Positions 1 through 64,000 of a stretch of DNA of 64,000 nucleotides are shown piece after piece (positions within the stretch are counted from its first letter, which is position 1; the number at the start of each line of letters is the position of its first letter). The position numbers and the translations under genes were made by a program. The DNA is taken from IMG/VR virus record IMGVR_UViG_3300012209_000008, positions 1 through 64,000 of that record. One strand, given 5' to 3'. This DNA comes from a virus. The notes beneath the pieces are model-generated. The model was given only the letters and a program-made list of their open reading frames with translations, ran no database searches and was not told the origin of the DNA.

Positions 1-221
1 GACTGCCGGCGCCAATATGAATCACGGGGCGCCTGCTCCCGAATCTTCGTCAGCGCGGCTTCCAACGCTCCTTGCGCCTTGTTCAGCATGTTCACCCGTG
101 CCGTGCGCTCGCGCGACGCGTCATCGTAAACCTGGCAAGCCTCGTTGTAGCGTTCGGTCGCGTCCTGCACTGCCGCGAACAGCGCCGCCAGTTCCTCAGT
201 AGGCCACACTACTTCGGCCAT
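1..221 (-). CDS. Hypothetical protein, 3' end outside window
   Basis: The reading frame opens with ATG at 221, seven bases after a GGAGG ribosome site, and stays open to base 1 (at least 73 codons, no stop seen). Its start overlaps the stop of the gene before it, as in the rest of this operon. The visible protein is helical, charged and rich in Ala and Glu (starts MAEVVWPTEELAALF), suggesting a short coiled coil. I do not recognise the family. Confidence 0.7.
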   Translation of the reverse strand, partial: MAEVVWPTEELAALFAAVQDATERYNEACQVYDDASRERTARVNMLNKAQGALEAALTKIREQAPRDSYWRRQ

Positions 222-346
222 CGTTCCTCCAGTTCGATCTCGGCTTCTTGGCGAAGCCGCGCCACCAGTTCGGCGCCGTAACGGCGCAAGTCTGCGAATG
301 TGTGCCGCAGCAACTCCTGGAGCGCCGTCTCGACGCGATCCGCCAC
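209..346 (-). CDS. Small helical protein, start uncertain
   Basis: The frame ending at 209 encodes an amphipathic, charged helix (about 45 residues, ending EIELEERWPK) that looks like real protein and overlaps the next ATG. The start is a problem. The well-placed ATG at 381 (after AGAAGGAG, overlapping the previous stop) runs in a different frame and stops after nine codons. GTG at 346 is the first ordinary start in the good frame but lacks a ribosome site. Either a non-standard start is used or the sequence carries a frameshift between 346 and 381. Confidence 0.5.
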   Translation of the reverse strand: MADRVETALQELLRHTFADLRRYGAELVARLRQEAEIELEERWPK

Positions 347-377
347 CCGATTCAGCGCGCGGACGGTTGGCGGCCCA

Positions 378-914
378 TCATAGCGCGGCTCCTTCTGGGG
401 CAGTCTGGGACTGGGCCTGTTCTGCCTGTGCCGCCACGACAAGCGCGAACCGCAGATCGTTGATACCTGAGAGCCACGCATCGCATTGCTCCGGAGTTGC
501 CCGTCGGTCCCACGGCCGGTCGTGCACGACACACCACAGTTCCTGTGGATCAAGTCCGTGGCGTTCCGCGAGGCGCTTGAGTGACTGACTGTGGTTTGCC
601 TGGGCCTGCTTCTCATGGGGCGCAACCATCACCCACGGCACGGACTTCGGCTTGCCCTCTGCGGTTTGCAACGGGAAGCGATCACCACTGAACCTCAGCA
701 CGTCGCTTGGCTCTCTTGGGGCCGGGGCCGCGGCCCGCGCGCCGAGTGCGACGTCGGCCAATCGTCGCATTTCCAGCATGTCGTCGGGGCGAAAGCCGTA
801 CACGTCGCCCACATACTGTTGGCGCTCCCAAATACGATCCGCCGCCACGAGACGCGATTTCGTCGCGAGCATCAAGCTCAGTTGACTCAGTGCGTCCAGC
901 GGGGCATCACGCAC
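378..914 (-). CDS. Hypothetical protein
   Basis: I chose GTG at 914 because AAGGAAGAG lies seven bases upstream and the start overlaps the stop of the preceding 28-codon gene. The longer ATG version adds a run of basic residues without support. The 178-residue product has a helical N-terminal half and a C-terminal half containing WCVVHDRPWDRRATPEQCDAWL. No transmembrane segment or catalytic motif is evident. It belongs to the minus-strand nucleotide/replication operon. Function unknown. Confidence 0.7.
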   Translation of the reverse strand: MRDAPLDALSQLSLMLATKSRLVAADRIWERQQYVGDVYGFRPDDMLEMRRLADVALGARAAAPAPREPSDVLRFSGDRFPLQTAEGKPKSVPWVMVAPHEKQAQANHSQSLKRLAERHGLDPQELWCVVHDRPWDRRATPEQCDAWLSGINDLRFALVVAAQAEQAQSQTAPEGAAL

Positions 915-993
915 GGGCCTCTTCCTTTTTGATCGGCCACGAGTGCGCATCCCAATCGTGCCCGTCGCTATCCCGCATGTCGCGGTCAGTCAT
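907..993 (-). CDS. 28-residue hypothetical protein
   Basis: A very short gene fills the gap between two overlapping neighbours. Its ATG at 993 overlaps the previous stop (ATGA), and its own stop at 907 overlaps the GTG start of the next gene. The product is acidic and His/Trp-bearing (MTDRDMRDSDGHDWDAHSW). The two-sided overlap is the main evidence that it is translated, perhaps for translational coupling. Function unknown. Confidence 0.5.
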   Translation of the reverse strand: MTDRDMRDSDGHDWDAHSWPIKKEEARA

Positions 994-1184
994 TCGAGGG
1001 TGTCCCCGTCATCTATGCCGAGCACATGCTTGGCGAATGCCCGGAGCGCAGCGGGTTCGTCTTTCATGCCACACGGGAAGCAAACCATCTCTCCATGGGG
1101 CCCATACGGGCGCAGCTCGGCGATCTGGCCGCACAGGTCGCACTGCTGCGGTAATTCTGGGGCGATGAATCCGCGGCCACTCAT
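990..1184 (-). CDS. Small zinc-ribbon protein
   Basis: A 64-residue protein with two CxxC pairs (CDLC and CFPCG) 19 residues apart, the pattern of a single zinc ribbon. ATG at 1184 is preferred over the upstream ATG at 1238 because it overlaps the exonuclease stop (ATGA). Probably a small DNA-, RNA- or protein-binding adaptor of the replication operon. The exact role cannot be read from sequence. Confidence 0.75.
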   Translation of the reverse strand: MSGRGFIAPELPQQCDLCGQIAELRPYGPHGEMVCFPCGMKDEPAALRAFAKHVLGIDDGDTLE

Positions 1185-1753
1185 GGAGCGCTCACGGGCA
1201 GATCTAACCTCCCTTGACGCCACAGTTCTTGGGCACACACCAGCAGCATGTCCGCATCGCTACTGGCGCGGTGTTCTTGAGTCGGGTGCACCCCGAACAA
1301 GGCCTCGTACAACTCCGTCAGCTTGAGGTACTTCCCGGTGAGGTACTGGGTCGCCTCCACCGTGCAAATCTGGACCGGCGGCCAGGGGAAGGCCCGCGCC
1401 TTCTCCATCCGCTGCAACTCCGCGTCCACCACTGCCACGTCATACGGGAGGTTGTGGGCCAGGAGGATCCGCTCACCCAGCACGAAGTCCACGAGGGGGC
1501 CGTAGACCTTCACGAAGGACGGCGCTCCGGCCAGATCCTCCGTCGTGAGCTTGGTGATCTTGGTGCACTCCGCCGGCACCGGCACGGGCGGCCGCACCAG
1601 CGTGCTGTAGCGCGCAGGCACCGGCCAGCCGCGGCTCCCATCCGTTGGCAGCGTCACCTTCAGCGCCGTGATCTCAATCACGTACGGCTGCTGGGCCAGC
1701 GGGAGGACCGGGCTCACGGTCAAACTGGTCGCTTCGGTATCCAAGATGATCAT
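1181..1753 (-). CDS. DnaQ-like 3'-5' exonuclease (DEDDh)
   Basis: Predicted proofreading-type 3'-5' exonuclease of the DEDDh superfamily, 190 residues, metal dependent. Exo I is DTEAT at residues 5-9, Exo II is HNLPYD at 100-105, and Exo III is H161-R-A-S-S-D166. All expected acidic residues and the histidine are present. The start at 1753 overlaps the stop of the membrane-protein gene (ATGA). No DNA polymerase gene lies in the window, so this may act as a free-standing editing or processing nuclease for a polymerase encoded elsewhere or by the host. The family call is firm, the biological substrate is inferred. Confidence 0.88.
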   Translation of the reverse strand: MIILDTEATSLTVSPVLPLAQQPYVIEITALKVTLPTDGSRGWPVPARYSTLVRPPVPVPAECTKITKLTTEDLAGAPSFVKVYGPLVDFVLGERILLAHNLPYDVAVVDAELQRMEKARAFPWPPVQICTVEATQYLTGKYLKLTELYEALFGVHPTQEHRASSDADMLLVCAQELWRQGRLDLPVSAP

Positions 1754-1974
1754 CGGTGTTTCCGCTCCAGCCACCGCGCGTAGACCTGCAGCGCAATCAC
1801 TCCTCCCACATTCAGCGCAAAGGCCGCGCCAAAGATCCCCAGCAAGGTCCACCAGGAATGCGTCACTTGCGCCACCCACGCGCCCACCATCCATGGCGCC
1901 AACTCATCGCCCAACCGAAGCCGCGGGCGCCGCTTCCGCGCCGTCTCGACCAAACGCTCCTGCAACGGGTTCAC
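1750..1974 (-). CDS. Small single-pass membrane protein
   Basis: 74 residues starting with GTG at 1974, overlapping the previous stop (GTGA). A basic N-terminus (ARKRRPRLRL) precedes a hydrophobic stretch at about residues 33-66 (WTLLGIFGAAFALNVGGVIAL) and a short basic tail (ARWLERKHR). One, perhaps two, membrane spans are likely. Its place among nucleotide-metabolism genes gives no hint of function. Confidence 0.7.
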   Translation of the reverse strand: MNPLQERLVETARKRRPRLRLGDELAPWMVGAWVAQVTHSWWTLLGIFGAAFALNVGGVIALQVYARWLERKHR

Positions 1975-2393
1975 GACTCGGCCAACCGAGCGCGGAGCGC
2001 TTCATCCAATCCTGGAAACGCCGACCGTGGCGGCCCCGGCTGGATGGCCTGCACTTGACGTATGATGGCTCGGGCCTCCTTGTCCGTCAGCCACCGGCTC
2101 GGCTTACACCCCCAGGGACAGCGCATCGCCTTCACCAGTCCGAAGAGCCGACAGAGGATGGGCCGCACGTGGTACACCGAACAGAAGCCATCCGCGGTCA
2201 GGAGCGGACAGGTCAACGTGGCGGCCTGCTCCGGCGTCAGCACCAGACGACCGGCCCCCGCCGTCTGCACCACGCGCTCCCACTCCGCCGGGAACATCGG
2301 CACCGGGCCGCAGGACTGCTGGCACTTCCGTTGGCAGTTCAGCCGCGGCAGCCGCAGGTAGATCTGATCTATCGCCGACCCGCGCCAGGTCAT
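1971..2393 (-). CDS. YkgJ-like cysteine-cluster protein
   Basis: 140 residues with a dense pattern of cysteines: C-x3-C-x3-C near residues 20-28, CPLL and GFCSVY around 62-73, RPILCR, then CPWGC near 91-95. This matches the YkgJ/Fe-S-cluster-or-zinc-chelating family (PF03692). Members bind metal, but their reaction is generally unknown. The gene overlaps its neighbours on both sides by four bases, placing it firmly in the operon. Confidence 0.8.
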   Translation of the reverse strand: MTWRGSAIDQIYLRLPRLNCQRKCQQSCGPVPMFPAEWERVVQTAGAGRLVLTPEQAATLTCPLLTADGFCSVYHVRPILCRLFGLVKAMRCPWGCKPSRWLTDKEARAIIRQVQAIQPGPPRSAFPGLDEALRARLAES

Positions 2394-2755
2394 AGCGCCG
2401 GAGGTTCGCGGGCCAGGGTAAACTGATCCAGCAGCTGCACCCCCATCACGGCATAATTGCCCAGATCCAACAGTGTGTCCCGAATGGTCTCTGCTGGCAT
2501 CTCGGTCGGGGTGCCGTGCCGCAGCCCCTCAAACCACGTCTCCAACCGTTGATACTTACGGTGCAGGTCGGCGTACAACAACAGATAGGCCATTCCGGCG
2601 TCCGTCTCGTGATAACGACCTTCGCCATAGGCAAGCACTTTCCGGAGCCGGAGCGTGGCCATCTCATCCAGCACACGCTCGTAAGGCCCTTGTGTTGGAA
2701 GCGTCATGGCCGCGGCGAGTCGCGCCTCCCGGTCCAGTACGTCACTTGGCGGCAC
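2390..2755 (-). CDS. DUF1599 / nucleotide-modification-associated protein
   Basis: 121 residues. The features ERVLDEM...LAYGEGRY, DLHRKYQRLE and a C-terminal TIRDTLLDLGNYAVMGVQLL match the DUF1599 family (nucleotide modification associated domain 1, PF07659), a MazG-like all-helical fold often found in phages with altered DNA bases. It sits two genes from thyX, which fits a role in nucleotide-pool handling. The enzymatic reaction is not established. Confidence 0.8.
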   Translation of the reverse strand: MPPSDVLDREARLAAAMTLPTQGPYERVLDEMATLRLRKVLAYGEGRYHETDAGMAYLLLYADLHRKYQRLETWFEGLRHGTPTEMPAETIRDTLLDLGNYAVMGVQLLDQFTLAREPPAL

Positions 2756-3110
2756 CAGTCACCTCCTCCTTGAGATCAATCCCTTGGAGCTTGGCCAGCA
2801 CCAGCATCAGCGTCGGCCCGAACATCTGGAACCACTGATAGCTGGCCAATGTCTCGTCCCGCGCCGTCCGGGCGGACTTTTGGCCGAAGGTCGGGTCGTC
2901 AGGCTTAATCTCGCCTTCCCGCGTCCGCGTCACCGAGCGCCGCCACAGGTAGTAACCCGGCCGGAGCCACGCGGCCAACCGCGCCGGATCGGTGGCCAAG
3001 GCCTCCACCTCTTCCGCCAAGGGCACATTCTGCAAGCGCATCCCCGGCCGCTCGGGCGTCATGAAGGCCGGGTCCACGTAGATCCGCTCTGGCACCAGGG
3101 GCTCCGTCAT
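2742..3110 (-). CDS. Hypothetical protein
   Basis: 122 residues, overlapping the neighbouring starts and stops. The N-terminal part is proline rich, the middle has PGYYLWRRSVTRTREGE, and the C-terminus is a helix (TLMLVLAKLQGIDLKEE). No recognised domain. Its position between thyX and the DUF1599 gene suggests an accessory of nucleotide metabolism, as inference only. Confidence 0.7.
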   Translation of the reverse strand: MTEPLVPERIYVDPAFMTPERPGMRLQNVPLAEEVEALATDPARLAAWLRPGYYLWRRSVTRTREGEIKPDDPTFGQKSARTARDETLASYQWFQMFGPTLMLVLAKLQGIDLKEEVTGAAK

Positions 3111-3280
3111 ATCTGGACTTCCTGACGGAAGCGCGCAGCCAATGGTGTCCGTGAACCTGCAGGGACCCTTGCCTGCACAGTTGGCACGATTGTCTTTTCA
3201 AAGAAGTCCCGCAATTCGTCTGCGGCGCCTTGATCGGTTACTGGCGCGATGATAGTCATTTCCACCGTATTGCCAGGCAT
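3107..3280 (-). CDS. 57-residue hypothetical protein
   Basis: A short gene that fills the gap between thyX and the next gene. ATG at 3280 overlaps the thyX stop (TGATG), with GGAGG seven bases upstream. Its TGA at 3107 overlaps the next ATG. The product begins MPGNTVEMTIIAPVTDQGAA and contains an acidic helix (ADELRDFFEK) and a basic C-terminus. Exact packing between neighbours and a good ribosome site make it very likely real. No family recognised. Confidence 0.75.
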   Translation of the reverse strand: MPGNTVEMTIIAPVTDQGAADELRDFFEKTIVPTVQARVPAGSRTPLAARFRQEVQI

Positions 3281-4107
3281 CAGGCCTCCTGTGGCTTGGG
3301 TGTCGGCACCGCTTCAAAGCGCGTAGTTTCCCACGTGGCCTGGATCTCCTCACAGGTGGCCGGCCACCTCTGCTCGAACTCCCGGCCGCCGTCCGCATCC
3401 CAATCCCACCGATGGCCGGTCGCTGGATTGAACACCGCCGGTTTGATCGGGCACTCCTGAAAGTCGGGGAACAAGCAGACGCCGGTCGCCGCGCAGTGCA
3501 CCCGCAGGAAGGGCTCGGCCCACGGATGGATGTCCAGCACCACCTGGCGGATCCGCCGGAACACATCCTGCGTCTCCCCTTGCGTCCGGGTACAGAGTCG
3601 GAGCCGCATCTGCTCGCTCAAGGAGCGGAGGTTGACCTGCATGATGATCTGCGTGGCCACGTTCGTCGGCAGGACTCCGCGGGCATCTTGGGGCGGCGCG
3701 CCCGCGGCCAACATCTCCTGGTAGCCGTCCTTGATCTGAGCCATGGTCAGGCGGTAGATCTGGGCCGCCTCACTGTCCGGCGCCTCCCGCAAGGCGGGCG
3801 GCGTAAGGTAGACAAACTCACTCATGTCCACCGCGCGTTGGCTCTGCTGGGCATAACTGGCGTGCCGATGGCGCACCAACTGATGCGTGAAGGCACGGGA
3901 GACCTCCTGAATCAGGAAGGTGTAGTTGACCATCTCCCAGGAGGACTGGATGGTGTGGAGGACGTGGCCCAATTCCTTCAGCTTGCGTTCCGCTGGCCAG
4001 GCCTTGATCTCATGGAACAAACCCGCCGTCTGGCTCAGCCGGGTCTGCTTGGTGAACAACAACAGCTCCAGGGCATCCCGGGTGTAGTCCAACAGGATCA
4101 CATTCAC
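3280..4107 (-). CDS. thyX: Flavin-dependent thymidylate synthase ThyX
   Basis: Converts dUMP to dTMP using methylenetetrahydrofolate, NADPH and FAD. The ThyX signature RHRx7S is intact: R79-H80-R81 followed by S89 (RHRHASYAQQSQR), the substrate and flavin site. Length (275 residues) suits the family, and the C-terminal third carries extra sequence with CLFPDFQECP. The start overlaps the stop of the FAD-oxidoreductase gene. The enzyme makes the phage independent of host thymidylate synthesis. With the adjacent oxidoreductase and DUF1599 gene it could also feed a modified-base pathway, which is inference. Confidence 0.93.
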   Translation of the reverse strand: MNVILLDYTRDALELLLFTKQTRLSQTAGLFHEIKAWPAERKLKELGHVLHTIQSSWEMVNYTFLIQEVSRAFTHQLVRHRHASYAQQSQRAVDMSEFVYLTPPALREAPDSEAAQIYRLTMAQIKDGYQEMLAAGAPPQDARGVLPTNVATQIIMQVNLRSLSEQMRLRLCTRTQGETQDVFRRIRQVVLDIHPWAEPFLRVHCAATGVCLFPDFQECPIKPAVFNPATGHRWDWDADGGREFEQRWPATCEEIQATWETTRFEAVPTPKPQEA

Positions 4108-5051
4108 GACGGCTCCTTCGCAGGGAACACAGTGGGAAGATGCCAGCGGTAACTACTGCGCTCCTCAATCATCCGCGCCACCAGGTCCAGATCATGCACC
4201 ACATCATCCAGGAGGATCTGCCGCCACGTCGCGAAGCGACCCACGCTGTAGACCCCGAAGCGGTCCGTCATGGCCAGGATGAACGCCCGCCGCACCGGAT
4301 CCGGAATCGGCTGCAGCTTCCCGTAACGCTGATGATGGAGACCAATGGCGGTGTATGCCGTCCGCGACGGCAGTCCAAAACAATCCTGGAGGACGTGCCG
4401 CACGGTGATGTCCGGCGTCTCGTGAACCAGGTCCGCAAACTCCAACGTGAGGCCAGTGCCGGTGAAACTGGCCCGGTAGGGCAAGTCCTCGATCTCCGGA
4501 AAGTAGACCGACTGATACAGGTCCACCTCGGGACGGGTCACCAACACCTGCACAGTCCAGATGGATCGGTACTGAAACGGCGGACGGTCCGGCCACTCCA
4601 CCAGGGCCATCAACTGGTCCATGGGGATGGTGCTGATCATCGGCCGGGCCCAGTCCTCTGGCAAGTGTTCGGCGGTGAGCGCCGTGTCGTACTGGACGGA
4701 GACGCTCCGCGCTAGCTGATCGATGAAGTCCGGCGGGGCCACCCAGCGCTCCGCCGGGGCCAGGTTCAAGATGCTCCGCTCCTGCACCCGCCCCAGCACC
4801 TTCTGGCTGTAGGCATTGGCCATGGCCAGCGTCGGCGTGGTCACCAACTCTCCCTTCCACCAGGCAGCCTTCTGGACATTCACCTTCCGGAACGGGATGC
4901 CAGTGGCCCGGCTCACCGCATCACTCCGGAAGCGGAGCACCGCACTGTGATTGTTGGGGAGGCTGGGCTGCGCCTCACACACCAACGGCGTGTGCCGCCG
5001 GAGGACATGTGCGGCGAGGAGACCCGCCATCCCGGCGCCCCAAATTATCAC
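4104..5051 (-). CDS. FAD-dependent oxidoreductase
   Basis: 315 residues from GTG at 5051, which overlaps the preceding stop and has GGGAGG upstream. The N-terminus is a classical dinucleotide-binding Rossmann motif (IIWGAGMAGLLAAHVL, GxGxxG at residues 4-9) followed by an acidic residue after strand 2 (VCEAQP), typical of FAD binding. No closer subfamily is evident. Related amine-oxidase-like proteins occur in some phage thymine-modification loci. Here the gene is directly fused by overlap to thyX. Substrate unknown. Confidence 0.78.
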   Translation of the reverse strand: MIIWGAGMAGLLAAHVLRRHTPLVCEAQPSLPNNHSAVLRFRSDAVSRATGIPFRKVNVQKAAWWKGELVTTPTLAMANAYSQKVLGRVQERSILNLAPAERWVAPPDFIDQLARSVSVQYDTALTAEHLPEDWARPMISTIPMDQLMALVEWPDRPPFQYRSIWTVQVLVTRPEVDLYQSVYFPEIEDLPYRASFTGTGLTLEFADLVHETPDITVRHVLQDCFGLPSRTAYTAIGLHHQRYGKLQPIPDPVRRAFILAMTDRFGVYSVGRFATWRQILLDDVVHDLDLVARMIEERSSYRWHLPTVFPAKEPS

Positions 5052-5233
5052 GGTGCCTCCCTGAAGCCGCGGATGGCTTGGAGGACGGCCTGACGGTGGG
5101 CCGGACTCCCGCGCGCTACCCGGTACAACTCCCAGATCCGATCCCGCAGGGCCTGGGGCACCTGGAACCAGTGGGTCGGGCAAAAGATGCGCCCCATCGC
5201 GATCTGGATGTGACAGATTGGACACCGGTTCAT
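5048..5233 (-). CDS. Small zinc-finger protein
   Basis: 61 residues starting at ATG 5233, overlapping the RusA-like stop. CPICH at residues 4-8 and FCPTHWFQ at about 18-25 form a CxxC...CxxH metal site, followed by a helix (QALRDRIWELYRVARG). Similar short zinc proteins are common next to phage recombination genes. Probably a nucleic-acid or protein adaptor. Confidence 0.72.
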   Translation of the reverse strand: MNRCPICHIQIAMGRIFCPTHWFQVPQALRDRIWELYRVARGSPAHRQAVLQAIRGFREAP

Positions 5234-5838
5234 ACGTTCTCCAAGAGCACTTCTACCCGCGGGTTGGCCGGGTCCAGATACAACCGAGAGCCATCCCAGC
5301 TGACCAGCCACTTGTCATCCTCGATCACCTCCCGGACTTGCAACAGATCGGCCAGCCCCTGGTAATAGCCCACCGCGTCCCCCGGGCCGTCCACATCCCG
5401 AAAGAAGTAGGCTCGACAGTTGAACTCCACCGGCGGCGCCGTCCGACCATCCCACTTCAGCTCCGCCGTCTCACACCACCGGGTCCAGGCCGCGCTCGGG
5501 ATGTGCACCTTGTGATGGCCCCGCTGGACCACGGCGCCGTGGTTCTTTTTGGTGCGGGGCGCCCCCAGCACCGTCACCCGGATCCGCAGGGGCCGTTCCG
5601 GACTCACCCAGGCCTCCGCGGGAAGCGTACTCGTGACCACCGTCTCGCCGTTAACCTGACGCACACTGAACACCCCCAAGGGGAAGCGCATGGCCGGGGA
5701 TTGGGCCGCGGCCTCTGGCGACGCGAACCGCGCCGCCTCCGCCAGCTTGGCCGTGGTCATCGGGCCGATCCCCGTCATCTTGGCGAACCAGAGCCGCTTG
5801 CCCTGGTACCGTTGCGCAGACTCCAACACCCAGTCCAT
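5230..5838 (-). CDS. RusA-like Holliday-junction resolvase
   Basis: 202 residues. The C-terminal 120 match the RusA endonuclease family: a first strand IRVTVLGAPRTKKNHG, then an acidic segment RDVDGPGDAVGYYQGLADLL, and EVIEDDKWLVSWDGSRLYLD, giving the clustered aspartates that bind metal. The first 75 residues are an extra domain not typical of RusA (about 120 residues) and contain WFAKMTGIGPMTTAKLAEAA. Predicted to resolve recombination or replication branches before packaging. The catalytic aspartate spacing is slightly unusual, so the call is by overall pattern. Confidence 0.78.
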   Translation of the reverse strand: MDWVLESAQRYQGKRLWFAKMTGIGPMTTAKLAEAARFASPEAAAQSPAMRFPLGVFSVRQVNGETVVTSTLPAEAWVSPERPLRIRVTVLGAPRTKKNHGAVVQRGHHKVHIPSAAWTRWCETAELKWDGRTAPPVEFNCRAYFFRDVDGPGDAVGYYQGLADLLQVREVIEDDKWLVSWDGSRLYLDPANPRVEVLLENV

Positions 5839-6068
5839 CAGCGCAGCTTGGGGTCAATGCGGATCTGGGCCCCGTCCGCGGTCCGCGCGTCGTCCAGGTA
5901 CTCCGGCCCATACACGTGGCCGCCGGTCCGGATCCCAAAGTTCGGCTCCACGCAGCGGCACCGGGCATAGTGCTTGTCGCAGGTCCGGCACCACTTGAAC
6001 GCTACATATGTGCTGTCGGAGGCTTGGCGCAACCGGGCGTCGGCGTCGGCACAGCCGCACTGGGCCAC
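5838..6068 (-). CDS. Cysteine-rich zinc-binding protein
   Basis: 76 residues from GTG 6068 (GGGAGGG upstream) with CGC, WCRTC and ARCRC clusters. The frame is open further upstream and adds another CGDC pair. A CTG at 6128, seven bases after AGGAG and overlapping the primase-helicase stop (CTGA), would give a 96-residue protein beginning LSEYIGDASLGLVCGDCG. The longer form makes two complete four-Cys sites and fits the overlap habit of the operon. Zinc binding is likely, the target is unknown. Confidence 0.72.
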   Translation of the reverse strand: MAQCGCADADARLRQASDSTYVAFKWCRTCDKHYARCRCVEPNFGIRTGGHVYGPEYLDDARTADGAQIRIDPKLR

Positions 6069-6124
6069 TGCCCTCCCACAATCCCCACAGACGAGCCCTA
6101 AGCTCGCGTCTCCTATGTACTCGC

Positions 6125-7882
6125 TCAGAAAGTGTCTCCTGGTCCTTGCGGGTGATCCAGCAGCTCATCCCACGGCTCCACCCGCAGAAACAAGCTCCGG
6201 TCCACCACACTACTCTTGTAGCGATGTTTCCCGATATGAATCCCCATCAACCCCGGCACAAGCACCTCGGCCAATGGCATCCGAGCCGCGCGCACCGCGG
6301 CCAGTTGTTCCTTCTCCACCCCTGGTCGGAGCACCTTGTGGAGCATCAGAATCAGGTCCGGCTCCTCCTCCAACGCGCCAGACTGTTTCAGGGCTGTAGT
6401 CGGCGGTGGACTCACGAGTGCCAACGGCCCTGCTTCTCGCGGGGGACGGTTCGCTTGCGCGGTGAGAAGAATGGTGAGGTGATGTTCCTTGGCCAACTCC
6501 TTGGCCCGGCGGACGGTCTCCGTGACAGCAGCGGTCAGGTTCCCATTCCCATTGTCCTCGCCGAAGTTCATTCTGAGGATATGATCCAGAATCACAAAAC
6601 GAAACCCCCACTGGGCAGCTTGTGCCACATGGGCGGCAAATTGATCGGGCGTCACCCGACCCTGTTCCACAAAGTACAATTGCCCGTGATACCGCTCCCG
6701 GAGCCCGCTCACGGCCGCGCTGAGGCGCGCGGCGATATCTTCCGGCGCCAACTGAAGTTCTTGTGCAAGCCAACTCAGCTCATTCTCCAAGAGCCGAACC
6801 GGCGGAATATGTAAGGCCAAGGCAGCCAAGCGCAGCCACGCCTCCTCTGGCGGCATCTCTGTGGTCAACGCATAGATCCCCCAGCCATGGCTCGCCCAAT
6901 GAGTAATGCAGTTCATTACGAAGGTGGTCTTGCCCAAGCCGGGGCGGGCGCCTAACACCACCATCATCGTGCGCCGCAGTTTGCCAAGGGTGGCGTCCAA
7001 CGTTTTCCACGGCCAGACCGCCAACTCCGTCGCGGGCTGGTCGCGGAGCGCATTGGCCCTGGCAATTTGATCCGCCGTAATGCGGTCCCGATCCGCCGCC
7101 GATAAGCCGAGCGATCCAGCCTCGGCGAGGAGTTGCGCCGCCAAATGCTGGTAGACGGGCCCGTGCACAGGCTGATACCGTGCCACATTGGCGGCGATGG
7201 CCTGGACCTCCCCCTCCGGCAACGGTGGGCGGCAGCGCCGCTGGTTTACTGCAAGCAGCGCGATAGCAATCTCCTCCTGTTCCATTCCGCGACGCCGCAT
7301 GGACCCGGCCAAACTCGTCAACGTGGTATTGCGTTCGCCGGGAGGGAGCGGCTCGCCCGAGGCCAGCACTACGGGCTCTAGTGTCCCACCGTTCCGGAGC
7401 CGCCCAACGATCCCAGCCGGGACAGAGAGCGCGTCGCTCGTCTTACCGCGCCACCGGTAGACCGTCCCACTGGGATGAATCGACGGGGGCATAATCACAT
7501 ACCCTGCATCGCCCCGGACATCCACATGCGGCGCGAGTACCCGGTTCGCGATGGACCCGCCACCAGGGTGCTGGAACCACAGATGCTGGCCGCGCGCTGT
7601 CAGAACCCGGAGCGTCGGAATGGCCAAGAGTCCCAGACGTTCGGCGGCCACAGTGCCCTCAGCCCCATCCAGATCAAACACCAGATGCCCTGTGCGCCCG
7701 GGCACCGCCGCAATGTTGTATTGAGGGTTCTCCTGCCACCAGCGCTGCACTTGCACTAGATCAGTCGTGGCATCCTTGAAGCCGTTCGGCGTGGCTGGTT
7801 CCTTTCCGTGGGCCCGGAGCGGGAAGATGGGCCAGCCCCGTTGGGCATAGGCAGCTGCGGCGGCTGCCAGATCAATCGACAT
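6125..7882 (-). CDS. Primase-polymerase / DnaB-type helicase fusion
   Basis: 585 residues with two enzymes in one chain. Residues 1-160 are a bifunctional primase/polymerase (Prim-Pol, AEP superfamily) domain with the metal-binding FDLDG (D70, D72) and GQHLWF and GDAGYVIMPPS. Residues about 180-235 resemble a primase C-terminal linker (PPGERNTTLTSLAGSMRRRGM). Residues 285-560 are a RecA/DnaB-like hexameric helicase with Walker A GARPGLGKTT (311-320), Walker B RFVILDH (428-434) and LLTAQANRP. It probably unwinds and primes phage DNA, and is the replisome core visible here. Confidence 0.92.
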   Translation of the reverse strand: MSIDLAAAAAAYAQRGWPIFPLRAHGKEPATPNGFKDATTDLVQVQRWWQENPQYNIAAVPGRTGHLVFDLDGAEGTVAAERLGLLAIPTLRVLTARGQHLWFQHPGGGSIANRVLAPHVDVRGDAGYVIMPPSIHPSGTVYRWRGKTSDALSVPAGIVGRLRNGGTLEPVVLASGEPLPPGERNTTLTSLAGSMRRRGMEQEEIAIALLAVNQRRCRPPLPEGEVQAIAANVARYQPVHGPVYQHLAAQLLAEAGSLGLSAADRDRITADQIARANALRDQPATELAVWPWKTLDATLGKLRRTMMVVLGARPGLGKTTFVMNCITHWASHGWGIYALTTEMPPEEAWLRLAALALHIPPVRLLENELSWLAQELQLAPEDIAARLSAAVSGLRERYHGQLYFVEQGRVTPDQFAAHVAQAAQWGFRFVILDHILRMNFGEDNGNGNLTAAVTETVRRAKELAKEHHLTILLTAQANRPPREAGPLALVSPPPTTALKQSGALEEEPDLILMLHKVLRPGVEKEQLAAVRAARMPLAEVLVPGLMGIHIGKHRYKSSVVDRSLFLRVEPWDELLDHPQGPGDTF

Positions 7883-8057
7883 CGCTTGGTTCCAAAAATG
7901 GACGCCGATAGACCCAGGGTTGGGGATTCAGGATCACTACGGCACCTACCACTTCTCCGGCTGCGACGATCAACCGCACCAGTCCGCCGTCAGGCGTCTC
8001 GGTTGGCGCGGCTGTCAGAGCTTCCGCCGTAAACACGGCAGGCTTCCCGTCATTCAT
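7872..8057 (-). CDS. Small hypothetical protein
   Basis: 61 residues, ATG at 8057 overlapping the stop of the upstream gene, stop inside the start of the primase-helicase gene. Mostly beta-prone (LVRLIVAAGEVVGAVVILNPQPW). No ribosome site is obvious, so translation may depend on coupling. Function unknown. Confidence 0.6.
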   Translation of the reverse strand: MNDGKPAVFTAEALTAAPTETPDGGLVRLIVAAGEVVGAVVILNPQPWVYRRPFLEPSDVD

Positions 8058-8436
8058 AACTTGTCACTCGACGGAGATATTGGTCAGCCGTCTCCTCGGG
8101 TCTGGGCTCCCATTGGCTCCCGCCCCCACGCACTCGGATATGATCCCACGCGCTGAAGGTTGCGGCGAACCGAGCTAGACTAATGAAGTCTGGTGGCGTA
8201 GAGCGGAGATAATTGCCCAGATGACGCCTGGCCACTGCCACTCCGTGTTGCACATCCAACGGCCGGAGATAGCGCGCCATCATCCCTCCTGGAAGCACAC
8301 TGCCCGGATACACCACGAGCCATTCCTCACAATACGGGCCGAGCCAATTGCCCCGCGGCTTCAGGGAGCCTTCTGGGCCTTTGGCTTTCTTGTGCTTGGT
8401 CAGTTTTGGTTTCCGAACCTTCTTTCGGAGCGCCAT
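8050..8436 (-). CDS. Hypothetical protein with basic N-terminus
   Basis: 128 residues from the ATG giving MALRKKVRKPKLTKHKK. An ATG three codons earlier (8445) is also possible, and neither has a strong ribosome site. The N-terminal 20 residues are mostly Lys/Arg and suggest nucleic-acid contact. The rest includes WLGPYCEEWLVVYPG and a helical middle. First gene of the block that leads into the primase-helicase, after a 600-base structured gap. Unknown family. Confidence 0.65.
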   Translation of the reverse strand: MALRKKVRKPKLTKHKKAKGPEGSLKPRGNWLGPYCEEWLVVYPGSVLPGGMMARYLRPLDVQHGVAVARRHLGNYLRSTPPDFISLARFAATFSAWDHIRVRGGGSQWEPRPEETADQYLRRVTSYE

Positions 8437-8694
8437 AGGGCACAATTCGCCCAGGGGTTTAGGTTCGCGATCTACACCTCACAGCAGACAACCAGCCCCT
8501 GACGCGGGTCTAGCGGACCTCCTCCCACAGGAACCTGCTACACTGTGCCGCTTCACCGCGGGCGCTGGGCAGGCGCCTATTTCTGGTTGCACCCACTGCG
8601 CGTGTTCTACTATGTTGGAAGGTTCAGCTGGTGGCGTCGCTCAGCCACCACTGGGGCATCGGCTGACCGGGGCCCCGCACCCGGGTGCACAACA

Positions 8695-8733
8695 AACCGG
8701 CGCCAGGATCCCGAAGGAGCCGTGGCGCCGGTT
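8695..8733. repeat. Perfect 11-bp inverted repeat (hairpin)
   Basis: AACCGGCGCCA at 8695-8705 pairs with TGGCGCCGGTT at 8723-8733 around a 17-base loop. Very stable, GC rich, with no U-run on either side, so not a textbook terminator. Confidence 0.75.
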
Positions 8734-8774
8734 AGTGGAGCGTCAGTGTCGGTGGAACGTGCCGGTCATGAGAA

Positions 8775-8852
8775 ACCCCCGAGACATCTGAGGCGCGTTT
8801 CCGCCCTGCCCGGCAAGCGTAGGCAGAGGCGAACCGTCAGACGCTCGGGGGT
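8775..8852. repeat. Long rod-like hairpin
   Basis: ACCCCCGAG (8775-8783) pairs with CTCGGGGGT (8844-8852). Inside it TCTGA/TCAGA, GTT/AAC, GCC/GGC and CTGCC/GGCAG form further helices, giving an almost continuous 78-base rod. Candidate structured RNA or processing site. Confidence 0.6.
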
Positions 8853-9052
8853 GCCCCGAGGTGCTTGCCTGAAGCTAATGGTGTACCGTCCGCCGCGTCT
8901 AGGTCGCGCAACCCAGAAAAATTGCGGCGTGGCTCCTACGGTAATAACTCGTCCCAATTTTGGAAAGGGGGACCGGGGCGGCGGCCATTCCAGCTGGACG
9001 CGGCCGCTCTTGCCTTGGTAGACCCCAGACCCAGCGACCCCGGTCCTGTCTC

Positions 9053-9658
9053 TTATCTCCTGAAGTCATCGGCTGTCACCGATGCCTTCATCAGATTCCG
9101 TTCCAAGGAGGAGTGGAAAACAAAGTCTGCGGGTCCCATGGCCCGCAATGGCCGTTTCTTAGATGGGTTCGGTGAAGCTGAGGAGGTCTCGGTTGATGGA
9201 GGATACCGTTTGGTACTCCGCCGGGCCGCATCGCTTGCAGCTTGACGTCGTTGCATGCCAAGAAGGCGGCTGGACTCGGTTGGTGCTTTGAGAACGTAGA
9301 TGCCCGGCTCGGCTTTTCCTGTAATGTCAAACACCACAAGCCTGACCCAGGTGTTGGCTGGGGTAATGTAGCGACATGCTAAGTCGCCTTTGATCAGGTA
9401 AGAGACCGTTTTACTGATCAAGCTTCCGCCCACTTCGGGAAGCCGTTTTGCCGCCAGCACCACAGCACAGCGCGCGGGATTGCCCGGTTGAGCGTTACGG
9501 ATGTCATCCGCAGTCACAACGATACCAATGTCCTCGGCCTGATCCTGCACCCATCGTACTTCTGGAAAGAGGCGCGTCAACGTTTGGGCACCCAAGCTAT
9601 GCTCCCTCAGTTCCTCTACCCGCATTTTCTTTATCTCGTGCCCAGATAGGCGCGACAT
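9053..9658 (-). CDS. Hypothetical protein
   Basis: 201 residues from ATG 9658, which follows a strong purine-rich site (GGGGGG, six bases away). The protein has an alpha/beta N-terminal half (MRVEELREHSLGAQTLTRLF, DIGIVVTADDIRNAQPGN, CAVVLAAKRLPEVGG) and a basic, low-complexity C-terminus. No known domain. It ends an operon segment before the structured gap. Confidence 0.72.
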   Translation of the reverse strand: MSRLSGHEIKKMRVEELREHSLGAQTLTRLFPEVRWVQDQAEDIGIVVTADDIRNAQPGNPARCAVVLAAKRLPEVGGSLISKTVSYLIKGDLACRYITPANTWVRLVVFDITGKAEPGIYVLKAPTESSRLLGMQRRQAASDAARRSTKRYPPSTETSSASPNPSKKRPLRAMGPADFVFHSSLERNLMKASVTADDFRR

Positions 9659-9669
9659 ACACCCCCCTT

Positions 9670-10341
9670 TTAGGTTGGCAGTAACTCCCGGGCCCGCGCA
9701 ATCTGGACCTCCAACTGCGCGGTGGCGTCCGGTCCCTCCTCCGCGGCCACCTTGCGGAGAATGGGCAGCCCGGACTCCACGCTGGCCGCCACCTCCGCGG
9801 CAGTAGCCTGACGGCCCTCCGCGAACCAGAGGATCCCGCGGGGTGGCCCGATATCCATGAGCCAAGAGCCCTTCCCGTCCGGCACCACCTTGTAGCTCTC
9901 ACAGATCCAGACCAGCGCCACCCCGGGGTTGCGCATGATCCCTTCGCCGGGGACCGTGCCACCTTTCGGGAGGTTAGCGTCGCGCCGCTCCGCGCCCGGT
10001 CGGGACAAAAAGGGACAGGCTTGGGCAGAGAAGATGGCACAGGCCACGTGGGCAGGCGGATCCCCGGCCACGCGGTTCACCGCACACATGGGACCGATGG
10101 TGAACGCAAAGCGCGGGCCCAACCGCTTGCCACAGACCCAGCAGAGCCGATGGGCAATCGCGGCATTGCGCTTCCGCCCGTCCGCCACGCGGAAGTCCGG
10201 CTGACCGACCCCGGGCTCCGTGGCGCTGCCGTCGGCCAGGAACCACTGCACGAACCAGGGCACCGGGTAGCCGCGATGATCCACGGGGAGGGTCCGCATC
10301 GCGGCGGGCAACACGGGGAGACCGGGACGAAGCTTGGTCAT
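9670..10341 (-). CDS. Conserved phage protein with CWVCG/GPMC motifs
   Basis: 223 residues. RLCWVCGKRLGPRFAFTIGPMCAVNRVAGDPPAHVACA and a following ACPFL segment give five to six conserved cysteines, a pattern I know from an uncharacterised family found in many phages and some bacteria. Metal binding is likely. The start at 10341 overlaps the lipoprotein stop (ATGA). Reaction and partner unknown. Confidence 0.75.
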   Translation of the reverse strand: MTKLRPGLPVLPAAMRTLPVDHRGYPVPWFVQWFLADGSATEPGVGQPDFRVADGRKRNAAIAHRLCWVCGKRLGPRFAFTIGPMCAVNRVAGDPPAHVACAIFSAQACPFLSRPGAERRDANLPKGGTVPGEGIMRNPGVALVWICESYKVVPDGKGSWLMDIGPPRGILWFAEGRQATAAEVAASVESGLPILRKVAAEEGPDATAQLEVQIARARELLPT

Positions 10342-10556
10342 TGGAGGTGGACCCGCTTAGCAAGCGCCGGGGTCGCCCGCTGGAGCACCAGCGTCGTCCC
10401 GTTGGCAGTGATCGTCAAGGAATAGAAGGCCGTATCGCCCGGGCGCAGCCCGGTCAGGGTCAGGAGCCGTTGGTGCGCGGGCCGCGATTCCGCTTGGAAA
10501 TCCACCTGACACCCGGTCAGCACAACCAGGCTCATCACGACGGTCAACATCTTCAC
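10338..10556 (-). CDS. Small lipoprotein
   Basis: 72 residues. GTG at 10556 has GGGAGG seven bases upstream and is preferred to earlier ATGs. The N-terminus is a type II signal peptide (MKMLTVVMSLVVLTGC) with lipobox LTGC at residues 13-16. The mature part is short and beta-prone. Predicted to be lipid-anchored on the periplasmic side of the envelope. Possibly a superinfection-exclusion or envelope-modifying protein by analogy with other phage lipoproteins, but nothing here proves it. Confidence 0.78.
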   Translation of the reverse strand: MKMLTVVMSLVVLTGCQVDFQAESRPAHQRLLTLTGLRPGDTAFYSLTITANGTTLVLQRATPALAKRVHLQ

Positions 10557-10915
10557 AAATGGTCCTCCCATGTGGGCTCTCCCTGTCGCAGCCATCCGCC
10601 CGGGAACCCGCCGCAACGTCCAGCAGGTCGGCGCCCCTCTCGGAGCGGGCCAGCGTGGTGATGGCTTTGAAGCAACGTTCCGTCCTCTGCGCTCAGCGTA
10701 GGTCAGCGTCGAAAGCGTTCCGCGTTCCGGTGGCTGGGGCCCAGCCTCAGCGTGTAATGGGTGCCCCGTTGGGTTGCAGACCCAAGTGCCTTAGCGTTAG
10801 GCGATAGGCTCGGTTTCGTGGTGAGCCTAGGCGGAGTTGAACCGCCATCCCTCGTCGTGTGTGACGCTGCGTTCTCCCGCTTCGCGACCGAAAAGCCCCT
10901 CCTGGGTGGTGTGCG
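10557..10915. other. 359-base gap with tRNA-like hairpins
   Basis: No protein gene. The right half holds the consecutive hairpins described as a candidate permuted tRNA (10769-10846). The left half (10557-10768) contains no feature I can name. Confidence 0.6.
10769..10846 (-). tRNA. Candidate circularly permuted tRNA
   Basis: On the minus strand, in order: T-arm (GGCGG, loop TTCAACT, CCGCC; 10846-10830); acceptor 3' strand TAGGCTC with no gap, discriminator A and encoded CCA (10829-10819); a 7-base linker; acceptor 5' strand GAGCCTA (10811-10805), perfectly complementary over 7 bp; two bases; a 4-bp D-arm-like hairpin (10802-10788); two bases; a 5-bp anticodon-arm-like hairpin with loop TCTGCAA (10785-10769). 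Helix sizes and spacers match a cloverleaf cut open in the variable region. Against it: the D loop lacks GG and the anticodon loop lacks U33. Two adjacent decayed tRNAs are the alternative. Confidence 0.45.
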
Positions 10916-11467
10916 CTACAGTCCCGGCAACACCGTGGTGGCGTTCTTGAGGCTCAGCTGACCGTCCAGCGCGCCCAAGACCGCCTCCAGGTGTTCAATC
11001 TCCTGGGCCAACACCTGCTCCTCAATGTTCACCACGACGTCCTGTGGCTTGGGGGCGGTCCCCGCCACGGCGACGGCGGAGACCACCGCGACGCCCTTGG
11101 CCAGCGCCTCCCGCCGCACCTGCTCAATGCGGACGCGAAGTCCGTTGAGGTACGTCCCGCGCTTGGGCGCCACTTCCCGGCGCCAGGTCAGCCAGTCCTG
11201 GAGGGAGCGCGTATCCCCGTTCACCGTCACCAGCGTGGCGGCGTTGGCCGCGAGGATGGCCCGGCGGATGGCGATGAGCCGGTCCTCCAGGTCCCCCATG
11301 GCCTGCTCCTCGGCCTTGATGTACGCGGCGGAGCCACCCTCGGCCACGATGGGATCCTTGAAGTATTCCTGGCGCGCCAGGTACTGGGTGATGGTTTCGC
11401 GCTTCTTGGCCAGCCGCTTGTCGATGGTCTTGACCTCGGCGAGCGCTTCCGTGATCGTCAGCGACAT
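10916..11467 (-). CDS. Hypothetical coiled-coil protein
   Basis: 183 residues, strong ribosome site (GGAGAGAAAAGGGA). Predominantly helical with heptad-like charged stretches (LAEVKTIDKRLAKKRETITQYL at the N-terminus, EEQVLAQEIEHLEAVLGAL near the C-terminus). Similar proteins with this layout occur in many phages, but no function is known to me. It is the last gene of the block separated by GGYNN pentamer arrays. Confidence 0.75.
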   Translation of the reverse strand: MSLTITEALAEVKTIDKRLAKKRETITQYLARQEYFKDPIVAEGGSAAYIKAEEQAMGDLEDRLIAIRRAILAANAATLVTVNGDTRSLQDWLTWRREVAPKRGTYLNGLRVRIEQVRREALAKGVAVVSAVAVAGTAPKPQDVVVNIEEQVLAQEIEHLEAVLGALDGQLSLKNATTVLPGL

Positions 11468-11490
11468 TCCCTTTTCTCTCCTCTCAGGAA

Positions 11491-11817
11491 AACCTTACCG
11501 TGCCCCGCCATACCGCACCAAGCCTCGCCCGACCTCACCGCACCCGGCCGGACCCTGCCTCGCCCAGCCCGACCCACGCCTTACCCCTAACCACGCCCGA
11601 CCGCACCGGACCTGACCATACCAAGCCCCGCCCGAGCTGACCGGACCAGAACCCTGCCATACCACACCCGACCGTGCCTTGCCCCGCCCAGCCGGACCAC
11701 GCCCTACCACACCCTACCACACCGCGCCCTGCCTAGCCTTACCACACCGTACGATACCATGCCGCACCCGGCCGGACCAAGCCCAACCCTGCCTAGCCTT
11801 GCTCAACCCAGCCTCAG
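11491..11817 (-). repeat. Degenerate pentamer array A (GGYNN)n
   Basis: About 65 consecutive five-base units read NRCCN on the plus strand, i.e. GGY-N-N in the transcript, with occasional one-base phase slips. The third core base is always pyrimidine in the transcript, and the two spacer bases look random. The array begins just after the stop of the upstream gene and ends about ten bases before the ribosome site of the next one. Confidence 0.9.
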
Positions 11818-11819
11818 AT

Positions 11820-12464
11820 CTACTCCGTCAACAACTTGAACCCCGCCACGGTGAAGCGACCATAGGTGGGCCGATGATCGCAGAGCCCGGCAATGAGTCC
11901 CGCGGAGTTGGCCAGCTTGGTCAGCAGCTCCGGCGTCACGTAGTGGGGCAGCGTCACCAGGACGATGAAGCTGAGGCGCCAACCCTCCTTGAGGGCTGGA
12001 CGGACCCGGGTGATGCCTTGCCGCTGCACCGGCGCCCGTCGCTTGTCCTCGTAGTCCCACTCCTTGCGCCGCGGCTCAAACGGGGCCACGTCATCCAGGG
12101 GAATGATGGCGGCCTTGACCAGATCCCGGAGCGACTTGCGCGGGCTCCGCGGGTCGCTCTCATAGCGGGCCGCCTCTTGGAGTGCCGCGGTGAAGTTCAT
12201 CCCCGGCACGCCCAGGGTCCCGTCCGTCATCCGGTACACGTAGGACTCCAGGTTGTCGGTTTTCTTGGCCTTGCTCCCTTTGGCCGACGCGCCCTTCTCC
12301 TTCACCGCTTCCACGTCCCAGCGGTGGAAGAGGATCGGGGCCACGCCCACCACGGAGATCCGCGCGCGATAGGGCTGTTGCAGCGCCACGGCCTCCTTCC
12401 CACCGTTGTCCGTTTGCTTCGCATCGAGTCCGATGCGCTCAGTCGCTCCTGCGGGCGCTTTCAT
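11820..12464 (-). CDS. Conserved phage protein of unknown function
   Basis: 214 residues from ATG 12464 (AAAGAGG upstream); the upstream open frame is only the pentamer array. Motifs include PILFHRWDVEAV, a Lys/Ser-rich segment (GASAKGSKAKKTDNLESYVYR), GVPGMNFTAALQEAARY and a C-terminal CDHRPTYGRFTVAGF. I recall this architecture from uncharacterised proteins near phage recombination genes. Its C-terminal RPTYGRF strand is faintly like RAMP-type folds, which is speculation. Confidence 0.75.
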   Translation of the reverse strand: MKAPAGATERIGLDAKQTDNGGKEAVALQQPYRARISVVGVAPILFHRWDVEAVKEKGASAKGSKAKKTDNLESYVYRMTDGTLGVPGMNFTAALQEAARYESDPRSPRKSLRDLVKAAIIPLDDVAPFEPRRKEWDYEDKRRAPVQRQGITRVRPALKEGWRLSFIVLVTLPHYVTPELLTKLANSAGLIAGLCDHRPTYGRFTVAGFKLLTE

Positions 12465-12489
12465 GGAAACCTCTTTCAAAGGAGAAGGG

Positions 12490-12943
12490 ATACCACACCT
12501 GGCCTCGCCCCACCTCACCACACCTAACCAAACCTGGACGCACCAGACCCTGCCATGCCAAACCGAACCACGCCGAACCGGACCCGGCCTTGCCACGCCG
12601 CACCGAACCCCACCACACCCAACCTTACCACGCCGTGCCGAACCGAGCCGCACCTTGCCTAACCCTACCCTGCCTGACCAGGACCTGCCGCGCCATACCG
12701 CGCCGTACCCTACCTGACCGGACCGTGCCTTGCCAGACCAAACCTGAACCCACCGTGACAGGACCGACCGAACCTAGCCACACCGCACCACGCCGAACCT
12801 CACCCCACCTTGCCCCACCGGACCATACCCGAGCACACCACGCCCGAGCCAGGCCACGCCTCACCATACCGCGCCGTACCCAACCTGGCCTTGCCCCGCC
12901 GCACCGTACCACACCAAGCCACGGCTCGCCTCACCGCGCCGCG
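12490..12943 (-). repeat. Degenerate pentamer array B (GGYNN)n
   Basis: The longest of the three arrays, about 90 units of the same RCCNN (plus) / GGYNN (transcript) pattern, filling the gap between the stop of the recombination-type gene and the ribosome site of the next gene. A few single-base insertions shift the phase. Confidence 0.9.
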
Positions 12944-12944
12944 C

Positions 12945-13952
12945 TCAGAATGGTAAATCATCATCCTCCGCCTCTAGGATGAGAGCATCACGCCGCTGCT
13001 GTTCTGCTTTCAGAAGCTCCACCACCGGTCGCCACACGGCTGGTCGTTTGACCTTGGTGGTGAGTGCCAGGATCATCGCCTGCAAGCGGTCTGGCGGAAT
13101 CTCGCGAACGCTTTTTCCGGACCAACCCTTCAATGCCTTGGCGCGTGGTAAGAATGGTCCAAGGGTTCGATCCTCCTGCTCTTGCTTCGGGGGCTGGCGC
13201 TCACTCGGGGGCGCAGCCGCCTCGCCCGGATCCGCTTCCTCCGCCGTGGTAAAAATCTCGTCCGCGGCTGTGGCCACGATCACCGCTTGGACAAAGGCCC
13301 GCTTCCCAGCCCGCGCCACCACGTCATTGAGCGCCGCACGCCAGTCCGGTTTGGTCTTGACGCGACTCTCTCCTTGCTCATCCTTCTCAATCACCGCGCC
13401 ATACTTGCGCTGGGTCCAAATACTCCGGAACCCGGCCTCGGCGGTGGAGCAGCTGCCGACGGCGGAGCCGACCTGGCGCCGATAGTTGTCCAGCAACGTC
13501 ACCTCCACCGTCTGGCTCACGAAGTCCGCCGTCTCCGTCCCGCCCACCAGCTTGGTCTCGCCTTTGGCGTAGCGGAACAGCTGGGCGAGCTTCTCGCCGC
13601 CGCGCTTGGTGAGGGCCTTCTGCTTGCTCCCGGGCACGACGTAGTAGTCATGGAGCTTGCCTGGGGCGGGAGCGCCCTTGCTGTCGTACTCCGCTTCTTG
13701 GAGGTACTCACGGACAAACTTGAGCAGCGTGTCCCGCTGAATCTTCCACCAGGCCAGTTGCTTCTCCAGATCCAGCGGCCGCTCCAGCATCGCGGCTTCT
13801 AGCGCCAGCCCGCGCGGCACAGCCGTCTGCGACTGCTGATCCCAGACGTGTCCCGTCGGCACCAAGCCCTGGGCCTGCGCGGCGGCGGCATCCAACAGTG
13901 CCTTCACCTCGGCCTGTGCTGAAGGCTTCTCAGTAACGGTCTTGTTGGTCAC
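12945..13952 (-). CDS. Putative ssDNA-annealing/recombination protein with SSB-like tip
   Basis: 335 residues from GTG 13952, directly after AGAGGAGGAGC. The core (DYYVVPGSKQKALTKRGGEKL..., then VGSAVGSCSTAEAGFRSI and DVVARAGKRAFVQAVIVATAADEIFT) resembles a widespread phage family whose members carry GTKKPTL-GAEKL and KKRAxVDAxLxxTxASDxFTQD motifs and usually sit with replication genes. The C-terminus is acidic and ends EDDDLPF, very like the bacterial SSB tip that recruits host repair proteins. I infer single-strand DNA binding or annealing. The activity is not proven for the family. Confidence 0.7.
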   Translation of the reverse strand: MTNKTVTEKPSAQAEVKALLDAAAAQAQGLVPTGHVWDQQSQTAVPRGLALEAAMLERPLDLEKQLAWWKIQRDTLLKFVREYLQEAEYDSKGAPAPGKLHDYYVVPGSKQKALTKRGGEKLAQLFRYAKGETKLVGGTETADFVSQTVEVTLLDNYRRQVGSAVGSCSTAEAGFRSIWTQRKYGAVIEKDEQGESRVKTKPDWRAALNDVVARAGKRAFVQAVIVATAADEIFTTAEEADPGEAAAPPSERQPPKQEQEDRTLGPFLPRAKALKGWSGKSVREIPPDRLQAMILALTTKVKRPAVWRPVVELLKAEQQRRDALILEAEDDDLPF

Positions 13953-13969
13953 GCTCCTCCTCTGGTTGG

Positions 13970-14024
13970 GCCGAACCAAACCACGCCACGCCACACCAAG
14001 CCGAACCCGGCCTCACCGCGCCGC
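13970..14024 (-). repeat. Short pentamer array C (GGYNN)n
   Basis: Eleven in-phase units of RCCNN on the plus strand (GGYNN in the transcript) lie between the stop of the upstream zinc-protein gene and the ribosome site of the recombination-type gene. Confidence 0.8.
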
Positions 14025-14034
14025 AGGTTAGGCT

Positions 14035-14271
14035 TCACGCGGCCTTCACTCCCAAGCGCTGAAGCGTCTGCGCCTCCAACCGCTCTCGGAGTTCTCCAAC
14101 GTACTGCGTGCGCCGCGTCTCCGGGAGGACGCGCAGAGCCCGCGCTGCCAACCGGCGGCAGCGCGCGGAATGAAACTGGCGCTTGCGGCCACGCCGCGCC
14201 GGATCCTCCTGAAACGTCACGGCGCACCCGGGCCGCGCACAGCAGAGGCCAGACACGAGACCATGAGGCAT
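14035..14271 (-). CDS. Small zinc-finger-like protein
   Basis: 78 residues. CCARPGC near the N-terminus and RQFHSARCRRLA about 20 residues on give a treble-clef-like CxxxxC...C arrangement seen in small zinc proteins that end RRxFCSxxCR. The remainder is a basic helix. ATG 14271 is chosen as the first start next to the Cys motif, but an upstream ATG at 14313 would add 14 residues. First gene of the minus-strand operon, next to the divergent control region. Confidence 0.62.
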   Translation of the reverse strand: MPHGLVSGLCCARPGCAVTFQEDPARRGRKRQFHSARCRRLAARALRVLPETRRTQYVGELRERLEAQTLQRLGVKAA

Positions 14272-14378
14272 AGGCGCAACGGACCTCCTTGGGGCGCTCC
14301 CCCGGAGGGGCACCTTGGCCCGTCCGGTCCCTCTACGTTACTATAGAAGGGGCGCGGAACGGTAGGGGTCGTAAATTG

Positions 14379-14398
14379 TGTAATATGTTGATATTACA
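14379..14398. promoter_or_regulatory. Operator-like 8-bp inverted repeat
   Basis: TGTAATAT, spacer GTTG, ATATTACA: a perfect dyad in the AT-rich part of the divergent region. Size and spacing suit a dimeric regulator. No regulator gene is adjacent. Confidence 0.6.
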
Positions 14399-14894
14399 TA
14401 TGCTTTAGACCTTTAGGCTTAGGTAGGGAGTCCCCTAAGCTATGGCCTCCCTTTACTTTCCATTGCTTCCCTATTACCTTCTATTCGGTGACCGGATTGG
14501 CCCCGGGTAGCCTAACCTCCCGCGGAAGCTCTCATTAGCCAGTCCCGTCCCTAGGGGGATGGCAGCAGTGCCGCAGCGGGGCTGGCCCCGCAAGACCTCC
14601 GATCCATAGCGCGAAGCGAACGTACCGACCCCGCAGACGGCGTGTTGCTCACTCAAGGGCTCTGGCTCCGGCTATCCCGCAGGCAGCGCTGGACAAGCGA
14701 AGGGGAATGGACCCCAGGCGGCGTCGGTCTCAGATGGTCAGCGGCGGAGTACCAGTCCACAGCCGCGGTCCGAGGGAACACTCGCGCGAACGATCAATGG
14801 CCATAGAGGCCGGGGTGCAGATCCCGGAGCCTCCCAGCAGTGGGGTGCAAGGTCCCCGCGTTGGCCTTCCTCTTCTACGTCTGTAGTGCTCTCA

Positions 14895-14906
14895 GCGTAT
14901 CGTGTA
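14895..14906 (+). promoter_or_regulatory. Leader motif copy 1 (GCGTATCGTGTA)
   Basis: Exact copy, 21 bases before the first ATG of the rightward operon and just upstream of its ribosome site. Confidence 0.7.
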
Positions 14907-14927
14907 ACCCCTCAGAAGGAGGAAGCA

Positions 14928-15188
14928 ATGCCTCGTCCCCCGAAGAGCATCACCGTGGCCGAGCTGATCGAGATTCTGCAAGACCAGGACCCGGAGGCCC
15001 GCGTGATGTTTGCGTGTGACTACGGTGACCACCATCACACCAAGCAAGTTCTGACCATTGATGGCGAGCTAGAGCCGTTGCTGATTGAGGAGAGTGGCTA
15101 CAGCCAGAGCGGCTGGGCCGTGGTAGAAGATGATGGTGATGAGGACCGCGACGATGAGGCGCGGCCGACGGTCTTGGTGCTCACATGA
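14928..15188 (+). CDS. Hypothetical acidic protein
   Basis: 86 residues, ATG 14928 after AGAAGGAGGAAG. Begins MPRPPKSITVAELIEILQDQDP, a helix typical of a small phage family in which the segment after it reads DPEARVMFACDYGDHHH; here it ends in a strongly acidic stretch (EDDGDEDRDDEARP). First gene of the rightward operon. Function unknown; four-base overlap with the next gene. Confidence 0.78.
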   Translation: MPRPPKSITVAELIEILQDQDPEARVMFACDYGDHHHTKQVLTIDGELEPLLIEESGYSQSGWAVVEDDGDEDRDDEARPTVLVLT

Positions 15189-15457
15189 TCCGTACCTTCA
15201 CAGACCTGACGGAGTGGAAGGCCGCGGCGGATGCGCGCGGCCTCTTTCTCTTTACTGATCACGAGGATGAGCCGACCGCACAGGATGCGTTCCAGGGCAC
15301 CGAAGCACGGGAACCTGGCGCCCAGATGGACGGGGATGGCTACACGCCGTGCGTCGGGTGGTGGAACCCGCCGGGAGCCCGCTGGCCCGGCTCGCGCCAG
15401 ATCGGATGGCTGGCCGACACCGCAGACGAGTTCCTGCAGTTCATTCAAGACCTCTAA
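15185..15457 (+). CDS. Hypothetical protein
   Basis: 90 residues, start overlapping the previous stop (ATGA). Acidic, with GWWNPPGARWPG and a C-terminal helix ADEFLQFIQDL. No recognised domain. Confidence 0.72.
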   Translation: MIRTFTDLTEWKAAADARGLFLFTDHEDEPTAQDAFQGTEAREPGAQMDGDGYTPCVGWWNPPGARWPGSRQIGWLADTADEFLQFIQDL

Positions 15458-15458
15458 A

Positions 15459-15470
15459 GCGTACCGCGTA
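15459..15470 (+). promoter_or_regulatory. Leader motif copy 2 (variant GCGTACCGCGTA)
   Basis: Two changes from the consensus; begins directly after the stop of the preceding gene and lies 15 bases before the next ATG. Confidence 0.6.
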
Positions 15471-15485
15471 CCCAGAGGAGGATCC

Positions 15486-15998
15486 ATGACCACGACGTTT
15501 CCGGCCACTGCGAAGCAGCTGGCCTTCATTCAGCGACTGGTGGCGGAAGGCCGCGGCGCGGCGCCCACGGGGGACCTCTCCCGGACGGCGGCGAGTCAGG
15601 TGATCGAGCAGCTGTTGGCCGCGCCGCGTCCGACGGTGACCGTCCCCACGATGACGGCGGTGACGGAGCCCGGGATGTACCGGGCTGCGGACGGCACCAT
15701 TCACAAGGTCCAGCGCTCCAAGCAGGATCCTACCCGACTGTACGCCAAGCGCCTCGTCCAGATCACCGGGCAGCGCCTCCGCGACGCCGACGCCGAAGTG
15801 GTCCAGTGGGAGTTCCAATATGCGCCCGGGGCCATCCGGACGCTTCAGGCCAGCCAGCTCCTCTCTCTGGAGGAGGCCAAGGCCTTCGGGATCCGGTACG
15901 GTATCTGCTGTGTGTGTGGGGCCTTCCTGAAGGACGCCACGAGCGTCAGCGAGGGTATCGGTCCGGTCTGTGCCAAGCGCCAACAGTGGAGGGACTAA
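15486..15998 (+). CDS. DUF6011-type zinc-binding protein
   Basis: 170 residues from ATG 15486 with GAGGAGG upstream. The C-terminus CCVCGAF...DATSVSEGIGPVCAKR is the DUF6011 signature, a small zinc site found at the end of many phage proteins. The N-terminal TAKQLAFIQRLVAE segment is the helix that usually accompanies it. The middle is a beta-rich domain (GMYRAADGTIHKVQ). Probably a nucleic-acid-associated protein; activity unknown. Confidence 0.82.
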   Translation: MTTTFPATAKQLAFIQRLVAEGRGAAPTGDLSRTAASQVIEQLLAAPRPTVTVPTMTAVTEPGMYRAADGTIHKVQRSKQDPTRLYAKRLVQITGQRLRDADAEVVQWEFQYAPGAIRTLQASQLLSLEEAKAFGIRYGICCVCGAFLKDATSVSEGIGPVCAKRQQWRD

Positions 15999-16055
15999 GA
16001 AAAAGAAGAGGCTGGCTCATCCCCGAGGGAGAAGCGGAGGCATAAGCGGGTAGCG

Positions 16056-16065
16056 CCCCGCGGGG
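16056..16065. repeat. GC palindrome CCCCGCGGGG
   Basis: Ten-base perfect palindrome between two genes of the rightward operon, 28 bases before leader motif copy 3. It could mark termination before the next promoter, but there is no U-run. Confidence 0.4.
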
Positions 16066-16092
16066 TCCTCCGGAGTCAGCAAGTCCTGTTGA

Positions 16093-16104
16093 GCGTATCG
16101 TGTA
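16093..16104 (+). promoter_or_regulatory. Leader motif copy 3 (GCGTATCGTGTA)
   Basis: Exact copy 20 bases before the GTG start at 16125. Confidence 0.7.
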
Positions 16105-16124
16105 CTCCTACAAGAGAGGATCCG

Positions 16125-16487
16125 GTGAAGATTCCGTTTCACTACTCGCTGCGGCGTGCCTTGGCCGTGCTAGAGTTGATTGACCTCCCCAAGGTCCTGA
16201 AGGATGAGGTCTGGGCGGAGGCGTTTGACAATGGCCGCGAGCAAGGGCTCGCCATTCACGTTCAGGGACGCGGGACCGCCATCCCCACGATCCTCTTCCT
16301 GGCGCAGAACCGGAACAGTGATGCCACGGTCGTCTATCTGGACCGGGACATTCTCGGGACCCGCAACATGCCCAGCGATGAGGCTTGGCGCGTGGCCACC
16401 TACTTCCCCGACGGGGAGGAGCGGAAGGCTGCGGCCTACATTCTCGCTACCATCCACTCACTGATTTCTACAGGAGGTTCCAAATGA
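16125..16487 (+). CDS. Hypothetical protein
   Basis: 120 residues from GTG 16125 (AGAGAGGATCC upstream). Alpha/beta layout with LRRALAVLELIDLPKVL, a strand pair GLAIHVQ...TAIPTILFLAQNRNS and a C-terminal helix. No known domain. Overlaps the next start by four bases. Confidence 0.72.
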   Translation: MKIPFHYSLRRALAVLELIDLPKVLKDEVWAEAFDNGREQGLAIHVQGRGTAIPTILFLAQNRNSDATVVYLDRDILGTRNMPSDEAWRVATYFPDGEERKAAAYILATIHSLISTGGSK

Positions 16488-17107
16488 AACCGACCCCATC
16501 CCTTTTCCTCGCCGCCTGCGTGGCGGTGATGACGGCCTGTGGCTCCGCCACGGGTCCGGCGGTGCCACACGATCCATTCGGCGCCGTGATCCTAGACTGG
16601 TCCGCGCTCACGTCGTACATGGACAGCAGCGTCACATACCCCGATAGCTTTGGCGTGTCGGTTGATGCGCGCGTCTACGGCCCAGATTCCGTTACGCTGA
16701 TTGGGGACCAGGTTACCCGTATCCGCTTTGTCAATGGTATCGTGGGGGACTTGGACAAGTGTGGGGAGGTGTTGGAGACCGACGGATACGTCGCCCATGA
16801 GCTCGTCAGAATCGATATGGTCATCAGCACGCATCTGATGGCTGACCCGGCGTCCTCTGGGCCAGGGTTTGCGGCGCCGACGGACACGGTGGCCCGCTAC
16901 GTCAGTGGACTCTGGGACCCGTTGAACTCACCGAACCCGGCCTGGGGCACGGACCGCGATCACTTTCTGGTCTGGCGTCTCAACATCACCGACTTCACAC
17001 CGCTGGCGCCCAGCACGATCGCTCCCGCCACGGCAGAGGCACAGGCACCGTACATTAACTCGCAGCCATGGTACAACACCTGCAATGGGACGGCGGTGAT
17101 CCCGTGA
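16484..17107 (+). CDS. Secreted lipoprotein
   Basis: 207 residues from ATG 16484, overlapping the previous stop. Type II signal peptide (LFLAACVAVMTAC, lipobox MTAC, mature Cys at about residue 19) followed by GSATGP, a start common in lipoproteins of Gemmatimonadota-like bacteria. The mature domain is beta-rich with two further cysteines (DKCGEV and NTCNG) that may form a disulfide. Probably displayed on the host envelope. Function unknown; a moron or exclusion protein is possible. Confidence 0.78.
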   Translation: MKPTPSLFLAACVAVMTACGSATGPAVPHDPFGAVILDWSALTSYMDSSVTYPDSFGVSVDARVYGPDSVTLIGDQVTRIRFVNGIVGDLDKCGEVLETDGYVAHELVRIDMVISTHLMADPASSGPGFAAPTDTVARYVSGLWDPLNSPNPAWGTDRDHFLVWRLNITDFTPLAPSTIAPATAEAQAPYINSQPWYNTCNGTAVIP

Positions 17108-17337
17108 CCGTCCCCTACTGGAACAACCGCCGCTTGGCGGAGGTAATCGGCCTGAACGTGAAGGCAGATGTTCTGAGTGATACGCTGGTGCTCCAGGCCA
17201 TTGAGCACGGCCTCCGGGAAGCTCATGCCGCGGGCTTCACGGCGTTTCCCCACATTGCGGCGAGCATCGGCGTGGCCCTGGACAAGGCCGGGTACCGGGT
17301 CGTCAAGGTCCACAAGGAGGAGGAGCCGCAGACATGA
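17104..17337 (+). CDS. Hypothetical protein
   Basis: 77 residues from GTG 17104, overlapping the lipoprotein stop (GTGA). Mixed helix and strand, ends in an acidic/basic tail (VHKEEEPQT). Unknown. Confidence 0.7.
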   Translation: MTVPYWNNRRLAEVIGLNVKADVLSDTLVLQAIEHGLREAHAAGFTAFPHIAASIGVALDKAGYRVVKVHKEEEPQT

Positions 17338-17621
17338 AGACAATACTGCTGCTGCGCAACAAGGCCATGGCACGGAAGCTCGCCAGCGGCGAGGCGCTCG
17401 ACCTGGCCTCCTACTGGACTGGCGTGAAAGGCCCGGACGGCGTGCGGTTGTACCGCCTGCCGTCCTCCCTCCAGATTGAGGGAAAGAACTTGTGTGATGC
17501 CCAGCACGAGGAGTGGATCTGGTCGGTGGGACGCCGGAAGGCGCCGCCCCACGAGGTGTTTGCCTCCACCGACACCCGCTTCTATAGTAACCCGGACTGG
17601 GAGTGCCTTTGGCTCCGGTAG
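17334..17621 (+). CDS. Hypothetical protein
   Basis: 95 residues, ATG overlapping the previous stop. Contains KKLASGEALDLASYW-like helix and a Trp-rich C-terminal half (EEWIWSVGRRKAPPHEVFAS). No recognised family; last gene before a tRNA-like element. Confidence 0.7.
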   Translation: MKTILLLRNKAMARKLASGEALDLASYWTGVKGPDGVRLYRLPSSLQIEGKNLCDAQHEEWIWSVGRRKAPPHEVFASTDTRFYSNPDWECLWLR

Positions 17622-17626
17622 GAAGT

Positions 17627-17715
17627 TCGCGTGATGCGCTCAGTGGGTAGAGCGGCGGTCAATCCTAGGAGAAGGCCGCGCAGCATCATCGTGGGTTCGA
17701 GTCCCACCACGCGAA
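17627..17715 (+). tRNA. tRNA-like gene with enlarged anticodon loop
   Basis: Acceptor TCGCGTG/CACGCGA pairs perfectly (7 bp), discriminator A, no encoded CCA. D-arm GCTC-AGTGGGTA-GAGC and T-arm GTGGG-TTCGAGT-CCCAC are canonical. Between them a 5-bp stem (GCGGT/GCCGC) closes a 15-base loop instead of 7, and the variable region is 11 bases. Four rather than two bases join acceptor and D-arm. No anticodon can be assigned. It could be an inactive tRNA, one with a small insertion, or a tRNA mimic. Confidence 0.6.
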
Positions 17716-17809
17716 TTGGTCAGGGCTGCACCGTCACGTCCCTCCAGAAACGTCCCGTCGGGGGCCAATCCCGGCGTGACTACCTTGGCGGTGTAGTCCT
17801 GGACTCTTG

Positions 17810-17821
17810 GCGTATCGTGTA
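17810..17821 (+). promoter_or_regulatory. Leader motif copy 4 (GCGTATCGTGTA)
   Basis: Exact copy 21 bases before the GTG start at 17843. Confidence 0.7.
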
Positions 17822-17842
17822 CTCTCTTGACTGGAGGAGCCT

Positions 17843-18229
17843 GTGGCCATCTACCCCACCGATCTGGACCACCCGCGAACGCATGTGGTCTGGACCAAGA
17901 CCTTTGCCCTGTTCGGGGGCAAGTTCACGCTCCTCGCTGCTTACAAGACCTATCCGAGTTGGGCGGGCCGTGCGCTGCTCCCCAAAGGCAGCGCGGAGGC
18001 CAAGGCCAAGTTCGGCACCAGTCCGGACCAGCCCCGCACCATCGCCAGCGTTACCATAGCGACCTATACGGCGACGGGCCGCTCCGTCATTACGCCAGAG
18101 GACGTGGTGAACTACACGGGCGCCATCGTGGCCGAGCGCGTGTTCACTGACAAGGATCTGACCGAGGCAGAAGTCCGCGCCGTCAATTGGCTGAACGAGA
18201 ACCGGCCAGACTGGCTGGAGGCTCCGTGA
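17843..18229 (+). CDS. Hypothetical protein
   Basis: 128 residues from GTG 17843 (GGAGGAGCCT upstream). Alternating hydrophobic strands in the first two thirds and a C-terminal helix (TEAEVRAVNWLNENRPDWLE). Unknown family. Confidence 0.72.
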   Translation: MAIYPTDLDHPRTHVVWTKTFALFGGKFTLLAAYKTYPSWAGRALLPKGSAEAKAKFGTSPDQPRTIASVTIATYTATGRSVITPEDVVNYTGAIVAERVFTDKDLTEAEVRAVNWLNENRPDWLEAP

Positions 18230-18444
18230 CCTGTCCCTGCGGCCAGCCGCTCCACTACAGAGAACCGTATGTCCAGGAGCTGGTGGAACGGATTGTGCAG
18301 CGGCTTGGGCCCGATATCGCCATCACTGCCCTGGAGACGGGCCGGACCTGGTTGGTGCCGCGCCACTACATTGCGTTACACGGGCTCAACAGCGCGGATC
18401 TCCCGGTGCTGGCGGACGTGTATGGCTTTCCAGAGGTCCCATGA
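18226..18444 (+). CDS. Hypothetical protein
   Basis: 72 residues from GTG 18226, overlapping the previous stop (GTGA). CPCG at residues 3-6 is half of a possible metal site. The rest is a helix (VQELVERIVQRLG) and a hydrophobic strand region. Unknown. Confidence 0.68.
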   Translation: MTCPCGQPLHYREPYVQELVERIVQRLGPDIAITALETGRTWLVPRHYIALHGLNSADLPVLADVYGFPEVP

Positions 18445-18656
18445 ACAATCCGACCAATACGCTCCTCGTCCTTTCCCACGAAGTGTGTGTCTGCGGCCAT
18501 TGCCGCTGCGATCATGCACTGGGGTTCGAACACTGTCTCCGCTGCCGCAAGACGCCGTGTGCCCGGTATACCTGGCCCGGATCCGGCGCCCAGCTTCCGG
18601 CGTCGCATACGCCACGCCAACGCTTCAAGTTCCCCCGAAAGGCGGTGGGCTCATGA
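18441..18656 (+). CDS. Small Cys-rich zinc-binding protein
   Basis: 71 residues, ATGA overlap with the previous gene. VCVCGHCRCDH followed by CLRCRKTPC gives seven cysteines and a histidine within 25 residues, enough for one or two zinc sites. Basic, Pro-rich tail. Probably nucleic-acid or protein binding. Confidence 0.7.
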   Translation: MNNPTNTLLVLSHEVCVCGHCRCDHALGFEHCLRCRKTPCARYTWPGSGAQLPASHTPRQRFKFPRKAVGS

Positions 18657-18919
18657 TGCAGGATCCCCGAGATGTTGCGGAGTTGCTGGCCCGGCTCGTC
18701 CGGTCCGGTACCGGCGGGGAAGCCATTGCTTCGCCCCCGCGCGTCTCCGCAGGCTTGGTCCCGACGCAAGCCGCCTTCACCGTCGAGACGGTGGAGGGCA
18801 AGCACTTCCGGGTCATCATCCTGGAAGAGCGGCGCCGCCCGGGGCGGTGGCCGTTTCCGCTCCACCGTCCTCCAGTACCTCCCAAGGCTGAGCCATGGGA
18901 GCCGGATCCGCGGGACTAG
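18653..18919 (+). CDS. Hypothetical protein
   Basis: 88 residues. ATG 18653 overlaps the previous stop. Helical N-terminus (RDVAELLARLVRSGTGG), a strand pair (FTVETVEGKHFRVIILEE) and a Pro-rich tail. Unknown. Confidence 0.65.
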   Translation: MMQDPRDVAELLARLVRSGTGGEAIASPPRVSAGLVPTQAAFTVETVEGKHFRVIILEERRRPGRWPFPLHRPPVPPKAEPWEPDPRD

Positions 18920-18923
18920 CCCC

Positions 18924-19295
18924 GTGAAGATCCTGGTATGCGGGGACCGCGACTGGACGGACCGCGGCTTGATCTTTACCATTCTGGATTGTCTGCGGGA
19001 CGGCAGCCATGTCACGCTGATCGAAGGTCATGCGCGGGGTGCTGACCAGGCCGGTCACGACTGGGCAGTAATGCGTGGGATAGACCTCTGCTGCTGTCCA
19101 GCGGACTGGCGGCGATACGGCCGTGCGGCAGGTCCCATCCGCAATCGCCAAATGGCCGATCTGGCGCCGGATCTGGTCGTGGCCTTTCACGATCACATCG
19201 AGACCTCCTTGGGGACCGGGGACATGCTCCGGGAGGCCGCGCGGCGCGGAGTACCCTATGCCCTTGTCTGGCACGAGGGATGGAGAGACCCATGA
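18924..19295 (+). CDS. SLOG-superfamily DUF2493 protein
   Basis: 123 residues from GTG 18924. Rossmann-like nucleotide-binding protein: KILVCGDRDW at the N-terminus, LIEGHARGADQ (the SLOG GGARGxD-type loop), and YGRAAGPIRNRQM. These are signatures of the YpsA-related DUF2493 group (PF10686), thought to bind nucleotide derivatives. Common in phage genomes; the ligand and role are not known. Confidence 0.85.
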   Translation: MKILVCGDRDWTDRGLIFTILDCLRDGSHVTLIEGHARGADQAGHDWAVMRGIDLCCCPADWRRYGRAAGPIRNRQMADLAPDLVVAFHDHIETSLGTGDMLREAARRGVPYALVWHEGWRDP

Positions 19296-19516
19296 CCACC
19301 CGAGCAACCGCCAAGCCCCTCCGCCGCGTTGTCAATGGGATGCGCGCCGGAGAACTCACCGTCGAGATCCGGGACACCGAGGTCACGCTCCGCCCGTTCC
19401 ATTCGCGCCGGGGCGGCGCCGGGGAAGTCACCGTGACCTGGCTGACTATCTACACTGACGCGATCCTGCGTCGGGATCTCAAGCCCCGGCGTCGACGCAG
19501 ACTAGTCATTCCTTAA
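19292..19516 (+). CDS. Hypothetical basic protein
   Basis: 74 residues from ATG 19292 (ATGA overlap). Beta-prone middle (GELTVEIRDTEVTLRPFHS) and a strongly basic C-terminus (LKPRRRRRLVIP). Unknown. Confidence 0.65.
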   Translation: MTTRATAKPLRRVVNGMRAGELTVEIRDTEVTLRPFHSRRGGAGEVTVTWLTIYTDAILRRDLKPRRRRRLVIP

Positions 19517-19528
19517 GCGTATCGTGTA
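19517..19528 (+). promoter_or_regulatory. Leader motif copy 5 (GCGTATCGTGTA)
   Basis: Exact copy right after the preceding stop and 17 bases before ATG 19546. Confidence 0.7.
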
Positions 19529-19545
19529 CCCAAAGGAGGAATCAC

Positions 19546-19815
19546 ATGACGAGCATTTCCTACCAGTACCATGGGGCCAACGCTGATTGTCCAGATGTGC
19601 AAAATGGCCGATGGCCCCGTTGCCTGGGTCATCCCTCTGTCCTTCCAAAGGCAGAGGAGACCACCGCCGAGGACATCCGGAACGCGCTTCAGTTGCTGGG
19701 GCAGATTCCGGATCACCCCTTGACCCGGGAAGAGTTGGTGGATGCGGTCCGGGCCGTGCTCCCCCGGACTAAGGCCCTCCTTCACCGCGCGCTAACACGG
19801 GAGGAGGGACGATGA
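19546..19815 (+). CDS. Hypothetical protein
   Basis: 89 residues, strong ribosome site (AAAGGAGGAATCAC). Short N-terminal region with two cysteines, then a helical domain (EDIRNALQLLGQIPDH, REELVDAVRAVLPRT). Unknown. Confidence 0.72.
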   Translation: MTSISYQYHGANADCPDVQNGRWPRCLGHPSVLPKAEETTAEDIRNALQLLGQIPDHPLTREELVDAVRAVLPRTKALLHRALTREEGR

Positions 19816-20039
19816 GAACCCGCGATATCATCGGCAAGCGCATCGTCGCCGTGCGCCTGAACCGCTTCAACACCGGCCGTAGCACGGGCAACGGCGGTAA
19901 AGCATGGAGCTTTGACCCCACGTTCGTTCTGGATGATGGCACCGCGGTCTCGTTCGTGGTGGACGAAACGGAAGTTGGCGAGTATGGCATTCACATTGTG
20001 GTCTCGAGGCCCGCACGTACCGCGAGGAGGATCCAGTGA
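19812..20039 (+). CDS. Hypothetical beta-rich protein
   Basis: 75 residues, ATG after GGAGGGACG, overlapping the previous stop. Contains IIGKRIVAVRLNRFN, an acidic strand pair (TAVSFVVDETEVGEYG) and a basic C-terminus. Unknown. Confidence 0.7.
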   Translation: MRTRDIIGKRIVAVRLNRFNTGRSTGNGGKAWSFDPTFVLDDGTAVSFVVDETEVGEYGIHIVVSRPARTARRIQ

Positions 20040-20629
20040 AGCTCCGCAATGAGACCCGCTACCACACCCGTGTCCTCCGGAGCCTGATCACGGCGGTGTA
20101 CCGGGTAGTGGCCAAGGCGGAAGGGACCGCACGCTGGTGGCCCCGGCTGATGGTGTATGTTCAGTACCGCCGGGCGGAGACGTTCCGCGAGGGCAAGGCC
20201 CACCTCCACGGCGGTCCGATGTGGCTGATGCTGCCCAAGCCCGGTCGCCAAAGCCGCTACATGCGGGTCAACGGCCAGCCGTACGAAGAGGGGGCGGAGC
20301 GGATCCCCAACCTTGTGGATACCATCGCCCATGAACTGCTCCACTGCTACGGCTATACCCATGGGCAGTTCCAGACCACCTCCTATGACTTCACGCGGCT
20401 CCTGGCCCGCTTCGGCGGTACCGAGGCCCGGTTGCCGGAGCGTCCACCCGCCGCACCGCGGCCGCGCCGAAACCTGATCCAGGAGCGCTACACCCGACTC
20501 TTGGCGCGCCAGGCTGCCTGGAAGCAGAAGCAGCACCGGGCCGATCAGGCCCTCGTCAAGATCCGTCAACAGCTGCGGTACTATGAGCGCAAGCTCGCCG
20601 CCAAATCATCCGCCTCTCAACCGGAGTAG
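20036..20629 (+). CDS. SprT-like zinc metalloprotease
   Basis: 197 residues from GTG 20036 (overlapping the previous stop). DTIAHELLHCYGYTH holds the HExxH metal site (H99, E100, H103), with H109 a candidate third ligand, as in SprT/Wss1-type proteases. The C-terminal 60 residues are a basic coiled-coil-like helix (RRNLIQERYTRLLARQAAWK...), suggesting DNA or protein tethering. Might process DNA-bound or virion proteins. Catalytic role inferred from the motif. Confidence 0.75.
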   Translation: MKLRNETRYHTRVLRSLITAVYRVVAKAEGTARWWPRLMVYVQYRRAETFREGKAHLHGGPMWLMLPKPGRQSRYMRVNGQPYEEGAERIPNLVDTIAHELLHCYGYTHGQFQTTSYDFTRLLARFGGTEARLPERPPAAPRPRRNLIQERYTRLLARQAAWKQKQHRADQALVKIRQQLRYYERKLAAKSSASQPE

Positions 20630-20634
20630 ACCCC

Positions 20635-21873
20635 ATGACCACCACTGCCCTTGTCCCGACTGAGGACACGGCCCTACGCGAGGTCCAGCGCGAACTCACC
20701 ACCTTCCGCGACGCCGCGGTCGACGCCGTGACGGATACGCGGCGCCTCCAGCTGGCCGTAGCCACCGTGGACAACCCGCCCTCTGCCCTAGACCGGGTTG
20801 TGCTGACGGCGGAGACGGGGAGCGGCCCCATGCCGCTCCGGCTCCTCGCAGGCGCGCACGATCAGCTGGCCGAGCGCGTCGGGATCCCGAAGGACTACTA
20901 CCAGCGCATGCTCACCGAGGCGCCGGGGCTCCTCGCCACCAACGTCAATCACTGGTTCCGGTCCCAACCGACCAAGCGGCTGCTCCGGATGCTCAAGCCG
21001 CTGACCCCGGAGGATCAGGCCACCCACGCCGGGCTCCACACCAACTACGCGGTCCGGGCCATCCTGTCCGACCGCTACCGGCCCATCGATCACGGATCCC
21101 TCCTCAACACGGTGCTCCCCGTGGTAGCGGAGCGGCAGCTGACCGTGACGCAGTGGAAACTCACCGAGCGGCACCTCTTCCTCCGCTTCAAGGCCCCGTC
21201 TCAAGCCTTGGGCCAGATTGTCGCCGCGGAGGTATTCCGGGACGCGCCGTTGTACAAAGGCTTCAACCTCCAGGATGTAATGGCGGAGGTGATCGGCTTC
21301 GGCGTGGCGCTCCGCAATTCGGAGACGGGGCACGGGGCCTTCGTTCTGGATCCGACGTTTGAGGTGGAGCGCTGCCTCAACCGGATGGTCATGGACCTCT
21401 ACAGCCGGGTCCGCGTCATCCACATGGGCGGCCAAAAGGACGAGGATGACTCCTTCTACCAGGCCGACACCAAGGCCCTGGACAACGCCGCCATCTTCCT
21501 GAAGGTCCGTGACCGGATGCGGGCGTTGTTCTCCGGGGATACCAAGCAGAAGGCGGCCGCGGTGGTTGCGAAGCAGATGGGCGTGCCACTGATGCTGCCG
21601 GAGACCGTGGGCCAGTTTGAGTTTGTGGAGAACCTGGCCCAGACCTTCGATCTCACGGAGGCGGAGCAGAAGGTGCTGAAGGAAGAGGTGGTGGCTGAGA
21701 TGACCACCACGGGACGGCCGCTGACCCCGTTCACCGTCTCCCAGGGGCTGACGGCCACCGCCAAGCATGCCGACAACATCGAGCGGCAGGAGGAGTTGGA
21801 GCGGCTCGGCTGGCGGGTGCTGGAGGATCCGATTGAGAAGTTGCTGAAGGCTGGAAAGGCCAGCCGCAACTAA
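20635..21873 (+). CDS. DUF932-family protein
   Basis: 412 residues. Recognisable as the phage/plasmid DUF932 (TIGR03299-type) family by length, GIPKDYYQRMLTEAPGLLATNVNHWF, RAILSDRYRPIDHGSLLNTVLP, RNSETGHGAFVLDP and a long helical C-terminus. Members are abundant in phages and plasmids, often expressed early; activity is unknown, possibly DNA metabolism. Last large gene of the rightward operon before a structured gap. Confidence 0.85.
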   Translation: MTTTALVPTEDTALREVQRELTTFRDAAVDAVTDTRRLQLAVATVDNPPSALDRVVLTAETGSGPMPLRLLAGAHDQLAERVGIPKDYYQRMLTEAPGLLATNVNHWFRSQPTKRLLRMLKPLTPEDQATHAGLHTNYAVRAILSDRYRPIDHGSLLNTVLPVVAERQLTVTQWKLTERHLFLRFKAPSQALGQIVAAEVFRDAPLYKGFNLQDVMAEVIGFGVALRNSETGHGAFVLDPTFEVERCLNRMVMDLYSRVRVIHMGGQKDEDDSFYQADTKALDNAAIFLKVRDRMRALFSGDTKQKAAAVVAKQMGVPLMLPETVGQFEFVENLAQTFDLTEAEQKVLKEEVVAEMTTTGRPLTPFTVSQGLTATAKHADNIERQEELERLGWRVLEDPIEKLLKAGKASRN

Positions 21874-22131
21874 GCGAGGTTGGTTAGCGTGCCGCGGCGG
21901 TTGGGTGACCAACCGTACAAGGCCGGTGATACGCGAGGCCCCGTGGCATCACGGAGCCGCCTGCTGCATGCTCGCGTCGGTGGCAGGACGCTAACTCTCC
22001 TGGTGGGTGGAAGGATCCCTGTGGGCACAGCGTCCCACAACGCACCCACCAGCGTAGCTCGGATTGGCCTAGACCGATGAGGAGAACGGTGCGAAGGGAC
22101 ACCTACGTGAAACGGGCAAGCACCCCGCCAA

Positions 22132-22143
22132 GCGTATCGGGTC
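22132..22143 (+). promoter_or_regulatory. Leader motif copy 6 (degenerate, GCGTATCGGGTC)
   Basis: Ten of twelve bases match the consensus. Unlike the other copies it is not next to a ribosome site but precedes the tRNA-like gene by about 80 bases. Confidence 0.4.
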
Positions 22144-22225
22144 GTCAGCACCAATGGAAAGGGTGGGTGTCGCTGACGGCGGGCCCGCTGCCAGCGCACA
22201 GTAGTCGGTCTAGGCTGTTGGTTTT

Positions 22226-22296
22226 GCGCGCGAAGCTCACCAGACGAGCACCGGTGTGCCAAGCCGGAGGTCGCGGGGTCGCACCCGCCGCGCGCT
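22226..22296 (+). tRNA. tRNA-Gly(GCC)-like gene
   Basis: Full cloverleaf: acceptor GCGCGCG/CGCGCGC (7 bp), D-stem GCTC/GAGC, A26, anticodon stem CCGGT/GCCGG with loop GTGCCAA (U33 present, anticodon GCC), variable AGGTC, T-stem GCGGG/CCCGC, discriminator T as in bacterial tRNA-Gly. Deviations: AA instead of U8, D loop without GG, a six-base T loop (GTCGCA), and no encoded CCA. Either a strongly diverged functional tRNA or a decaying one. Confidence 0.6.
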
Positions 22297-22426
22297 CTTG
22301 TTGATGTGCCGCAAGGCCGGTGCACATGGCCGTAGACGGGGCCTCATTGCCCCGGAGACGTAACAAACGAGCCATCGCCTTCGCTTAGGCTACGTCGAGC
22401 GGAGGACATCAACGTCGTTTCCTCTA

Positions 22427-22660
22427 ATGAGGATGCCCCTCGTGCCGAAGAACCACCTACCAGTGGCGGAGTTGGAGCGCCTGGCCAAGTGGTACGCGGG
22501 GATTGCCGCCGACTGGCGGGCCCGCGCGGCGCGGCTGGGCGCGGGCCCGCGTCGTCAGTCCCTGGAGCAACTCGCCGCCTATACCAAGGCCCAACAAGCC
22601 GCCGACACGGCGCGCCGCTACGCGCTCCGCGCCGAAGCCCGCAAAGGAGAACGTCCATGA
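22427..22660 (+). CDS. Hypothetical helical protein
   Basis: 77 residues. Start ambiguous among ATG 22427, ATG 22433 and GTG 22442. Almost entirely helical and Ala/Arg-rich (ELERLAKWYAGIAADWRARAARL). Overlaps the next gene. Unknown. Confidence 0.65.
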   Translation: MRMPLVPKNHLPVAELERLAKWYAGIAADWRARAARLGAGPRRQSLEQLAAYTKAQQAADTARRYALRAEARKGERP

Positions 22661-22908
22661 AGACAAAGAATGGTCAACGGATCTACAGCCCCAAGTTTCG
22701 GGCGAAGGCCGCACCAAACCCTGGACCGGGCTCTTCACGCGCGAAGGGGATTCTGTATTGGATCGAGGCCTTTATGTTTCGGGGAACCGGAATAGGGCCA
22801 TCGATCCGCGTGTTTCCGACCGTGTATGATGCGGAGGCCGCGCGCGACGTGCGCGTCCCTTGGAAGGATGACGTGCTGAACGCAGGCTCCAATGCCTCTG
22901 GCCCCTAA
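22657..22908 (+). CDS. Hypothetical protein
   Basis: 83 residues from ATG 22657 (AAAGGAGAACGTCC upstream, ATGA overlap). Basic N-terminus (KTKNGQRIYSPKFRAKA), then IEAFMFRGTGIGPSIRVF. Unknown. Confidence 0.68.
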   Translation: MKTKNGQRIYSPKFRAKAAPNPGPGSSRAKGILYWIEAFMFRGTGIGPSIRVFPTVYDAEAARDVRVPWKDDVLNAGSNASGP

Positions 22909-23299
22909 GCCCCGGGCAGGCGTGGTGTGGTATTTGGACACCACCAAGTTGAACCATGCCGCCGCCACGCTGACGCTCCCGGATCCTCCGGCCCCGGATG
23001 GGGAGGTGCGTCCCTTTGTCTGTCTCTCAGCCCGCGCCGGGACCAGTACCTGGGCCGAGATCACCACTCAACCCCGGCCCTACCGCTTGGAGCTAGCCGT
23101 CGCGTGGCTGGTCACGCGCTCCGGTTCCCTGCTCCAGGGCGGCACGCGCTCATGGCTCAACGGAGCCGTGTATGTCGGGGAGGATGAGGCCTTCTGCGAC
23201 GCAGTGGCCAACACGAGTGACAACCAGTTCAGTGCCGCCGCGGTGGCGCGGATGCTGGCGTACCTCCAGCAAATCACCGACCACCGCCGCCCCAGTTGA
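22892..23299 (+). CDS. Hypothetical protein
   Basis: 135 residues, overlapping the previous gene by 17 bases. Beta-prone N-terminal half (VVWYLDTTKLNHAAATLTL) and a helical C-terminus (AAAVARMLAYLQQITDH). Unknown. Confidence 0.68.
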   Translation: MPLAPKPRAGVVWYLDTTKLNHAAATLTLPDPPAPDGEVRPFVCLSARAGTSTWAEITTQPRPYRLELAVAWLVTRSGSLLQGGTRSWLNGAVYVGEDEAFCDAVANTSDNQFSAAAVARMLAYLQQITDHRRPS

Positions 23300-23415
23300 C
23301 GGAAGTTCCGTCGATGGGCGCTAGCAGGCCTCGCCGCCCCGTAGCGTGGGCCAGGCGGTGGGCCGTATATTCGGGCGGAGCGGCGCCCGAACCCCACGGA
23401 GGCACGGAGGCAGCC

Positions 23416-23817
23416 ATGGCAACCAACATCGGCGTGGACATCCACAAAGCCAGCATCCCGGCGGCGCCGGATGGGGCCAGCGTCCCCTACGCCACCGCCG
23501 ACGACCGGGGCGTCCAGGGGAAGGCCGCGGACGCCGCCAGCGGCGGCCGCCTCATCGACGGCAAGGGCTTCCTGGCCCACGAGCTGGTCAGCAGCGATGG
23601 CTCGGACGCGACGGATGCCACACCCATGGTCGGGCAACAGAATGCCGTGACCGACGCGCATCACAGTGGCGTGGTCCACAACGAGTCCGGCCTCATCTTG
23701 GCCGGAGGGGCCAAGCTTCCCGGCGGATCCGCCCCGAAGCAAACAGGCGAGATCGATGCCGAAGCTGGGGGCCCCAAGCAGCCCGGCATCGCCGACGAAG
23801 GTTCCCGCCCCACCTAA
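23416..23817 (+). CDS. Low-complexity Gly/Ala/Asp-rich protein
   Basis: 133 residues from ATG 23416, with GGAGGCACGGAGGCAGCC upstream. Rich in Gly, Ala, Asp and Pro, no predicted helices, acidic; MATNIGVDIHKASIPAAPDG at the start. Probably disordered. Last gene of the rightward operon, closely followed by a terminator. Unknown. Confidence 0.62.
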   Translation: MATNIGVDIHKASIPAAPDGASVPYATADDRGVQGKAADAASGGRLIDGKGFLAHELVSSDGSDATDATPMVGQQNAVTDAHHSGVVHNESGLILAGGAKLPGGSAPKQTGEIDAEAGGPKQPGIADEGSRPT

Positions 23818-23895
23818 AGTTGACGATCCCAGCCGTGCCGGTCCCGAGCGAGTCCCATCTCACCTCAACAGGACCGACGGGTCTGACGGTAGAAC

Positions 23896-23931
23896 CCGCC
23901 CCGGGAGCCCATCCTCGGGGCGGTTGTTATT
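23896..23931 (+). terminator. Rho-independent terminator of the rightward operon
   Basis: CCGCCCCG (23896-23903) pairs with CGGGGCGG (23916-23923) around a 12-base loop, followed by TTGTTATT. It lies between the convergent rightward and late operons. Confidence 0.8.
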
Positions 23932-23932
23932 C

Positions 23933-24547
23933 CTACGGTTGACACCCCCACCCAGCAATCACCGCCAGCACCAACCCCCGGTTCACCGCCGCGCCCGCGC
24001 CCGCCGTCACCTGCCACCCGCAGCGCCGCCGCTGCACCTGCAATCCCACTTTCAGGAGAGAATCAGCCCGTTGGCCGCGCGTCACCGCGTCCCCGAGCAG
24101 TCGCTGGAGACTATCGGCCCGGAGACTGCCGGCCACCGCGGCCTGCTGATACTGGTCGGCCTTGGCGCTGCACGTCGCCACCACCGCTTCACAGGCCGTG
24201 AGCGCCGGGCCCGCGACGCCTGGCTTGGTCTCAAGTGAGTCCAGGGTCCGTTGTTGGGCCTGTTGCACGGTATCCAAGGAGTCTCCGCGGCGCGTCTTGG
24301 CCGTGGCGATGAGGCCGAGTTTGGTGATCACCACTTGAGCGGTCTTGAGCCGCTGAAGCCACGCGGGACCGCTCGCCACCTCCGCACGGGATCCCGCGGC
24401 CCAGGCCGCGAAGGCGGGGCTCTGGTTGAGGAGGTGGAGAATGAGGAGGACACCCGCTCCGAGCCCCACCACAAGGCCTACGCTCAGATGAAAGGGGCGA
24501 CTGGCTTGTTGCAAGAACACCACCGGACCTCTGCCGGGTGCGGTCAT
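23933..24547 (-). CDS. Spanin-like membrane/periplasmic protein
   Basis: 204 residues from ATG 24547 (ATGA overlap). A membrane span at about residues 22-42 (LSVGLVVGLGAGVLLILHLL) is followed by a long periplasmic helical region with repeated DSL units (GDSLDTVQQAQQRTLDSLE, RADSLQRLL, RADSLLKV), then a Cys- and Gly-rich tail. This N-in membrane plus coiled-coil layout, directly after holin and endolysin genes, suggests an inner-membrane spanin or lysis accessory. Assignment rests on layout and context. Confidence 0.6.
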   Translation of the reverse strand: MTAPGRGPVVFLQQASRPFHLSVGLVVGLGAGVLLILHLLNQSPAFAAWAAGSRAEVASGPAWLQRLKTAQVVITKLGLIATAKTRRGDSLDTVQQAQQRTLDSLETKPGVAGPALTACEAVVATCSAKADQYQQAAVAGSLRADSLQRLLGDAVTRGQRADSLLKVGLQVQRRRCGWQVTAGAGAAVNRGLVLAVIAGWGCQP

Positions 24548-24879
24548 TTGGAAATCTCCGTTGAGGGAATCCCTTGCCGAATCCGGGCCACGCGCTCTTG
24601 GCGGAGCTGTTGCCGCACCAAGGCGTAGTCCGCCCCGAGGCTGTCCACCATGGCCGACAAGCGCTGGGCTCGGGCCAGGGCATCGGACAGGACACGGTAG
24701 AAGGCCTCTTGATGAGAGTAGCGGAGCGCACTGGACCAGCCTGCCCCAAAGGCCACCAGCATACAGAGGAGGCCCGCCCCAAAGGCGACCGCCAGTGGGG
24801 TGTAATTGGGGCGCCGCTTTGGCCGCGGCGCGGATTCGCGTTTGGGCAATTCTAAGGGACGGCGGAGTGGTAGCACCAT
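24544..24879 (-). CDS. Membrane protein with coiled coil
   Basis: 111 residues from ATG 24879 (GGGAGGTGTCT upstream). Basic N-terminus, one hydrophobic span at about 27-50 (LAVAFGAGLLCMLVAFGAGW), then a helix (AQRLSAMVDSLGADYALVRQQLRQE). Similar topology to its downstream neighbour; the two could form a lysis-related pair. Function inferred from place only. Confidence 0.62.
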   Translation of the reverse strand: MVLPLRRPLELPKRESAPRPKRRPNYTPLAVAFGAGLLCMLVAFGAGWSSALRYSHQEAFYRVLSDALARAQRLSAMVDSLGADYALVRQQLRQERVARIRQGIPSTEISK

Positions 24880-24897
24880 AGACACCTCCCGCAAGTG

Positions 24898-25455
24898 TCA
24901 GATCACCCGCAGCAACCCGAGCGCTAATTGTCGGAGCCGGGACACACGGCCCACCCACGTGGGGAGATAGGGAAGCCGGGCCGGATAATGCCGGACCACC
25001 GCCCGGTCATAGTCCATCCGCAACCACAGAACATCTTCCAGGGTGGCCCGAGTCGCCAGCACCACGGCCGCCAGCGTCTGCGGCCCCACCACCCCGTCCT
25101 GCTTCACATCCAGCACTCCCTGCAAGAGCACGTCCCCTTCCAGCACGCCGGAGTTGACGGCCATATCCAGCGTCGCGAGCGCTAGCGGTCCGCTCCAGTC
25201 CCCGGGCGCCGCCGCCACCTTCTCGCACTCCGCGGCCGCCCAGTATTGGGCGTGGTAGAACGTTGCCACCCAGGGCTGGGCCCAGGTGAGCTCGCGCACG
25301 CTCGGCGGTGCCTCCGGTGGCCGTGCCGCCCACCCGTCCCAGGCCGCTTGGGTGATCCCGCAGCGGGTGGGCACCGGATCCTCGACGTAACGCGTCCCCT
25401 CCTCGCGCTGGAGCCACGGCAAGACCACGGTCCGGAACAGTGTGTCTGGCGTCAC
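24898..25455 (-). CDS. Endolysin (GH108-type with peptidoglycan-binding domain)
   Basis: 185 residues from GTG 25455 (GTGA overlap with the holin gene). The first 80 residues fit the glycosyl hydrolase 108 lysozyme pattern: LPWLQREEGTRYVEDP (catalytic Glu in REEG) and TRCGITQAAWDGW. The second half (LDMAVNSGVLEGDVLLQGVL...DGVVGPQTLAAV) matches the PG_binding_3 domain that normally follows it. It degrades peptidoglycan at lysis. No signal peptide, so it depends on the holin for export. Confidence 0.86.
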   Translation of the reverse strand: MTPDTLFRTVVLPWLQREEGTRYVEDPVPTRCGITQAAWDGWAARPPEAPPSVRELTWAQPWVATFYHAQYWAAAECEKVAAAPGDWSGPLALATLDMAVNSGVLEGDVLLQGVLDVKQDGVVGPQTLAAVVLATRATLEDVLWLRMDYDRAVVRHYPARLPYLPTWVGRVSRLRQLALGLLRVI

Positions 25456-25763
25456 GCCTTCCCCCCGGGGAGGACGCTCCGCACCTTGTCCACCAACGCG
25501 GCAAAGGCATCCCGGCTCACCAGATTGTACCCGCCGCCAATGAGCAAGAGCGGGAACCCATACTGGCGCACAAACTCCATCACCGACAAACCGGGCTGTG
25601 GCGGGGCGGGCGGATGGAGCGCGAGAGCAAACGCCTCCCACAAGGCCGGGAGCGCGAAGACCAGCCCTATCACCATGAGGGCAATTCCTAGCCTCGCTCG
25701 CCCGTACTTGGTCTTGGCTTGGAGCGGCGCATGGGACTGTGGTGGCTGTTGTGGAGCCGTCAT
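25452..25763 (-). CDS. Putative holin
   Basis: 103 residues with two hydrophobic spans at about residues 26-49 (GIALMVIGLVFALPALWEAF) and 66-80 (YGFPLLLIGGGYNLV), a short charged C-terminus, and a four-base overlap with the endolysin gene. Two-span topology and position support a holin (class II-like). Confidence 0.72.
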   Translation of the reverse strand: MTAPQQPPQSHAPLQAKTKYGRARLGIALMVIGLVFALPALWEAFALALHPPAPPQPGLSVMEFVRQYGFPLLLIGGGYNLVSRDAFAALVDKVRSVLPGGKA

Positions 25764-25789
25764 CTGTCAATCCTCCATTGAGGTGAGGT

Positions 25790-25984
25790 TCACAAACTCG
25801 GCGGTTCCGTGGTCCCGGCGGTACTCTCAGCGAGGAGATCCGTGACCATCCCTTGGACCGGTGTCCCCAGGGCACTCCATTTGGCTTGGGTGATGGTGGT
25901 AGGATCAAACTGGCGCACTATCTCCCGCACCCCACCCGTCATCGGATTGGTAATCTGGATCCGCAACACATAGGCAGCTGCCAT
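25790..25984 (-). CDS. Small hypothetical protein
   Basis: 64 residues; beta-prone start (AAAYVLRIQITNPMTGGVREIV). Between the tail-fibre gene and the holin. Unknown. Confidence 0.68.
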   Translation of the reverse strand: MAAAYVLRIQITNPMTGGVREIVRQFDPTTITQAKWSALGTPVQGMVTDLLAESTAGTTEPPSL

Positions 25985-26000
25985 ACAATCCGTCCCTCCC

Positions 26001-28709
26001 TTAGAGAACCATCACTTGAACTGTATCCAATGTTAAGGTGCAGGCCCCTACCACAAGGCCCCGAATGTCCAGCAGCAGATCGGCTCCCAGGTTCTCCGTT
26101 CCTGTTGCCCGTTCATGGAACATATTGACCCCTGTGTTGTTGTTGCCCAGAGATTTTATGGAGTTGGCCACTTGCACTGAGGCTCCAGTTGTGCGTGTCA
26201 AGATACACCGGACAAACCAAAGCGTTCCCGTAGCCACTGTGATGGTGTGAGTCATGAAGACCGTGTTCCCCAACTTGATCTTGACCGTCCCGCTCGTGCC
26301 CCCAGCCACCTGTCCCTGGAGCTCGATGATGAGGGCCCGCTTGTTGACGCCCAGCGTGTTGAGCTTGATACTCTTAGAGCTGAGCGACACCTCAGTGATG
26401 GACGTGGTGCTTTGGTTGGCGTCCTGGTGGATGGTCCGCGCGAGGGCTGAGAAGTAGGTCGAGTCATGCACATACAGGCTGTGGTTCGGATCCCCCACGT
26501 ATTCCAGCTCGCCCTCCGCCGCGTTGGCCTCCGGCGTGAGCCCGGTCAGCGGCTCCAGGTAGGCGTGCGGCTGCTGGTCCGTCCCGTCCGACGTGGCCGG
26601 CAGCCGGAGGCCCCGCCGTGCCTTCCCCGCCGCCGACGAGGAGGTCCACGTGACGGCGTAGTTGTCCGTCCGGTAGGACGCCGCGAAGCAGAGCACCCGT
26701 CCCGTGCCGGACGGGTCGGTCGAGAACCCGGCCACCTGCACGTTCAGACGCAACCGGAACCACACGTGGGTCGGCGCGTCCGTAACCACGATCACCGGGC
26801 TGTACGTGGCAAGCACCTCCGTCGTGGTCGTCGAATCGACGCTCCAGGACCCGGGGGCCTGGGTCCAGCTCGTCCCACTGTTGATGGAGTACTCGACGTA
26901 GACGGTGGCCGTGCAGTCGCGCTCGATGCTCCCACCGCCGTTCACCTTGGCACCCACGCGGAACGTGACGGTGTACTTGTCGTCGTAGGCGTCGACGTTG
27001 TCACCCTCATTGGTGGGGTCGCCCAGTTTGCACCACAGACGGCTCGCTGCGATCACGTCGCCGCTCGTGTTGACGTTCTGGGTGAGGGTGTTGATGCCAT
27101 TGTCGGCGCCGTCCGGGTCGGTCCACCCCTTGGAGCCCGCCGTCAGGCCCACATCCTTCGAGGATCGGGCCGTGAGCACGATGCCCGCCGGGCTGGTGTG
27201 GCTCCCCAGCAGCGCGGCAAGGTTGTTGGTCCCGGTCCCGGCGTCGCCCCAGACCTCGACATTGTTGTTCTGGAGCATGACCCGGTTCATGCTCGTGTCG
27301 CCATAGTTCCCGGTCACCGAGTGTTGCAGGGTGCGGAACAGGGCCCCGCCGAGCGCCAGCAGCTGGCCGTTGAAGGTGGCGAGCCCGCTCACCAGTAGGG
27401 AGACGGCGCGGATGATGGCGTACACCACCAACCGCCCCAGGCTGTCAATGGTGAGCGAGAGCCTGACACAGTGGCCGGTGTTCGGCGTGTCCGTCCCGGC
27501 AAACGTGCTCCCGTTCAGCGTAAAGTTGTCGGCGTCGACCACGGTGATCGTCCACGGGGTCCCCGCCGGACTGTTGGCCGCCGTCACGCCCAGGTGGCCA
27601 TGGATCACCACCGAGTCCCCCGTGGCGTAGCCGTGCCCGGTAATCTTGATGTTGATGAGCCCACCGGACGTGCTCGCCGCCTCCACGAGCTTGGGCGTCT
27701 GCCCCAAGCGCATAAAGAACGACGTGGCGGGGAAGTCGATGAAGCTCTGCATCCCGTCGACGGTGTCGGGATCCGCCACGCCGGTGGAGAAGCGGAGCGC
27801 GTAGAGGGAGTTGGGCGGGGGCACGTCATAGAGCGCCCCGAGCCCGATCCGGAGGTAGGCGTCATCGAACCGCGCCACCGTCCCGGTCCCTGTGGCGTCA
27901 ATCTCCGCTATCAGCCGGACAAACTTCTTGCCGGCGGGGACCAGGTACTGGCCCTGCACAAACACCCACCCAGCCGTGTTCTGGTTCGGCGTGGAGACGG
28001 TGACCGGCGCGCCCTTGTCCTTGTCGGTGGCCTCCAGCGTGTACCGCACATTGGCGGTCCCGGACTCGCGGTAGATCCAGCCACCAAACTGGACCAGGTC
28101 GTTCTGGTTCACCTCGAAGTAGCGGCTCTTGCCCACGTCATCCCCAGGCGTCACTTGGGCGGCCACGCCGGTGGTGGAGGTGAGCCGAAGATACCAGTTG
28201 CCCCCGTTGGCATTGGCCGGGGTGTTGATGGCCGACGCCGCCCCGGCTTGCTGGAACCAGAAGGCCAACCCGTCCTCAAAGCCGGAGTTGGGGAGGATGT
28301 TCTGCACCTGCGGGCCCATCCGCGCCGTCTGCTGCTTCCAGGCTTGGGAGGTCTTCGCCGCGGCGGCATCGGAGACGTTTCGCTGCACGGTCGCGGAGAG
28401 GCGGTCGGCCACTCCGAGGTTGACCCAATCGGAGTAGGGCCCGGGCCCCCAGGCATTGCCATTCAGCCGGGTCCGGTACCACCAGATCACGCCGTTGGTC
28501 GCCAACTTGTCCACATAGTGGATCCCGTCCGGCGGGACCACCTGGGCCACCACGAGCACCGCTTGGGCTCCATTGGGGGCGCCAGCGGCGTCCGGAGCGC
28601 GCCACAACTCCACGGGAATCGTGGGGTCGGCGCCCGGCAGTACGGTCACCATGATCCCGGTCGGGGTCAGGGTGCCGTCGTTGACTTCAATGGTGGCGGC
28701 GAGTGCCAT
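26001..28709 (-). CDS. Tail fibre / receptor-binding protein
   Basis: 902 residues, almost wholly beta-structured. An N-terminal Ig/FN3-like segment (PVELWRAPDAAG, YRTRLNGNAWGPGPYSDW) is followed by a jelly-roll carbohydrate-binding-like module (NILPNSGFEDGLAFWFQQAG) and further repetitive beta domains with IDSLGRLVVYAIIRAV. The size, composition and position after the other tail-tip genes and before lysis indicate a distal tail fibre or receptor-binding protein. Confidence 0.78.
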   Translation of the reverse strand: MALAATIEVNDGTLTPTGIMVTVLPGADPTIPVELWRAPDAAGAPNGAQAVLVVAQVVPPDGIHYVDKLATNGVIWWYRTRLNGNAWGPGPYSDWVNLGVADRLSATVQRNVSDAAAAKTSQAWKQQTARMGPQVQNILPNSGFEDGLAFWFQQAGAASAINTPANANGGNWYLRLTSTTGVAAQVTPGDDVGKSRYFEVNQNDLVQFGGWIYRESGTANVRYTLEATDKDKGAPVTVSTPNQNTAGWVFVQGQYLVPAGKKFVRLIAEIDATGTGTVARFDDAYLRIGLGALYDVPPPNSLYALRFSTGVADPDTVDGMQSFIDFPATSFFMRLGQTPKLVEAASTSGGLINIKITGHGYATGDSVVIHGHLGVTAANSPAGTPWTITVVDADNFTLNGSTFAGTDTPNTGHCVRLSLTIDSLGRLVVYAIIRAVSLLVSGLATFNGQLLALGGALFRTLQHSVTGNYGDTSMNRVMLQNNNVEVWGDAGTGTNNLAALLGSHTSPAGIVLTARSSKDVGLTAGSKGWTDPDGADNGINTLTQNVNTSGDVIAASRLWCKLGDPTNEGDNVDAYDDKYTVTFRVGAKVNGGGSIERDCTATVYVEYSINSGTSWTQAPGSWSVDSTTTTEVLATYSPVIVVTDAPTHVWFRLRLNVQVAGFSTDPSGTGRVLCFAASYRTDNYAVTWTSSSAAGKARRGLRLPATSDGTDQQPHAYLEPLTGLTPEANAAEGELEYVGDPNHSLYVHDSTYFSALARTIHQDANQSTTSITEVSLSSKSIKLNTLGVNKRALIIELQGQVAGGTSGTVKIKLGNTVFMTHTITVATGTLWFVRCILTRTTGASVQVANSIKSLGNNNTGVNMFHERATGTENLGADLLLDIRGLVVGACTLTLDTVQVMVL

Positions 28710-28718
28710 AGGCCGCTC

Positions 28719-31271
28719 CTAGATGTACACCCGCAACGGGGGCGGGGGCGTGATGGGAACCGGAACCGTACTGGACGTGGAGAACGAGGCCGTGGCGGAG
28801 CCCGAGACGATGCCCGCCATGACTCGGTACTGAATGAGCACGCCGTAGGCTTGACTCGCTACCAGTCCCCACAAATTGAAAAAGTTGGACCCTGGCAAGA
28901 GGCTCGCAATCCGGGTGTAGGCCCCGGAGTCCGGCGACCGCAACCAGACCTCCACCGGCAACGTCGTCTCGCCGTTGGTCCAACTTACCTTCGCGGAGGT
29001 CGCGGTGATGCTGGTCACGGTCACGACACTCGGCACCCCATAGCCCGTGAGGACCAAGCCCGTCGACGTCACCCAAGCCGAGGGCATCTTGAGACTGGCC
29101 CGATCATCCGGAAAGGTCCGCGCCTGGACCCAGAGCTTGAGCCCCGGCGTCAGCTCGCCCAGCGTGATCGTGCTAGAGGTCCGGACCGGGTTGAGCGGAT
29201 ATGCGTGCCAGGACGGGTCCGCGTCTACCGGGGCGGCTCCGGCGCCGCTCGCCGTCAACGCATAGCGCACCTCCGTGGGGCCATCCGCGTGGACCGTCAC
29301 CGCCACCGTGGCGGTGTGCCGCGGATCGGACCCTAACGCGGGCGCTCCCAACGTGGGAGTTCCCGCAACCGCGGCCACCCCCAGATCCAGCAGCTGCAGA
29401 TTGGTGATGAGCTTGTCCCGCGTCACCTCCACCGCGCGGCAGATCCGGGTGCCCCCGCGCTTTCCCGTAGAGGGGTCCGGCAGTGCGGAGACGGCAACCT
29501 GGACCACTTGGCCCTGAATGATGGCGGTCACCGTCGCGGTCCGCCGACAGGGGAGCGTGGTCTTGGTCTCCCCGAATGCATACGGTCGCCGCATCAGGTT
29601 CATCATATCCACCAAGCGGCGCTGAAGGTACACGTCCCGGCTCGCCCCGGCGATGGCCGCATCGCCCTCCATCATCCGGTAACCCCCACCCCCCATCTGC
29701 CACACCTTCTCCCCGAAGTCGCCGGAGCCAATGGCTAACAGTTTTTGCGGATGCTCGATGGGCGCGAGCAACAACGCCTTGAGGGCCGGGTAGGGATCCG
29801 GCAAGACCCCGGCCTTGTCGCGGCCCATGATCGGGAGATCTTCCCACAAACTGGCCTCCGCCGCGAAAATCGCCGCATCCCGATCGTACTCCCAGGTCAG
29901 GGCGGGATCCGCGGCCAGATCCGCATCAGTGAGCAGGGGGAGACCGCCCAACGAGGTCGGCAGCCGCATATCAATCACCGTGAACACGCCCGCCCCATCC
30001 ACCACCAACGCCAGTCCATAGGGCTTGAGGATGTTCTTTTGAATCCAGTCCAGCGCGTTGGTGACCTCTTTCTCGATTCGGAAGCGCGCGGGCGGGAGAT
30101 CGGGGATGGTCGCGGCGCTGATGGTGGTGCTGAAACTCCGGCGCACGTCGCCGTAGACCTTTCCCGTGGGGAGCTTGTCCGGCGAGCGGTACACGGGGCT
30201 GAACTTCCCGCCCAGGATGTCCGCTAGCAGCGTGAGGACATTGGCCACATCGAGGAAGAGGGCGAACCCGTCCGTGGCCATGAAGTCTTGATACATGCGG
30301 AAGGTGACAGCGGTCCCGTTGGCCGGCAACGCGGCGTAGCCGAGATCCGTCGCATCGTCGAGCGGTTGGATATAGAACGCGGTGAGCGCATGATGACCGT
30401 GGACATCCGTGTACTGGCCGAGCATCCCAATCTTGAAGTCACCCTGATTCGCCCCGACATTCCACGTCAGATGGACGCGCGCCGGACCGTTGAAATTCGG
30501 GAGGGTGGCATTGGGGTTATAGGGATCAATGATGTGGGGCCGCACATTAGGCGCCACTGCCCCCAGCAGGTCACTGGTGATGAAATTGGTTGCCACGCCC
30601 GCCACCGACGTCGAGGCCACATCGACCCGGGCCACGTTGGCGAGGGTGGAACTCGCAATCACGATGGGACTCGCGACTGTTCCGGTAAAGTCCGCGGCCG
30701 GGGGCACCGTTCCATAGGCGGCGCCGGTGATCCCAATCGGCATCAGCAGCGGGCGCCCCGCATAGGTGATGGACGTATGCGGTGGTTGATTGAAGAGCGG
30801 GAGCTTGGTCAGCTCGTAGAGCATGTCCCGCACGGTGAGCTGGTACTGGCCCCGGCCATTCAGCGCCAGGCCCTTGATGTAGCCGGTCCAGAAGGCAGTC
30901 CAGGTGACGCCCCCATCCAGCGACTCCTCTGCGAAACACTTGAGCCCACCGAGCTGGGGATCCCCCTGGGCATTCCCCAGGAAGGCAGAGACCCAGCGGT
31001 TGGCATTGATCCCGGGCACGAGCGCGGCATCTAGCAGCTCAAAGGTCATGGTGCCGATGTCCGTGCTCCGCTCCAGCACGTTGACCCGCCCCGTCCGGCC
31101 CCGCGGCAACCCGAGGTAGGGCTTCCACCCCGTCAGCGACGGGAGCGTGGTGACCTTGAACGGATCACTGTGCACCGCGCCCCCGGGCGGCGTGAGGATG
31201 GTCGCTTCCGTGAAGTCCACGGAGCGTGGCGCGTAGACCGTCAGCCGGTAGGCCAGGAGGTACGTGGTCAT
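28719..31271 (-). CDS. Tail-tip / baseplate hub protein with FN3 domain
   Basis: 850 residues. The N-terminal half (LPRGRTGRVNVLERSTDIGTMTFELLDA, WTGYIKGLALNGRGQYQLTVRDMLYEL) has a hub/minor-tail character. The C-terminal 250 residues hold at least one fibronectin-III-like domain (SVVTVTSITATSAKVSWTNG). Follows the two paralogous tail proteins in transcription order. Probably part of the tail tip that contacts the cell. Confidence 0.75.
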   Translation of the reverse strand: MTTYLLAYRLTVYAPRSVDFTEATILTPPGGAVHSDPFKVTTLPSLTGWKPYLGLPRGRTGRVNVLERSTDIGTMTFELLDAALVPGINANRWVSAFLGNAQGDPQLGGLKCFAEESLDGGVTWTAFWTGYIKGLALNGRGQYQLTVRDMLYELTKLPLFNQPPHTSITYAGRPLLMPIGITGAAYGTVPPAADFTGTVASPIVIASSTLANVARVDVASTSVAGVATNFITSDLLGAVAPNVRPHIIDPYNPNATLPNFNGPARVHLTWNVGANQGDFKIGMLGQYTDVHGHHALTAFYIQPLDDATDLGYAALPANGTAVTFRMYQDFMATDGFALFLDVANVLTLLADILGGKFSPVYRSPDKLPTGKVYGDVRRSFSTTISAATIPDLPPARFRIEKEVTNALDWIQKNILKPYGLALVVDGAGVFTVIDMRLPTSLGGLPLLTDADLAADPALTWEYDRDAAIFAAEASLWEDLPIMGRDKAGVLPDPYPALKALLLAPIEHPQKLLAIGSGDFGEKVWQMGGGGYRMMEGDAAIAGASRDVYLQRRLVDMMNLMRRPYAFGETKTTLPCRRTATVTAIIQGQVVQVAVSALPDPSTGKRGGTRICRAVEVTRDKLITNLQLLDLGVAAVAGTPTLGAPALGSDPRHTATVAVTVHADGPTEVRYALTASGAGAAPVDADPSWHAYPLNPVRTSSTITLGELTPGLKLWVQARTFPDDRASLKMPSAWVTSTGLVLTGYGVPSVVTVTSITATSAKVSWTNGETTLPVEVWLRSPDSGAYTRIASLLPGSNFFNLWGLVASQAYGVLIQYRVMAGIVSGSATASFSTSSTVPVPITPPPPLRVYI

Positions 31272-33007
31272 ACGAGTGCCGCCTGAGCTAAGGTAGTCAC
31301 AGCAGTTGGATTCGTCCCGAGCTTGACCACTTGGAGTCCGTGCTGGCCTCTCAGCTGCAGCAAGGTGGGGAGACTGAAATCGAAGAACTCGCTCAATCCG
31401 CCGCTATCACTGCCGGTCACCACGGCGCCACCGTTTACCGAACATTGAGTTTCCACATGGTTATCCGCGAACCAGCGGGAGAACGTTTCCACCACCGCGC
31501 CATACACAATGCCTGGTGCCGCCACCAGGCTGTCGGAGAGGTAGGAGGGGCTTGCCCGGACTTCACTGATGGTCTGGGGCCCGCCGTTGCCCCACATGAT
31601 TCGCTGCCGAGGGTAATTTGCCGCGCTATCTGCCAAGATCAGGGCATTGTCAAAGGCACTCGTGCCCGCGATGTTGCGTTGAGCCAATCCAACATCGATG
31701 TGCTTCTGGTAGCACCAGACTGGCTGCGTTTGGTAGCTCCAGGGCGTCGTGACCAGATCCGAACTTCGCGAAGCGGTCCCGGTAGTAGTCGCCATGTAGC
31801 TCGTCGGCGTGCCCTTGATCGTCGTGCCCCACCGCTCAAGTTGCGCGCCCCAGAGGAGAAGGCCCTTCGTGCCGTCGCCCGCGTAAGCCGTGGAGGTCTG
31901 TGCGTGGGCCCCCGTGTCGTACACGCGAACCTGAAACTGTGTGGATGTGATGCCGCCGTTGACTGCGCCCCAGATGCCAACCCAGAACCATCCATTGGCA
32001 AGCGGGACGATGACCGAGCCGGTCAGAACGCCTGCACCGATGACGCCGAAGGTCGTGATCGTACCGGCTGTCAAGTCGCCCCAGACGCCGTACCCGTTCG
32101 CACCGCTCGGATCGAGATTAAAGAGCTGGAACCCGGTGTACCCGTTTGCTTTGATGAACACTGACACGGCAGAGAACTCGGCGGATGTGATCGTGATGTT
32201 TTGAACGATGTTGTGGAGCGCCGAACTCGTTGTGTTTGGCACCAAGCCGCTCGCCGTCGTCGTCAGGTCGGGTGCTGACGCGACGTTGTTTGTCGCCGTG
32301 CTTTGTCCAGTTCCCCATGGGGTCGTGGCGAGTGCCTGCGACTGGAGGCATGAATTGACCGACGCCACCTCCAGCAATGTGACGCGCACCGTACTCCCGA
32401 GCCCTAACGGGTAATGATCGTCCCGGATGACGCCTGCTGCTACGGTCCGCACCACTCCCGTGGCATCCCAATAGACAGCGCTGGAGGATCGGCTATTGGT
32501 CAGCGCCCGTGGCGCGCTTACACTCATGCCTGGCAGATACTCAAACAACAACCCCCGCAGGCTCTCGCCGTAGCTGCGCTGGCCGGTTCGGAACTTGACG
32601 TGATAGCGCTGGGACCCGTCCAACGGCTCCACCGCAGGCGGTCCGCTCCAGGGCTCGATCAGGTAGCCGTCCACGTAGTTGAGCGGCGCCGCGCGGTCCG
32701 GCACCAGCCGGACCAAACCGCGCTGCCGCGCCCACGTCAAGAGCGCATCCACCCCGTTGGGCGGGCTGCTCCCACTGGCGAGGATGGCGGCGATGTCGGC
32801 ATCCGGGACGTAGCGGAGATCTGCCTCCAGCGCATAGTCCGTGCCCACGTAGGCCCCGTCCTCGGTGCTCCCGTCAGCCGCTTCCACTGTGTCGCTCCCT
32901 TCCCGCGGCAACGGATAGGTTACGGGACTCTCCAGCGGATATGGGAAGTCCAGCCGGTTCTCTAGGGTGGAGCCCCAGAAGAGTTGGGGGAGCGGCAGCG
33001 TCGCCAT
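31268..33007 (-). CDS. Minor tail protein, paralogue 2
   Basis: 579 residues, paralogous to the gene upstream of it (33008-34702). Shared N-terminus: LPQLFWGSTLENRLDFPYPLESPVTY, GTDYALEADLRYVPDADI and YVDGYLIEPWSG. The middle contains a jelly-roll-like module (VIVPLANGWFWVGIWG). Likely a tail-tip structural protein that arose by tandem duplication. Confidence 0.75.
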   Translation of the reverse strand: MATLPLPQLFWGSTLENRLDFPYPLESPVTYPLPREGSDTVEAADGSTEDGAYVGTDYALEADLRYVPDADIAAILASGSSPPNGVDALLTWARQRGLVRLVPDRAAPLNYVDGYLIEPWSGPPAVEPLDGSQRYHVKFRTGQRSYGESLRGLLFEYLPGMSVSAPRALTNSRSSSAVYWDATGVVRTVAAGVIRDDHYPLGLGSTVRVTLLEVASVNSCLQSQALATTPWGTGQSTATNNVASAPDLTTTASGLVPNTTSSALHNIVQNITITSAEFSAVSVFIKANGYTGFQLFNLDPSGANGYGVWGDLTAGTITTFGVIGAGVLTGSVIVPLANGWFWVGIWGAVNGGITSTQFQVRVYDTGAHAQTSTAYAGDGTKGLLLWGAQLERWGTTIKGTPTSYMATTTGTASRSSDLVTTPWSYQTQPVWCYQKHIDVGLAQRNIAGTSAFDNALILADSAANYPRQRIMWGNGGPQTISEVRASPSYLSDSLVAAPGIVYGAVVETFSRWFADNHVETQCSVNGGAVVTGSDSGGLSEFFDFSLPTLLQLRGQHGLQVVKLGTNPTAVTTLAQAALV

Positions 33008-34702
33008 TTAGACCACACGCGCTAGGGCCAGCGAGTTCACGGGTTGGGCGCCGCCGTAGGGACCACTTTTGATCCGGTTGAGGCCCATATAGGCACGCAG
33101 ACCCCCGATGTTGCCGATGGAGAGAATAGGCGATGTCCAAGCAGGCTGAAAGGCCAGGGGCCCGCTCGGTCCCGCGACTACCTCGGGGCCCCCATTTACC
33201 GACACCCGAAGGGTCACAGCACCAGTGGCATCAAGGACCCGCAGCACCTCGACAATGTCCCCGGGGTTGAGGGCGCCTACCACAGCATTGGCCTGCACCG
33301 TCCCGCTGTTGGATGAATGCAGCCCAGTGAAGGTGAGGGCACTCTTGACAATGTAGGCCCGGGTCGCGCCGAAGCCCGTGTCCCCGGTCTGCAGAATGGA
33401 ATAGGTTTGGGTGCCATCGGTATCGGGACACCAGTCCACGTACTTGACATAGTCCCACTGGGCCTGTGGCGCGTAGTTCCAGGGGGCTGTGAGGACATCC
33501 GCCACACTGGAGGTTGGTGTATAGGACGCCACTTGCTTGCGGACGGTCCCGTGGACCGCGGTGGCACCCCAATAGTACACGCCACTCGCTCCGTCACCGA
33601 TATAGGAGTTGTTGCCACTCGCGTCTTGGGTAAAGAGCTTCAGGACGTAGCTGGCCGAGGCATTGTCCAACACCCCGCGGAACCAGATCATGTACCAGCC
33701 ATTCGCGAGCGGGACAATCGTCGAGGCCGCGACGACAGCCCCGGTCCCAGCAGTGATCGGTGTAACCGTTCCCGCCCGGAGGTCATAGTTGACGCCGATG
33801 ATATGGTCGTTCGCGACATTGGAGACGCGGAACGTTCCGCGGTAGCGTCCGCCGGAGCGCAAGAACCCCAACGCCGTGATGGGATCACCCGCCGTGACAG
33901 TGATCGCCGTTGTGAGATTGCACGAGTGAAACTGGGCGGATACATCGCTACTCTCCACAAGGAGATCCGCCGTGACGTTCTGATCCGGGGCCTTCGCCAC
34001 GTTCGCACTCACCGTCAACAATGTCTTGGTCCACGAGGCCGCGGTCAGGTCTTCGGGGTTCGGGATGTCATTCCCGACGGCGTCCTCCAGCAGGGTCGTC
34101 TGAAGCCCGCTGCTGTAGTGCTTGTCGCAGATAACCCCGCTCGCCTCCTGTACCAGATAGCCGTAGGCCCCAAGGCGGTAACCCACCGAGGCCCGCGTGA
34201 AGGTATGCGCCAAGGGGTTATTGAGATCCGTCCCCGGCCCGTACTCGTAAAACAGCCCCCGCTGCGCAATCCCGTAGTGGCGGTCCCGGCTCCGGAGCTT
34301 CAGATGAGGTGAGTAGAAGCCGTCCCGCTCCGTCCCCAGCGAGGTATTGAAGGGCTCGATCAACCAGCCATCCATATAGTTGGTCGGGAAGGTCCGGTCT
34401 GGCACGTAGCGGATCCGCTGGGGCTGGCGCTGGCGCCCCCAGGCCAGGAAGTTCTCCCAGGCGCTGAAGGGCTGGGGCAGGACATAGCCCACATTGAGAT
34501 CCCCCAGCGGCAGCCAACGCGCATCGCCTTCCAGGTAGTAGTCGGTGCCCTGATACCAGCTGTCTTCGGTCCCGCTGGGGTACTGCGCCGTCTCGCTCCC
34601 GCGCGGCTCCGCATAGGTGACGAGGTTGTCCAGCGGGTACGGCAGATCCAACACCGTGTCCAAGGTCGGTCCGAAGAGGAGTTGGGGGAGCGGTTGGGGC
34701 AT
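33008..34702 (-). CDS. Minor tail protein, paralogue 1
   Basis: 564 residues. N-terminal LPQLLFGPTLDTVLDLPYPLDNLVTY and GTDYYLEGDARWLPLGDL match the next gene residue for residue in many places. A carbohydrate-binding-like module (PEDLTAASWTKTLLTVSAN ... VPLANGWYMIWFRG) is typical of phage tail proteins. Directly follows the tape measure gene, so probably a distal-tail or tip protein. Confidence 0.76.
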   Translation of the reverse strand: MPQPLPQLLFGPTLDTVLDLPYPLDNLVTYAEPRGSETAQYPSGTEDSWYQGTDYYLEGDARWLPLGDLNVGYVLPQPFSAWENFLAWGRQRQPQRIRYVPDRTFPTNYMDGWLIEPFNTSLGTERDGFYSPHLKLRSRDRHYGIAQRGLFYEYGPGTDLNNPLAHTFTRASVGYRLGAYGYLVQEASGVICDKHYSSGLQTTLLEDAVGNDIPNPEDLTAASWTKTLLTVSANVAKAPDQNVTADLLVESSDVSAQFHSCNLTTAITVTAGDPITALGFLRSGGRYRGTFRVSNVANDHIIGVNYDLRAGTVTPITAGTGAVVAASTIVPLANGWYMIWFRGVLDNASASYVLKLFTQDASGNNSYIGDGASGVYYWGATAVHGTVRKQVASYTPTSSVADVLTAPWNYAPQAQWDYVKYVDWCPDTDGTQTYSILQTGDTGFGATRAYIVKSALTFTGLHSSNSGTVQANAVVGALNPGDIVEVLRVLDATGAVTLRVSVNGGPEVVAGPSGPLAFQPAWTSPILSIGNIGGLRAYMGLNRIKSGPYGGAQPVNSLALARVV

Positions 34703-34706
34703 GGGC

Positions 34707-36527
34707 TTAGGCCGGGTGGACGGTCACTTCGGTGATCCCGCGCGACACCAATTCCTTGTAGGCTTTGGCAAAGGCATCGGCCTGATCCGGATTGGTCATG
34801 TCCAAGACGCCGCCCTGGATGTAGATGTCGCCCTTCCGCGCCGCTGGCGCATTGGCCCCGGCGGGACCGGTCAGCGTACTCCCGGCCGGACTGCCACTGC
34901 TGCTCCCACCGCCCCCACTGGCCGCCGAGAAGCCAATAGCCAACGCGCCGAAGATAGCCGCGGCCTTGAAGTGATTTGCGGCGGCCACCCCAGCCCCGGG
35001 GATCCCGGGGAAGATGGCCGTAGCCAGCGCCGCAAGCCCCTCGCCGAATTCAAAGGCTGCCTTCGACGCGGCCATGGAGGCCATCGCGTGCAGGAAGGCC
35101 TTGCCGCTGATTCCGCTGCCCGAGACAATCCCCTGGAACAAGGACTCAAACCCCGCCGAGAGAACCTGGGTCACTTCGTGCATCTCGTTCAGCTGATTCA
35201 CGAGCGCAGCCGTGGCCTCCTTGACGGGGATCCCGTTCGCCACCATGTCCCGGAGCTTTTTCCAGGCCCCGGCGTTGTCCCCCACGGCCTGGCTGAAGCG
35301 CCCGAGCACGTCGTGATTCTTGGCGTCAAACTCCGTGAGCTTGACGTCAATCTGGTCCAGCGTCCGGAACACCTCCGTTTCCGGACCGGTGGGCTCGCTG
35401 GCCACCCCGCCCTCCGAAGAGGTTTGCAGGGGGCCTTCGCCCTTGGCCCGTTGACCGGCCTGCGTGTCAAAGAGCTCGATGGCTTTCTGCCGCGCGTCGT
35501 TCACCTTCTTTTGCTGATCGTACAGTTTGGTTAGCGCGAGGGTCTCCTCTTCATTCTTGACCTTGGCTTCCGTCTCCTGGGCGTTGAGCCCTTCCTGGGC
35601 GGCCTGCGCGCGCACGAGCTGGATCCGGAAGGCATCCACCTGTTCGGTAGTGAACCCAATGGTGGTCCCCTCCCGCACCAGCAACTCCAGGTGATGGATC
35701 TTGGCCGCACTGGTAATCTTCTGCGCGGAGACGTAGGCCTGCAATTGCCGGATGTTCTCGGCCAGGGCGGGGTCAAGCTGCAGGATGCCCGTCTTGAACA
35801 ACTCCGCCTCATCCCGGCCCTTTTGGAACCCAATGACCTGAGCCTCCAGCGACTGCTGCAGGTTGGTGGCGGGCTCCTCTGCTTTGGCCAACGCCGCATT
35901 GAGTTCCTTGAACTGCTTGATGGCCGCATCGGTATCATCCCCCACGGACCGCAGTGTCCCATCCGTCTGGATCCACACCTCCCCATTGCCCAGGGCCAAC
36001 TCATTCTGTTTTTCAATCTCCACACCAGCCTTCGCCACGGTCTTTCCAACAAGCTCCTGGAGGTCCACCACATCCCGCGCCGCATTGCCCATCTTGTCCA
36101 TCTCGGTGGCCATGGCACTGTAGCGCTTCTCCAGCTCCGCCACATGCTTCCCGTGCTCGGAGAAGTCCGTGGTGGCGAGCTTGATGATCCCAGCAATCGC
36201 GGCCACCGCAGCGGCCGCGACCAACACCGCCCCATGTCCACCCCCGAAGAGCAAGAGTCCTTCCGTGAGCCGCGCCGCTTCCGAGTTCATCCCGGTCATC
36301 TGGATGGCCCCGAACGCCAACCCCGTGCTCAGCCGCCGAATGGAGCCTTCCCCAGAGGAGAAGTGCTCGTTGAGCTTCCCCATCAGCCCGCCCGTCTGGG
36401 TGAGCGGGGTATTGACGCTGTTGACCTTGATGTTGAGGTCGGACAGCCCGGTCTTGACCGCGTTGAGTTCCGCCTCGGTCAGGTTTTTTGCGACGATCGC
36501 AAGGGTGACAGTCCCCTCATTAGGCAT
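34707..36527 (-). CDS. Tail tape measure protein
   Basis: 606 residues from ATG 36527 (GAGG upstream). Long helical coiled-coil regions, an N-terminal VTLAIVAKNLTEAELNAVKTGL, hydrophobic membrane-like stretches (GAVLVAAAAVAAIAGIIKL at about residue 100, and an Ala/Gly-rich segment near 500) and a position after the tail assembly chaperones. It sets tail length and probably enters the host membrane during DNA ejection. Modest size predicts a short tail for a siphovirus. Confidence 0.85.
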   Translation of the reverse strand: MPNEGTVTLAIVAKNLTEAELNAVKTGLSDLNIKVNSVNTPLTQTGGLMGKLNEHFSSGEGSIRRLSTGLAFGAIQMTGMNSEAARLTEGLLLFGGGHGAVLVAAAAVAAIAGIIKLATTDFSEHGKHVAELEKRYSAMATEMDKMGNAARDVVDLQELVGKTVAKAGVEIEKQNELALGNGEVWIQTDGTLRSVGDDTDAAIKQFKELNAALAKAEEPATNLQQSLEAQVIGFQKGRDEAELFKTGILQLDPALAENIRQLQAYVSAQKITSAAKIHHLELLVREGTTIGFTTEQVDAFRIQLVRAQAAQEGLNAQETEAKVKNEEETLALTKLYDQQKKVNDARQKAIELFDTQAGQRAKGEGPLQTSSEGGVASEPTGPETEVFRTLDQIDVKLTEFDAKNHDVLGRFSQAVGDNAGAWKKLRDMVANGIPVKEATAALVNQLNEMHEVTQVLSAGFESLFQGIVSGSGISGKAFLHAMASMAASKAAFEFGEGLAALATAIFPGIPGAGVAAANHFKAAAIFGALAIGFSAASGGGGSSSGSPAGSTLTGPAGANAPAARKGDIYIQGGVLDMTNPDQADAFAKAYKELVSRGITEVTVHPA

Positions 36528-37053
36528 CGAAGTGACCTCTTCCATAAACAAGCGCTAGACCACGCCGGATCTGTTGCTGGCGTTTGGCGCTCATAAATTG
36601 ATATATGGTCAACTGAATGCCACGGGCGCGTGCACCACCGCACGACCATTCCCAAATCAACTTGTTGGGACCATTAGCGTGGCGTCGTAGATAACCGCCA
36701 AACCAATCAAAGAGTCGTTGAAGAGGCTCCCGATTCACTTGTACTGCGCTGACCCCTTTTCCAAAACACCCTTCCCCCTCCAGAAACCCGGCTGCCCAAG
36801 TTACATCCTTGGTGCAGGGTCTGATACTGGATAGGCGAGTGTGCTTAGCACTACTACCTAACCGCAATGCGTGGGCAGACCGGAGCATCCGACACACGGT
36901 CTGCTGGCGTTCATCTTTTCCCATAGCCCGCCACCGCCGCTGGTTAGCAGCAGAAACGCCTGCTGACACTAGTTTTCTGTAGGTAGGATCCTGCCATCGA
37001 CGCCTCGCGGCATCTCGGTCCCTGATTCCACCAGTGCCTTTGGGTCTGGCCAT
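36520..37053 (-). CDS. LAGLIDADG-type homing endonuclease
   Basis: 177 residues. AAGFLEGEGCF (residues 87-97) is the LAGLIDADG helix with its metal-binding acidic residue. It is followed by the usual strand (KGVSAVQVNREPLQRLFDWFGG) and a C-terminal RQQQIRRGL. The first 45 residues are basic (RRRWQDPTYRKLVSAGVSAANQRRW) and look like a DNA-binding segment. A free-standing selfish gene inserted between the tail chaperone and tape measure genes. Local base composition is visibly less GC-rich than its neighbours, consistent with transfer. Confidence 0.82.
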   Translation of the reverse strand: MARPKGTGGIRDRDAARRRWQDPTYRKLVSAGVSAANQRRWRAMGKDERQQTVCRMLRSAHALRLGSSAKHTRLSSIRPCTKDVTWAAGFLEGEGCFGKGVSAVQVNREPLQRLFDWFGGYLRRHANGPNKLIWEWSCGGARARGIQLTIYQFMSAKRQQQIRRGLALVYGRGHFDA

Positions 37054-37056
37054 GGC

Positions 37057-37362
37057 TCAGCGCTCCGCGTCGGTGAAGGCTTCGTCCAGATCCGCGTGCG
37101 GGATCTGCCCCACGGTCAACGCCACCCCCGTCTGCGCGGCCTGGCCCGCGTTCAAGCGCGCCAACGCCAACACGCTGAACAGCCGGGTGTACATCATCTG
37201 AAACAACATCCAGGGGATGATCCCGTCACTGGTCGGCCAACTGGGGCTGAGGTACGGCATCCCGGGGTAGAAAAAGCAGAACCGAGCCACCTGGAGCCCG
37301 TAGTCCACCGACACGGTGGCCTGCTTGAGCCGCTGGGCGCGCCGGAGTCCTTCCGCCGTCAT
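37057..37362 (-). CDS. Tail assembly chaperone, T part
   Basis: 101 residues as a free frame, but more likely the C-terminal part of a -1 frameshift fusion. The frame is open upstream as far as the slippery site at 37473-37479. Hydrophobic middle (QVARFCFFYPGMPYL, IPWMLFQMMYTRLF). Lies between the chaperone G gene and the tape measure gene (with a homing gene inserted after it). Confidence 0.7.
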   Translation of the reverse strand: MTAEGLRRAQRLKQATVSVDYGLQVARFCFFYPGMPYLSPSWPTSDGIIPWMLFQMMYTRLFSVLALARLNAGQAAQTGVALTVGQIPHADLDEAFTDAER

Positions 37363-37757
37363 CAGTCCCCAGCCGCCGTCATCGCGGTCGGCGGCGCCGC
37401 GCTCTCGCCCACCGGCCGCTCCGTCCGTTCCAGCGGTAGCGTCCGGGCCGGTCGGGGCCGCCGCTGGGAGGCCAAAAAATCGGCCATCGCTTCCTGGACC
37501 CCCTGCGGGGTCAGGTCCATGATCTTGTCCACCACCGGCGCCGGGAACATGGACCCCAGGATCTCCCGGAACACCCCCTCTACCCGCGCCAACATGCCCT
37601 GGCTGTTCTCGTCCAGCGCCGCCACCTCGGCGAGCTTGGTCTGGTTCTCGGCCATCTGATGATGGCTGAGGATCTTGCCCGTGTACACGTTGCCGTCTAG
37701 GTCCGTGAAGGTGGGGGGCTTCAGCGCATTGCGATACTCCCGAGCATCAAAGGCCAT
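37362..37757 (-). CDS. Tail assembly chaperone, G part
   Basis: 131 residues, ATG 37757 after GGAAGGAGCC. Contains PTFTDLDGNVYTGKILSHHQMAE and a helix rich in acidic residues, as in lambda gpG-like chaperones. GAT TTT TTG carries the heptamer T-TTT-TTG at 37479-37473, in the correct register for -1 slippage. Confidence 0.75.
   Translation of the reverse strand: MAFDAREYRNALKPPTFTDLDGNVYTGKILSHHQMAENQTKLAEVAALDENSQGMLARVEGVFREILGSMFPAPVVDKIMDLTPQGVQEAMADFLASQRRPRPARTLPLERTERPVGESAAPPTAMTAAGD
37473..37479 (-). promoter_or_regulatory. Programmed -1 frameshift site (T TTT TTG)
   Basis: Canonical X-XXY-YYZ heptamer in the zero frame of the G gene. After slippage the -1 frame is open for 37 codons and joins the T gene in frame, giving a GT fusion of about 233 residues. 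Confidence 0.75.
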
Positions 37758-37939
37758 ACGTCCGGCTCCTTCCCACTGGGGAACACGTGTCTGGGGTTGC
37801 AGAGCACCGGGCCGGGCAGGGCGCCGCGGCGGGCGGAGGAGCCGGTAAGGAGAGGTGCGCGGTGATCTCGCGGTCGCGCCCCCGCGGATCCGCTTGCGCG
37901 GACCGGACTAGGCCTAGCGTGCGCCCGAGCCGCTAGAAC

Positions 37940-38938
37940 CTAGTTGAAGACAATGTTGTAGTCGTCATTGGCCGTGGGGGTGCTCGTGGTGAGCTGATAG
38001 GTCAGCGTCACCGTGGCCGCCTCCCCGTCCTTGCCCTCCTTCACATCGATCAAGAAGGCCTGGGGCGCCGTAAAGGTCCACTTGTTGTACTGGACACTGC
38101 CCACCGTGAAGGCGATGTTGACGGTCGGGGGCTGGGCCGCGAGTGTCCCGTACCCACCCGCCTGCATCTCGTAGGGGTTGAGGGTGGTGGCCCCGGACCA
38201 GGGCGCCGCCACCGTCAACGTATCCTCCTCCAACTCAATGATCAGCTCCGCGTCCCGCCGTCCCACGCCGAAGCCAATGTGGCCGAGCGCCGGAGCGGGC
38301 CCGCTGATGTCCAGCCGCGGATGGATGCTGAGCTTCTTCTTGAACTCGATCTTGCGCACCTTGCCCGGCGTGTAGCTGCCGATGGTGAGCGCAATCCCCA
38401 CCCCTTCCGGTGGGAACACGGTGGAGTTGTAGGTGATGGCCGGGACGGCCACATCCGTCGGCGAGACATCCAGCCGTCCGTCCACCGTGAACAGGAAGTG
38501 GGGAATGCCGGCCTTTTCCAGCGTGAAGGCAAAGTCCGCATAGGCCCCCACGATGGGCCACAGCTGCCCGCGGCTGTAGGCGGAAAAGAAGCCACTGGAG
38601 TAGGGCGGTGGCCCGCTGAAGGGGGTGTAGGTCCACTTCTCGGAGCCGCCCGCGAAGCTCCCGGCCGCCGTGTGCCCGGCCATCTGGAGGAGGACGTGGG
38701 AGTCCAGCGGCACCACGCTTGCGCTGTAGGCGGCGCCCGCGCCCCGCGCCTCAATCTCTACCGGGAACTTGACCACGCGGCCACGCGGCGCCACCCGGAG
38801 CCACGGCGCCCCGGAGCCGACCGCCGGAATCCGCTCGCCCTTGGAGGCCCAGTCATACGTCATGAGCGCTTCCTTGGCCATCAGGATCCCGTCGGTCCCG
38901 GCCACCAGCGAGCCGCCGCTGGCATAGGTCGCCTCCAC
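37940..38938 (-). CDS. Major tail tube protein
   Basis: 332 residues from GTG 38938, mostly beta-structured (VVKFPVEIEARGAG, KVRKIEFKKKLSIHP, AATVTLTYQLTTS), with position and size of a siphovirus tail tube protein. The frame continues upstream for 15 codons (SSKKQVILLGLLGK) to an ACG at 38983 that lies five bases after a perfect AGGAGG. That N-terminal strand is typical of tube proteins, so the true start is probably the ACG and the protein 347 residues long. Confidence 0.82.
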   Translation of the reverse strand: MEATYASGGSLVAGTDGILMAKEALMTYDWASKGERIPAVGSGAPWLRVAPRGRVVKFPVEIEARGAGAAYSASVVPLDSHVLLQMAGHTAAGSFAGGSEKWTYTPFSGPPPYSSGFFSAYSRGQLWPIVGAYADFAFTLEKAGIPHFLFTVDGRLDVSPTDVAVPAITYNSTVFPPEGVGIALTIGSYTPGKVRKIEFKKKLSIHPRLDISGPAPALGHIGFGVGRRDAELIIELEEDTLTVAAPWSGATTLNPYEMQAGGYGTLAAQPPTVNIAFTVGSVQYNKWTFTAPQAFLIDVKEGKDGEAATVTLTYQLTTSTPTANDDYNIVFN

Positions 38939-38992
38939 CTTGCCCAGCAGCCCTAAAAGGATGACCTGCTTTTTGCTCGACGTAGGCGCCTC

Positions 38993-39376
38993 CTACTTTC
39001 TGGGCTTGGGGGACGGCGCTGGCGCCTCCTGTCCCTCCCGGATCCGTTGGGCGGTCACGGCCGCCTTGCCAGCGGCTTTCCGCTGCTCCAGGACCCACTG
39101 CCGGGCAGCCGCCTCTCCGCTCGCTAAGACCTCCGCCGGCACCTCCACCGGCGCATCCGCGTCCGGAATCCCCGGGCCCCGATGGCCCCCCTTCATGAGG
39201 GTCCCGTCGGCGGCGCGGTGATCCAGTTCGGTGGCCGGCATCAGCACATGGGGAATGTTGCGCGCTTCCAACTCCGCCTTGTGCCACGCGGCCACGGCGG
39301 CGCGGTAGTCCGGCGCTTCGGCCAGTTCGGGTGGCACGGGGACTTCCTGGCCGCCCATGATGATCACTTCTGGCAT
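38993..39376 (-). CDS. Hypothetical virion-region protein
   Basis: 127 residues from ATG 39376 (GAGGAGCCT upstream). Acidic/Pro-rich N-terminus (MPEVIIMGGQEVPVPPELAE) and a helical, basic C-terminus. Between the tail terminator and tail tube genes. Possibly a head-tail accessory; unknown. Confidence 0.7.
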   Translation of the reverse strand: MPEVIIMGGQEVPVPPELAEAPDYRAAVAAWHKAELEARNIPHVLMPATELDHRAADGTLMKGGHRGPGIPDADAPVEVPAEVLASGEAAARQWVLEQRKAAGKAAVTAQRIREGQEAPAPSPKPRK

Positions 39377-39383
39377 AGGCTCC

Positions 39384-39938
39384 TCATGCCCAGGCATCCC
39401 GCAGTTGGAGGTCCAGCTCCACCACCCCGCGGATGACCCCGGCGCCGATGCCCTGCAGCGTGGGGCCAAAGCGGATCCGCTGACAGTTGCGAATCTCCAT
39501 CGTGTTGCGGACCCGCTGGAGCTGATTGGAGTCAAGGAGAAAGGTCTGCGTGCTCGCGACGATGGCCCGGAGCGTATACCAGCTCATGGCGTCGGCCACC
39601 TCGGAGTCGTGCTTCTGGGTGACGTAGGCCACCAGGAACGTCGCATTGGCATCCCGCACCGCTTGGGGTGGGAGCGTCCGCACCTGGCCCTCAAAGTCCC
39701 CCGGGGAACTCTGCCCCACCAAGATGATCGGGAACTTCACCGCGGGATCCGGCTCGCCGCGGGCCACCTTGGCGTTCCGCGTCGGGTCCAGCACCGCCAC
39801 GATCCGGTCCGGTCGCTTGTCCTGGGCATCCAGCGGCACCTTGGCCAGCCAGGTGTTGATGGACTGATCCTGGCCAGCGGCGTCCTTCAGGAGCCCGCTG
39901 TACCAATCCGTCAGGAGCCGGATGCCTTCCAGAATCAA
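39384..39938 (-). CDS. Tail terminator / completion protein
   Basis: 184 residues from TTG 39938, overlapping the previous stop (TTGA). The alpha/beta layout (ILEGIRLLTDWYSGLL at the start, IVAVLDPT, FPIILVGQSS, ELDLQLRD) and its place between the virion morphogenesis protein and the tail tube gene fit a tail terminator. Confidence 0.65.
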   Translation of the reverse strand: MILEGIRLLTDWYSGLLKDAAGQDQSINTWLAKVPLDAQDKRPDRIVAVLDPTRNAKVARGEPDPAVKFPIILVGQSSPGDFEGQVRTLPPQAVRDANATFLVAYVTQKHDSEVADAMSWYTLRAIVASTQTFLLDSNQLQRVRNTMEIRNCQRIRFGPTLQGIGAGVIRGVVELDLQLRDAWA

Positions 39939-40489
39939 CTCGGCGGCGCTCCTTCCACGATGTAGTCCCGCATCATCTGGGCCCACTGCTCGATCAATGG
40001 CGCAGGCATCACGGGCGGAATGAGGATGCGCGGCGGCACAATCTTGGGCACGGCGAACTGGGCCCGCCCCCAGCCGCTGACCGTGAACCCGGACTGATGG
40101 GCCAGCGCGTAGGGAAAGCCTGTGTCGCTTTGGACGGCGGTGCCGCGGACATAGACTTGCGTCGTGGTGCCCTGGCCGCCGATGGCCGAGATCCCTGCGT
40201 TGCCCGGCGTCGGCTTGACCAGGCTGGCCCAGAGCCGGTCGAACAGCCGGAGGATCCCCATGTTGCCCCGGCCCAGCCGGGCTTTGGCCGCCAGTGTCGC
40301 GTCGGTCAGCGGCGGCCAGGGGAATCCGCCCGCGTTGCCGTTGGTGGCAAACTGCTCCTCGAAGAAGCGATCCAGCGACGGCTTCACCCCGCCCAGCCAG
40401 ACCGGCGTCAGGTCCTTGGCGCGCTCCGCGAGCCCCGTGATCAGGTTGAGCGCGGGACCGACGGTGATCTGGGCGGACAGCTCCAGCAC
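39935..40489 (-). CDS. Phage virion morphogenesis protein (gpS-like)
   Basis: 184 residues. FFEEQFATNGNAGGFPWPPLTDATLAAK followed by GILRLFDRLWASL is the signature of the tail-completion/virion morphogenesis family (PF05069, P2 gpS and Mu gpG type). Involved in joining tails to heads. Confidence 0.8.
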   Translation of the reverse strand: MLELSAQITVGPALNLITGLAERAKDLTPVWLGGVKPSLDRFFEEQFATNGNAGGFPWPPLTDATLAAKARLGRGNMGILRLFDRLWASLVKPTPGNAGISAIGGQGTTTQVYVRGTAVQSDTGFPYALAHQSGFTVSGWGRAQFAVPKIVPPRILIPPVMPAPLIEQWAQMMRDYIVEGAPPS

Positions 40490-40504
40490 GCACCGCTCCT
40501 CCGC

Positions 40505-40789
40505 CTACGGCCGAATGGCAAAGATCACGTACACGCCCCCCGGCGGCACGTTGGCCACGGCCGTGAGGTTGCCCCAGAGCAGGGCCAACGTGTCCTTGGC
40601 GCTGACGCGGGCCCCGATCAGTCCGCAGTTGGTCCCGGCGCCCGGTGGCGAGACGGCCACCACGTCCCCGGGCAAGAGGCCGGGCACGATGAAGGTCTGT
40701 TCCGTGGCGCCCAACGCCGCCGCCAGCGCCGCGGGCGTCAGCGTCAGCGCATAGACCCGGATGCTGTCACCAAGATTGGTACCCGTCAT
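40505..40789 (-). CDS. Small virion-region protein
   Basis: 94 residues, beta-prone, with LLPGDVVAVSPPGAGTN and GARVSAKDTLALLWGNLTA, a pattern seen in short phage structural proteins. Likely a connector or decoration component; unproven. Confidence 0.65.
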   Translation of the reverse strand: MTGTNLGDSIRVYALTLTPAALAAALGATEQTFIVPGLLPGDVVAVSPPGAGTNCGLIGARVSAKDTLALLWGNLTAVANVPPGGVYVIFAIRP

Positions 40790-40802
40790 GTGCGTGCTCC
40801 CC

Positions 40803-41315
40803 TTAGAGGGCCCAGTTGGTGGGCCGCGAGTCGTACGGCTTCAGCCAGCGCCCAAAGGACGGCGGGAATGGATCGTCCACGCTCTCCGCGTAGGACCGTG
40901 TCAGCCCGGATTGCCCGCCCTCGGACCGCACCCCGGGATCCCGGTCCCACTGCTTGGCGCGCCAGCGGAGCGTCTCGGCAATCTCCCGCTTCATGGCCTT
41001 GACCAGCCCCACGTCCGTTTGCGCATCGGCGCTGTCCGGCATATACCCGATCAGGTACACCAACTGCCCGCCGCCGATGTCCGTCGCAAAGCCCCGGGGC
41101 GTGAACACAAAGGACGGCCGTTGGGTGAAGCCGAGGGGCGGCGAGGCCACGGGCTGGAGCAACGTGTAGCGGGCATCGTGGTAGTGGCGGGTGTAGAGCG
41201 CGATCACGTCGTCCTCGACCAGCGGCGCCAACTCCTCCACCACCGGCGCGTCCCGCAAGGACGGCGGCAGCAGCTGGAGGTCGGCAGGATCCGTGGGGTC
41301 GAAGTAGGTCGCCAC
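40803..41315 (-). CDS. Putative head-tail connector
   Basis: 170 residues, mainly helical, with SLRDAPVVEELAPLVEDDVIALYTRHYHDA and a C-terminal Pro-rich tail. Position between coat protein and morphogenesis protein genes suggests a head-completion adaptor. Confidence 0.55.
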   Translation of the reverse strand: MATYFDPTDPADLQLLPPSLRDAPVVEELAPLVEDDVIALYTRHYHDARYTLLQPVASPPLGFTQRPSFVFTPRGFATDIGGGQLVYLIGYMPDSADAQTDVGLVKAMKREIAETLRWRAKQWDRDPGVRSEGGQSGLTRSYAESVDDPFPPSFGRWLKPYDSRPTNWAL

Positions 41316-41320
41316 GCACG

Positions 41321-41725
41321 CTACTCGTCCGCCTCACTGCTGCTCGGGGCTGCCCGGCTCTTCCGACTCGGCTCCGGGGCCTTCCGGCGCGCGGGCGCCT
41401 CGCCCAGCGCGTGTCCGGCCCCGTCCATCCAGGGCACCTGCCCCTCGGGCCAGGGCGTGTGGACGGCGGGATCGAAGGCCGTGCTGGGGATCCGCATGAC
41501 CGCCCCGGGGATCTCGGGGTGTTCGATGAGGGTCTCACCGCTGTTGGCTACTGGCACCTCAGCCATAACCCGTCGGGCCTCCAGCAGAGCGTGAACAGGT
41601 TCCGGACGGGCACCGCCCCCGTGGACCCGGATCAGTGACTGCGTGGCGCCATAGAACCGCGGTGGACGCGCCTCGGGAGGCGCGGTCCGAGGCTTCAACT
41701 CCTCTGGCCGCGCCTCCCGCATCAT
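41321..41725 (-). CDS. Pro-rich hypothetical protein
   Basis: 134 residues, rich in Pro, Arg, Glu and Ala, probably disordered at both ends, with TLIEHPEIPGAVMRIPSTAFDP in the middle. Just downstream of the coat protein gene. Unknown. Confidence 0.6.
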   Translation of the reverse strand: MMREARPEELKPRTAPPEARPPRFYGATQSLIRVHGGGARPEPVHALLEARRVMAEVPVANSGETLIEHPEIPGAVMRIPSTAFDPAVHTPWPEGQVPWMDGAGHALGEAPARRKAPEPSRKSRAAPSSSEADE

Positions 41726-41734
41726 CCCGCCCCG

Positions 41735-42952
41735 TTACCCGAGGATCCGGGCCGCGAGCGACGCCCGCGGCATCCGGGCGCCGAACAGGATGTCGTAGCT
41801 GAACGTCGTCTGCTTGTAGTCGCGGCGCAGTTCCAGCCGGAGCGTCAGGCCCGAGATCGGGTCGATGGCCGACTGGATGATGCTGCCGAGCCCCTCAGCA
41901 CTGCCCACCAGCGGCCGATTCGCGAAGGCGAACGCGTCCCGGTGGAACAGGAGGTTGTTCACGGAGGTCGTCGCCGCCGCCGTCCCGACCGCCGTGGCGA
42001 CCGTGATGGCCTCGCCCCCCGCCGTCGCCCCGGCCAAGGCCGGGAAGATGTTGACGGTGGTGTTGGCGCCCTGCGTGACGGTGACCGCCGTGGCCACGGC
42101 GTAGAACCCGGCCGCGGGCCCGGTGGCGATCTGAATGACGTCGCCCACCGCGGCCGCCCAGCTGACCCCGGCCCCCTTGGCGATGGAGAGCGTCTGCTGC
42201 ACGCCGCTGGCTGCCACCGCATTGACGCCGTTGGCCGTGAGGGCCCCGGCACCCACCAGTGCGGTGGTGTGGCTCTGGACGTTCTGGTCCAGGTACCAGT
42301 CCGCCCCTACCCGGTGGCCGATGAGCCCCTGGACGATCCCGGCCTGATCCCCGGTGGAGTAGGCCTGGAGGAACAGCGCCAGGTTCAGCGCGTTGGCCTC
42401 CGCGTCCGGCCCCAGGATCACCCGGCGATCCGTGAACGGCGCCGGGGCCTTGTTGAGGAGCTTGCGCCCGTCTCGGTAGGCCGCCAGATCCGCCGCGAAG
42501 GGCGTTGTGGCGGGTGTCCCGGCCACGTTGTAGATCAATTGCAGCGCGGTAGACGGGCCCCCGGTCTCCGACCCGTCCGGCAGCTGGAGCATGAACGTGT
42601 CGGCGTAGTTGGCCAGGGACTTGATGGCCTCGGAGGCCTGCATCGGGATGATGCCGCCCATGGCTTCCAGCGCGTCCTTGTCGGACAGCTGGAAGGGCGC
42701 CTCGATCCACTGGTCCATCGGGATGTTGACCTTGGTGGGACCGAGGTCAGCAGCCTGGGGCGGAACGGCCGCGGCCACGACAGCTCGTGTGGACACGGCG
42801 CTGGGGATCGGCACGTCGATCGACGTCCCCTTGTCCCCGGCAATGTCAGAATAGGCGGCATTCACCAACCGCGCCATGATGGCCTGTTGCCGCAGCGCCA
42901 GGAGGCCCTGCGCCAGGATCTGGGGGATGGCGGCCGCGAGGGTATTGGCCAC
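41735..42952 (-). CDS. Major capsid protein (P22 coat-like)
   Basis: 405 residues from GTG 42952. The N-terminus (MANTLAAAIPQILAQGLLAL, ARLVNAAYSDIAGDKGTSIDVPIPS) is characteristic of the P22 coat protein family (HK97 fold with an inserted domain). WYLDQNVQSH and a beta-rich insert (AGFYAVATAVTVTQGANTTV) follow. Located just downstream of the scaffold-like gene. Forms the icosahedral shell. Confidence 0.88.
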   Translation of the reverse strand: MANTLAAAIPQILAQGLLALRQQAIMARLVNAAYSDIAGDKGTSIDVPIPSAVSTRAVVAAAVPPQAADLGPTKVNIPMDQWIEAPFQLSDKDALEAMGGIIPMQASEAIKSLANYADTFMLQLPDGSETGGPSTALQLIYNVAGTPATTPFAADLAAYRDGRKLLNKAPAPFTDRRVILGPDAEANALNLALFLQAYSTGDQAGIVQGLIGHRVGADWYLDQNVQSHTTALVGAGALTANGVNAVAASGVQQTLSIAKGAGVSWAAAVGDVIQIATGPAAGFYAVATAVTVTQGANTTVNIFPALAGATAGGEAITVATAVGTAAATTSVNNLLFHRDAFAFANRPLVGSAEGLGSIIQSAIDPISGLTLRLELRRDYKQTTFSYDILFGARMPRASLAARILG

Positions 42953-43130
42953 GGGCGGTCCTCTCCAAGACGTTGTTCGGGCGCTTCAGTGCTGCGCCGC
43001 GCTCCACCGGCCGCGGTCACGCCCCGGTCCAACGTCCCCTCGGGCGGAGAGGTCCCCCGAGCCAACGGAGGGAATCAACAGGCCCACGCCGCGCACTCGC
43101 GCCCGCGGCGGAAAAGCTGTCTGGCTCTAC

Positions 43131-44036
43131 CTACTCCGACACGCCCGGCATCGCCACCTTCACCGTGCCCGCGGCGATGTCTTCGAGGTTGCGCCCGAAC
43201 TCCCGCGCCGCCTCCGGCGTGTTCCCGCCTTGAATGACCTTGCTCCGGCCCGCCCCGCCGCCCCCGGCGGCCTGCTGGAACCCGGCGCCGCGCTGCTTGG
43301 ATTGAACAGCGTAGCGGGGGTGGGTCTTGATCCAGTCCTCCAGTAGTTCCCGCGGCGTCATCCAGGGCGGCTCCCCCTCCCCACGGCGCTTCCCGCTGAT
43401 GCGCCAGGGGTTGGGATCGTCCTCGGGCTTGGACGGGTCGCAGGCGAAGACGCGCTTGGACTCCGGATCGTAGGCCACCTGGCCCACGAGCAGCTTCACG
43501 ATCTCCGGCATGTCCCCGTTCATCCCCTTGCACAGCTCGGGATCCACCCCCACGTCCAGTGCCGCATCCACCACGGCGCGCTCCATCAGCAGCTGCCGGG
43601 CCCCGGCCACTTCCGTGGTGAGGGTGGTCCGCTCCTCCTGGAGGGGCTTGAGGTCCTGCTCTTCCCATTCCCGCCGAAACTGGTCCCGGTAGCGCTGGAT
43701 GGTCGTGGGATCCGGCTCACCCGCACCGGCTCCCGCGCCCCCCGTTCCACCACCGGCACCCGCACCACCCCCCTTGTCGCCCCCGGCCCCGGCCCCACCC
43801 GCTCCGCCGTTCCCGGCCGAGGCCACGCCCCAGGTGCGGAGCGCTTGGGCCCGGAATTCGGCGTCGGTGAGGAGTTCGGTGGCCGAGTTCTGACGGAACT
43901 TGGCGAAGGCATCGTCGTGTGACTTGCGGGGGATGTAGTCTTTCTCTACGACGGCCGTGGGCATGAAGCCATCCGGCAGGATGGTCTCAAACGGCTTTCC
44001 ATCGGGTCCGGTTACGGTGATCTTCTCACCAGCCAC
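43131..44036 (-). CDS. Putative scaffolding protein
   Basis: 301 residues from GTG 44036 with GGAGGATGCGCCC upstream. Helical and charged with a 40-residue Gly/Ala linker, then RYRDQFRREWEEQDLKPLQEE coiled coil and DPNPWRISGKRRG. Composition and its place right before the coat gene suit an internal scaffold that guides shell assembly. Confidence 0.7.
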   Translation of the reverse strand: MAGEKITVTGPDGKPFETILPDGFMPTAVVEKDYIPRKSHDDAFAKFRQNSATELLTDAEFRAQALRTWGVASAGNGGAGGAGAGGDKGGGAGAGGGTGGAGAGAGEPDPTTIQRYRDQFRREWEEQDLKPLQEERTTLTTEVAGARQLLMERAVVDAALDVGVDPELCKGMNGDMPEIVKLLVGQVAYDPESKRVFACDPSKPEDDPNPWRISGKRRGEGEPPWMTPRELLEDWIKTHPRYAVQSKQRGAGFQQAAGGGGAGRSKVIQGGNTPEAAREFGRNLEDIAAGTVKVAMPGVSE

Positions 44037-44070
44037 GGGCGCATCCTCCGGCGTTTGAGAGTTCTGGCTT

Positions 44071-44262
44071 CTACGGTAAAAGCTTGGGGGCTCCGGCGCT
44101 AGCCCTCTCCACACATCCGCACCACTCCGTCCAGCGCAATGTCACGGAACTTCCGTCGGCAAAGAGCCGGGCCACCTGCACGATCCGCTGCTCACACGTC
44201 GGACAGTAGTGCGCCGTGGGAACGGCGGCCAACGTGTTGTCGGGCAAGGTGACCTGGATCAT
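44071..44262 (-). CDS. Small zinc-ribbon protein
   Basis: 63 residues, ATG 44262 overlapping the minor head protein stop. YCPTCEQ and WCGCVE form a CxxC...CxC site. Unknown partner; one of many small zinc proteins here. Confidence 0.68.
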   Translation of the reverse strand: MIQVTLPDNTLAAVPTAHYCPTCEQRIVQVARLFADGSSVTLRWTEWCGCVERASAGAPKLLP

Positions 44263-45344
44263 GGAATCAACGTGGAGCCACGAAACACCGCGCTGAGTGC
44301 ATCCTGGACGGTGCTGAGCCACGCCTCCTTGCTCATCCCTTTGCCCAGTGCGCGGCTCGTCTGCTTCCAGGCCTGTTCGTTCAGATCCCCCGCGGGCTTG
44401 GGATCATCCTTCGCCGACCAGCCCCGGGTCACCGGCATCCGCTCGCAGCGGTCAAAGGGATGCGGCGGCGCCGGCACGGCGTCCACCGGATAGACCCCGG
44501 GGCCCAAGCCATAGAAGTCTGCCCGCGCTAGAATATCACACTCGTCCGGGAGGATCTGCGTGCCGCGGTCCGGCGAGAGGCGCCACTGCACCGCCGCCAC
44601 CAGCGGATCGTTCACGAAGTGTTGCACCTCCGCCTCCGCCCGGGCATTCCACAACTCCGTATGAGCGATACGGCGCGCATTGAAGTCCACCTGCGCCGCG
44701 GCGCCCTGGAGCGCGCGAGGAATGGTGCGGCGGTCCAGCTTGGCCATGACTCCTTCCGGCGTCTCTACGTCATGAAACAGCGCGGCGAACGTGTCCGCCC
44801 CATCCACGTAGCGCCGCAGCCGGGAGGCCAGCTCGGGTGGGGAGATTCCGGCAGCGATCCCGTCCAGGATGATACGGTTGGCCTCCGCCGCGGCGTCTAC
44901 CACGTCGCTCCGGAGCAGGGTGACCCAGTGATTGGCGGCATTGAGAGAGGCGTACTGATTCAGCATGGTGATGCTGGGGACCCGGACCGTGCCCAGCAGT
45001 GCCTCGGCTCCGGGGGCGTCGCCTACCGCCTCGCGGATGGCGTCCTCCCAGATGCGCTGGACATCGGTATAGGCCAGCGCGCGGGCCTGCTCCGCCGCCG
45101 TCACCAACTCCCGCTCCAACGTGGCTGCCGTCTCCCGGGTGATCGCGGCAGCGTCTAATGCCGCGGCGCGCCGGACCTCGGCCATGTCCGCTACCCGGGC
45201 CTCCAGATTGTCCGCCCAGCGGCGGAGCGCCGCGGCCAGCGCCCGCCCCAACTCCACATCCAACGTGCCCATCCGGAGCCGGACGGCGCGGAGGGCATCT
45301 TGGTAGGTGCCCGCGATGTCCGCATCGGTGGGCAGGTCCGGCAC
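44259..45344 (-). CDS. Minor head protein (Mu gpF-like)
   Basis: 361 residues. The C-terminal domain, with ARRIAHTELWNARAEAEVQHF, CDILARADFYGLGPGVYP and PPHPFDRCE, is the phage Mu gpF-like minor head / portal-associated domain (PF04233). N-terminal 200 residues are helical. Lies between the portal block and scaffold, as usual. Probably packaged in small numbers inside the head. Confidence 0.85.
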   Translation of the reverse strand: MPDLPTDADIAGTYQDALRAVRLRMGTLDVELGRALAAALRRWADNLEARVADMAEVRRAAALDAAAITRETAATLERELVTAAEQARALAYTDVQRIWEDAIREAVGDAPGAEALLGTVRVPSITMLNQYASLNAANHWVTLLRSDVVDAAAEANRIILDGIAAGISPPELASRLRRYVDGADTFAALFHDVETPEGVMAKLDRRTIPRALQGAAAQVDFNARRIAHTELWNARAEAEVQHFVNDPLVAAVQWRLSPDRGTQILPDECDILARADFYGLGPGVYPVDAVPAPPHPFDRCERMPVTRGWSAKDDPKPAGDLNEQAWKQTSRALGKGMSKEAWLSTVQDALSAVFRGSTLIP

Positions 45345-45347
45345 GGC

Positions 45348-45524
45348 CTACTTGGCGGCTCGGACCTGCCCGCGCGCCGCCAGCCGCTGCATCACCTTCT
45401 TGCCGTGGGCCTTGATCCCGGCCTTGGCGGCCACGGCACCGGGATCCCGCGCGCCGGACGCGGCGGCCTTTTTCTCGATGGCCGCGAACCGCTTCCCCGA
45501 CCCAAGCTTGGCTATTTTCGCCAC
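45348..45524 (-). CDS. 58-residue basic phage protein
   Basis: Starts with GTG 45524 after CCAGGAGGGACC and ends just before the minor head gene. Sequence begins MAKIAKLGSGKRFAAIEKKA and is Ala/Lys-rich and helical; I recognise the MxKIAKxGSGxRF opening from short proteins next to phage head genes. Role unknown. Confidence 0.8.
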   Translation of the reverse strand: MAKIAKLGSGKRFAAIEKKAAASGARDPGAVAAKAGIKAHGKKVMQRLAARGQVRAAK

Positions 45525-46180
45525 GGTCCCTCCTGGACAATGGTCAACAGTGGATGGAGTTCCAGGCCGTTCGGCGCCACACCGGTCTGCCCGTGCAGCA
45601 CATCAAAGAAACCCACCCCGGCAAGGGTCACCGGCACTGGCCGCCGCAGCCGACGGAACCGGACCGGCGGCAGTCCCAGGATCCCCCGAATGCTGGCGCG
45701 TACCGCCGCAAAGGCGGGCGCCCAGGCCGAGGCACAGGCCCGCGCACAGCGCGGATTGGGCGCCTCCACGATCATGGTCCGGGTGAGCGCGCCAGAATCA
45801 GCGATGACCAGGTGATAGTCGCTGTCGGCCTCGGCCTTCCACCCCACCACCATGACGTGCAGTAGGTAGATCGTCCGTTCCGTCGCCGCCCACATCCGTT
45901 GGGCAGCCGGATCTCGGTTGAGGACACGCCGCGTCTCCGGCAACGCACGCGGTGGCGGCCGGGGGATCCCCCGCAACGCGGCGACCGTCGTGAGCACGGC
46001 CACCGGGACAATCTCCCCGGTATCCGTGTCGGTCAGGGTCTTAACCGCCCAGCGCTCCGTCCCACATCGCCGTCCACAGGCTGGAGGGCCAGCCGTCGCT
46101 GACACCTGCGCGTTCGCTAGACTCGGCCCCACCAGGCCGAGGCTGGCCCCCGCGAGCCCGAAGAGGATCCTTAGCCGCAT
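45512..46180 (-). CDS. Secreted protein with bacterial homologues
   Basis: 222 residues with a cleavable signal peptide (LFGLAGASLGLVGPSLANA). The mature part contains TIYLLHVMVVGWKAEADSDYHLVI, a cysteine pair (RCARAC) and a conserved C-terminal VTLAGVGFFDVLHGQTGVAPNGLELHP. I know this C-terminal pattern from bacterial secreted proteins of unknown function, sometimes linked to nuclease domains. Its place in the head gene cluster suggests an acquired (moron-type) gene. Confidence 0.72.
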   Translation of the reverse strand: MRLRILFGLAGASLGLVGPSLANAQVSATAGPPACGRRCGTERWAVKTLTDTDTGEIVPVAVLTTVAALRGIPRPPPRALPETRRVLNRDPAAQRMWAATERTIYLLHVMVVGWKAEADSDYHLVIADSGALTRTMIVEAPNPRCARACASAWAPAFAAVRASIRGILGLPPVRFRRLRRPVPVTLAGVGFFDVLHGQTGVAPNGLELHPLLTIVQEGPWRK

Positions 46181-46347
46181 GGCTTCCCGTGTTGGTCGTG
46201 GCCCTTGCCCTTCCCGTGATCCTTGGCGTGGTCACAGTCTTTCCCGGTATCGGCCTTTGCCTGCGTGGTGTCCCGGGGCGGCACCCCAGCCCGCTCCGTT
46301 CCGCCGCAGGCCATCGCCAGCACCACCAACAGCATGCAAATCCGCAT
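46171..46347 (-). CDS. Small His/Lys-rich lipoprotein
   Basis: 58 residues from ATG 46347 (AAAGGAGGCATTC upstream), overlapping the next start. Lipobox LAMAC at residues 10-14 after MRICMLLVV. The short mature part is Lys/His/Asp-rich (CDHAKDHGKGKGHDQHGK), with metal-binding potential. It probably works with the secreted protein encoded immediately downstream. Confidence 0.75.
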   Translation of the reverse strand: MRICMLLVVLAMACGGTERAGVPPRDTTQAKADTGKDCDHAKDHGKGKGHDQHGKPCG

Positions 46348-46358
46348 GAATGCCTCCT

Positions 46359-46703
46359 TTAGCCGTGCGCGTTGAGCTTTTTGAGGTAGGGCAGTTCATC
46401 CGGGTCTACCTGCCCGTCGCTGTGAAAGTGAAAGAAGGTGATATACCAGCCGGACGGATGCACCACCGGGATCACCTTCCCGCTCCCGCCACACCCCGGG
46501 CAGGGCTCGTGCCGGATGAAGCGCGTGGGGTGGACCTTCTCCACCTCGCCCTCCCCGCGGCACCGGGCACACCGTTGCATGCCCTTGGCCCCGGGCGCCA
46601 CGTAGTGCGGCAGCTGCAGCCAGCCCTTGCGTCCCTGCGCCGCCCGCAAGGAGGGATCCTGGTCCTTGGGATCCGGGCGCTCGTGGTACTCGATGATCGC
46701 CAT
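46359..46703 (-). CDS. DnaJ-type zinc-finger protein
   Basis: 114 residues with two CxxCxGxG motifs (CARCRGEGEVEK and CPGCGGSGKV), the half-pair of a DnaJ central zinc domain. Followed by WYITFFHFHSDGQVDP. Probably a folding or assembly adaptor for virion proteins, by analogy only. Confidence 0.72.
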   Translation of the reverse strand: MAIIEYHERPDPKDQDPSLRAAQGRKGWLQLPHYVAPGAKGMQRCARCRGEGEVEKVHPTRFIRHEPCPGCGGSGKVIPVVHPSGWYITFFHFHSDGQVDPDELPYLKKLNAHG

Positions 46704-46707
46704 GGAC

Positions 46708-47061
46708 TCAACGCACCATCCCCACCAAGAGGCCGACCAGGGTCAAGAAGATCTGCAGCCCGAACGCTCCGGCCCCGTTCATCACCACGTCCCGCCAGGA
46801 GAAGCCGAACCCGGTCCGGCCCACCACCGCGCCCACCGGGCCGTACTCCCCGTGGGCCGCGTCCCAGGCCTCAGCCAGTTGATGCAGGGCCCCGAAGAGC
46901 ATGGTCCCCAGGATCCCCACCACGCTCCCGCTCATCCCCCACAGGCCCACATGGGCCAGTTGGTACAGCAGCCCCACCATCGCGCCGAGCCAGAAGGAAG
47001 CCCAGCGATAGGTCGTGTTCGGGTCCAGATGGAACCAGCTCAGCCATTTGGGCAGCGCCAT
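46708..47061 (-). CDS. Membrane protein, three spans
   Basis: 117 residues from ATG 47061 (GGGAGGATCGACGG upstream). Hydrophobic segments near residues 21-43, 46-66 and 94-117, with a conserved-looking loop (FSWRDVVMNGAG) resembling DUF2279/VanZ-type inner-membrane proteins. Role unknown. Confidence 0.7.
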   Translation of the reverse strand: MALPKWLSWFHLDPNTTYRWASFWLGAMVGLLYQLAHVGLWGMSGSVVGILGTMLFGALHQLAEAWDAAHGEYGPVGAVVGRTGFGFSWRDVVMNGAGAFGLQIFLTLVGLLVGMVR

Positions 47062-47269
47062 CCGTCGATCCTCCCGTTGGAGTTGGCACAGGCCCGGGGT
47101 TCCAGGGCAACAGATCCCCGTGCACATCCTTCCACCAGAAGCTCAGACACACCCCGCACATGAGCTGCTGCGCGGCGTCCCGACTCCGCGCCAGCGCTTG
47201 GCACTCGTGGCCACACGCGGGACAGGGCGGCCCCAGCGCCGCAGCCCCGACCTCAGGCTCGACGAGCAC
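46871..47269 (-). CDS. Zinc-ribbon protein, long overlap
   Basis: From GTG 47269 (overlapping the previous stop) the frame encodes PPCPACGHECQAL and CGVCLSFWWKDVHGD, a convincing zinc ribbon of about 70 residues. The frame then runs 190 bases into the membrane-protein gene without a stop, and that C-terminal part looks like shadow translation. Either the overlap is real or a stop has been lost. Confidence 0.5.
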   Translation of the reverse strand: MLVEPEVGAAALGPPCPACGHECQALARSRDAAQQLMCGVCLSFWWKDVHGDLLPWNPGPVPTPTGGSTDGAAQMAELVPSGPEHDLSLGFLLARRDGGAAVPTGPCGPVGDERERGGDPGDHALRGPASTG

Positions 47270-47453
47270 CGAGCCGTTGCACCCGTTTCTTGGGATGGAG
47301 CCGGGCCGGGAGCCCCGTGACCCCGTGCCCGGCCGAGACCTTCTCCGCGCCAACCTTCTGCGGGATCCCGAGCCGGGACTTCCCAGCCTTGGCCGCGTAG
47401 AACGCGCGGCGTTGCGCTTGCGATGTCGGGGGTTGCGTGGGTCGGCCAGGCAT
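47253..47453 (-). CDS. Small basic phage protein
   Basis: 66 residues opening MPGRPTQPPTSQAQRRAFYAAKAGK, a start shared by many short proteins in phage structural clusters. Strongly basic. Unknown function. Confidence 0.72.
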   Translation of the reverse strand: MPGRPTQPPTSQAQRRAFYAAKAGKSRLGIPQKVGAEKVSAGHGVTGLPARLHPKKRVQRLGARRA

Positions 47454-47462
47454 GGCGCCTCC

Positions 47463-47951
47463 CTAGTTGGTGGCCTGCGTCACGGGCGCCTCCACCAGCA
47501 ACGTCCCCTTCTCCGCCGTCCACTCCGTCCCATCCTGGAACTTGAGCTGGAGGTCATAGACGTAGGACGCGCCTGCGGTCAGCGCCCCGAGCTGAGCCTG
47601 CGTCGGAGTAAACTTGAGCTGGCCGGTGCCGGTCGCGTGCCCGTCGTCCGTGATCTGTCCCGCGACGGTATTGGTGGTGGTGATGGCCAGCTGCAGGCTG
47701 CCGGGATCCGCCACGGTCTCCGCCGTCTTAACCGTGAGCCAGGCCTTGGTGAGCGGATTGGTCAGCGGGACGCGCTTGACGCTCCGGAGAATGGGCACCC
47801 CGGCGCCTGCGTCCTGGCTGGTCAGTCCATCGATGCGGGCGTTCCGCCGCATGGGCTGGGCCCGCGCCGGGACCTGGGGCATGGCCTGCGCGCCGTTGAA
47901 CGGCTGGGCAGGCGCATAGGGCGCGTAGACTACACCGGTAAGGCCACTCAT
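47463..47951 (-). CDS. Putative virion protein with Ig-like domain
   Basis: 162 residues. Pro/Ala-rich N-terminus, then a beta sandwich-like region (KAWLTVKTAETVADPGSLQLAI, SYVYDLQLKFQDGTEWTAEKGTLLVEAP). The second strand set resembles phage baseplate or head-decoration Ig-like domains. Location upstream of portal partners suggests a structural role. Confidence 0.65.
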   Translation of the reverse strand: MSGLTGVVYAPYAPAQPFNGAQAMPQVPARAQPMRRNARIDGLTSQDAGAGVPILRSVKRVPLTNPLTKAWLTVKTAETVADPGSLQLAITTTNTVAGQITDDGHATGTGQLKFTPTQAQLGALTAGASYVYDLQLKFQDGTEWTAEKGTLLVEAPVTQATN

Positions 47952-48139
47952 CGCTCGTAGGCGGCCTTAGGAATGACCCCGGTTCCCTGACACGTGGGGC
48001 ACTGGACCATTTCCCGCGTGCGCATCCCAGCCTGCTGGGGCCCCGCCACCACCTTGCCCCCGTTACACCGGGTACAGGTCTTGGTCCGGTCCCCAAAGGC
48101 GGTGGTCCCGTCCGGCAGCTCTTCGCCAACATTGGCCAT
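47948..48139 (-). CDS. CxxCxGG zinc-finger protein
   Basis: 63 residues, ATGA overlap. CTRCNGGKVV and CPTCQGTGVI are two DnaJ-type half-sites making one zinc finger. Confidence 0.72.
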   Translation of the reverse strand: MANVGEELPDGTTAFGDRTKTCTRCNGGKVVAGPQQAGMRTREMVQCPTCQGTGVIPKAAYER

Positions 48140-48199
48140 ACGTGCCTCCGAGTATAGGGTCGGCGGCGCGGAAACGCTACGCGCCCCCGGAACTTCCGA

Positions 48200-49237
48200 T
48201 CACTCCTCCAGCAGCCAGGCCAACGCCGCCCAGTGGGCTTCCTGGACCTCCCGAAGAACCGTGAGCATCATCCGTCGCTTCGCGTGGCGTGCTGCACGCC
48301 GGTGGCTCCGGTCCAACTGGGTCAGCGCCGCCGTCACTACCGTGGTCACGGGTCGCGGGAGATCCGGGAGCGCGGGGAGCTGATCCCGCGTCGGCAAGGG
48401 GACCAAGGCCGGTTTGGCGGGCGGCGCCACCGGGACCGGACTGACGGCGAAGATAATCGGCGGGAGCGGGGCCGGGATCCGCCGCCGCACCAGTAGCCGC
48501 GGTGCCTGCACGGGCCGCCGCTCGGGGGTCCGGAGGATTCGCTCCACGGCCTGCATCAGGACGGCCAGCGGGGCCGTCTCCACCCGGTGGCCGAGCCGTT
48601 GAGCCCGCGGGATCACCACCGGCGGCGGGGGCTGCTCCACGTAGTAGGGCACGGGCGGTTTGACGGGCGGCCACCGCTGAATAGCCCACAACGGCAGCCC
48701 GAGCAACTGCACCAGCACGGATGGCGGCGGCGGTGGTGGCGCCACTCCGGCGGTAATGGCGGCCAAGACCAACCGCTGCCACAACGTGGGCGACGGCGGC
48801 GGCACCGGATAGGCCACGGGAAGCGCCGGAAAGGCGACGGGCCGGGGCCCCACCGCGGCCAACGGTACCCGAAACCAACTCGTTAGCCAGGCGGTCCGGT
48901 CCGCCTCTGGCCGGAGGATCACCCCGGCATCCCACCGACCGACAAGCGGGAAGCGTACCGGCCCCGGCCCCACCGGAAGCAGTGGGAGCCGGAAGGCGGC
49001 GAAGAGTGCCGCGGCGTCGGGCGGGGCAAAGGCCCGAGCCTGCCAGGCACCCCACCCGCCGACCGGTGGGAACGCCACTGGCGCCGGACCAACCGGCCGC
49101 AACTTGGGCAACTGCATCAGCTGAGCCTGGGGGTAGTCCGCCGTGACCACGTAGCCGCGCGGCTGCAGCGGCCCGTTGGGCGTCGGCGTGACGGCGACGA
49201 CGTGATTCAGCTGCTGCAGCGCAACGGCCTGCCACAC
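48200..49237 (-). CDS. Proline-rich repeat protein
   Basis: 345 residues from GTG 49237. Three imperfect repeats of about 45 residues carry LRPVGPAPVAFPPVGGWGAW-type cores (also LPLLPVGPGPVRFPLVGRWDAG and VPLAAVGPRPVAFPAL), followed by polyproline stretches and a basic helical C-terminus. Another long frame overlaps it on the same strand, but this one has protein-like composition and proper start/stop overlap. Probably a virion or envelope-spanning fibrous protein; unknown. Confidence 0.65.
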   Translation of the reverse strand: MWQAVALQQLNHVVAVTPTPNGPLQPRGYVVTADYPQAQLMQLPKLRPVGPAPVAFPPVGGWGAWQARAFAPPDAAALFAAFRLPLLPVGPGPVRFPLVGRWDAGVILRPEADRTAWLTSWFRVPLAAVGPRPVAFPALPVAYPVPPPSPTLWQRLVLAAITAGVAPPPPPPSVLVQLLGLPLWAIQRWPPVKPPVPYYVEQPPPPVVIPRAQRLGHRVETAPLAVLMQAVERILRTPERRPVQAPRLLVRRRIPAPLPPIIFAVSPVPVAPPAKPALVPLPTRDQLPALPDLPRPVTTVVTAALTQLDRSHRRAARHAKRRMMLTVLREVQEAHWAALAWLLEE

Positions 49238-49686
49238 TACCCAACCTCAAGCACGTCCAGATCCGCATTGATGGTTTGCGTTTGACCCGGCGCGACAGGG
49301 AGTTTGAGACTCACAATTCCTGCCCCGACCACCATACGCCGCTCCTCCGGAACTGGCAAGTACAGCCAGGGGTTTTGCCAGTTGAAGCTGTCGGGATAGA
49401 GAATGGCCCCGGCGGTTCCAAGCACCGTACACAACCCTCGTGCTGTGAACCCCGCCGCCGCGTCATCCGGATCCGCGGGGTTGATGTTGGGGGTCGTCAC
49501 GTTGGTGCCCGCGGTAGACTGCCGCAGAAGCTGGATGGCTTGCTGGAGACTGGTCGTATTCGCTTGTTGGGAGAGCGCGGCCCGGGTAACGATGAGGGCA
49601 CGGTTGGTGTGGGCCGTCAGCTCCAGGATGCTAGTGATAGCCGCCGTGAGCGCCGCGCCGACGAGATTGACAGAGTAGGCCCGCAT
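49237..49686 (-). CDS. Putative virion structural protein
   Basis: 149 residues with a helical start (VGAALTAAITSILELTAHTNRALIVTRAAL) and a beta C-terminus (RRMVVGAGIVSLKLPVAPGQTQTI). Layout suggests a small structural or connector protein. Confidence 0.66.
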   Translation of the reverse strand: MRAYSVNLVGAALTAAITSILELTAHTNRALIVTRAALSQQANTTSLQQAIQLLRQSTAGTNVTTPNINPADPDDAAAGFTARGLCTVLGTAGAILYPDSFNWQNPWLYLPVPEERRMVVGAGIVSLKLPVAPGQTQTINADLDVLEVG

Positions 49687-49692
49687 GAGTGG

Positions 49693-49935
49693 TTAGCTCC
49701 TCACCGGAGGACCGCTGTAGCCACAGTCCCCCGCCGTACAGGTGAAGGTGCCATCCGCCGCGCCCAAGCCCCGCGGCGCGCCGCTGGCGAAGGTCGCCAG
49801 ATACGGCGAGCCACAGCGTGGACAGGTGACGCGGGTTTGATTCGGCCCCAGGGGCAAGACCCCGGAGAGCTTCTGCGCCAGATCGACGTCTGGCGTAAAG
49901 GTCACCGCTGCTGTGGTGGCCATCGGTTTTACCAT
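49693..49935 (-). CDS. Zinc-ribbon protein
   Basis: 80 residues from ATG 49935 (overlap with the upstream stop; ATG 49923 is an alternative). VTCPRCGSPYLATF and FTCTAGDCGYSG form a CxxC...C-x4-C ribbon. Confidence 0.68.
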   Translation of the reverse strand: MVKPMATTAAVTFTPDVDLAQKLSGVLPLGPNQTRVTCPRCGSPYLATFASGAPRGLGAADGTFTCTAGDCGYSGPPVRS

Positions 49936-50234
49936 CCTGGTCCCCGCAGTTCCACCGCCGGACTCCGGCCTGCGGGAATCAAAGCCGGAATCACCTTGCG
50001 TGCAATGCCATGCGTCTCCACGTAGAGACGCCGCCGAATGGGCTTCCCCGTCCCCTCGCACCCGGGGCACTCCAGGTACTCATCCCCGCCCAACCACAAC
50101 AAGCCGCGGCCCGCGCAGGCCACACAGTGGGCCACGCGCCCCGTCCCGCGGCAATCCCGACAGGCCGCCCAGCTCCGACCATTCCAGATCCGGCCCCGGG
50201 CTCGGCAAATCAGACAGCCCACGGCCTGACTCAT
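49929..50234 (-). CDS. DnaJ-like four-motif zinc protein
   Basis: 101 residues with four CxxCxGxG-type motifs: CLICRARG, CRDCRGTG, CVACAGRG and CPGCEGTG. This is the complete set for the two zinc sites of a DnaJ central domain, without J domain or substrate-binding domain. Adjacent to the portal gene. May act in protein folding or assembly. Confidence 0.8.
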   Translation of the reverse strand: MSQAVGCLICRARGRIWNGRSWAACRDCRGTGRVAHCVACAGRGLLWLGGDEYLECPGCEGTGKPIRRRLYVETHGIARKVIPALIPAGRSPAVELRGPGW

Positions 50235-52255
50235 GGCTTGGCCCCGGCCGGTTCGCCATCGCTCACTTCACTCTGCATGTCTCCGGAGGGCAGGCGCCGC
50301 GTGGTGATGATGCGCTTGCCGCTCGGGAGGTGTACGTGAATCTCCGGGGAGCCGCTGGGCCCACCTTTCCCTGGCGCGGGGGTCGGGGGCTTCCCGCCAC
50401 CCGGCGGGGCCTGTCCATTCCCGGGTTGGCCAGGCTTGGCGCCTTCCGCCTCGGTGCCGCCGCCCGTCAACTGTGATCCCGGCGTGAAGCTGGCCCCGCG
50501 AATCTCCGACAGCATCTGGGCTCGCGCCAGCTGGCGAATCTCGGTGGTGATGAGATCCCCGCGCTTGGCGGTGACGGGCTTTCCGGTCTCATCCGTTGCC
50601 CCGGTGGCCACCTCCTCGTCCCAGTCAAACATCCCCAAACTCTGGATCCAGCGGATGGCCAACTCGGCCCGTGCCTCCGCGCCCAAGGGCAACTGTTCCC
50701 CGGTGGTGAGGGCACGGTCGATGAGATGCGCATCCACCGCCGCCCCCACGTCCTTCTCATCCACGTCATAGCCCTGGTATTGGATGGCGTCGATGGCGGC
50801 CTGGATCAGCGCCTTGCGGCCCACCGGGATCCGGTTCTCAAAGAAGCGCTTCATCATGTTGTCGATGACCGCGTCCGGATCCGTCGGCGCGAAGTTGTCC
50901 GTCCGCTCCACGCTGGCCGTGAACCACTTGGTGCGGTCCGCGGCGAACTCAATCTGCTCCACGCGCCACAGGGCTTCGTTCTCCGCGTCGTCCAGCGCTC
51001 CCTTCACCAGTTGCAGAATGGCCCCGGAGCCCGCCGCAATCTCTTGCCTCACCTCGGTGGCCGTGCGCTGTTTGGCGCTGTCCGTGTACTCGCGGAAAGC
51101 CGTTTTGTAGAACTCCTCAACCCGGCGCTCATGCACTTGGAGCGCCACGCTCACCGGCCCCGACTCCGGCGCGATGAAGCTGTGGCCCTTGCCCTGGGGC
51201 GGATTGGCCAGCACCATCCCGCCCTTCTCCAGGATGTCGGTCTTGATCTGCTCCATGTAGCTCAGATCGGCGAAGATGTTGAGCTTGATGGAGAGCTGGG
51301 CTGCACGCAGCAGATGATCCATCTCGGACTGCTTGTTGAAGATGGCATTGGCCTTCTTGGCCAGCATCCACCCCACGTTCCGCCGCAGCGGCAAGTTGAT
51401 CATGAAGAGGGGGAGCGCGGGGTTCCCCAGCCGGTCCTCAAAGCTGTAGGTGTCCTCGTCCAGCTTGATGGGGGTCTGGTTTTTGTCCAGGGTCCAGCGC
51501 GTCCAGCCGTCCAGCCGGTAGTGCACGAAGGTGTACTGGAACGGCGTCACCCGCTGCTCGTCCAGGGCGGTCCGCTGATCCTTCATCTCGGCCACCACGG
51601 CCTCCACCAACCGTCCCTTCTCCATGCGCCAGTTGCGGACGGCTTGGACCGGGAGCGCCACTACCCGGCTCACAATGTCGCCGTTGAAGTTCTCCCCGCC
51701 GTCGCACAGGATCCAGGCCCGGTGCACCACCAGGAGGTCCGCCGTGCACTGCTTCCAGAGGCTGACCCATCCGAGGTTCTGCCCGGAGCCGTCCACATCG
51801 TTCTTGAGCCGTCCGGCGATGCTTTGGGCATCATCCGCATCCCCCAGCGCGCCCCAGTCGCGGTTGGTATCCGACTCGGCCGAGAAGAGCATCCCGGCCA
51901 GGGAGTCCACCACCGTGGCGAAGTGCGGCGTGTAGTCCGCCAGCCCGGTCCGCTCCCGGTAGCCTTCAATGGACTCGGCCTGTTGCTTCCGGGGGAGGTA
52001 CTTGATCACGCGGTCCGGCTCCAGAACCTGGCCGGTGTAGTGCTCCATGGCCATGGTCCACTTGTCCACGTTGGCATCGTACTCCGGGTGGGTCCGGAGC
52101 AGCCAGACATCCTTGAGCCCCGTGATCACCGGCGGCGCCGAGGGGCCCGAGCCGACCAACGTGGCCTGGGCGGAACCGGAGGGCGTCGGGATGACGGGCA
52201 GGCTGATGCTCTGCGGGGTGAAGCCTGGAATGGACAGGATGTCGGGCGCGCTCAT
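50231..52255 (-). CDS. Portal protein
   Basis: 674 residues from ATG 52255 (ATGA overlap). HPEYDANVDKWTMAMEHYTG, a middle with LFMINLPLRRNVGWMLAKKANAIFNKQSEMDHLLRAAQ and a Pro/Gly-rich C-terminus agree with the DUF4055-type portal family. Position between terminase and minor head genes supports it. Forms the 12-subunit gate at one vertex for DNA packaging and release. Confidence 0.82.
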   Translation of the reverse strand: MSAPDILSIPGFTPQSISLPVIPTPSGSAQATLVGSGPSAPPVITGLKDVWLLRTHPEYDANVDKWTMAMEHYTGQVLEPDRVIKYLPRKQQAESIEGYRERTGLADYTPHFATVVDSLAGMLFSAESDTNRDWGALGDADDAQSIAGRLKNDVDGSGQNLGWVSLWKQCTADLLVVHRAWILCDGGENFNGDIVSRVVALPVQAVRNWRMEKGRLVEAVVAEMKDQRTALDEQRVTPFQYTFVHYRLDGWTRWTLDKNQTPIKLDEDTYSFEDRLGNPALPLFMINLPLRRNVGWMLAKKANAIFNKQSEMDHLLRAAQLSIKLNIFADLSYMEQIKTDILEKGGMVLANPPQGKGHSFIAPESGPVSVALQVHERRVEEFYKTAFREYTDSAKQRTATEVRQEIAAGSGAILQLVKGALDDAENEALWRVEQIEFAADRTKWFTASVERTDNFAPTDPDAVIDNMMKRFFENRIPVGRKALIQAAIDAIQYQGYDVDEKDVGAAVDAHLIDRALTTGEQLPLGAEARAELAIRWIQSLGMFDWDEEVATGATDETGKPVTAKRGDLITTEIRQLARAQMLSEIRGASFTPGSQLTGGGTEAEGAKPGQPGNGQAPPGGGKPPTPAPGKGGPSGSPEIHVHLPSGKRIITTRRLPSGDMQSEVSDGEPAGAKP

Positions 52256-52410
52256 TCTTTGACGGTGACCTCCCCGCCTTTGGAGACCCGGACATTCACC
52301 AGCCGATCCATCCACAACGCGACCGCCGCGAGGGCCTTGGCAAACTCATGAGGCCCGTCGCGGGGCTCAAAGGTGATGACCACCTTCCCATCCCCATACT
52401 GCACCTGCAT
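52252..52410 (-). CDS. 52-residue hypothetical protein
   Basis: From ATG 52410, MQVQYGDGKVVITFEPRDGP, strand pair plus helix (EFAKALAAVALWMDRLVNV), stop overlapping the portal start. Unknown. Confidence 0.68.
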   Translation of the reverse strand: MQVQYGDGKVVITFEPRDGPHEFAKALAAVALWMDRLVNVRVSKGGEVTVKE

Positions 52411-52423
52411 GGGATCCCGTCGC

Positions 52424-52645
52424 CTAGTAGCTGCTGTGCGTCGGCGACCCGCTCGGCTTGGACGCATCGGGCTCCTTCGCGGCCGCATGGTCTTGGGGCG
52501 AAGCCTCCGGCGCTTGGGTGTCAGCAGCGGGCCGGTCCTCGGGCCGCTGAAAGAAGTCCGGATGCTGCTCCACGCTATCCGTCCCTGGCTTGCCGTGGAG
52601 CTTGGCGAAGGCCGGATGCCCAACACAGGCTGCTTTGTCCGCCAT
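52424..52645 (-). CDS. Disordered hypothetical protein
   Basis: 73 residues after a clear GGAGGATCCG site; hydrophilic, Pro/Ala/Ser/Asp-rich. Unknown. Confidence 0.65.
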   Translation of the reverse strand: MADKAACVGHPAFAKLHGKPGTDSVEQHPDFFQRPEDRPAADTQAPEASPQDHAAAKEPDASKPSGSPTHSSY

Positions 52646-52656
52646 CGGATCCTCCT

Positions 52657-52932
52657 TTACTTGGTCCAGCGTCCCTTCTCATCGCGCGGCTCCCCGGCCG
52701 CGCCCGGACCCGGGGCCTTCTCGTGCGCGATGCCAGATCCCTTGAGCTTGTCCAGGTGCTCCGGTCCGGCCGCCTTGGGCTTCCGGCTGATCCCTTTGAC
52801 TTGCTGCCCGCCGGGCAAGGAGCCCCATGGCTCGTTGCCCCACTGGTTACTGTAGCCGCCTTTGGCCATGGGTAGCTCCTGTTGGTAGTCGCCGCGCGGC
52901 CGCGCGCCGGGCTTGGGTGGGATCTGCTTCAC
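52657..52932 (-). CDS. Hydrophilic hypothetical protein
   Basis: 91 residues from GTG 52932 (overlapping the RyR gene stop). A second start, ATG 52869 after CAGGAGCTACCC, would give MAKGGYSNQWGNEPW. Basic, Gly/Pro-rich, ending DEKGRWTK. Unknown. Confidence 0.62.
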   Translation of the reverse strand: MKQIPPKPGARPRGDYQQELPMAKGGYSNQWGNEPWGSLPGGQQVKGISRKPKAAGPEHLDKLKGSGIAHEKAPGPGAAGEPRDEKGRWTK

Positions 52933-53312
52933 AGTGGCGGCTCCCGCACGTCGTAGATCCACTGCCGCGCAATCTCACAGAGGGCCACAAACACCGCGTC
53001 CTTGTCCCGCTCTAACTGACCCAGCTTCGCGTAGGGCACCATGTCCGGATGGGTCTTGGCCGCGGGGTCGTACCGCTCCCCATAGTTCCACCCCATGCCG
53101 AAGTAGGCCTGCATCCAGCTCCCGTGCAACTCCTCTGGGGACCGGGAGCGCTGGTCGCCCATCTGTCGCTCGATGACGGCGCGGAACTGTACCTTGAAGG
53201 GCTCCTCGCGCTCCACCCAGGACGGCGGGACAATGGGCACCGCCGCCGCTTGGGCCGCCAGCCGGGCTGTCTCGTAGACGAAGACTGCGCGCCGCTCCAA
53301 GAGGTTCACCAT
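52929..53312 (-). CDS. RyR-domain protein
   Basis: 127 residues. YETARLAAQAAAVPIVPPSW, EELHGSWMQAYFGMGWNYG and KTHPDMVPYAKLGQLERDKDAVFV are the core motifs of the RyR domain (PF02026), first named from ryanodine receptors and present in many phages and bacteria. May sense a nucleotide-derived ligand or bind protein; role in phages unknown. Confidence 0.85.
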   Translation of the reverse strand: MVNLLERRAVFVYETARLAAQAAAVPIVPPSWVEREEPFKVQFRAVIERQMGDQRSRSPEELHGSWMQAYFGMGWNYGERYDPAAKTHPDMVPYAKLGQLERDKDAVFVALCEIARQWIYDVREPPL

Positions 53313-53746
53313 CAGCTGGTCCGGTTCACGCCGCGGCTATCGCAGCTACCAGCGCTGGAATCCCCGCTCCGGAAGGGCGGGAGCCCGGTGGCGTCCGGGA
53401 CAAGTGTGCGCCCCAACGCGGGGGGCAGATGCTGCCGCAGGACCTGGAGCGCGGCCCACAACCGGCCATCCCGCTCCGCCACGGCCCGCGCCAGCGTGTC
53501 CTCCACCCAGTCCCCGTGGTTCCCGCTCGCGGTGGTCCGGTTGCGCCCCCGGGAATCGCAGCTGCCCGCCGCGCCATCCGCGGCCCGGAACGGCGCCAGC
53601 CCCGTCACCGTCGGCACCGTCTGGGCGGCCACTGCCGGGGGCGTGGCGCGGCTGATAGCTTGGAGCGCGGCCCAGAGCCGTCCATCGCGCTCCGTCAGCG
53701 CACGGTCCAGCGCGTCATCGAGCACCTGTTGGATGGTGGCCATCAA
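53312..53746 (-). CDS. Repeat protein (two units)
   Basis: 144 residues made of two copies of a unit of about 70: a helix (LDDALDRALTERDGRLWAALQ) and a Gly/Asp-rich strand region ending PFRAADGAAGSCDSRGRNR. The second copy ends PFRSGDSSAGSCDSRGVNR. Paralogous to the next gene. Likely a virion-associated protein. Confidence 0.7.
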   Translation of the reverse strand: MMATIQQVLDDALDRALTERDGRLWAALQAISRATPPAVAAQTVPTVTGLAPFRAADGAAGSCDSRGRNRTTASGNHGDWVEDTLARAVAERDGRLWAALQVLRQHLPPALGRTLVPDATGLPPFRSGDSSAGSCDSRGVNRTS

Positions 53747-53752
53747 GGCCTC

Positions 53753-54214
53753 CTAGATCCAGGTGAGCCGGTTGAGTCCCCGCGCATCGGCGGCTCCGGC
53801 AGGGCTATCGCTCCCCCGGAAGGGCGCTTCGCTTGTGACGACCGCTGGCAGCGGCAGCTTGGCGCTGAGGACGTTACTCCCCAGCCACTGGATCACCTCA
53901 CTCAGCCCGCACCAGGTGTAGGCGTCCCGTTCTATCTCGGCGCGGTTGAGACAGTCATTCACCACATCCGTCACTAGCGCTCCGGCACTCCAGCTCAGCC
54001 GGTTCACGCCCCGCGCATCCGCCGCGCCCGCGGACGGATCCGCGGCCCGGAACGGGGCATCCAGTCCCACGGCCGCCGCGGGATCCAGCACCGTGGCATC
54101 GCTGGCGGCAGGAATGCTCGGCAAGAGCATCTGCAGCCCCATCCAGACGTAGGCATCCCGTTCGACAAGGGCGCGAGCCACCAGATCATTCACCACATCA
54201 CTGATTGACGCCAT
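53753..54214 (-). CDS. Repeat protein (two units), paralogue
   Basis: 153 residues from ATG 54214 (CGGAGGGTGGCT upstream). Two copies of the same unit as the neighbouring gene: NDLVARALVERDAYVWMGLQ ... PFRAADPSAGAADARGVNR and NDCLNRAEIERDAYTWCGL ... PFRGSDSPAGAADARGLNR. Confidence 0.7.
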   Translation of the reverse strand: MASISDVVNDLVARALVERDAYVWMGLQMLLPSIPAASDATVLDPAAAVGLDAPFRAADPSAGAADARGVNRLSWSAGALVTDVVNDCLNRAEIERDAYTWCGLSEVIQWLGSNVLSAKLPLPAVVTSEAPFRGSDSPAGAADARGLNRLTWI

Positions 54215-54625
54215 AGCCACCCTCCGGGTGGTGGTGGGCGCTGCAGCTCCCGGCACGGGGCTCGAACCCGCCTCCGGCTGCGGCCTAGCAACCGCGGTCA
54301 CCGTGGACCGCCGGGAATGCACCGCCCAGCCAGCGAGCTCACCGACTGAGCGGCGGGGGAGCGGCCACCCGTGTACTTAGGGCGTCTCTCTCCCCTACAG
54401 CTTGCGGCTGAGCAACACCGAGACCCCGTTACCCAAAGTCCCGTGGCCCTTCACGGCCCGCCGCCGGGCACGTCTCCGCCGAGTCTGCCGGGTTGCTGCC
54501 TGGACCCGTGACCGCCTCACGACGGCCGTAGGATGCCCTGGCCAGGCTCTGCGGCGATCAGCTGGACGAGGGCCTTTCCCTAACAGGGTGCCCGTTCTCC
54601 TCGGGTGCCACCGGGGGCTGACCCG
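54215..54625. other. 410-base gap with tRNA-like sequence
   Basis: No protein gene. The first 150 bases hold tRNA-like elements on the minus strand; the rest (about 54,365-54,625) shows only GC-rich short hairpins and nothing I can name. Confidence 0.55.
54247..54316 (-). tRNA. Compact tRNA-like element
   Basis: Acceptor TCCCGGC/GCCGGGA (7 bp perfect), D-like arm GGTC-CACGGT-GACC with no spacer, anticodon-like arm GCGG-TTGCTAGG-CCGC, T-arm GCGGG-TTCGAGC-CCCGT, discriminator G, no CCA. About 70 bases. A second canonical D-arm (GCTCAGTCGGTGAGC, 54351-54337) lies upstream, so two 5' halves precede one 3' half. Likely rearranged tRNA DNA; anticodon uncertain (GCT or CTA register). Confidence 0.45.
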
Positions 54626-56023
54626 TCAGAAGTTAACCTGCAACGCCTCGATGAGCACCATCTCGTCCGCCACGAGCAGATCCCACAACAGCCAGACCAG
54701 CGCGTCCAACCGGTCCGGGGACGCCTCCCCGGGGAGCCAGGTGCAGAGCTGGTCCTCCAACTCCGGGAACACGCCCACGTGATGGATCCGGCCCTGCTCG
54801 TAGAGGGCCGCCACCGGTTCGGCCCGGGTCCGCTTGCCCTGCGTCGCGTGGACCCCTTTGTAGGGGACGTTCGGTGCGATCACGCGCAAGTTCCGCTCCA
54901 CCAGCAACCCGCCCTGATTGGTCTCGGCGATGATGCGGTCGCCCTGAAGCGCGTGCAGGATCCCCACCGCGTACCGGCCCCAGACCTCCGGACTCCAGCG
55001 CCCGCTCAGATCCGCAAAGATGTAGGCGTGGGGCGGGGACTGCGTATCGATGGCCCCGGCGATGATCCCCGTCTCATTGGACTCCTCGTCCGCGGTGACC
55101 GCCGGATCGATGGCCACCGCAATCCGCCGGAGTGCGGGCACCAACTTGAGGCGCCGGGAATAGGCGCCCGCGGGGGCCAGCTTGTCGACGGGGATGTCCT
55201 TGATGCGGGCTTGTTGGATCCGCTCCCGGGTCCACAGGGCCCCGGGCATCTCGTCTAGGACGGCGGCGTACAACTCTTGCTGTCCCAGCGCGGTGCCCTC
55301 ATAGGTCTGCCGCAACTCGGCAAACCAGCTGGCCGGGAGATTGTCGGCATTCTCGTAGGTGGAGCCGCCGGTCTCCCGCACATTGGGCCGCTTCCGCAAC
55401 TGGCGGATAATGGTGACGGGCTTAGGGGTCGTGGTGACGCAGACTTGGGGCTGGATTTGGGCCGACTCTAGCCGCATCGTCAGGACAAGGTTGTCCCAGG
55501 TCTCCTTCACATACATCCAGGCCGCCATCTCATCGGCCCACCCCGTATCGTGGGACGGGCCGCGGAGCTGATCCGGCTCGGCGCCGGAGTACGTGGTGGC
55601 GATGGCCCCGGTGTGGAACACTACGCGCCGGAGCCCCGGCTGGTACAGCGGCCGCTGCGAGGGCGGGAACACGCCCAGCAACCCGGGCACCCCGGGCTTG
55701 CCCTCGATCATCACGTCGCGCGCGTGGTCCGGCGTCTTGGCCACCAGCGCGATGGACCGGGCCCCCTTGTCCACGCGCTCCCGGACCCACTCCGCGCCGG
55801 TCCGGGTCTTGCCAAAGCCGCGGCCCGCCAGCAACAGCCAGACAAACCAGTCCCCGAGCGGGGCCAGCTGATTCGGCCGGGCCCAGAACTCCCGCCAGGC
55901 ATACGGGAGATAGCTCAACTCCTCCTCGGTCAGTGTCTCCACCCAGGCGCGGATCCCGCCCGGGCCCAAGCGCTTGACCAGTGCTTGGCGCGGGCTCATC
56001 CCCGGGGCGATGACTTGGGGCAC
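54626..56023 (-). CDS. terL: Terminase large subunit
   Basis: 465 residues. ATPase: Walker A AGRGFGKT (residues 66-73), Walker B-like TGWADE (160-165), motif III TTTPKP. Nuclease: AIDPAVTADEESNETG, RIIAETNQGG and SPDRLDALVW acidic clusters. Pumps phage DNA into the prohead and cuts it. Followed in transcription by the repeat proteins and portal. Confidence 0.93.
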   Translation of the reverse strand: MPQVIAPGMSPRQALVKRLGPGGIRAWVETLTEEELSYLPYAWREFWARPNQLAPLGDWFVWLLLAGRGFGKTRTGAEWVRERVDKGARSIALVAKTPDHARDVMIEGKPGVPGLLGVFPPSQRPLYQPGLRRVVFHTGAIATTYSGAEPDQLRGPSHDTGWADEMAAWMYVKETWDNLVLTMRLESAQIQPQVCVTTTPKPVTIIRQLRKRPNVRETGGSTYENADNLPASWFAELRQTYEGTALGQQELYAAVLDEMPGALWTRERIQQARIKDIPVDKLAPAGAYSRRLKLVPALRRIAVAIDPAVTADEESNETGIIAGAIDTQSPPHAYIFADLSGRWSPEVWGRYAVGILHALQGDRIIAETNQGGLLVERNLRVIAPNVPYKGVHATQGKRTRAEPVAALYEQGRIHHVGVFPELEDQLCTWLPGEASPDRLDALVWLLWDLLVADEMVLIEALQVNF

Positions 56024-56024
56024 G

Positions 56025-56351
56025 CTAGACCAGCCCCTGCCAACAGTAGATCATCGGCGCCTTCCCGCGGCACGCATGCTCGATGTACGCCTCCCGCCCC
56101 ACCCGCGCGTGTTGGGAGGCCCAGGTGTCAATCCGGGTGACGAGGAAGCTCTGATCATCGGTCGCCGCGTACTCATTGGCGATGGGCAGCCCCGGCTCTT
56201 CCGGAACCTCCGCCACCGCAATCGCGCGAACGGGACGCGGGAACCGGATCCGCGATGGGACGGGATAGCCCCATAACTCCACGTCGCCGTCCTTGGGGCC
56301 GCCGCGGAACTCCACCCACACCCAGGCCTCTGTCCCGTCTGTGACCGTCAC
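56025..56351 (-). CDS. Hypothetical protein
   Basis: 108 residues. VWVEFRGGPKDGDVELW is the short strand-turn motif seen in many uncharacterised phage proteins. C-terminus contains HACRGKAPMIYCWQGL. Next to terL; unknown. Confidence 0.68.
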   Translation of the reverse strand: MTVTDGTEAWVWVEFRGGPKDGDVELWGYPVPSRIRFPRPVRAIAVAEVPEEPGLPIANEYAATDDQSFLVTRIDTWASQHARVGREAYIEHACRGKAPMIYCWQGLV

Positions 56352-56710
56352 TCGTGGAGGTCTCCGTTAGTAATGTACCCGTGCCAGGCGCAGCCAGGCG
56401 GGGAGAAGAGGATGGAGGGCCGCAAGGTCAGGTCCGCCAAGCTCGTCCCGGTCATGGTCCAGCGCGCAATCTTGGGCCACCACTCCGGCGGCAGCGGTGG
56501 CGCGTTCTGCGGATTGGAGAAAAAGCAGATAGCGTAGTGCGCGCCGATGACGTAGCGCCGCCCAGCTTCCTCCCCGCGCTCCCGCCCCACCGAACACTTG
56601 GGACACTGGAACATAACGCCGTTGGCGCCGGCCAGCTGGGCGCCGAGCCGCGTAAGCGACGTGGCGCTGGTCGCGCAGACAAACTCCGCGTCCTGCTCCG
56701 TCAGGCGCAT
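56348..56710 (-). CDS. DUF6527-like protein
   Basis: 120 residues. GVMFQCPKCSVG, AHYAICFFSNPQNAPPLPP, WTMTGTSLADLTLRPSI and CAWHGYITNGDL match the DUF6527-type family, with a likely zinc site. Four-base overlap with the next gene. Confidence 0.74.
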   Translation of the reverse strand: MRLTEQDAEFVCATSATSLTRLGAQLAGANGVMFQCPKCSVGRERGEEAGRRYVIGAHYAICFFSNPQNAPPLPPEWWPKIARWTMTGTSLADLTLRPSILFSPPGCAWHGYITNGDLHE

Positions 56711-56716
56711 GGTGGC

Positions 56717-57076
56717 TCACGCGTGCCGTCCATGGTGGAGCACCCACCGCGCCCCCTCAATCACCGCTTCCGTCACCAGGTAGCCATACAAGCGCTGGCG
56801 GTAGTCGCTCCAGGCAAATCCGTTGTAGTCGAACAATCGCTCGTAGGCGTAGCTGGTCAGCTGCACTCCGGCGAAGCGGAGGACGGGATGGCGCCAGCCC
56901 TTGGCGATCCAGGGCCCGCGGCTCAGGAGGTTGAGCCCGGCCCCGGCGCTGTACTCCGCCAGGCGGTCATGCCGGAGGAAGATCCCGATGCCCTGCCCCC
57001 GGCAGATCTCCGGAACCGTGGCCAGCGCCGCGAGTACGGCCCCGGCTGCCAGGAGCGGCCAGAGGAGGCGCTTCAT
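56717..57076 (-). CDS. Exported hypothetical protein
   Basis: 119 residues from ATG 57076 (overlap with the previous stop). Hydrophobic N-terminal segment (MKRLLWPLLAAGAVLAAL) is a signal peptide or anchor. Mature part is aromatic-rich (FLRHDRLAEYSAGAGLNLLS). Unknown. Confidence 0.68.
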   Translation of the reverse strand: MKRLLWPLLAAGAVLAALATVPEICRGQGIGIFLRHDRLAEYSAGAGLNLLSRGPWIAKGWRHPVLRFAGVQLTSYAYERLFDYNGFAWSDYRQRLYGYLVTEAVIEGARWVLHHGRHA

Positions 57077-57447
57077 CCGGCCTGCCGCGCCTGGTAGGCC
57101 CGGACCGCCCGCTTGGCCATGGCCATACACGGGGCACAGGGCGGCCCGTCCCGCGGCGCCACGGTGCAGATGGCCCGCGCCGCGGCCACGGTGGCGGGAT
57201 CCTCCGCGGACCAGTCAAAGGACGCTGCTGCTGGAGGGCCATGGATCCAGCGCTCCTCAACGGAGCGGGCAATGTCACCCAGAATGATTGCCGCCACGCC
57301 CACGAAGAAGCCCTGCGTCCAATGACTTTCAATGAATTGGCTGGCACCCCAGTTCAGGCCCGCGAGGATCCCCAGCGCGAGGCTCCAGGTGAGGAGCATG
57401 CGCGGGAGGACGTGCCAAACAACACGCGTAATCTCGCGGCCCGTCAT
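57073..57447 (-). CDS. Two-span membrane protein
   Basis: 124 residues, ATG overlapping the Ig-like gene stop. Spans at about 14-32 and 44-60; C-terminal segment with CTVAPRDGPPCAPC. Possibly an envelope or lysis accessory. Confidence 0.66.
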   Translation of the reverse strand: MTGREITRVVWHVLPRMLLTWSLALGILAGLNWGASQFIESHWTQGFFVGVAAIILGDIARSVEERWIHGPPAAASFDWSAEDPATVAAARAICTVAPRDGPPCAPCMAMAKRAVRAYQARQAG

Positions 57448-59435
57448 GGCGTCCCCACGGTGCAGAAGGCCCGACCCACCACCGCGGTGTCCGTGACGCC
57501 CAACAGGTCCACGAGGTAGGATCCCGTATACAACGGCAACATGGCCGGGAGCCGGGTGAACCAGCGGGAGGGCACGTTGGTGACCCGGAACGCCCCCACA
57601 CTCAAGAGCACCGGGGTCACGGTCACCCCCATCACATTCACCGCGGCCGTCCCGGACAGGGAGCCCGCCGTGGCGGTGATCGTGGCCAATCCCGGCGCGC
57701 GGAAGTGGGCCAGCCCAAACCCGGTCACCACAGCGATGGTCGAATCGCTGGACGTCCAGGTGGCATCCACGCCCGTGGTCACGGCCCCCGTGGAGTCCCG
57801 CAGGATGGCGTAGAAGGTCTGCGCGCCGCCCTGGGTGGGGCTGAGGCTGGCCGGAACGAGGTAGAGACGGTTCGCCAGGGTCGGTCCGGGGCCTGCAGGC
57901 AGCCGCACCACAATAGTGGCGGTCGCCGTCAGCGCGTCGCTCGTTGCGGTCACCTGCCCCGCGCCCCCGTTCAGCGCGCCCACCATCCCGAGCGGCGAGA
58001 CGGAGACGATGGACGGCGTAGCTGTGGACCACGTGATCGGGCGCCCAAAGAGCGTATTCCCCGCCGAGTCGTAGGTGGTGGCCACCAGTTGGACGGAGGT
58101 CCCCACCACCATCGTATCCAGAGCGGGCGTGACCTCCATCCGCCGGACCGGCACGAGGGTGACCCGCACGACGGTGCTCCCAAAGAGCGCGTTGGTGCTC
58201 GTCGCCGTGATGGTTGCCGTGCCCGGGGCCATCCCGAGCACCCGGCCGCTCCCCGCATCCACCGTTGCCACGCTCGGCGAGCTGGTCGTCCAGGTCACCC
58301 CGCCCAGCACCGTCGCCCCGTTCACGTCCTGCAGCAGCACGGTCGGGAGGACGGTCTGCCCCACGTACAGGCTCATCGTCGTGGGGAGCACCGTCACCTT
58401 GGCGATCGGGTTCACCGGGACGGTGTAGGGGACCGAGACGTTGCAGGTCGTCGCCGAGCCGCTCTCCGCATGCCACGTCCAGCTCCCGAGCGCGGCCACG
58501 GCGCTCTGCTCGGAGCGGAACGCGAAGTTGATGCCGATCGTCTGCTCCATCCCACCCGCCGGGGCCACAAAGGCGGAGTAGGTGTGGGCCGGGACATTCA
58601 CCACCAGACGGAAATGATAGGTGGTGCCGGCCACGTAGGGGATGACGCTCGTGGCGGCGTAGGCGGCGCCGTTCCGCGCATCGATCATCCCGCTCGCGTT
58701 GAACCGCGCGATCACGGCCAGGTCGGAGTAGAGCGCCGTGGACGTCGCGGAGAAGCCCGTCACCGCATCGACCGCGGTCCCGTTCGGGATGGCGTCAAAC
58801 TGGACGGTGAAGCTCCCGGTCTGCGGGCTCAGCGCCGCACTGCCCCACCCCGTGGTGCTGGTCTTGCAACCGACCCCCAGCACCAGTGGCGCCGAGATCC
58901 CGAACGGCCCAAAGGTGCTGGTGCTGTCCCCGGCCCGCACCACCGCCTTCACCCGTTGCGCCAGCGCCGGATAGGCAAGCCGGAAGGTGTCGGCGCTGCG
59001 GGGCGGACTGGCCACCGGCCGTTGATGGTATGTGCCGGGGAGGGCATCGTTGTAGTCCCCGGGGAAAGCAATGGTGATCGTATCGCTCGCCGGAATCAGC
59101 CGGGTGTGGGTGGCAGCTTCCCCTGCGGGCGGGGTCCAGGTCAGGACCACCACCGCCGAGTCCGTCCGCGTCCCCAACGTCGCCGCCACATTGGTCGGCG
59201 CTGCTGGCGCAATCACCTTCCCACCAGGGACCGGCCCATGAAAGCCCGCATCCGCCCAGGCCAGGACGGCCTGGACCCGGGTCCGGCCACCGGGGAACGG
59301 CGGCACGCCATTGCCGCCATCCGTCATCCGGTCCTCGACCAGCCGCCCATTGGGAGCCAACAGGCCCCCCGGCTGAATCAGCAGCAGGAAGGCAAAGCAC
59401 GCTACCCAGCTTGCTGTAATAACAGACCCCCGCAT
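57444..59435 (-). CDS. Secreted protein with Big_2-type Ig-like domains
   Basis: 663 residues from ATG 59435 (GAGGAGCACCAC upstream). Signal peptide (ITASWVACFAFLLLIQPGG), an FN3-like region (PTNVAATLGTRTDSAVVVLTW), a lectin-like beta domain (GFSATSTALYSDLAVIARF), then three bacterial Ig-like group 2 domains near residues 350-430, 435-510 and 520-600, each with TWTTSSPSVATVD-type strands. Cell-wall or surface proteins of this build are abundant in Gemmatimonadota. In the phage it may act as an exported adhesin or surface-coating protein. Confidence 0.78.
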   Translation of the reverse strand: MRGSVITASWVACFAFLLLIQPGGLLAPNGRLVEDRMTDGGNGVPPFPGGRTRVQAVLAWADAGFHGPVPGGKVIAPAAPTNVAATLGTRTDSAVVVLTWTPPAGEAATHTRLIPASDTITIAFPGDYNDALPGTYHQRPVASPPRSADTFRLAYPALAQRVKAVVRAGDSTSTFGPFGISAPLVLGVGCKTSTTGWGSAALSPQTGSFTVQFDAIPNGTAVDAVTGFSATSTALYSDLAVIARFNASGMIDARNGAAYAATSVIPYVAGTTYHFRLVVNVPAHTYSAFVAPAGGMEQTIGINFAFRSEQSAVAALGSWTWHAESGSATTCNVSVPYTVPVNPIAKVTVLPTTMSLYVGQTVLPTVLLQDVNGATVLGGVTWTTSSPSVATVDAGSGRVLGMAPGTATITATSTNALFGSTVVRVTLVPVRRMEVTPALDTMVVGTSVQLVATTYDSAGNTLFGRPITWSTATPSIVSVSPLGMVGALNGGAGQVTATSDALTATATIVVRLPAGPGPTLANRLYLVPASLSPTQGGAQTFYAILRDSTGAVTTGVDATWTSSDSTIAVVTGFGLAHFRAPGLATITATAGSLSGTAAVNVMGVTVTPVLLSVGAFRVTNVPSRWFTRLPAMLPLYTGSYLVDLLGVTDTAVVGRAFCTVGTP

Positions 59436-59446
59436 GTGGTGCTCCT

Positions 59447-60130
59447 CTAGGCGCTCTGCGGCGCCCGTCGCCGTCGATAGATCAAGGTCCATTGACTCAC
59501 GTGCTGATCGCAGCGCCGGTAGCCGCGTTGCACTAACATGCCGCACACATCGCAGGTCGGCGCAACAGGTGAGATGCCCGCTCGGTGCGCACGGTTCGCC
59601 ACGGCCGCCGGGGTGGCGCAGTGGTCGCAGCGCCGCGCCCCGTGGCCCCGACCGACCACCTCCCCGCACCCCTCACACTTTTGCAAACTCCGCGTGCGGA
59701 TATAGTAGGCTTGCTGGTTCAGACGGTTCTGGGTGGCACGCGGCACCCGCACCCGGGGTCGGGCGTCGCCTTTGCCCCGCGCCTCCCGTCGGAGCGCCTC
59801 GCCCATGCCGCCGCACATATACGTGACCGCCCAGGCGCCAAAGTCCCCAATGTGATCTTTCCAGCGGGCTAGCGCGATATAGAACCGCAGACACCCGATG
59901 CTCACCAGGTCATCGCGCTCCAGCGCGCCGAACGGCTCAAACCGCCGGGCAAAGATCCGCGCCCACCCGAGCACCGTCGCGGGACTGGCGTCCGGCGTCA
60001 ACCGCGGAAGGAGTCCCGCCCGCGCACCCTGTCTCGCCGAACTACCGGCAGAAAGGCTGACGCCGCTCCGAACGGTATTGGTTGGTGACGCAAAGCCGTC
60101 AGGGCTAGGAGTGGCGAGCGGGACTGTCAT
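59447..60130 (-). CDS. Sigma-70 region-2-like protein with zinc ribbons
   Basis: 227 residues from ATG 60130 (ATGA overlap). Residues about 50-115 (VLGWARIFARRFEPFGAL, ERDDLVSIGCLRFYIALARW, FGAWAVTYMCGGMGEALRRE) follow the sigma-70 region 2 pattern that binds RNA polymerase and the -10 element. Instead of region 4 the C-terminus has two zinc ribbons (KCEGCGEVV...CDHC and TCDVCGMLV...CDQH). It may redirect host RNA polymerase to late phage promoters. Confidence 0.65.
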   Translation of the reverse strand: MTVPLATPSPDGFASPTNTVRSGVSLSAGSSARQGARAGLLPRLTPDASPATVLGWARIFARRFEPFGALERDDLVSIGCLRFYIALARWKDHIGDFGAWAVTYMCGGMGEALRREARGKGDARPRVRVPRATQNRLNQQAYYIRTRSLQKCEGCGEVVGRGHGARRCDHCATPAAVANRAHRAGISPVAPTCDVCGMLVQRGYRRCDQHVSQWTLIYRRRRAPQSA

Positions 60131-60627
60131 GCTTGCTTCACGTCTGGCGCATCCGGCGGGGCAATCTTCCGGGCCAGCTCGGCCCGCACCACCGCCAAAT
60201 TGACCGGGCCACCCTCTTCTCCCGTGAGCCGGAACGTCTGGGGCGGCAACCCGTGCCCGTAGGCGGCGCCGAACCGCAACAGCACGGCCCGGAGGCTCCC
60301 GGCGCGGGATCCGGCGCGGCGGAGGTCGGTCATGATCTGCTGCCACATGATCGGGTCGCTGCACGCTTCCTGGCACGCTTTCCGGAACTCGCGCAGCGTC
60401 CCGTCCCGCGGCCCAGGATTGCCGGTGCGCAGCTGGCCGTGGCCGTGCTGCGGCGTGCGGTAGGCCACCGGTACATTCCGGCCGTGAATATCCACCACCT
60501 GCTCAACGTCGGCATGCTTCTTGGGTCCGGCGGCGACGGGCTCCGCCGCGGGCCCATGAGGTTTCGGTTTCGCTTTCCCGTTCGGCTTCTGGCCGTTCCC
60601 CTTGCCATTGGCTTTGCGCGGGCTCAT
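60127..60627 (-). CDS. Possible terminase small subunit-like protein
   Basis: 166 residues from ATG 60627 (GAGGAGGACGCG upstream). Basic, Gly/Lys-rich N-terminus, then RTGNPGPRDGTLREFRKACQ, a pattern seen in small proteins of terminase clusters, and a helical domain. Assignment is weak; plain DNA-binding protein is equally possible. Confidence 0.5.
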   Translation of the reverse strand: MSPRKANGKGNGQKPNGKAKPKPHGPAAEPVAAGPKKHADVEQVVDIHGRNVPVAYRTPQHGHGQLRTGNPGPRDGTLREFRKACQEACSDPIMWQQIMTDLRRAGSRAGSLRAVLLRFGAAYGHGLPPQTFRLTGEEGGPVNLAVVRAELARKIAPPDAPDVKQA

Positions 60628-60652
60628 CGCGTCCTCCTCGGGCTTGAGGGTC

Positions 60653-61543
60653 CTACTCGCCCATCCGCACCGGGGCCCGGGGGCGGGGCTGATCCCCCCG
60701 GAGCCCATGCTCCAGCGGGCGGGCCCCTTCGACCACTGGGGGTCCCTTCCCGGCTCCCGCCCCCACCACCACCGGTGCCTCCACCTCCGGCCGCGGCGGG
60801 ACCGGTCCCGGCACCACGGGTCGGGCTCCGCGGACCGTCGCGGGGACGGCCGCCACCGGCGGGCTCCGACCTTCCAAGGCCTCGATCCGGCCCGCCAGGA
60901 AAGCCAGCTGGGTCTCCACCGGACTCAACGCCTCCTCCACCACGTCGGCTACCGTGTCCCGAGTCTGGGCGAGAGCATCTGCCTCGGCCTTAGTCCACTT
61001 CTCCGTGAGCTGCTCCAGGCGCCGCAGTTGCGCCGCTTGAGCTTTGGTGAGCGCAGCCTTGGTCCCCCGGGGCGCCGCTTCCAGCGCGTCTAACCGGCGC
61101 TCCAGCGCTTGCTGGTGCAGCTCCAGCGTGGTGAGGCCGGACGGGGCCACGGGGACTTCCGGGAGCGGCGCCGGCAGGACGGGCGACCGGGGCCAGCGGC
61201 GACTGATGCGCTCCGTCTGCTCCACGTGTTGCGGGAGGGCCGCCGTCCAGCCCACACTCAGCGCGTGGTACACCCAACTCTTCACCGCGGTGATATGGTC
61301 GGGCAGGAGGCATAACGTCATGTCCGGCCAGGCCAGGACTTCCGCGGTGGTCTTGAGGCCCCAGCTTTGGAAGGCCGCCGCCGCGTTCGGGAGGGCTTGG
61401 CCATAGAACTCCCGCAGCAGCTCAAAGGCCAGAAGGTGGGCGGCTTGTTCCGTGGCGGGAGAGTCCACCGTCAACCGGGGCACCGTGACCCACTCCCCGG
61501 CGTCCCAGGCATCCAGCACGGCAAGGATGTCGGTCTGCGGCAT
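60653..61543 (-). CDS. Hypothetical coiled-coil protein
   Basis: 296 residues. Globular helical N-terminal half, then a 70-residue coiled coil (LHQQALERRLDALEA ... LRRLEQLTEKWTKAEADAL) and a Pro/Gly-rich disordered tail. Possibly an assembly or scaffold-like accessory. Confidence 0.66.
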   Translation of the reverse strand: MPQTDILAVLDAWDAGEWVTVPRLTVDSPATEQAAHLLAFELLREFYGQALPNAAAAFQSWGLKTTAEVLAWPDMTLCLLPDHITAVKSWVYHALSVGWTAALPQHVEQTERISRRWPRSPVLPAPLPEVPVAPSGLTTLELHQQALERRLDALEAAPRGTKAALTKAQAAQLRRLEQLTEKWTKAEADALAQTRDTVADVVEEALSPVETQLAFLAGRIEALEGRSPPVAAVPATVRGARPVVPGPVPPRPEVEAPVVVGAGAGKGPPVVEGARPLEHGLRGDQPRPRAPVRMGE

Positions 61544-61926
61544 CAGCACCCGCCCAACGGCGGCTCCGGCCGCGGCAACGGGAAGCGGTAGATGGCCTGA
61601 TACCGGCCGACGAAGAGCCGTCGCGTGTTGAGGAGGAGCGGGCCGGGGGTCCACCCACCGCACGCGGCGTAGATCCCGCGCAGCGCCTGATCCAGGTCAG
61701 CTACTTGATGGTCTAACGTCCCCGGCGCGCCCGCGGCCACCGCTTCCCGCAGGTACCAGAGCGTGGCCGCCCATTCGGCGTGGGCTGCCGCATCCACGGT
61801 GGGATCTTCGAGCTGTTCTTGAATGACGGAGGCAAGGACCGCGGCCATGCCATACCACACCGCCCCCGGCATAACCAGAAACACCGGGTGGCCAGCGGTC
61901 CAACGCGGATCCCGCGCTGAGAGCAA
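61543..61926 (-). CDS. Hypothetical helical protein
   Basis: 127 residues, one-base overlap with the next start. Helical, with HAEWAATLWYLREAV and a C-terminal beta segment. Unknown. Confidence 0.66.
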   Translation of the reverse strand: MLSARDPRWTAGHPVFLVMPGAVWYGMAAVLASVIQEQLEDPTVDAAAHAEWAATLWYLREAVAAGAPGTLDHQVADLDQALRGIYAACGGWTPGPLLLNTRRLFVGRYQAIYRFPLPRPEPPLGGC

Positions 61927-61931
61927 TGCCC

Positions 61932-62117
61932 TCAGCCCTTGGCGGCCCTACCGGGCTGGCCGCCGACGTTCGACCCTGGCGCGATCCCGGCGTTGGGCGG
62001 CTTGGCCGTCCCCAGCTTCGGTTTGGGCGTGGCCGGATAGGGGATCTTGGCGCCGGTCTTGGTGGCGTGGGCGGCGAGATCCTTGTGAAACTGGAGCACA
62101 TGCTTGAGATGACCCAT
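61932..62117 (-). CDS. Small basic protein
   Basis: 61 residues, GGAGGCTCT upstream. His-rich helix (MGHLKHVLQFHKDLAAHATK) and a Pro/Gly/Lys tail. Unknown. Confidence 0.65.
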   Translation of the reverse strand: MGHLKHVLQFHKDLAAHATKTGAKIPYPATPKPKLGTAKPPNAGIAPGSNVGGQPGRAAKG

Positions 62118-62183
62118 AGAGCCTCCGGGAAGAGCACCCCTACGATAGTGAACCCGGGCCCGACGCGAAAGGGTCGGACCCCG

Positions 62184-62558
62184 CTACCAGGCCGGAAGTT
62201 CCGCTGGGGGCTGCCGAGCGCACCAGTCAACGTAGGCATCCCAATAGGCCTGCGCGAGGGCCAGCGCGTGCTCCCGCCCATCCGTGGGGTGGCGTTCCGG
62301 CCAGACCTCATTCCAGCCGCGGCAGTGCTGGATCATGATATGGTGCCAGTGGCACATGGGGATGAGATTGGCCCAGTCGTCCCCGCCCGCCCCGCGGCCC
62401 TCCACGTGACAGGCCTCGCTCTGTCGCGCGCCGAACCGCAGCTGGGTCCGGTCTCCGGGCGGCACGCTCGGCCAGCACACGCAGCACGGGTGCCACCGGA
62501 TCCACTCGCGACAGTGTTCCAGCCAAGCCCGGGTCGGCTTGGGGATGGAGACTATCAC
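62184..62558 (-). CDS. HNH nuclease-like protein
   Basis: 124 residues from GTG 62558 (overlap). CCVCWP and QSEACHVEGRGAGGDDWANLIPMCHWHH form the HNH betabeta-alpha-metal motif (H, N and final H present) with zinc cysteines. Close to the terminase cluster, where HNH proteins often assist packaging cleavage; a homing role is possible too. Confidence 0.75.
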   Translation of the reverse strand: MIVSIPKPTRAWLEHCREWIRWHPCCVCWPSVPPGDRTQLRFGARQSEACHVEGRGAGGDDWANLIPMCHWHHIMIQHCRGWNEVWPERHPTDGREHALALAQAYWDAYVDWCARQPPAELPAW

Positions 62559-62740
62559 CGCACGCCTCGGGCCCCAGAGAGCTGGATGAGCGCGGTGTTC
62601 GTCTCCTCATCCGCCAGCAGCAGGATCTTCCCCGCCTCCATCACCTGCCGCAGCAACCGCTGGAGCCGCCGCAGCCGCACCAGCTCCCGTTTCTGTTTCG
62701 CCCGACCGATACTCAGTCCACGTCGACCTGATGCTCGCAT
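62555..62740 (-). CDS. Small basic hypothetical protein
   Basis: 61 residues, Arg/Lys/Leu-rich helix (RAKQKRELVRLRRLQRLLRQ). ATG 62740 has GAGG eight bases upstream and overlaps the previous gene by 28 bases. A CTG overlapping that gene's stop is an alternative start. Confidence 0.6.
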   Translation of the reverse strand: MRASGRRGLSIGRAKQKRELVRLRRLQRLLRQVMEAGKILLLADEETNTALIQLSGARGVR

Positions 62741-62997
62741 ACAAAGATCCTCACGTCAGGGAGCGGCCGCCCCGCCAACTCCGTCACCGCAGCCTCGGTC
62801 AGTCGCCACAGCCATTCCGCCCCACACGGCCAGGGCTCATGCGGCCGTTCCGGTGGCAGATACACAGCGACGGGACGGCCTGCCAGATCTTCCCATCGGG
62901 AGTGCGCCGCGGGAGCTATCTGGATGACCTTGCCACTCGCCCGCATCAGCTGGATGTGAGCCCGTTCCACCAGCCGGAACTTGACCGTGACGATCAT
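62713..62997 (-). CDS. Hypothetical protein
   Basis: 94 residues, ATGA overlap. Strand-rich N-terminus (IVTVKFRLVERAHIQL) and aromatic middle (PHEPWPCGAEWLWRLTE). Unknown. Confidence 0.66.
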   Translation of the reverse strand: MIVTVKFRLVERAHIQLMRASGKVIQIAPAAHSRWEDLAGRPVAVYLPPERPHEPWPCGAEWLWRLTEAAVTELAGRPLPDVRIFVCEHQVDVD

Positions 62998-63596
62998 TCC
63001 TGATGCCGCCGCTCCTCCCGGATCTTGTCCACGGCTGCCTTGACTGCCCCCGGCACATCCTCCACACGATCCACCTTGACTTCCAAGGTCCGCGCCGGAC
63101 TGACCGCCTCCGGCGGAATGTCACGCGCCGTGGGCGGCCGTCCTTGAATCAACTCGTAGTTGTCATCCGCATCCTCCAGGGCCGCATCCCCACGGACAGC
63201 GTGGGCCGCGCAGAACTGCCGCCGCGACGGCCCTAATGGGGAGGGCGGCAACGGGCCTTCCCCGCGAGCGCTCCACTCCTGCTTGAGTTGATAGAGCACG
63301 GTGGCCTGAGCCTTACACCCGGCCTGTTGACACCGGCCGCCCCGCTCCCCATCATAGAGCGGCCCCTCACACCAGTCGCTCTTGGTCAGCCAAAACCAGG
63401 GGAGGGCATTGGCCATAGCCTCCATGCTGGTCAGGACCTGCTCCCCCACCAAGGTCCCTTTCCGGTACATCCGGAGCCGCGCGGACACGCGCCACTCATC
63501 GCCGCTCAGGCCACTCGTCTTGTAGCGGGGCACCACATCAATCTCGATGTGGTCCACGCCTTCGTCATCGGGATGGAGCTTGAAGTGCGGTGTCAT
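62994..63596 (-). CDS. Hypothetical protein with metal-site cysteines
   Basis: 200 residues from ATG 63596 (GAGGATCCGGTC upstream). Beta-rich N-terminal half (HIEIDVVPRYKTSG, RVSARLRMYRKGTLVG), then CQQAGCKAQATVLYQLKQEW and QFCAAHAVRGD, a CxxxC...CxxH metal site. Unknown role. Confidence 0.68.
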   Translation of the reverse strand: MTPHFKLHPDDEGVDHIEIDVVPRYKTSGLSGDEWRVSARLRMYRKGTLVGEQVLTSMEAMANALPWFWLTKSDWCEGPLYDGERGGRCQQAGCKAQATVLYQLKQEWSARGEGPLPPSPLGPSRRQFCAAHAVRGDAALEDADDNYELIQGRPPTARDIPPEAVSPARTLEVKVDRVEDVPGAVKAAVDKIREERRHQE

Positions 63597-63994
63597 GACC
63601 GGATCCTCTGAGGTGGGGGCACAATCAACTGGCCGGGATCCCGGGTTGGCGACCGTGTGGCCGTCCGCTCCCCGGCCTGTTCCAGCACGGTATCGGGCGG
63701 CGCACGCCAGGGCTTCCGGAACTCCGTCCGCCAGGGCTGATGCTTGAGGTGATCCTGATGCGCCTTGGCCCGCTCCACCCCACCCGGGAGGTCCAGCCGG
63801 TAGTGGGCGCCACACTGGCCACAGAACGCCAGAAAGGGCCAATGGAAGGTGAAGGTCACGTCCCGGGCACGCTTGACCCGTGGATGGAGCGCGGCGTGGT
63901 AGGCCTGGAGTCCCTGGAGGATCCGTTCCAACCGCTCCGGATCCGGACTATATTCCTGGCCGTCCGGCCCGACGCGGATCAGTCCCAAGACCAC
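63593..63994 (-). CDS. Hypothetical protein, 5' end may lie outside window
   Basis: At least 133 residues. GTG at 63994 is the first start inside the window, but the frame is open to the edge. FLAFCGQCGAHYRLD provides a CxxC motif. PDPERLERILQGLQAYHAAL is helical. Overlaps the next gene by four bases. Confidence 0.6.
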   Translation of the reverse strand: MVLGLIRVGPDGQEYSPDPERLERILQGLQAYHAALHPRVKRARDVTFTFHWPFLAFCGQCGAHYRLDLPGGVERAKAHQDHLKHQPWRTEFRKPWRAPPDTVLEQAGERTATRSPTRDPGQLIVPPPQRIRS

Positions 63995-64000
63995 CAGGGC

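Follow-up and report, generated by a model that had tools for sequence, protein, structure and literature searches.

The window, a 64,000-nucleotide stretch of viral DNA (positions 1 to 64,000 of IMG/VR record IMGVR_UViG_3300012209_000008), contains three intergenic arrays of degenerate five-base units that flank a 335-aa gene and a 214-aa gene. On the minus strand, which is the coding strand of the flanking genes, the arrays read (GGYNN)n. The features of the region are listed below; the gene name vipr and the term vrRNA are taken up in the following section.

10916..11467, minus strand: 183-aa ORF downstream of the arrays; weak match to phrog_1491; not conserved beside vipr in relatives
11491..11817, minus strand: GGYNN array 1; tail-less, about 64 units, the frame shifting near 11575-11590 and 11648
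11820..12464, minus strand: vipr, 214 aa; RAMP fold, predicted G-loop GLCDHRPTYGRF, phrog_4652
12490..12943, minus strand: GGYNN array 2; tail-less, about 90 units, interrupted by frame shifts; stops just short of the vipr ribosome site
12945..13952, minus strand: 335-aa ORF with GTG start; phrog_10048, no Pfam match
13970..14024, minus strand: GGYNN array 3; 11 units, a putative single guide inside the vrRNA length of 9-16 repeats given in the available text of PMC13142463
14035..14271, minus strand: ORF of 78 aa, upstream of array 3; contains cysteines and resembles a zinc ribbon by eye; not conserved next to vipr

Each array begins just past a stop codon and extends to the next ribosome-binding site, between co-directional genes, as an earlier sequence-only reading of this DNA had described; its unit counts of 11, 90 and about 65 for arrays 3, 2 and 1 became 11, about 90 and about 64 on recounting, with the coordinates unchanged. 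Over 163 in-phase units the information per unit position was 1.89, 1.74, 0.93, 0.04 and 0.01 bits, and all 16 of 16 dinucleotides were used at the two free positions. The earlier proposal that the GG(C/U)NN form would count in the transcript is upheld, and the core looks constrained. Autocorrelation, suggested by the same reading as a check, was 0.50-0.66 at lags of 5, 10, 15 and 20; other lags gave 0.22-0.37. Perfect GGY runs reached 28 units (3 on the plus strand, 3-4 in ten Markov-2 shuffles). Exact eight-unit matches in the 68.4-kb record fell inside the three gaps in 73 of 73 cases; the opposite strand and the reversed control of this record each gave 0. Regularity is imperfect, with several one- or two-base frame shifts. 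The arrays are a real, non-random feature.

The sequence-only reading had considered two-tier RNA G-quadruplexes, which in the intergenic mRNA would regulate translation of the flanking genes. The G2N3 repeats are compatible with two tiers and every array directly precedes a ribosome site, but this explanation accounts neither for the conserved pyrimidine (0.93 bits) nor for the linkage to one RAMP family, the arrays at other positions around vipr and the NN matches to other phages' genes described below. Folding with ViennaRNA, whose model does not cover quadruplexes, was unremarkable or mildly stable (z -2.46 and -0.33), and the explanation is considered very improbable. No known RNA, hammerhead included, was found with Rfam in the window or in 12 loci of the clade.

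The 335-aa protein is probably a single-strand-annealing or recombination protein, as judged by gene position, since in two phages an exonuclease and an SSB follow directly downstream of its homologues; the recombination-type character attributed earlier to the flanking module is upheld. A scan for relatives of this protein returned none, and its gene is absent from relatives that keep the arrays and is not conserved beside vipr.

Elsewhere in the window, a repeated plus-strand motif close to GAGCGTATCGTGTA occurs at 14893, 15457, 16091, 17808, 19515 and 22130, several copies lying just upstream of short rightward genes. It gave 9 matches with 2.45 expected, a number reached in 0 of 100 shuffles, and is possibly a phage promoter or regulatory repeat. 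Positions 6125-7882 (minus strand) hold one 585-aa ORF combining Prim-Pol, PriCT and DnaB-like helicase domains, and positions 57444-59669 (minus strand) encode a 741-aa protein with three matches to the bacterial Ig-like (Big_2) domain. Comparison of the portal and terminase was uninformative on the host.

The 214-aa protein and its relatives

VIPR is presented, in the available text of PMC13142463 (bioRxiv 2026.04.26.720920), as a newly reported, virus-encoded and CRISPR-related system with a non-contiguous RNA code for reading DNA; it consists of the RAMP protein Vipr and vrRNAs of alternating GGY and NN, and is a proposed ancestor of CRISPR RAMPs. According to the same text, the vrRNAs have a variable region of 9-16 repeats and recognise DNA with a one-nucleotide skip, and RNP formation, dsDNA binding and repression are reported. 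A conserved 3' tail on the vrRNA is shown there for SUSP1-like type II, the array architectures of other types varying, and staggered arrays with overlapping vrRNAs are mentioned (fig. S18).

The gene for the 214-aa protein sits between arrays 2 and 1. The protein has no Pfam family and matches the unnamed phrog_4652. A profile of its family (A1, 78 sequences) matched the solved Vipr of Escherichia phage SUSP1 (PDB 36pp) at E=3.1e-36, and an HMM seeded with the window protein matched SUSP1 ALH47069 (ORF 28474-29061) at E=2.5e-47. Membership in the Vipr family is taken from the profile, because the window protein as a single sequence gave a weak match to SUSP1 Vipr (E=0.014); viral contigs scanned with a single Vipr sequence gave no match, where the profile succeeded. 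Phage SUSP1 served as positive control, and its arrays of 12, 15 and 16 units were recovered. The AlphaFold model of the 214-aa protein has a pLDDT of 91.4, and its top PDB matches in Foldseek are Cas7/Csm3 RAMPs. The conserved C-terminal motif of the family, AGxxVGxGDxRPxxxGxxGRF, is the expected G-loop. Related to CRISPR Cas7 and consisting of a single RAMP domain, the protein is a Vipr, and the locus is assigned to VIPR because the profile matches SUSP1 Vipr and the model matches Cas7/Csm3 RAMPs. The candidate binding partner of the arrays is this protein at 11820-12464, in place of the 335-aa neighbour named earlier. The RAMP fold with G-loop is common to Vipr and the Class 1 CRISPR effectors (Cas7/Csm3, types III-A and VII); identity to those effectors is about 8-15%, the guide information here is gapped, and no CRISPR array of identical repeats with contiguous spacers was seen at the locus, the repeat core being GGY with two-base variables. 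No cas family was found in the neighbouring ORFs scanned.

A scan of viral contigs with the array pattern returned at least 120 stretches, most of which bear degenerate GGYNN arrays; a search of relatives for the same gaps had been suggested by the earlier reading. A relative of the 214-aa protein is encoded in 92 of about 122 loci among the matches listed; nearly all of these loci were found by array pattern alone and two were fetched by protein match. Where loci were collected by Vipr protein only, GGYNN arrays lay within 2.5 kb in 93 of 103, with 168 arrays on the same strand as vipr and 0 on the opposite one. The genome matches of these protein-found loci were mostly Phycisphaerales MAGs, with Stenomitos, Thermomonas, Eremiobacterota and others. 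The Vipr proteins of the clade, from phage contigs and Phycisphaerales MAGs, are about 41-57% identical to that of the window. In many relatives vipr is found amid replication and recombination genes (a Sak4-like ATPase, a DUF669-like protein, a helicase), the Sak4-like and DUF669-like assignments being made by eye. Across the clade, the longest array of a locus measures 23 units in the median and 46 at the upper quartile, the largest reaching 126, and in two relatives (L032, L150) the arrays are divided by repeated tail-like separators.

Two named phages carry homologues. Phage DSL-LC04 (L151, 7647-8579) encodes a Vipr that shares 45% identity with that of the window and bears the annotation of a helix-turn-helix regulator; about 57 GGYNN-like units lie just upstream. 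In Pseudomonas phage LESphi2 (L152), a Pseudomonas aeruginosa prophage, a Vipr homologue is encoded at 4800-5384, and the next gene is a relative of SUSP1 vap1.

The strand bias bears on the proposal that the arrays are dsDNA sites bound by a recombination or packaging protein, their cores lying in phase on one helix face. The five-base period and the adjoining 335-aa protein, which by position resembles recombination-cassette proteins, speak for this proposal; the restriction of arrays to the vipr strand (168 to 0) and their retention in relatives that have no 335-aa gene speak against it, and it is regarded as extremely improbable. Slippage that expanded a neutral, degenerate microsatellite is practically negligible as an explanation, and so is an artefact of assembly. 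The pentamer period is shared with tandem short repeats, and some recent block duplications are seen in relatives' arrays, e.g. in L145. Against slippage, the two variable positions of each unit are fully variable and informative, correlation of NN at unit lags lacked significance for three of the four window arrays tested, the fourth giving a marginal value at lag 12, and the arrays are linked to vipr in a strand-specific manner. An artefact, which the sequence-only reading had named as a possible refutation, is set aside because the same kind of array stands beside vipr in numerous independent contigs, named phages included. Among relatives, substitutions by repeat phase suggested that GG is more constrained than NN; this count is not used as proof, since matching GG is favoured by the alignments in any case.

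One-base-skip matches in the clade

The guides of every locus fetched were compared with the collected DNA, in which the arrays had been masked. Since low-complexity guides had dominated the first all-against-all search (1.1 Mb), guides were filtered for complexity. With a one-base skip, 193 matches were obtained, 75 of them at score 16 or above, compared with 95-123 matches and 5-12 at that score in seven controls. Many of the 75 represent one guide common to related phages, so that unique guide segments provide the fairer count: 6 reached score 17 or more, with 0.6 expected from 20 permutations of guide order. In an enlarged set of 3.34 Mb, the unique segments numbered 6 against 0.5 at 17 or more and 19 against 8.4 at 16 or more; only the stronger segments are trusted singly, because nearly half of those at score 16 are expected by chance. 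The apparent matches of the skip-3 control came mostly from unmasked arrays with the same five-base step, the GG scaffold being present in 64 of 88.

The skipped base was the wobble position in 13 of 19 segments. The best match, 14 of 15 dinucleotides, leads from a guide of L253 to the gene of a DUF3799 PD-(D/E)XK nuclease in L182. Other matched genes encode Vipr, a ResIII-type helicase, a ParB/methylase, RecD2, RecT and YqaJ; the list is biased, most of the DNA searched having come from around vipr. For guides in L199 (6784-6933), L219 (6800-6924), L193 (3119-3423) and L154 (7647-7711), a match to the vipr of other phages is predicted. The matched guide segments are 8-15 units long and end within longer arrays. 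For the clade, the one-base-skip rule holds statistically, beyond the permuted controls. The spacers, once described as random, do show all 16 dinucleotides and nearly 0 bits; they are not junk, and guide information would be carried there.

For the guides of the window itself, no target was found in local scans or in three exact scans of the viral collection, and a comparison with 194 vipr genes was no better than permutations. The exact scans with three window guide cores gave only matches that failed to extend (9 of 11 in one scan, nothing beyond the cores in two others) and were attributed to chance. One eight-unit match of the window to L286 lies outside any ORF and is at chance level.

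Reading of the locus

The window locus is read as a phage-encoded VIPR locus whose arrays give vrRNAs (probability about 0.93). The three intergenic arrays would be transcribed with the operon and yield vrRNAs, in which the GGY parts would act as a scaffold gripped by Vipr and the NN dinucleotides would pair with DNA, one per target triplet, the third base, usually the codon wobble, being skipped. The Vipr-vrRNA RNP would then repress genes of competing phages; the targets predicted for the clade include rival vipr genes, a RecT, PD-(D/E)XK and YqaJ nucleases and a helicase. For the window phage, expression, processing and the targets of its own guides are inferred.

In comparison with the type II exemplar SUSP1 (PMC13142463; 36pp), the locus has in common a homologous, phage-encoded Vipr RAMP, same-strand GGY/NN arrays on either side of vipr and, in the clade, one-base-skip matches. 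SUSP1 differs in its discrete arrays of 12, 15 and 16 units, where 11, about 90 and about 64 are present here, and in its vap1 and, according to the available text of PMC13142463, a conserved tail per vrRNA. The window arrays have no tail and directly adjoin ribosome sites, and comparison of window ORFs with vap1 yielded no homologue. The form of the arrays is thus extreme: continuous, tail-less and far above 9-16 units, with no recognised vap.

To fit the range of 9-16 repeats, arrays 1 and 2 would have to be processed or hold more than one guide. Most likely, the two long arrays are several guides of 9-16 units joined without spacers or tails. An alternative within VIPR is that each long array is one continuous, filament-forming guide read at full length, to which the lack of tails or spacers in arrays 1 and 2 and the long unbroken arrays of other clade members would be suited. 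Several joined guides are favoured because the matched segments are 8-15 units within longer arrays; the window arrays are moreover interrupted by frame shifts, and a single continuous guide is considered unlikely. The long-array architecture may already be described in PMC13142463, in whose available text the staggered arrays with overlapping vrRNAs of fig. S18 possibly represent the same arrangement. It is tentatively proposed that the clade has a distinct VIPR architecture, in which multi-guide arrays without tails, the longest of about 126 units, fill the untranslated gaps of replication or recombination operons and would silence early modules in rival phages, the vipr genes of those phages among them.

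The locus extends VIPR to diverse phages with very long, tail-less guide arrays, and the matches, coming from a clade apart from SUSP1, lend the one-base-skip rule independent computational support. Targeting of vipr against vipr is predicted, and the continuous arrays offer a testable case of how guides get cut from them.
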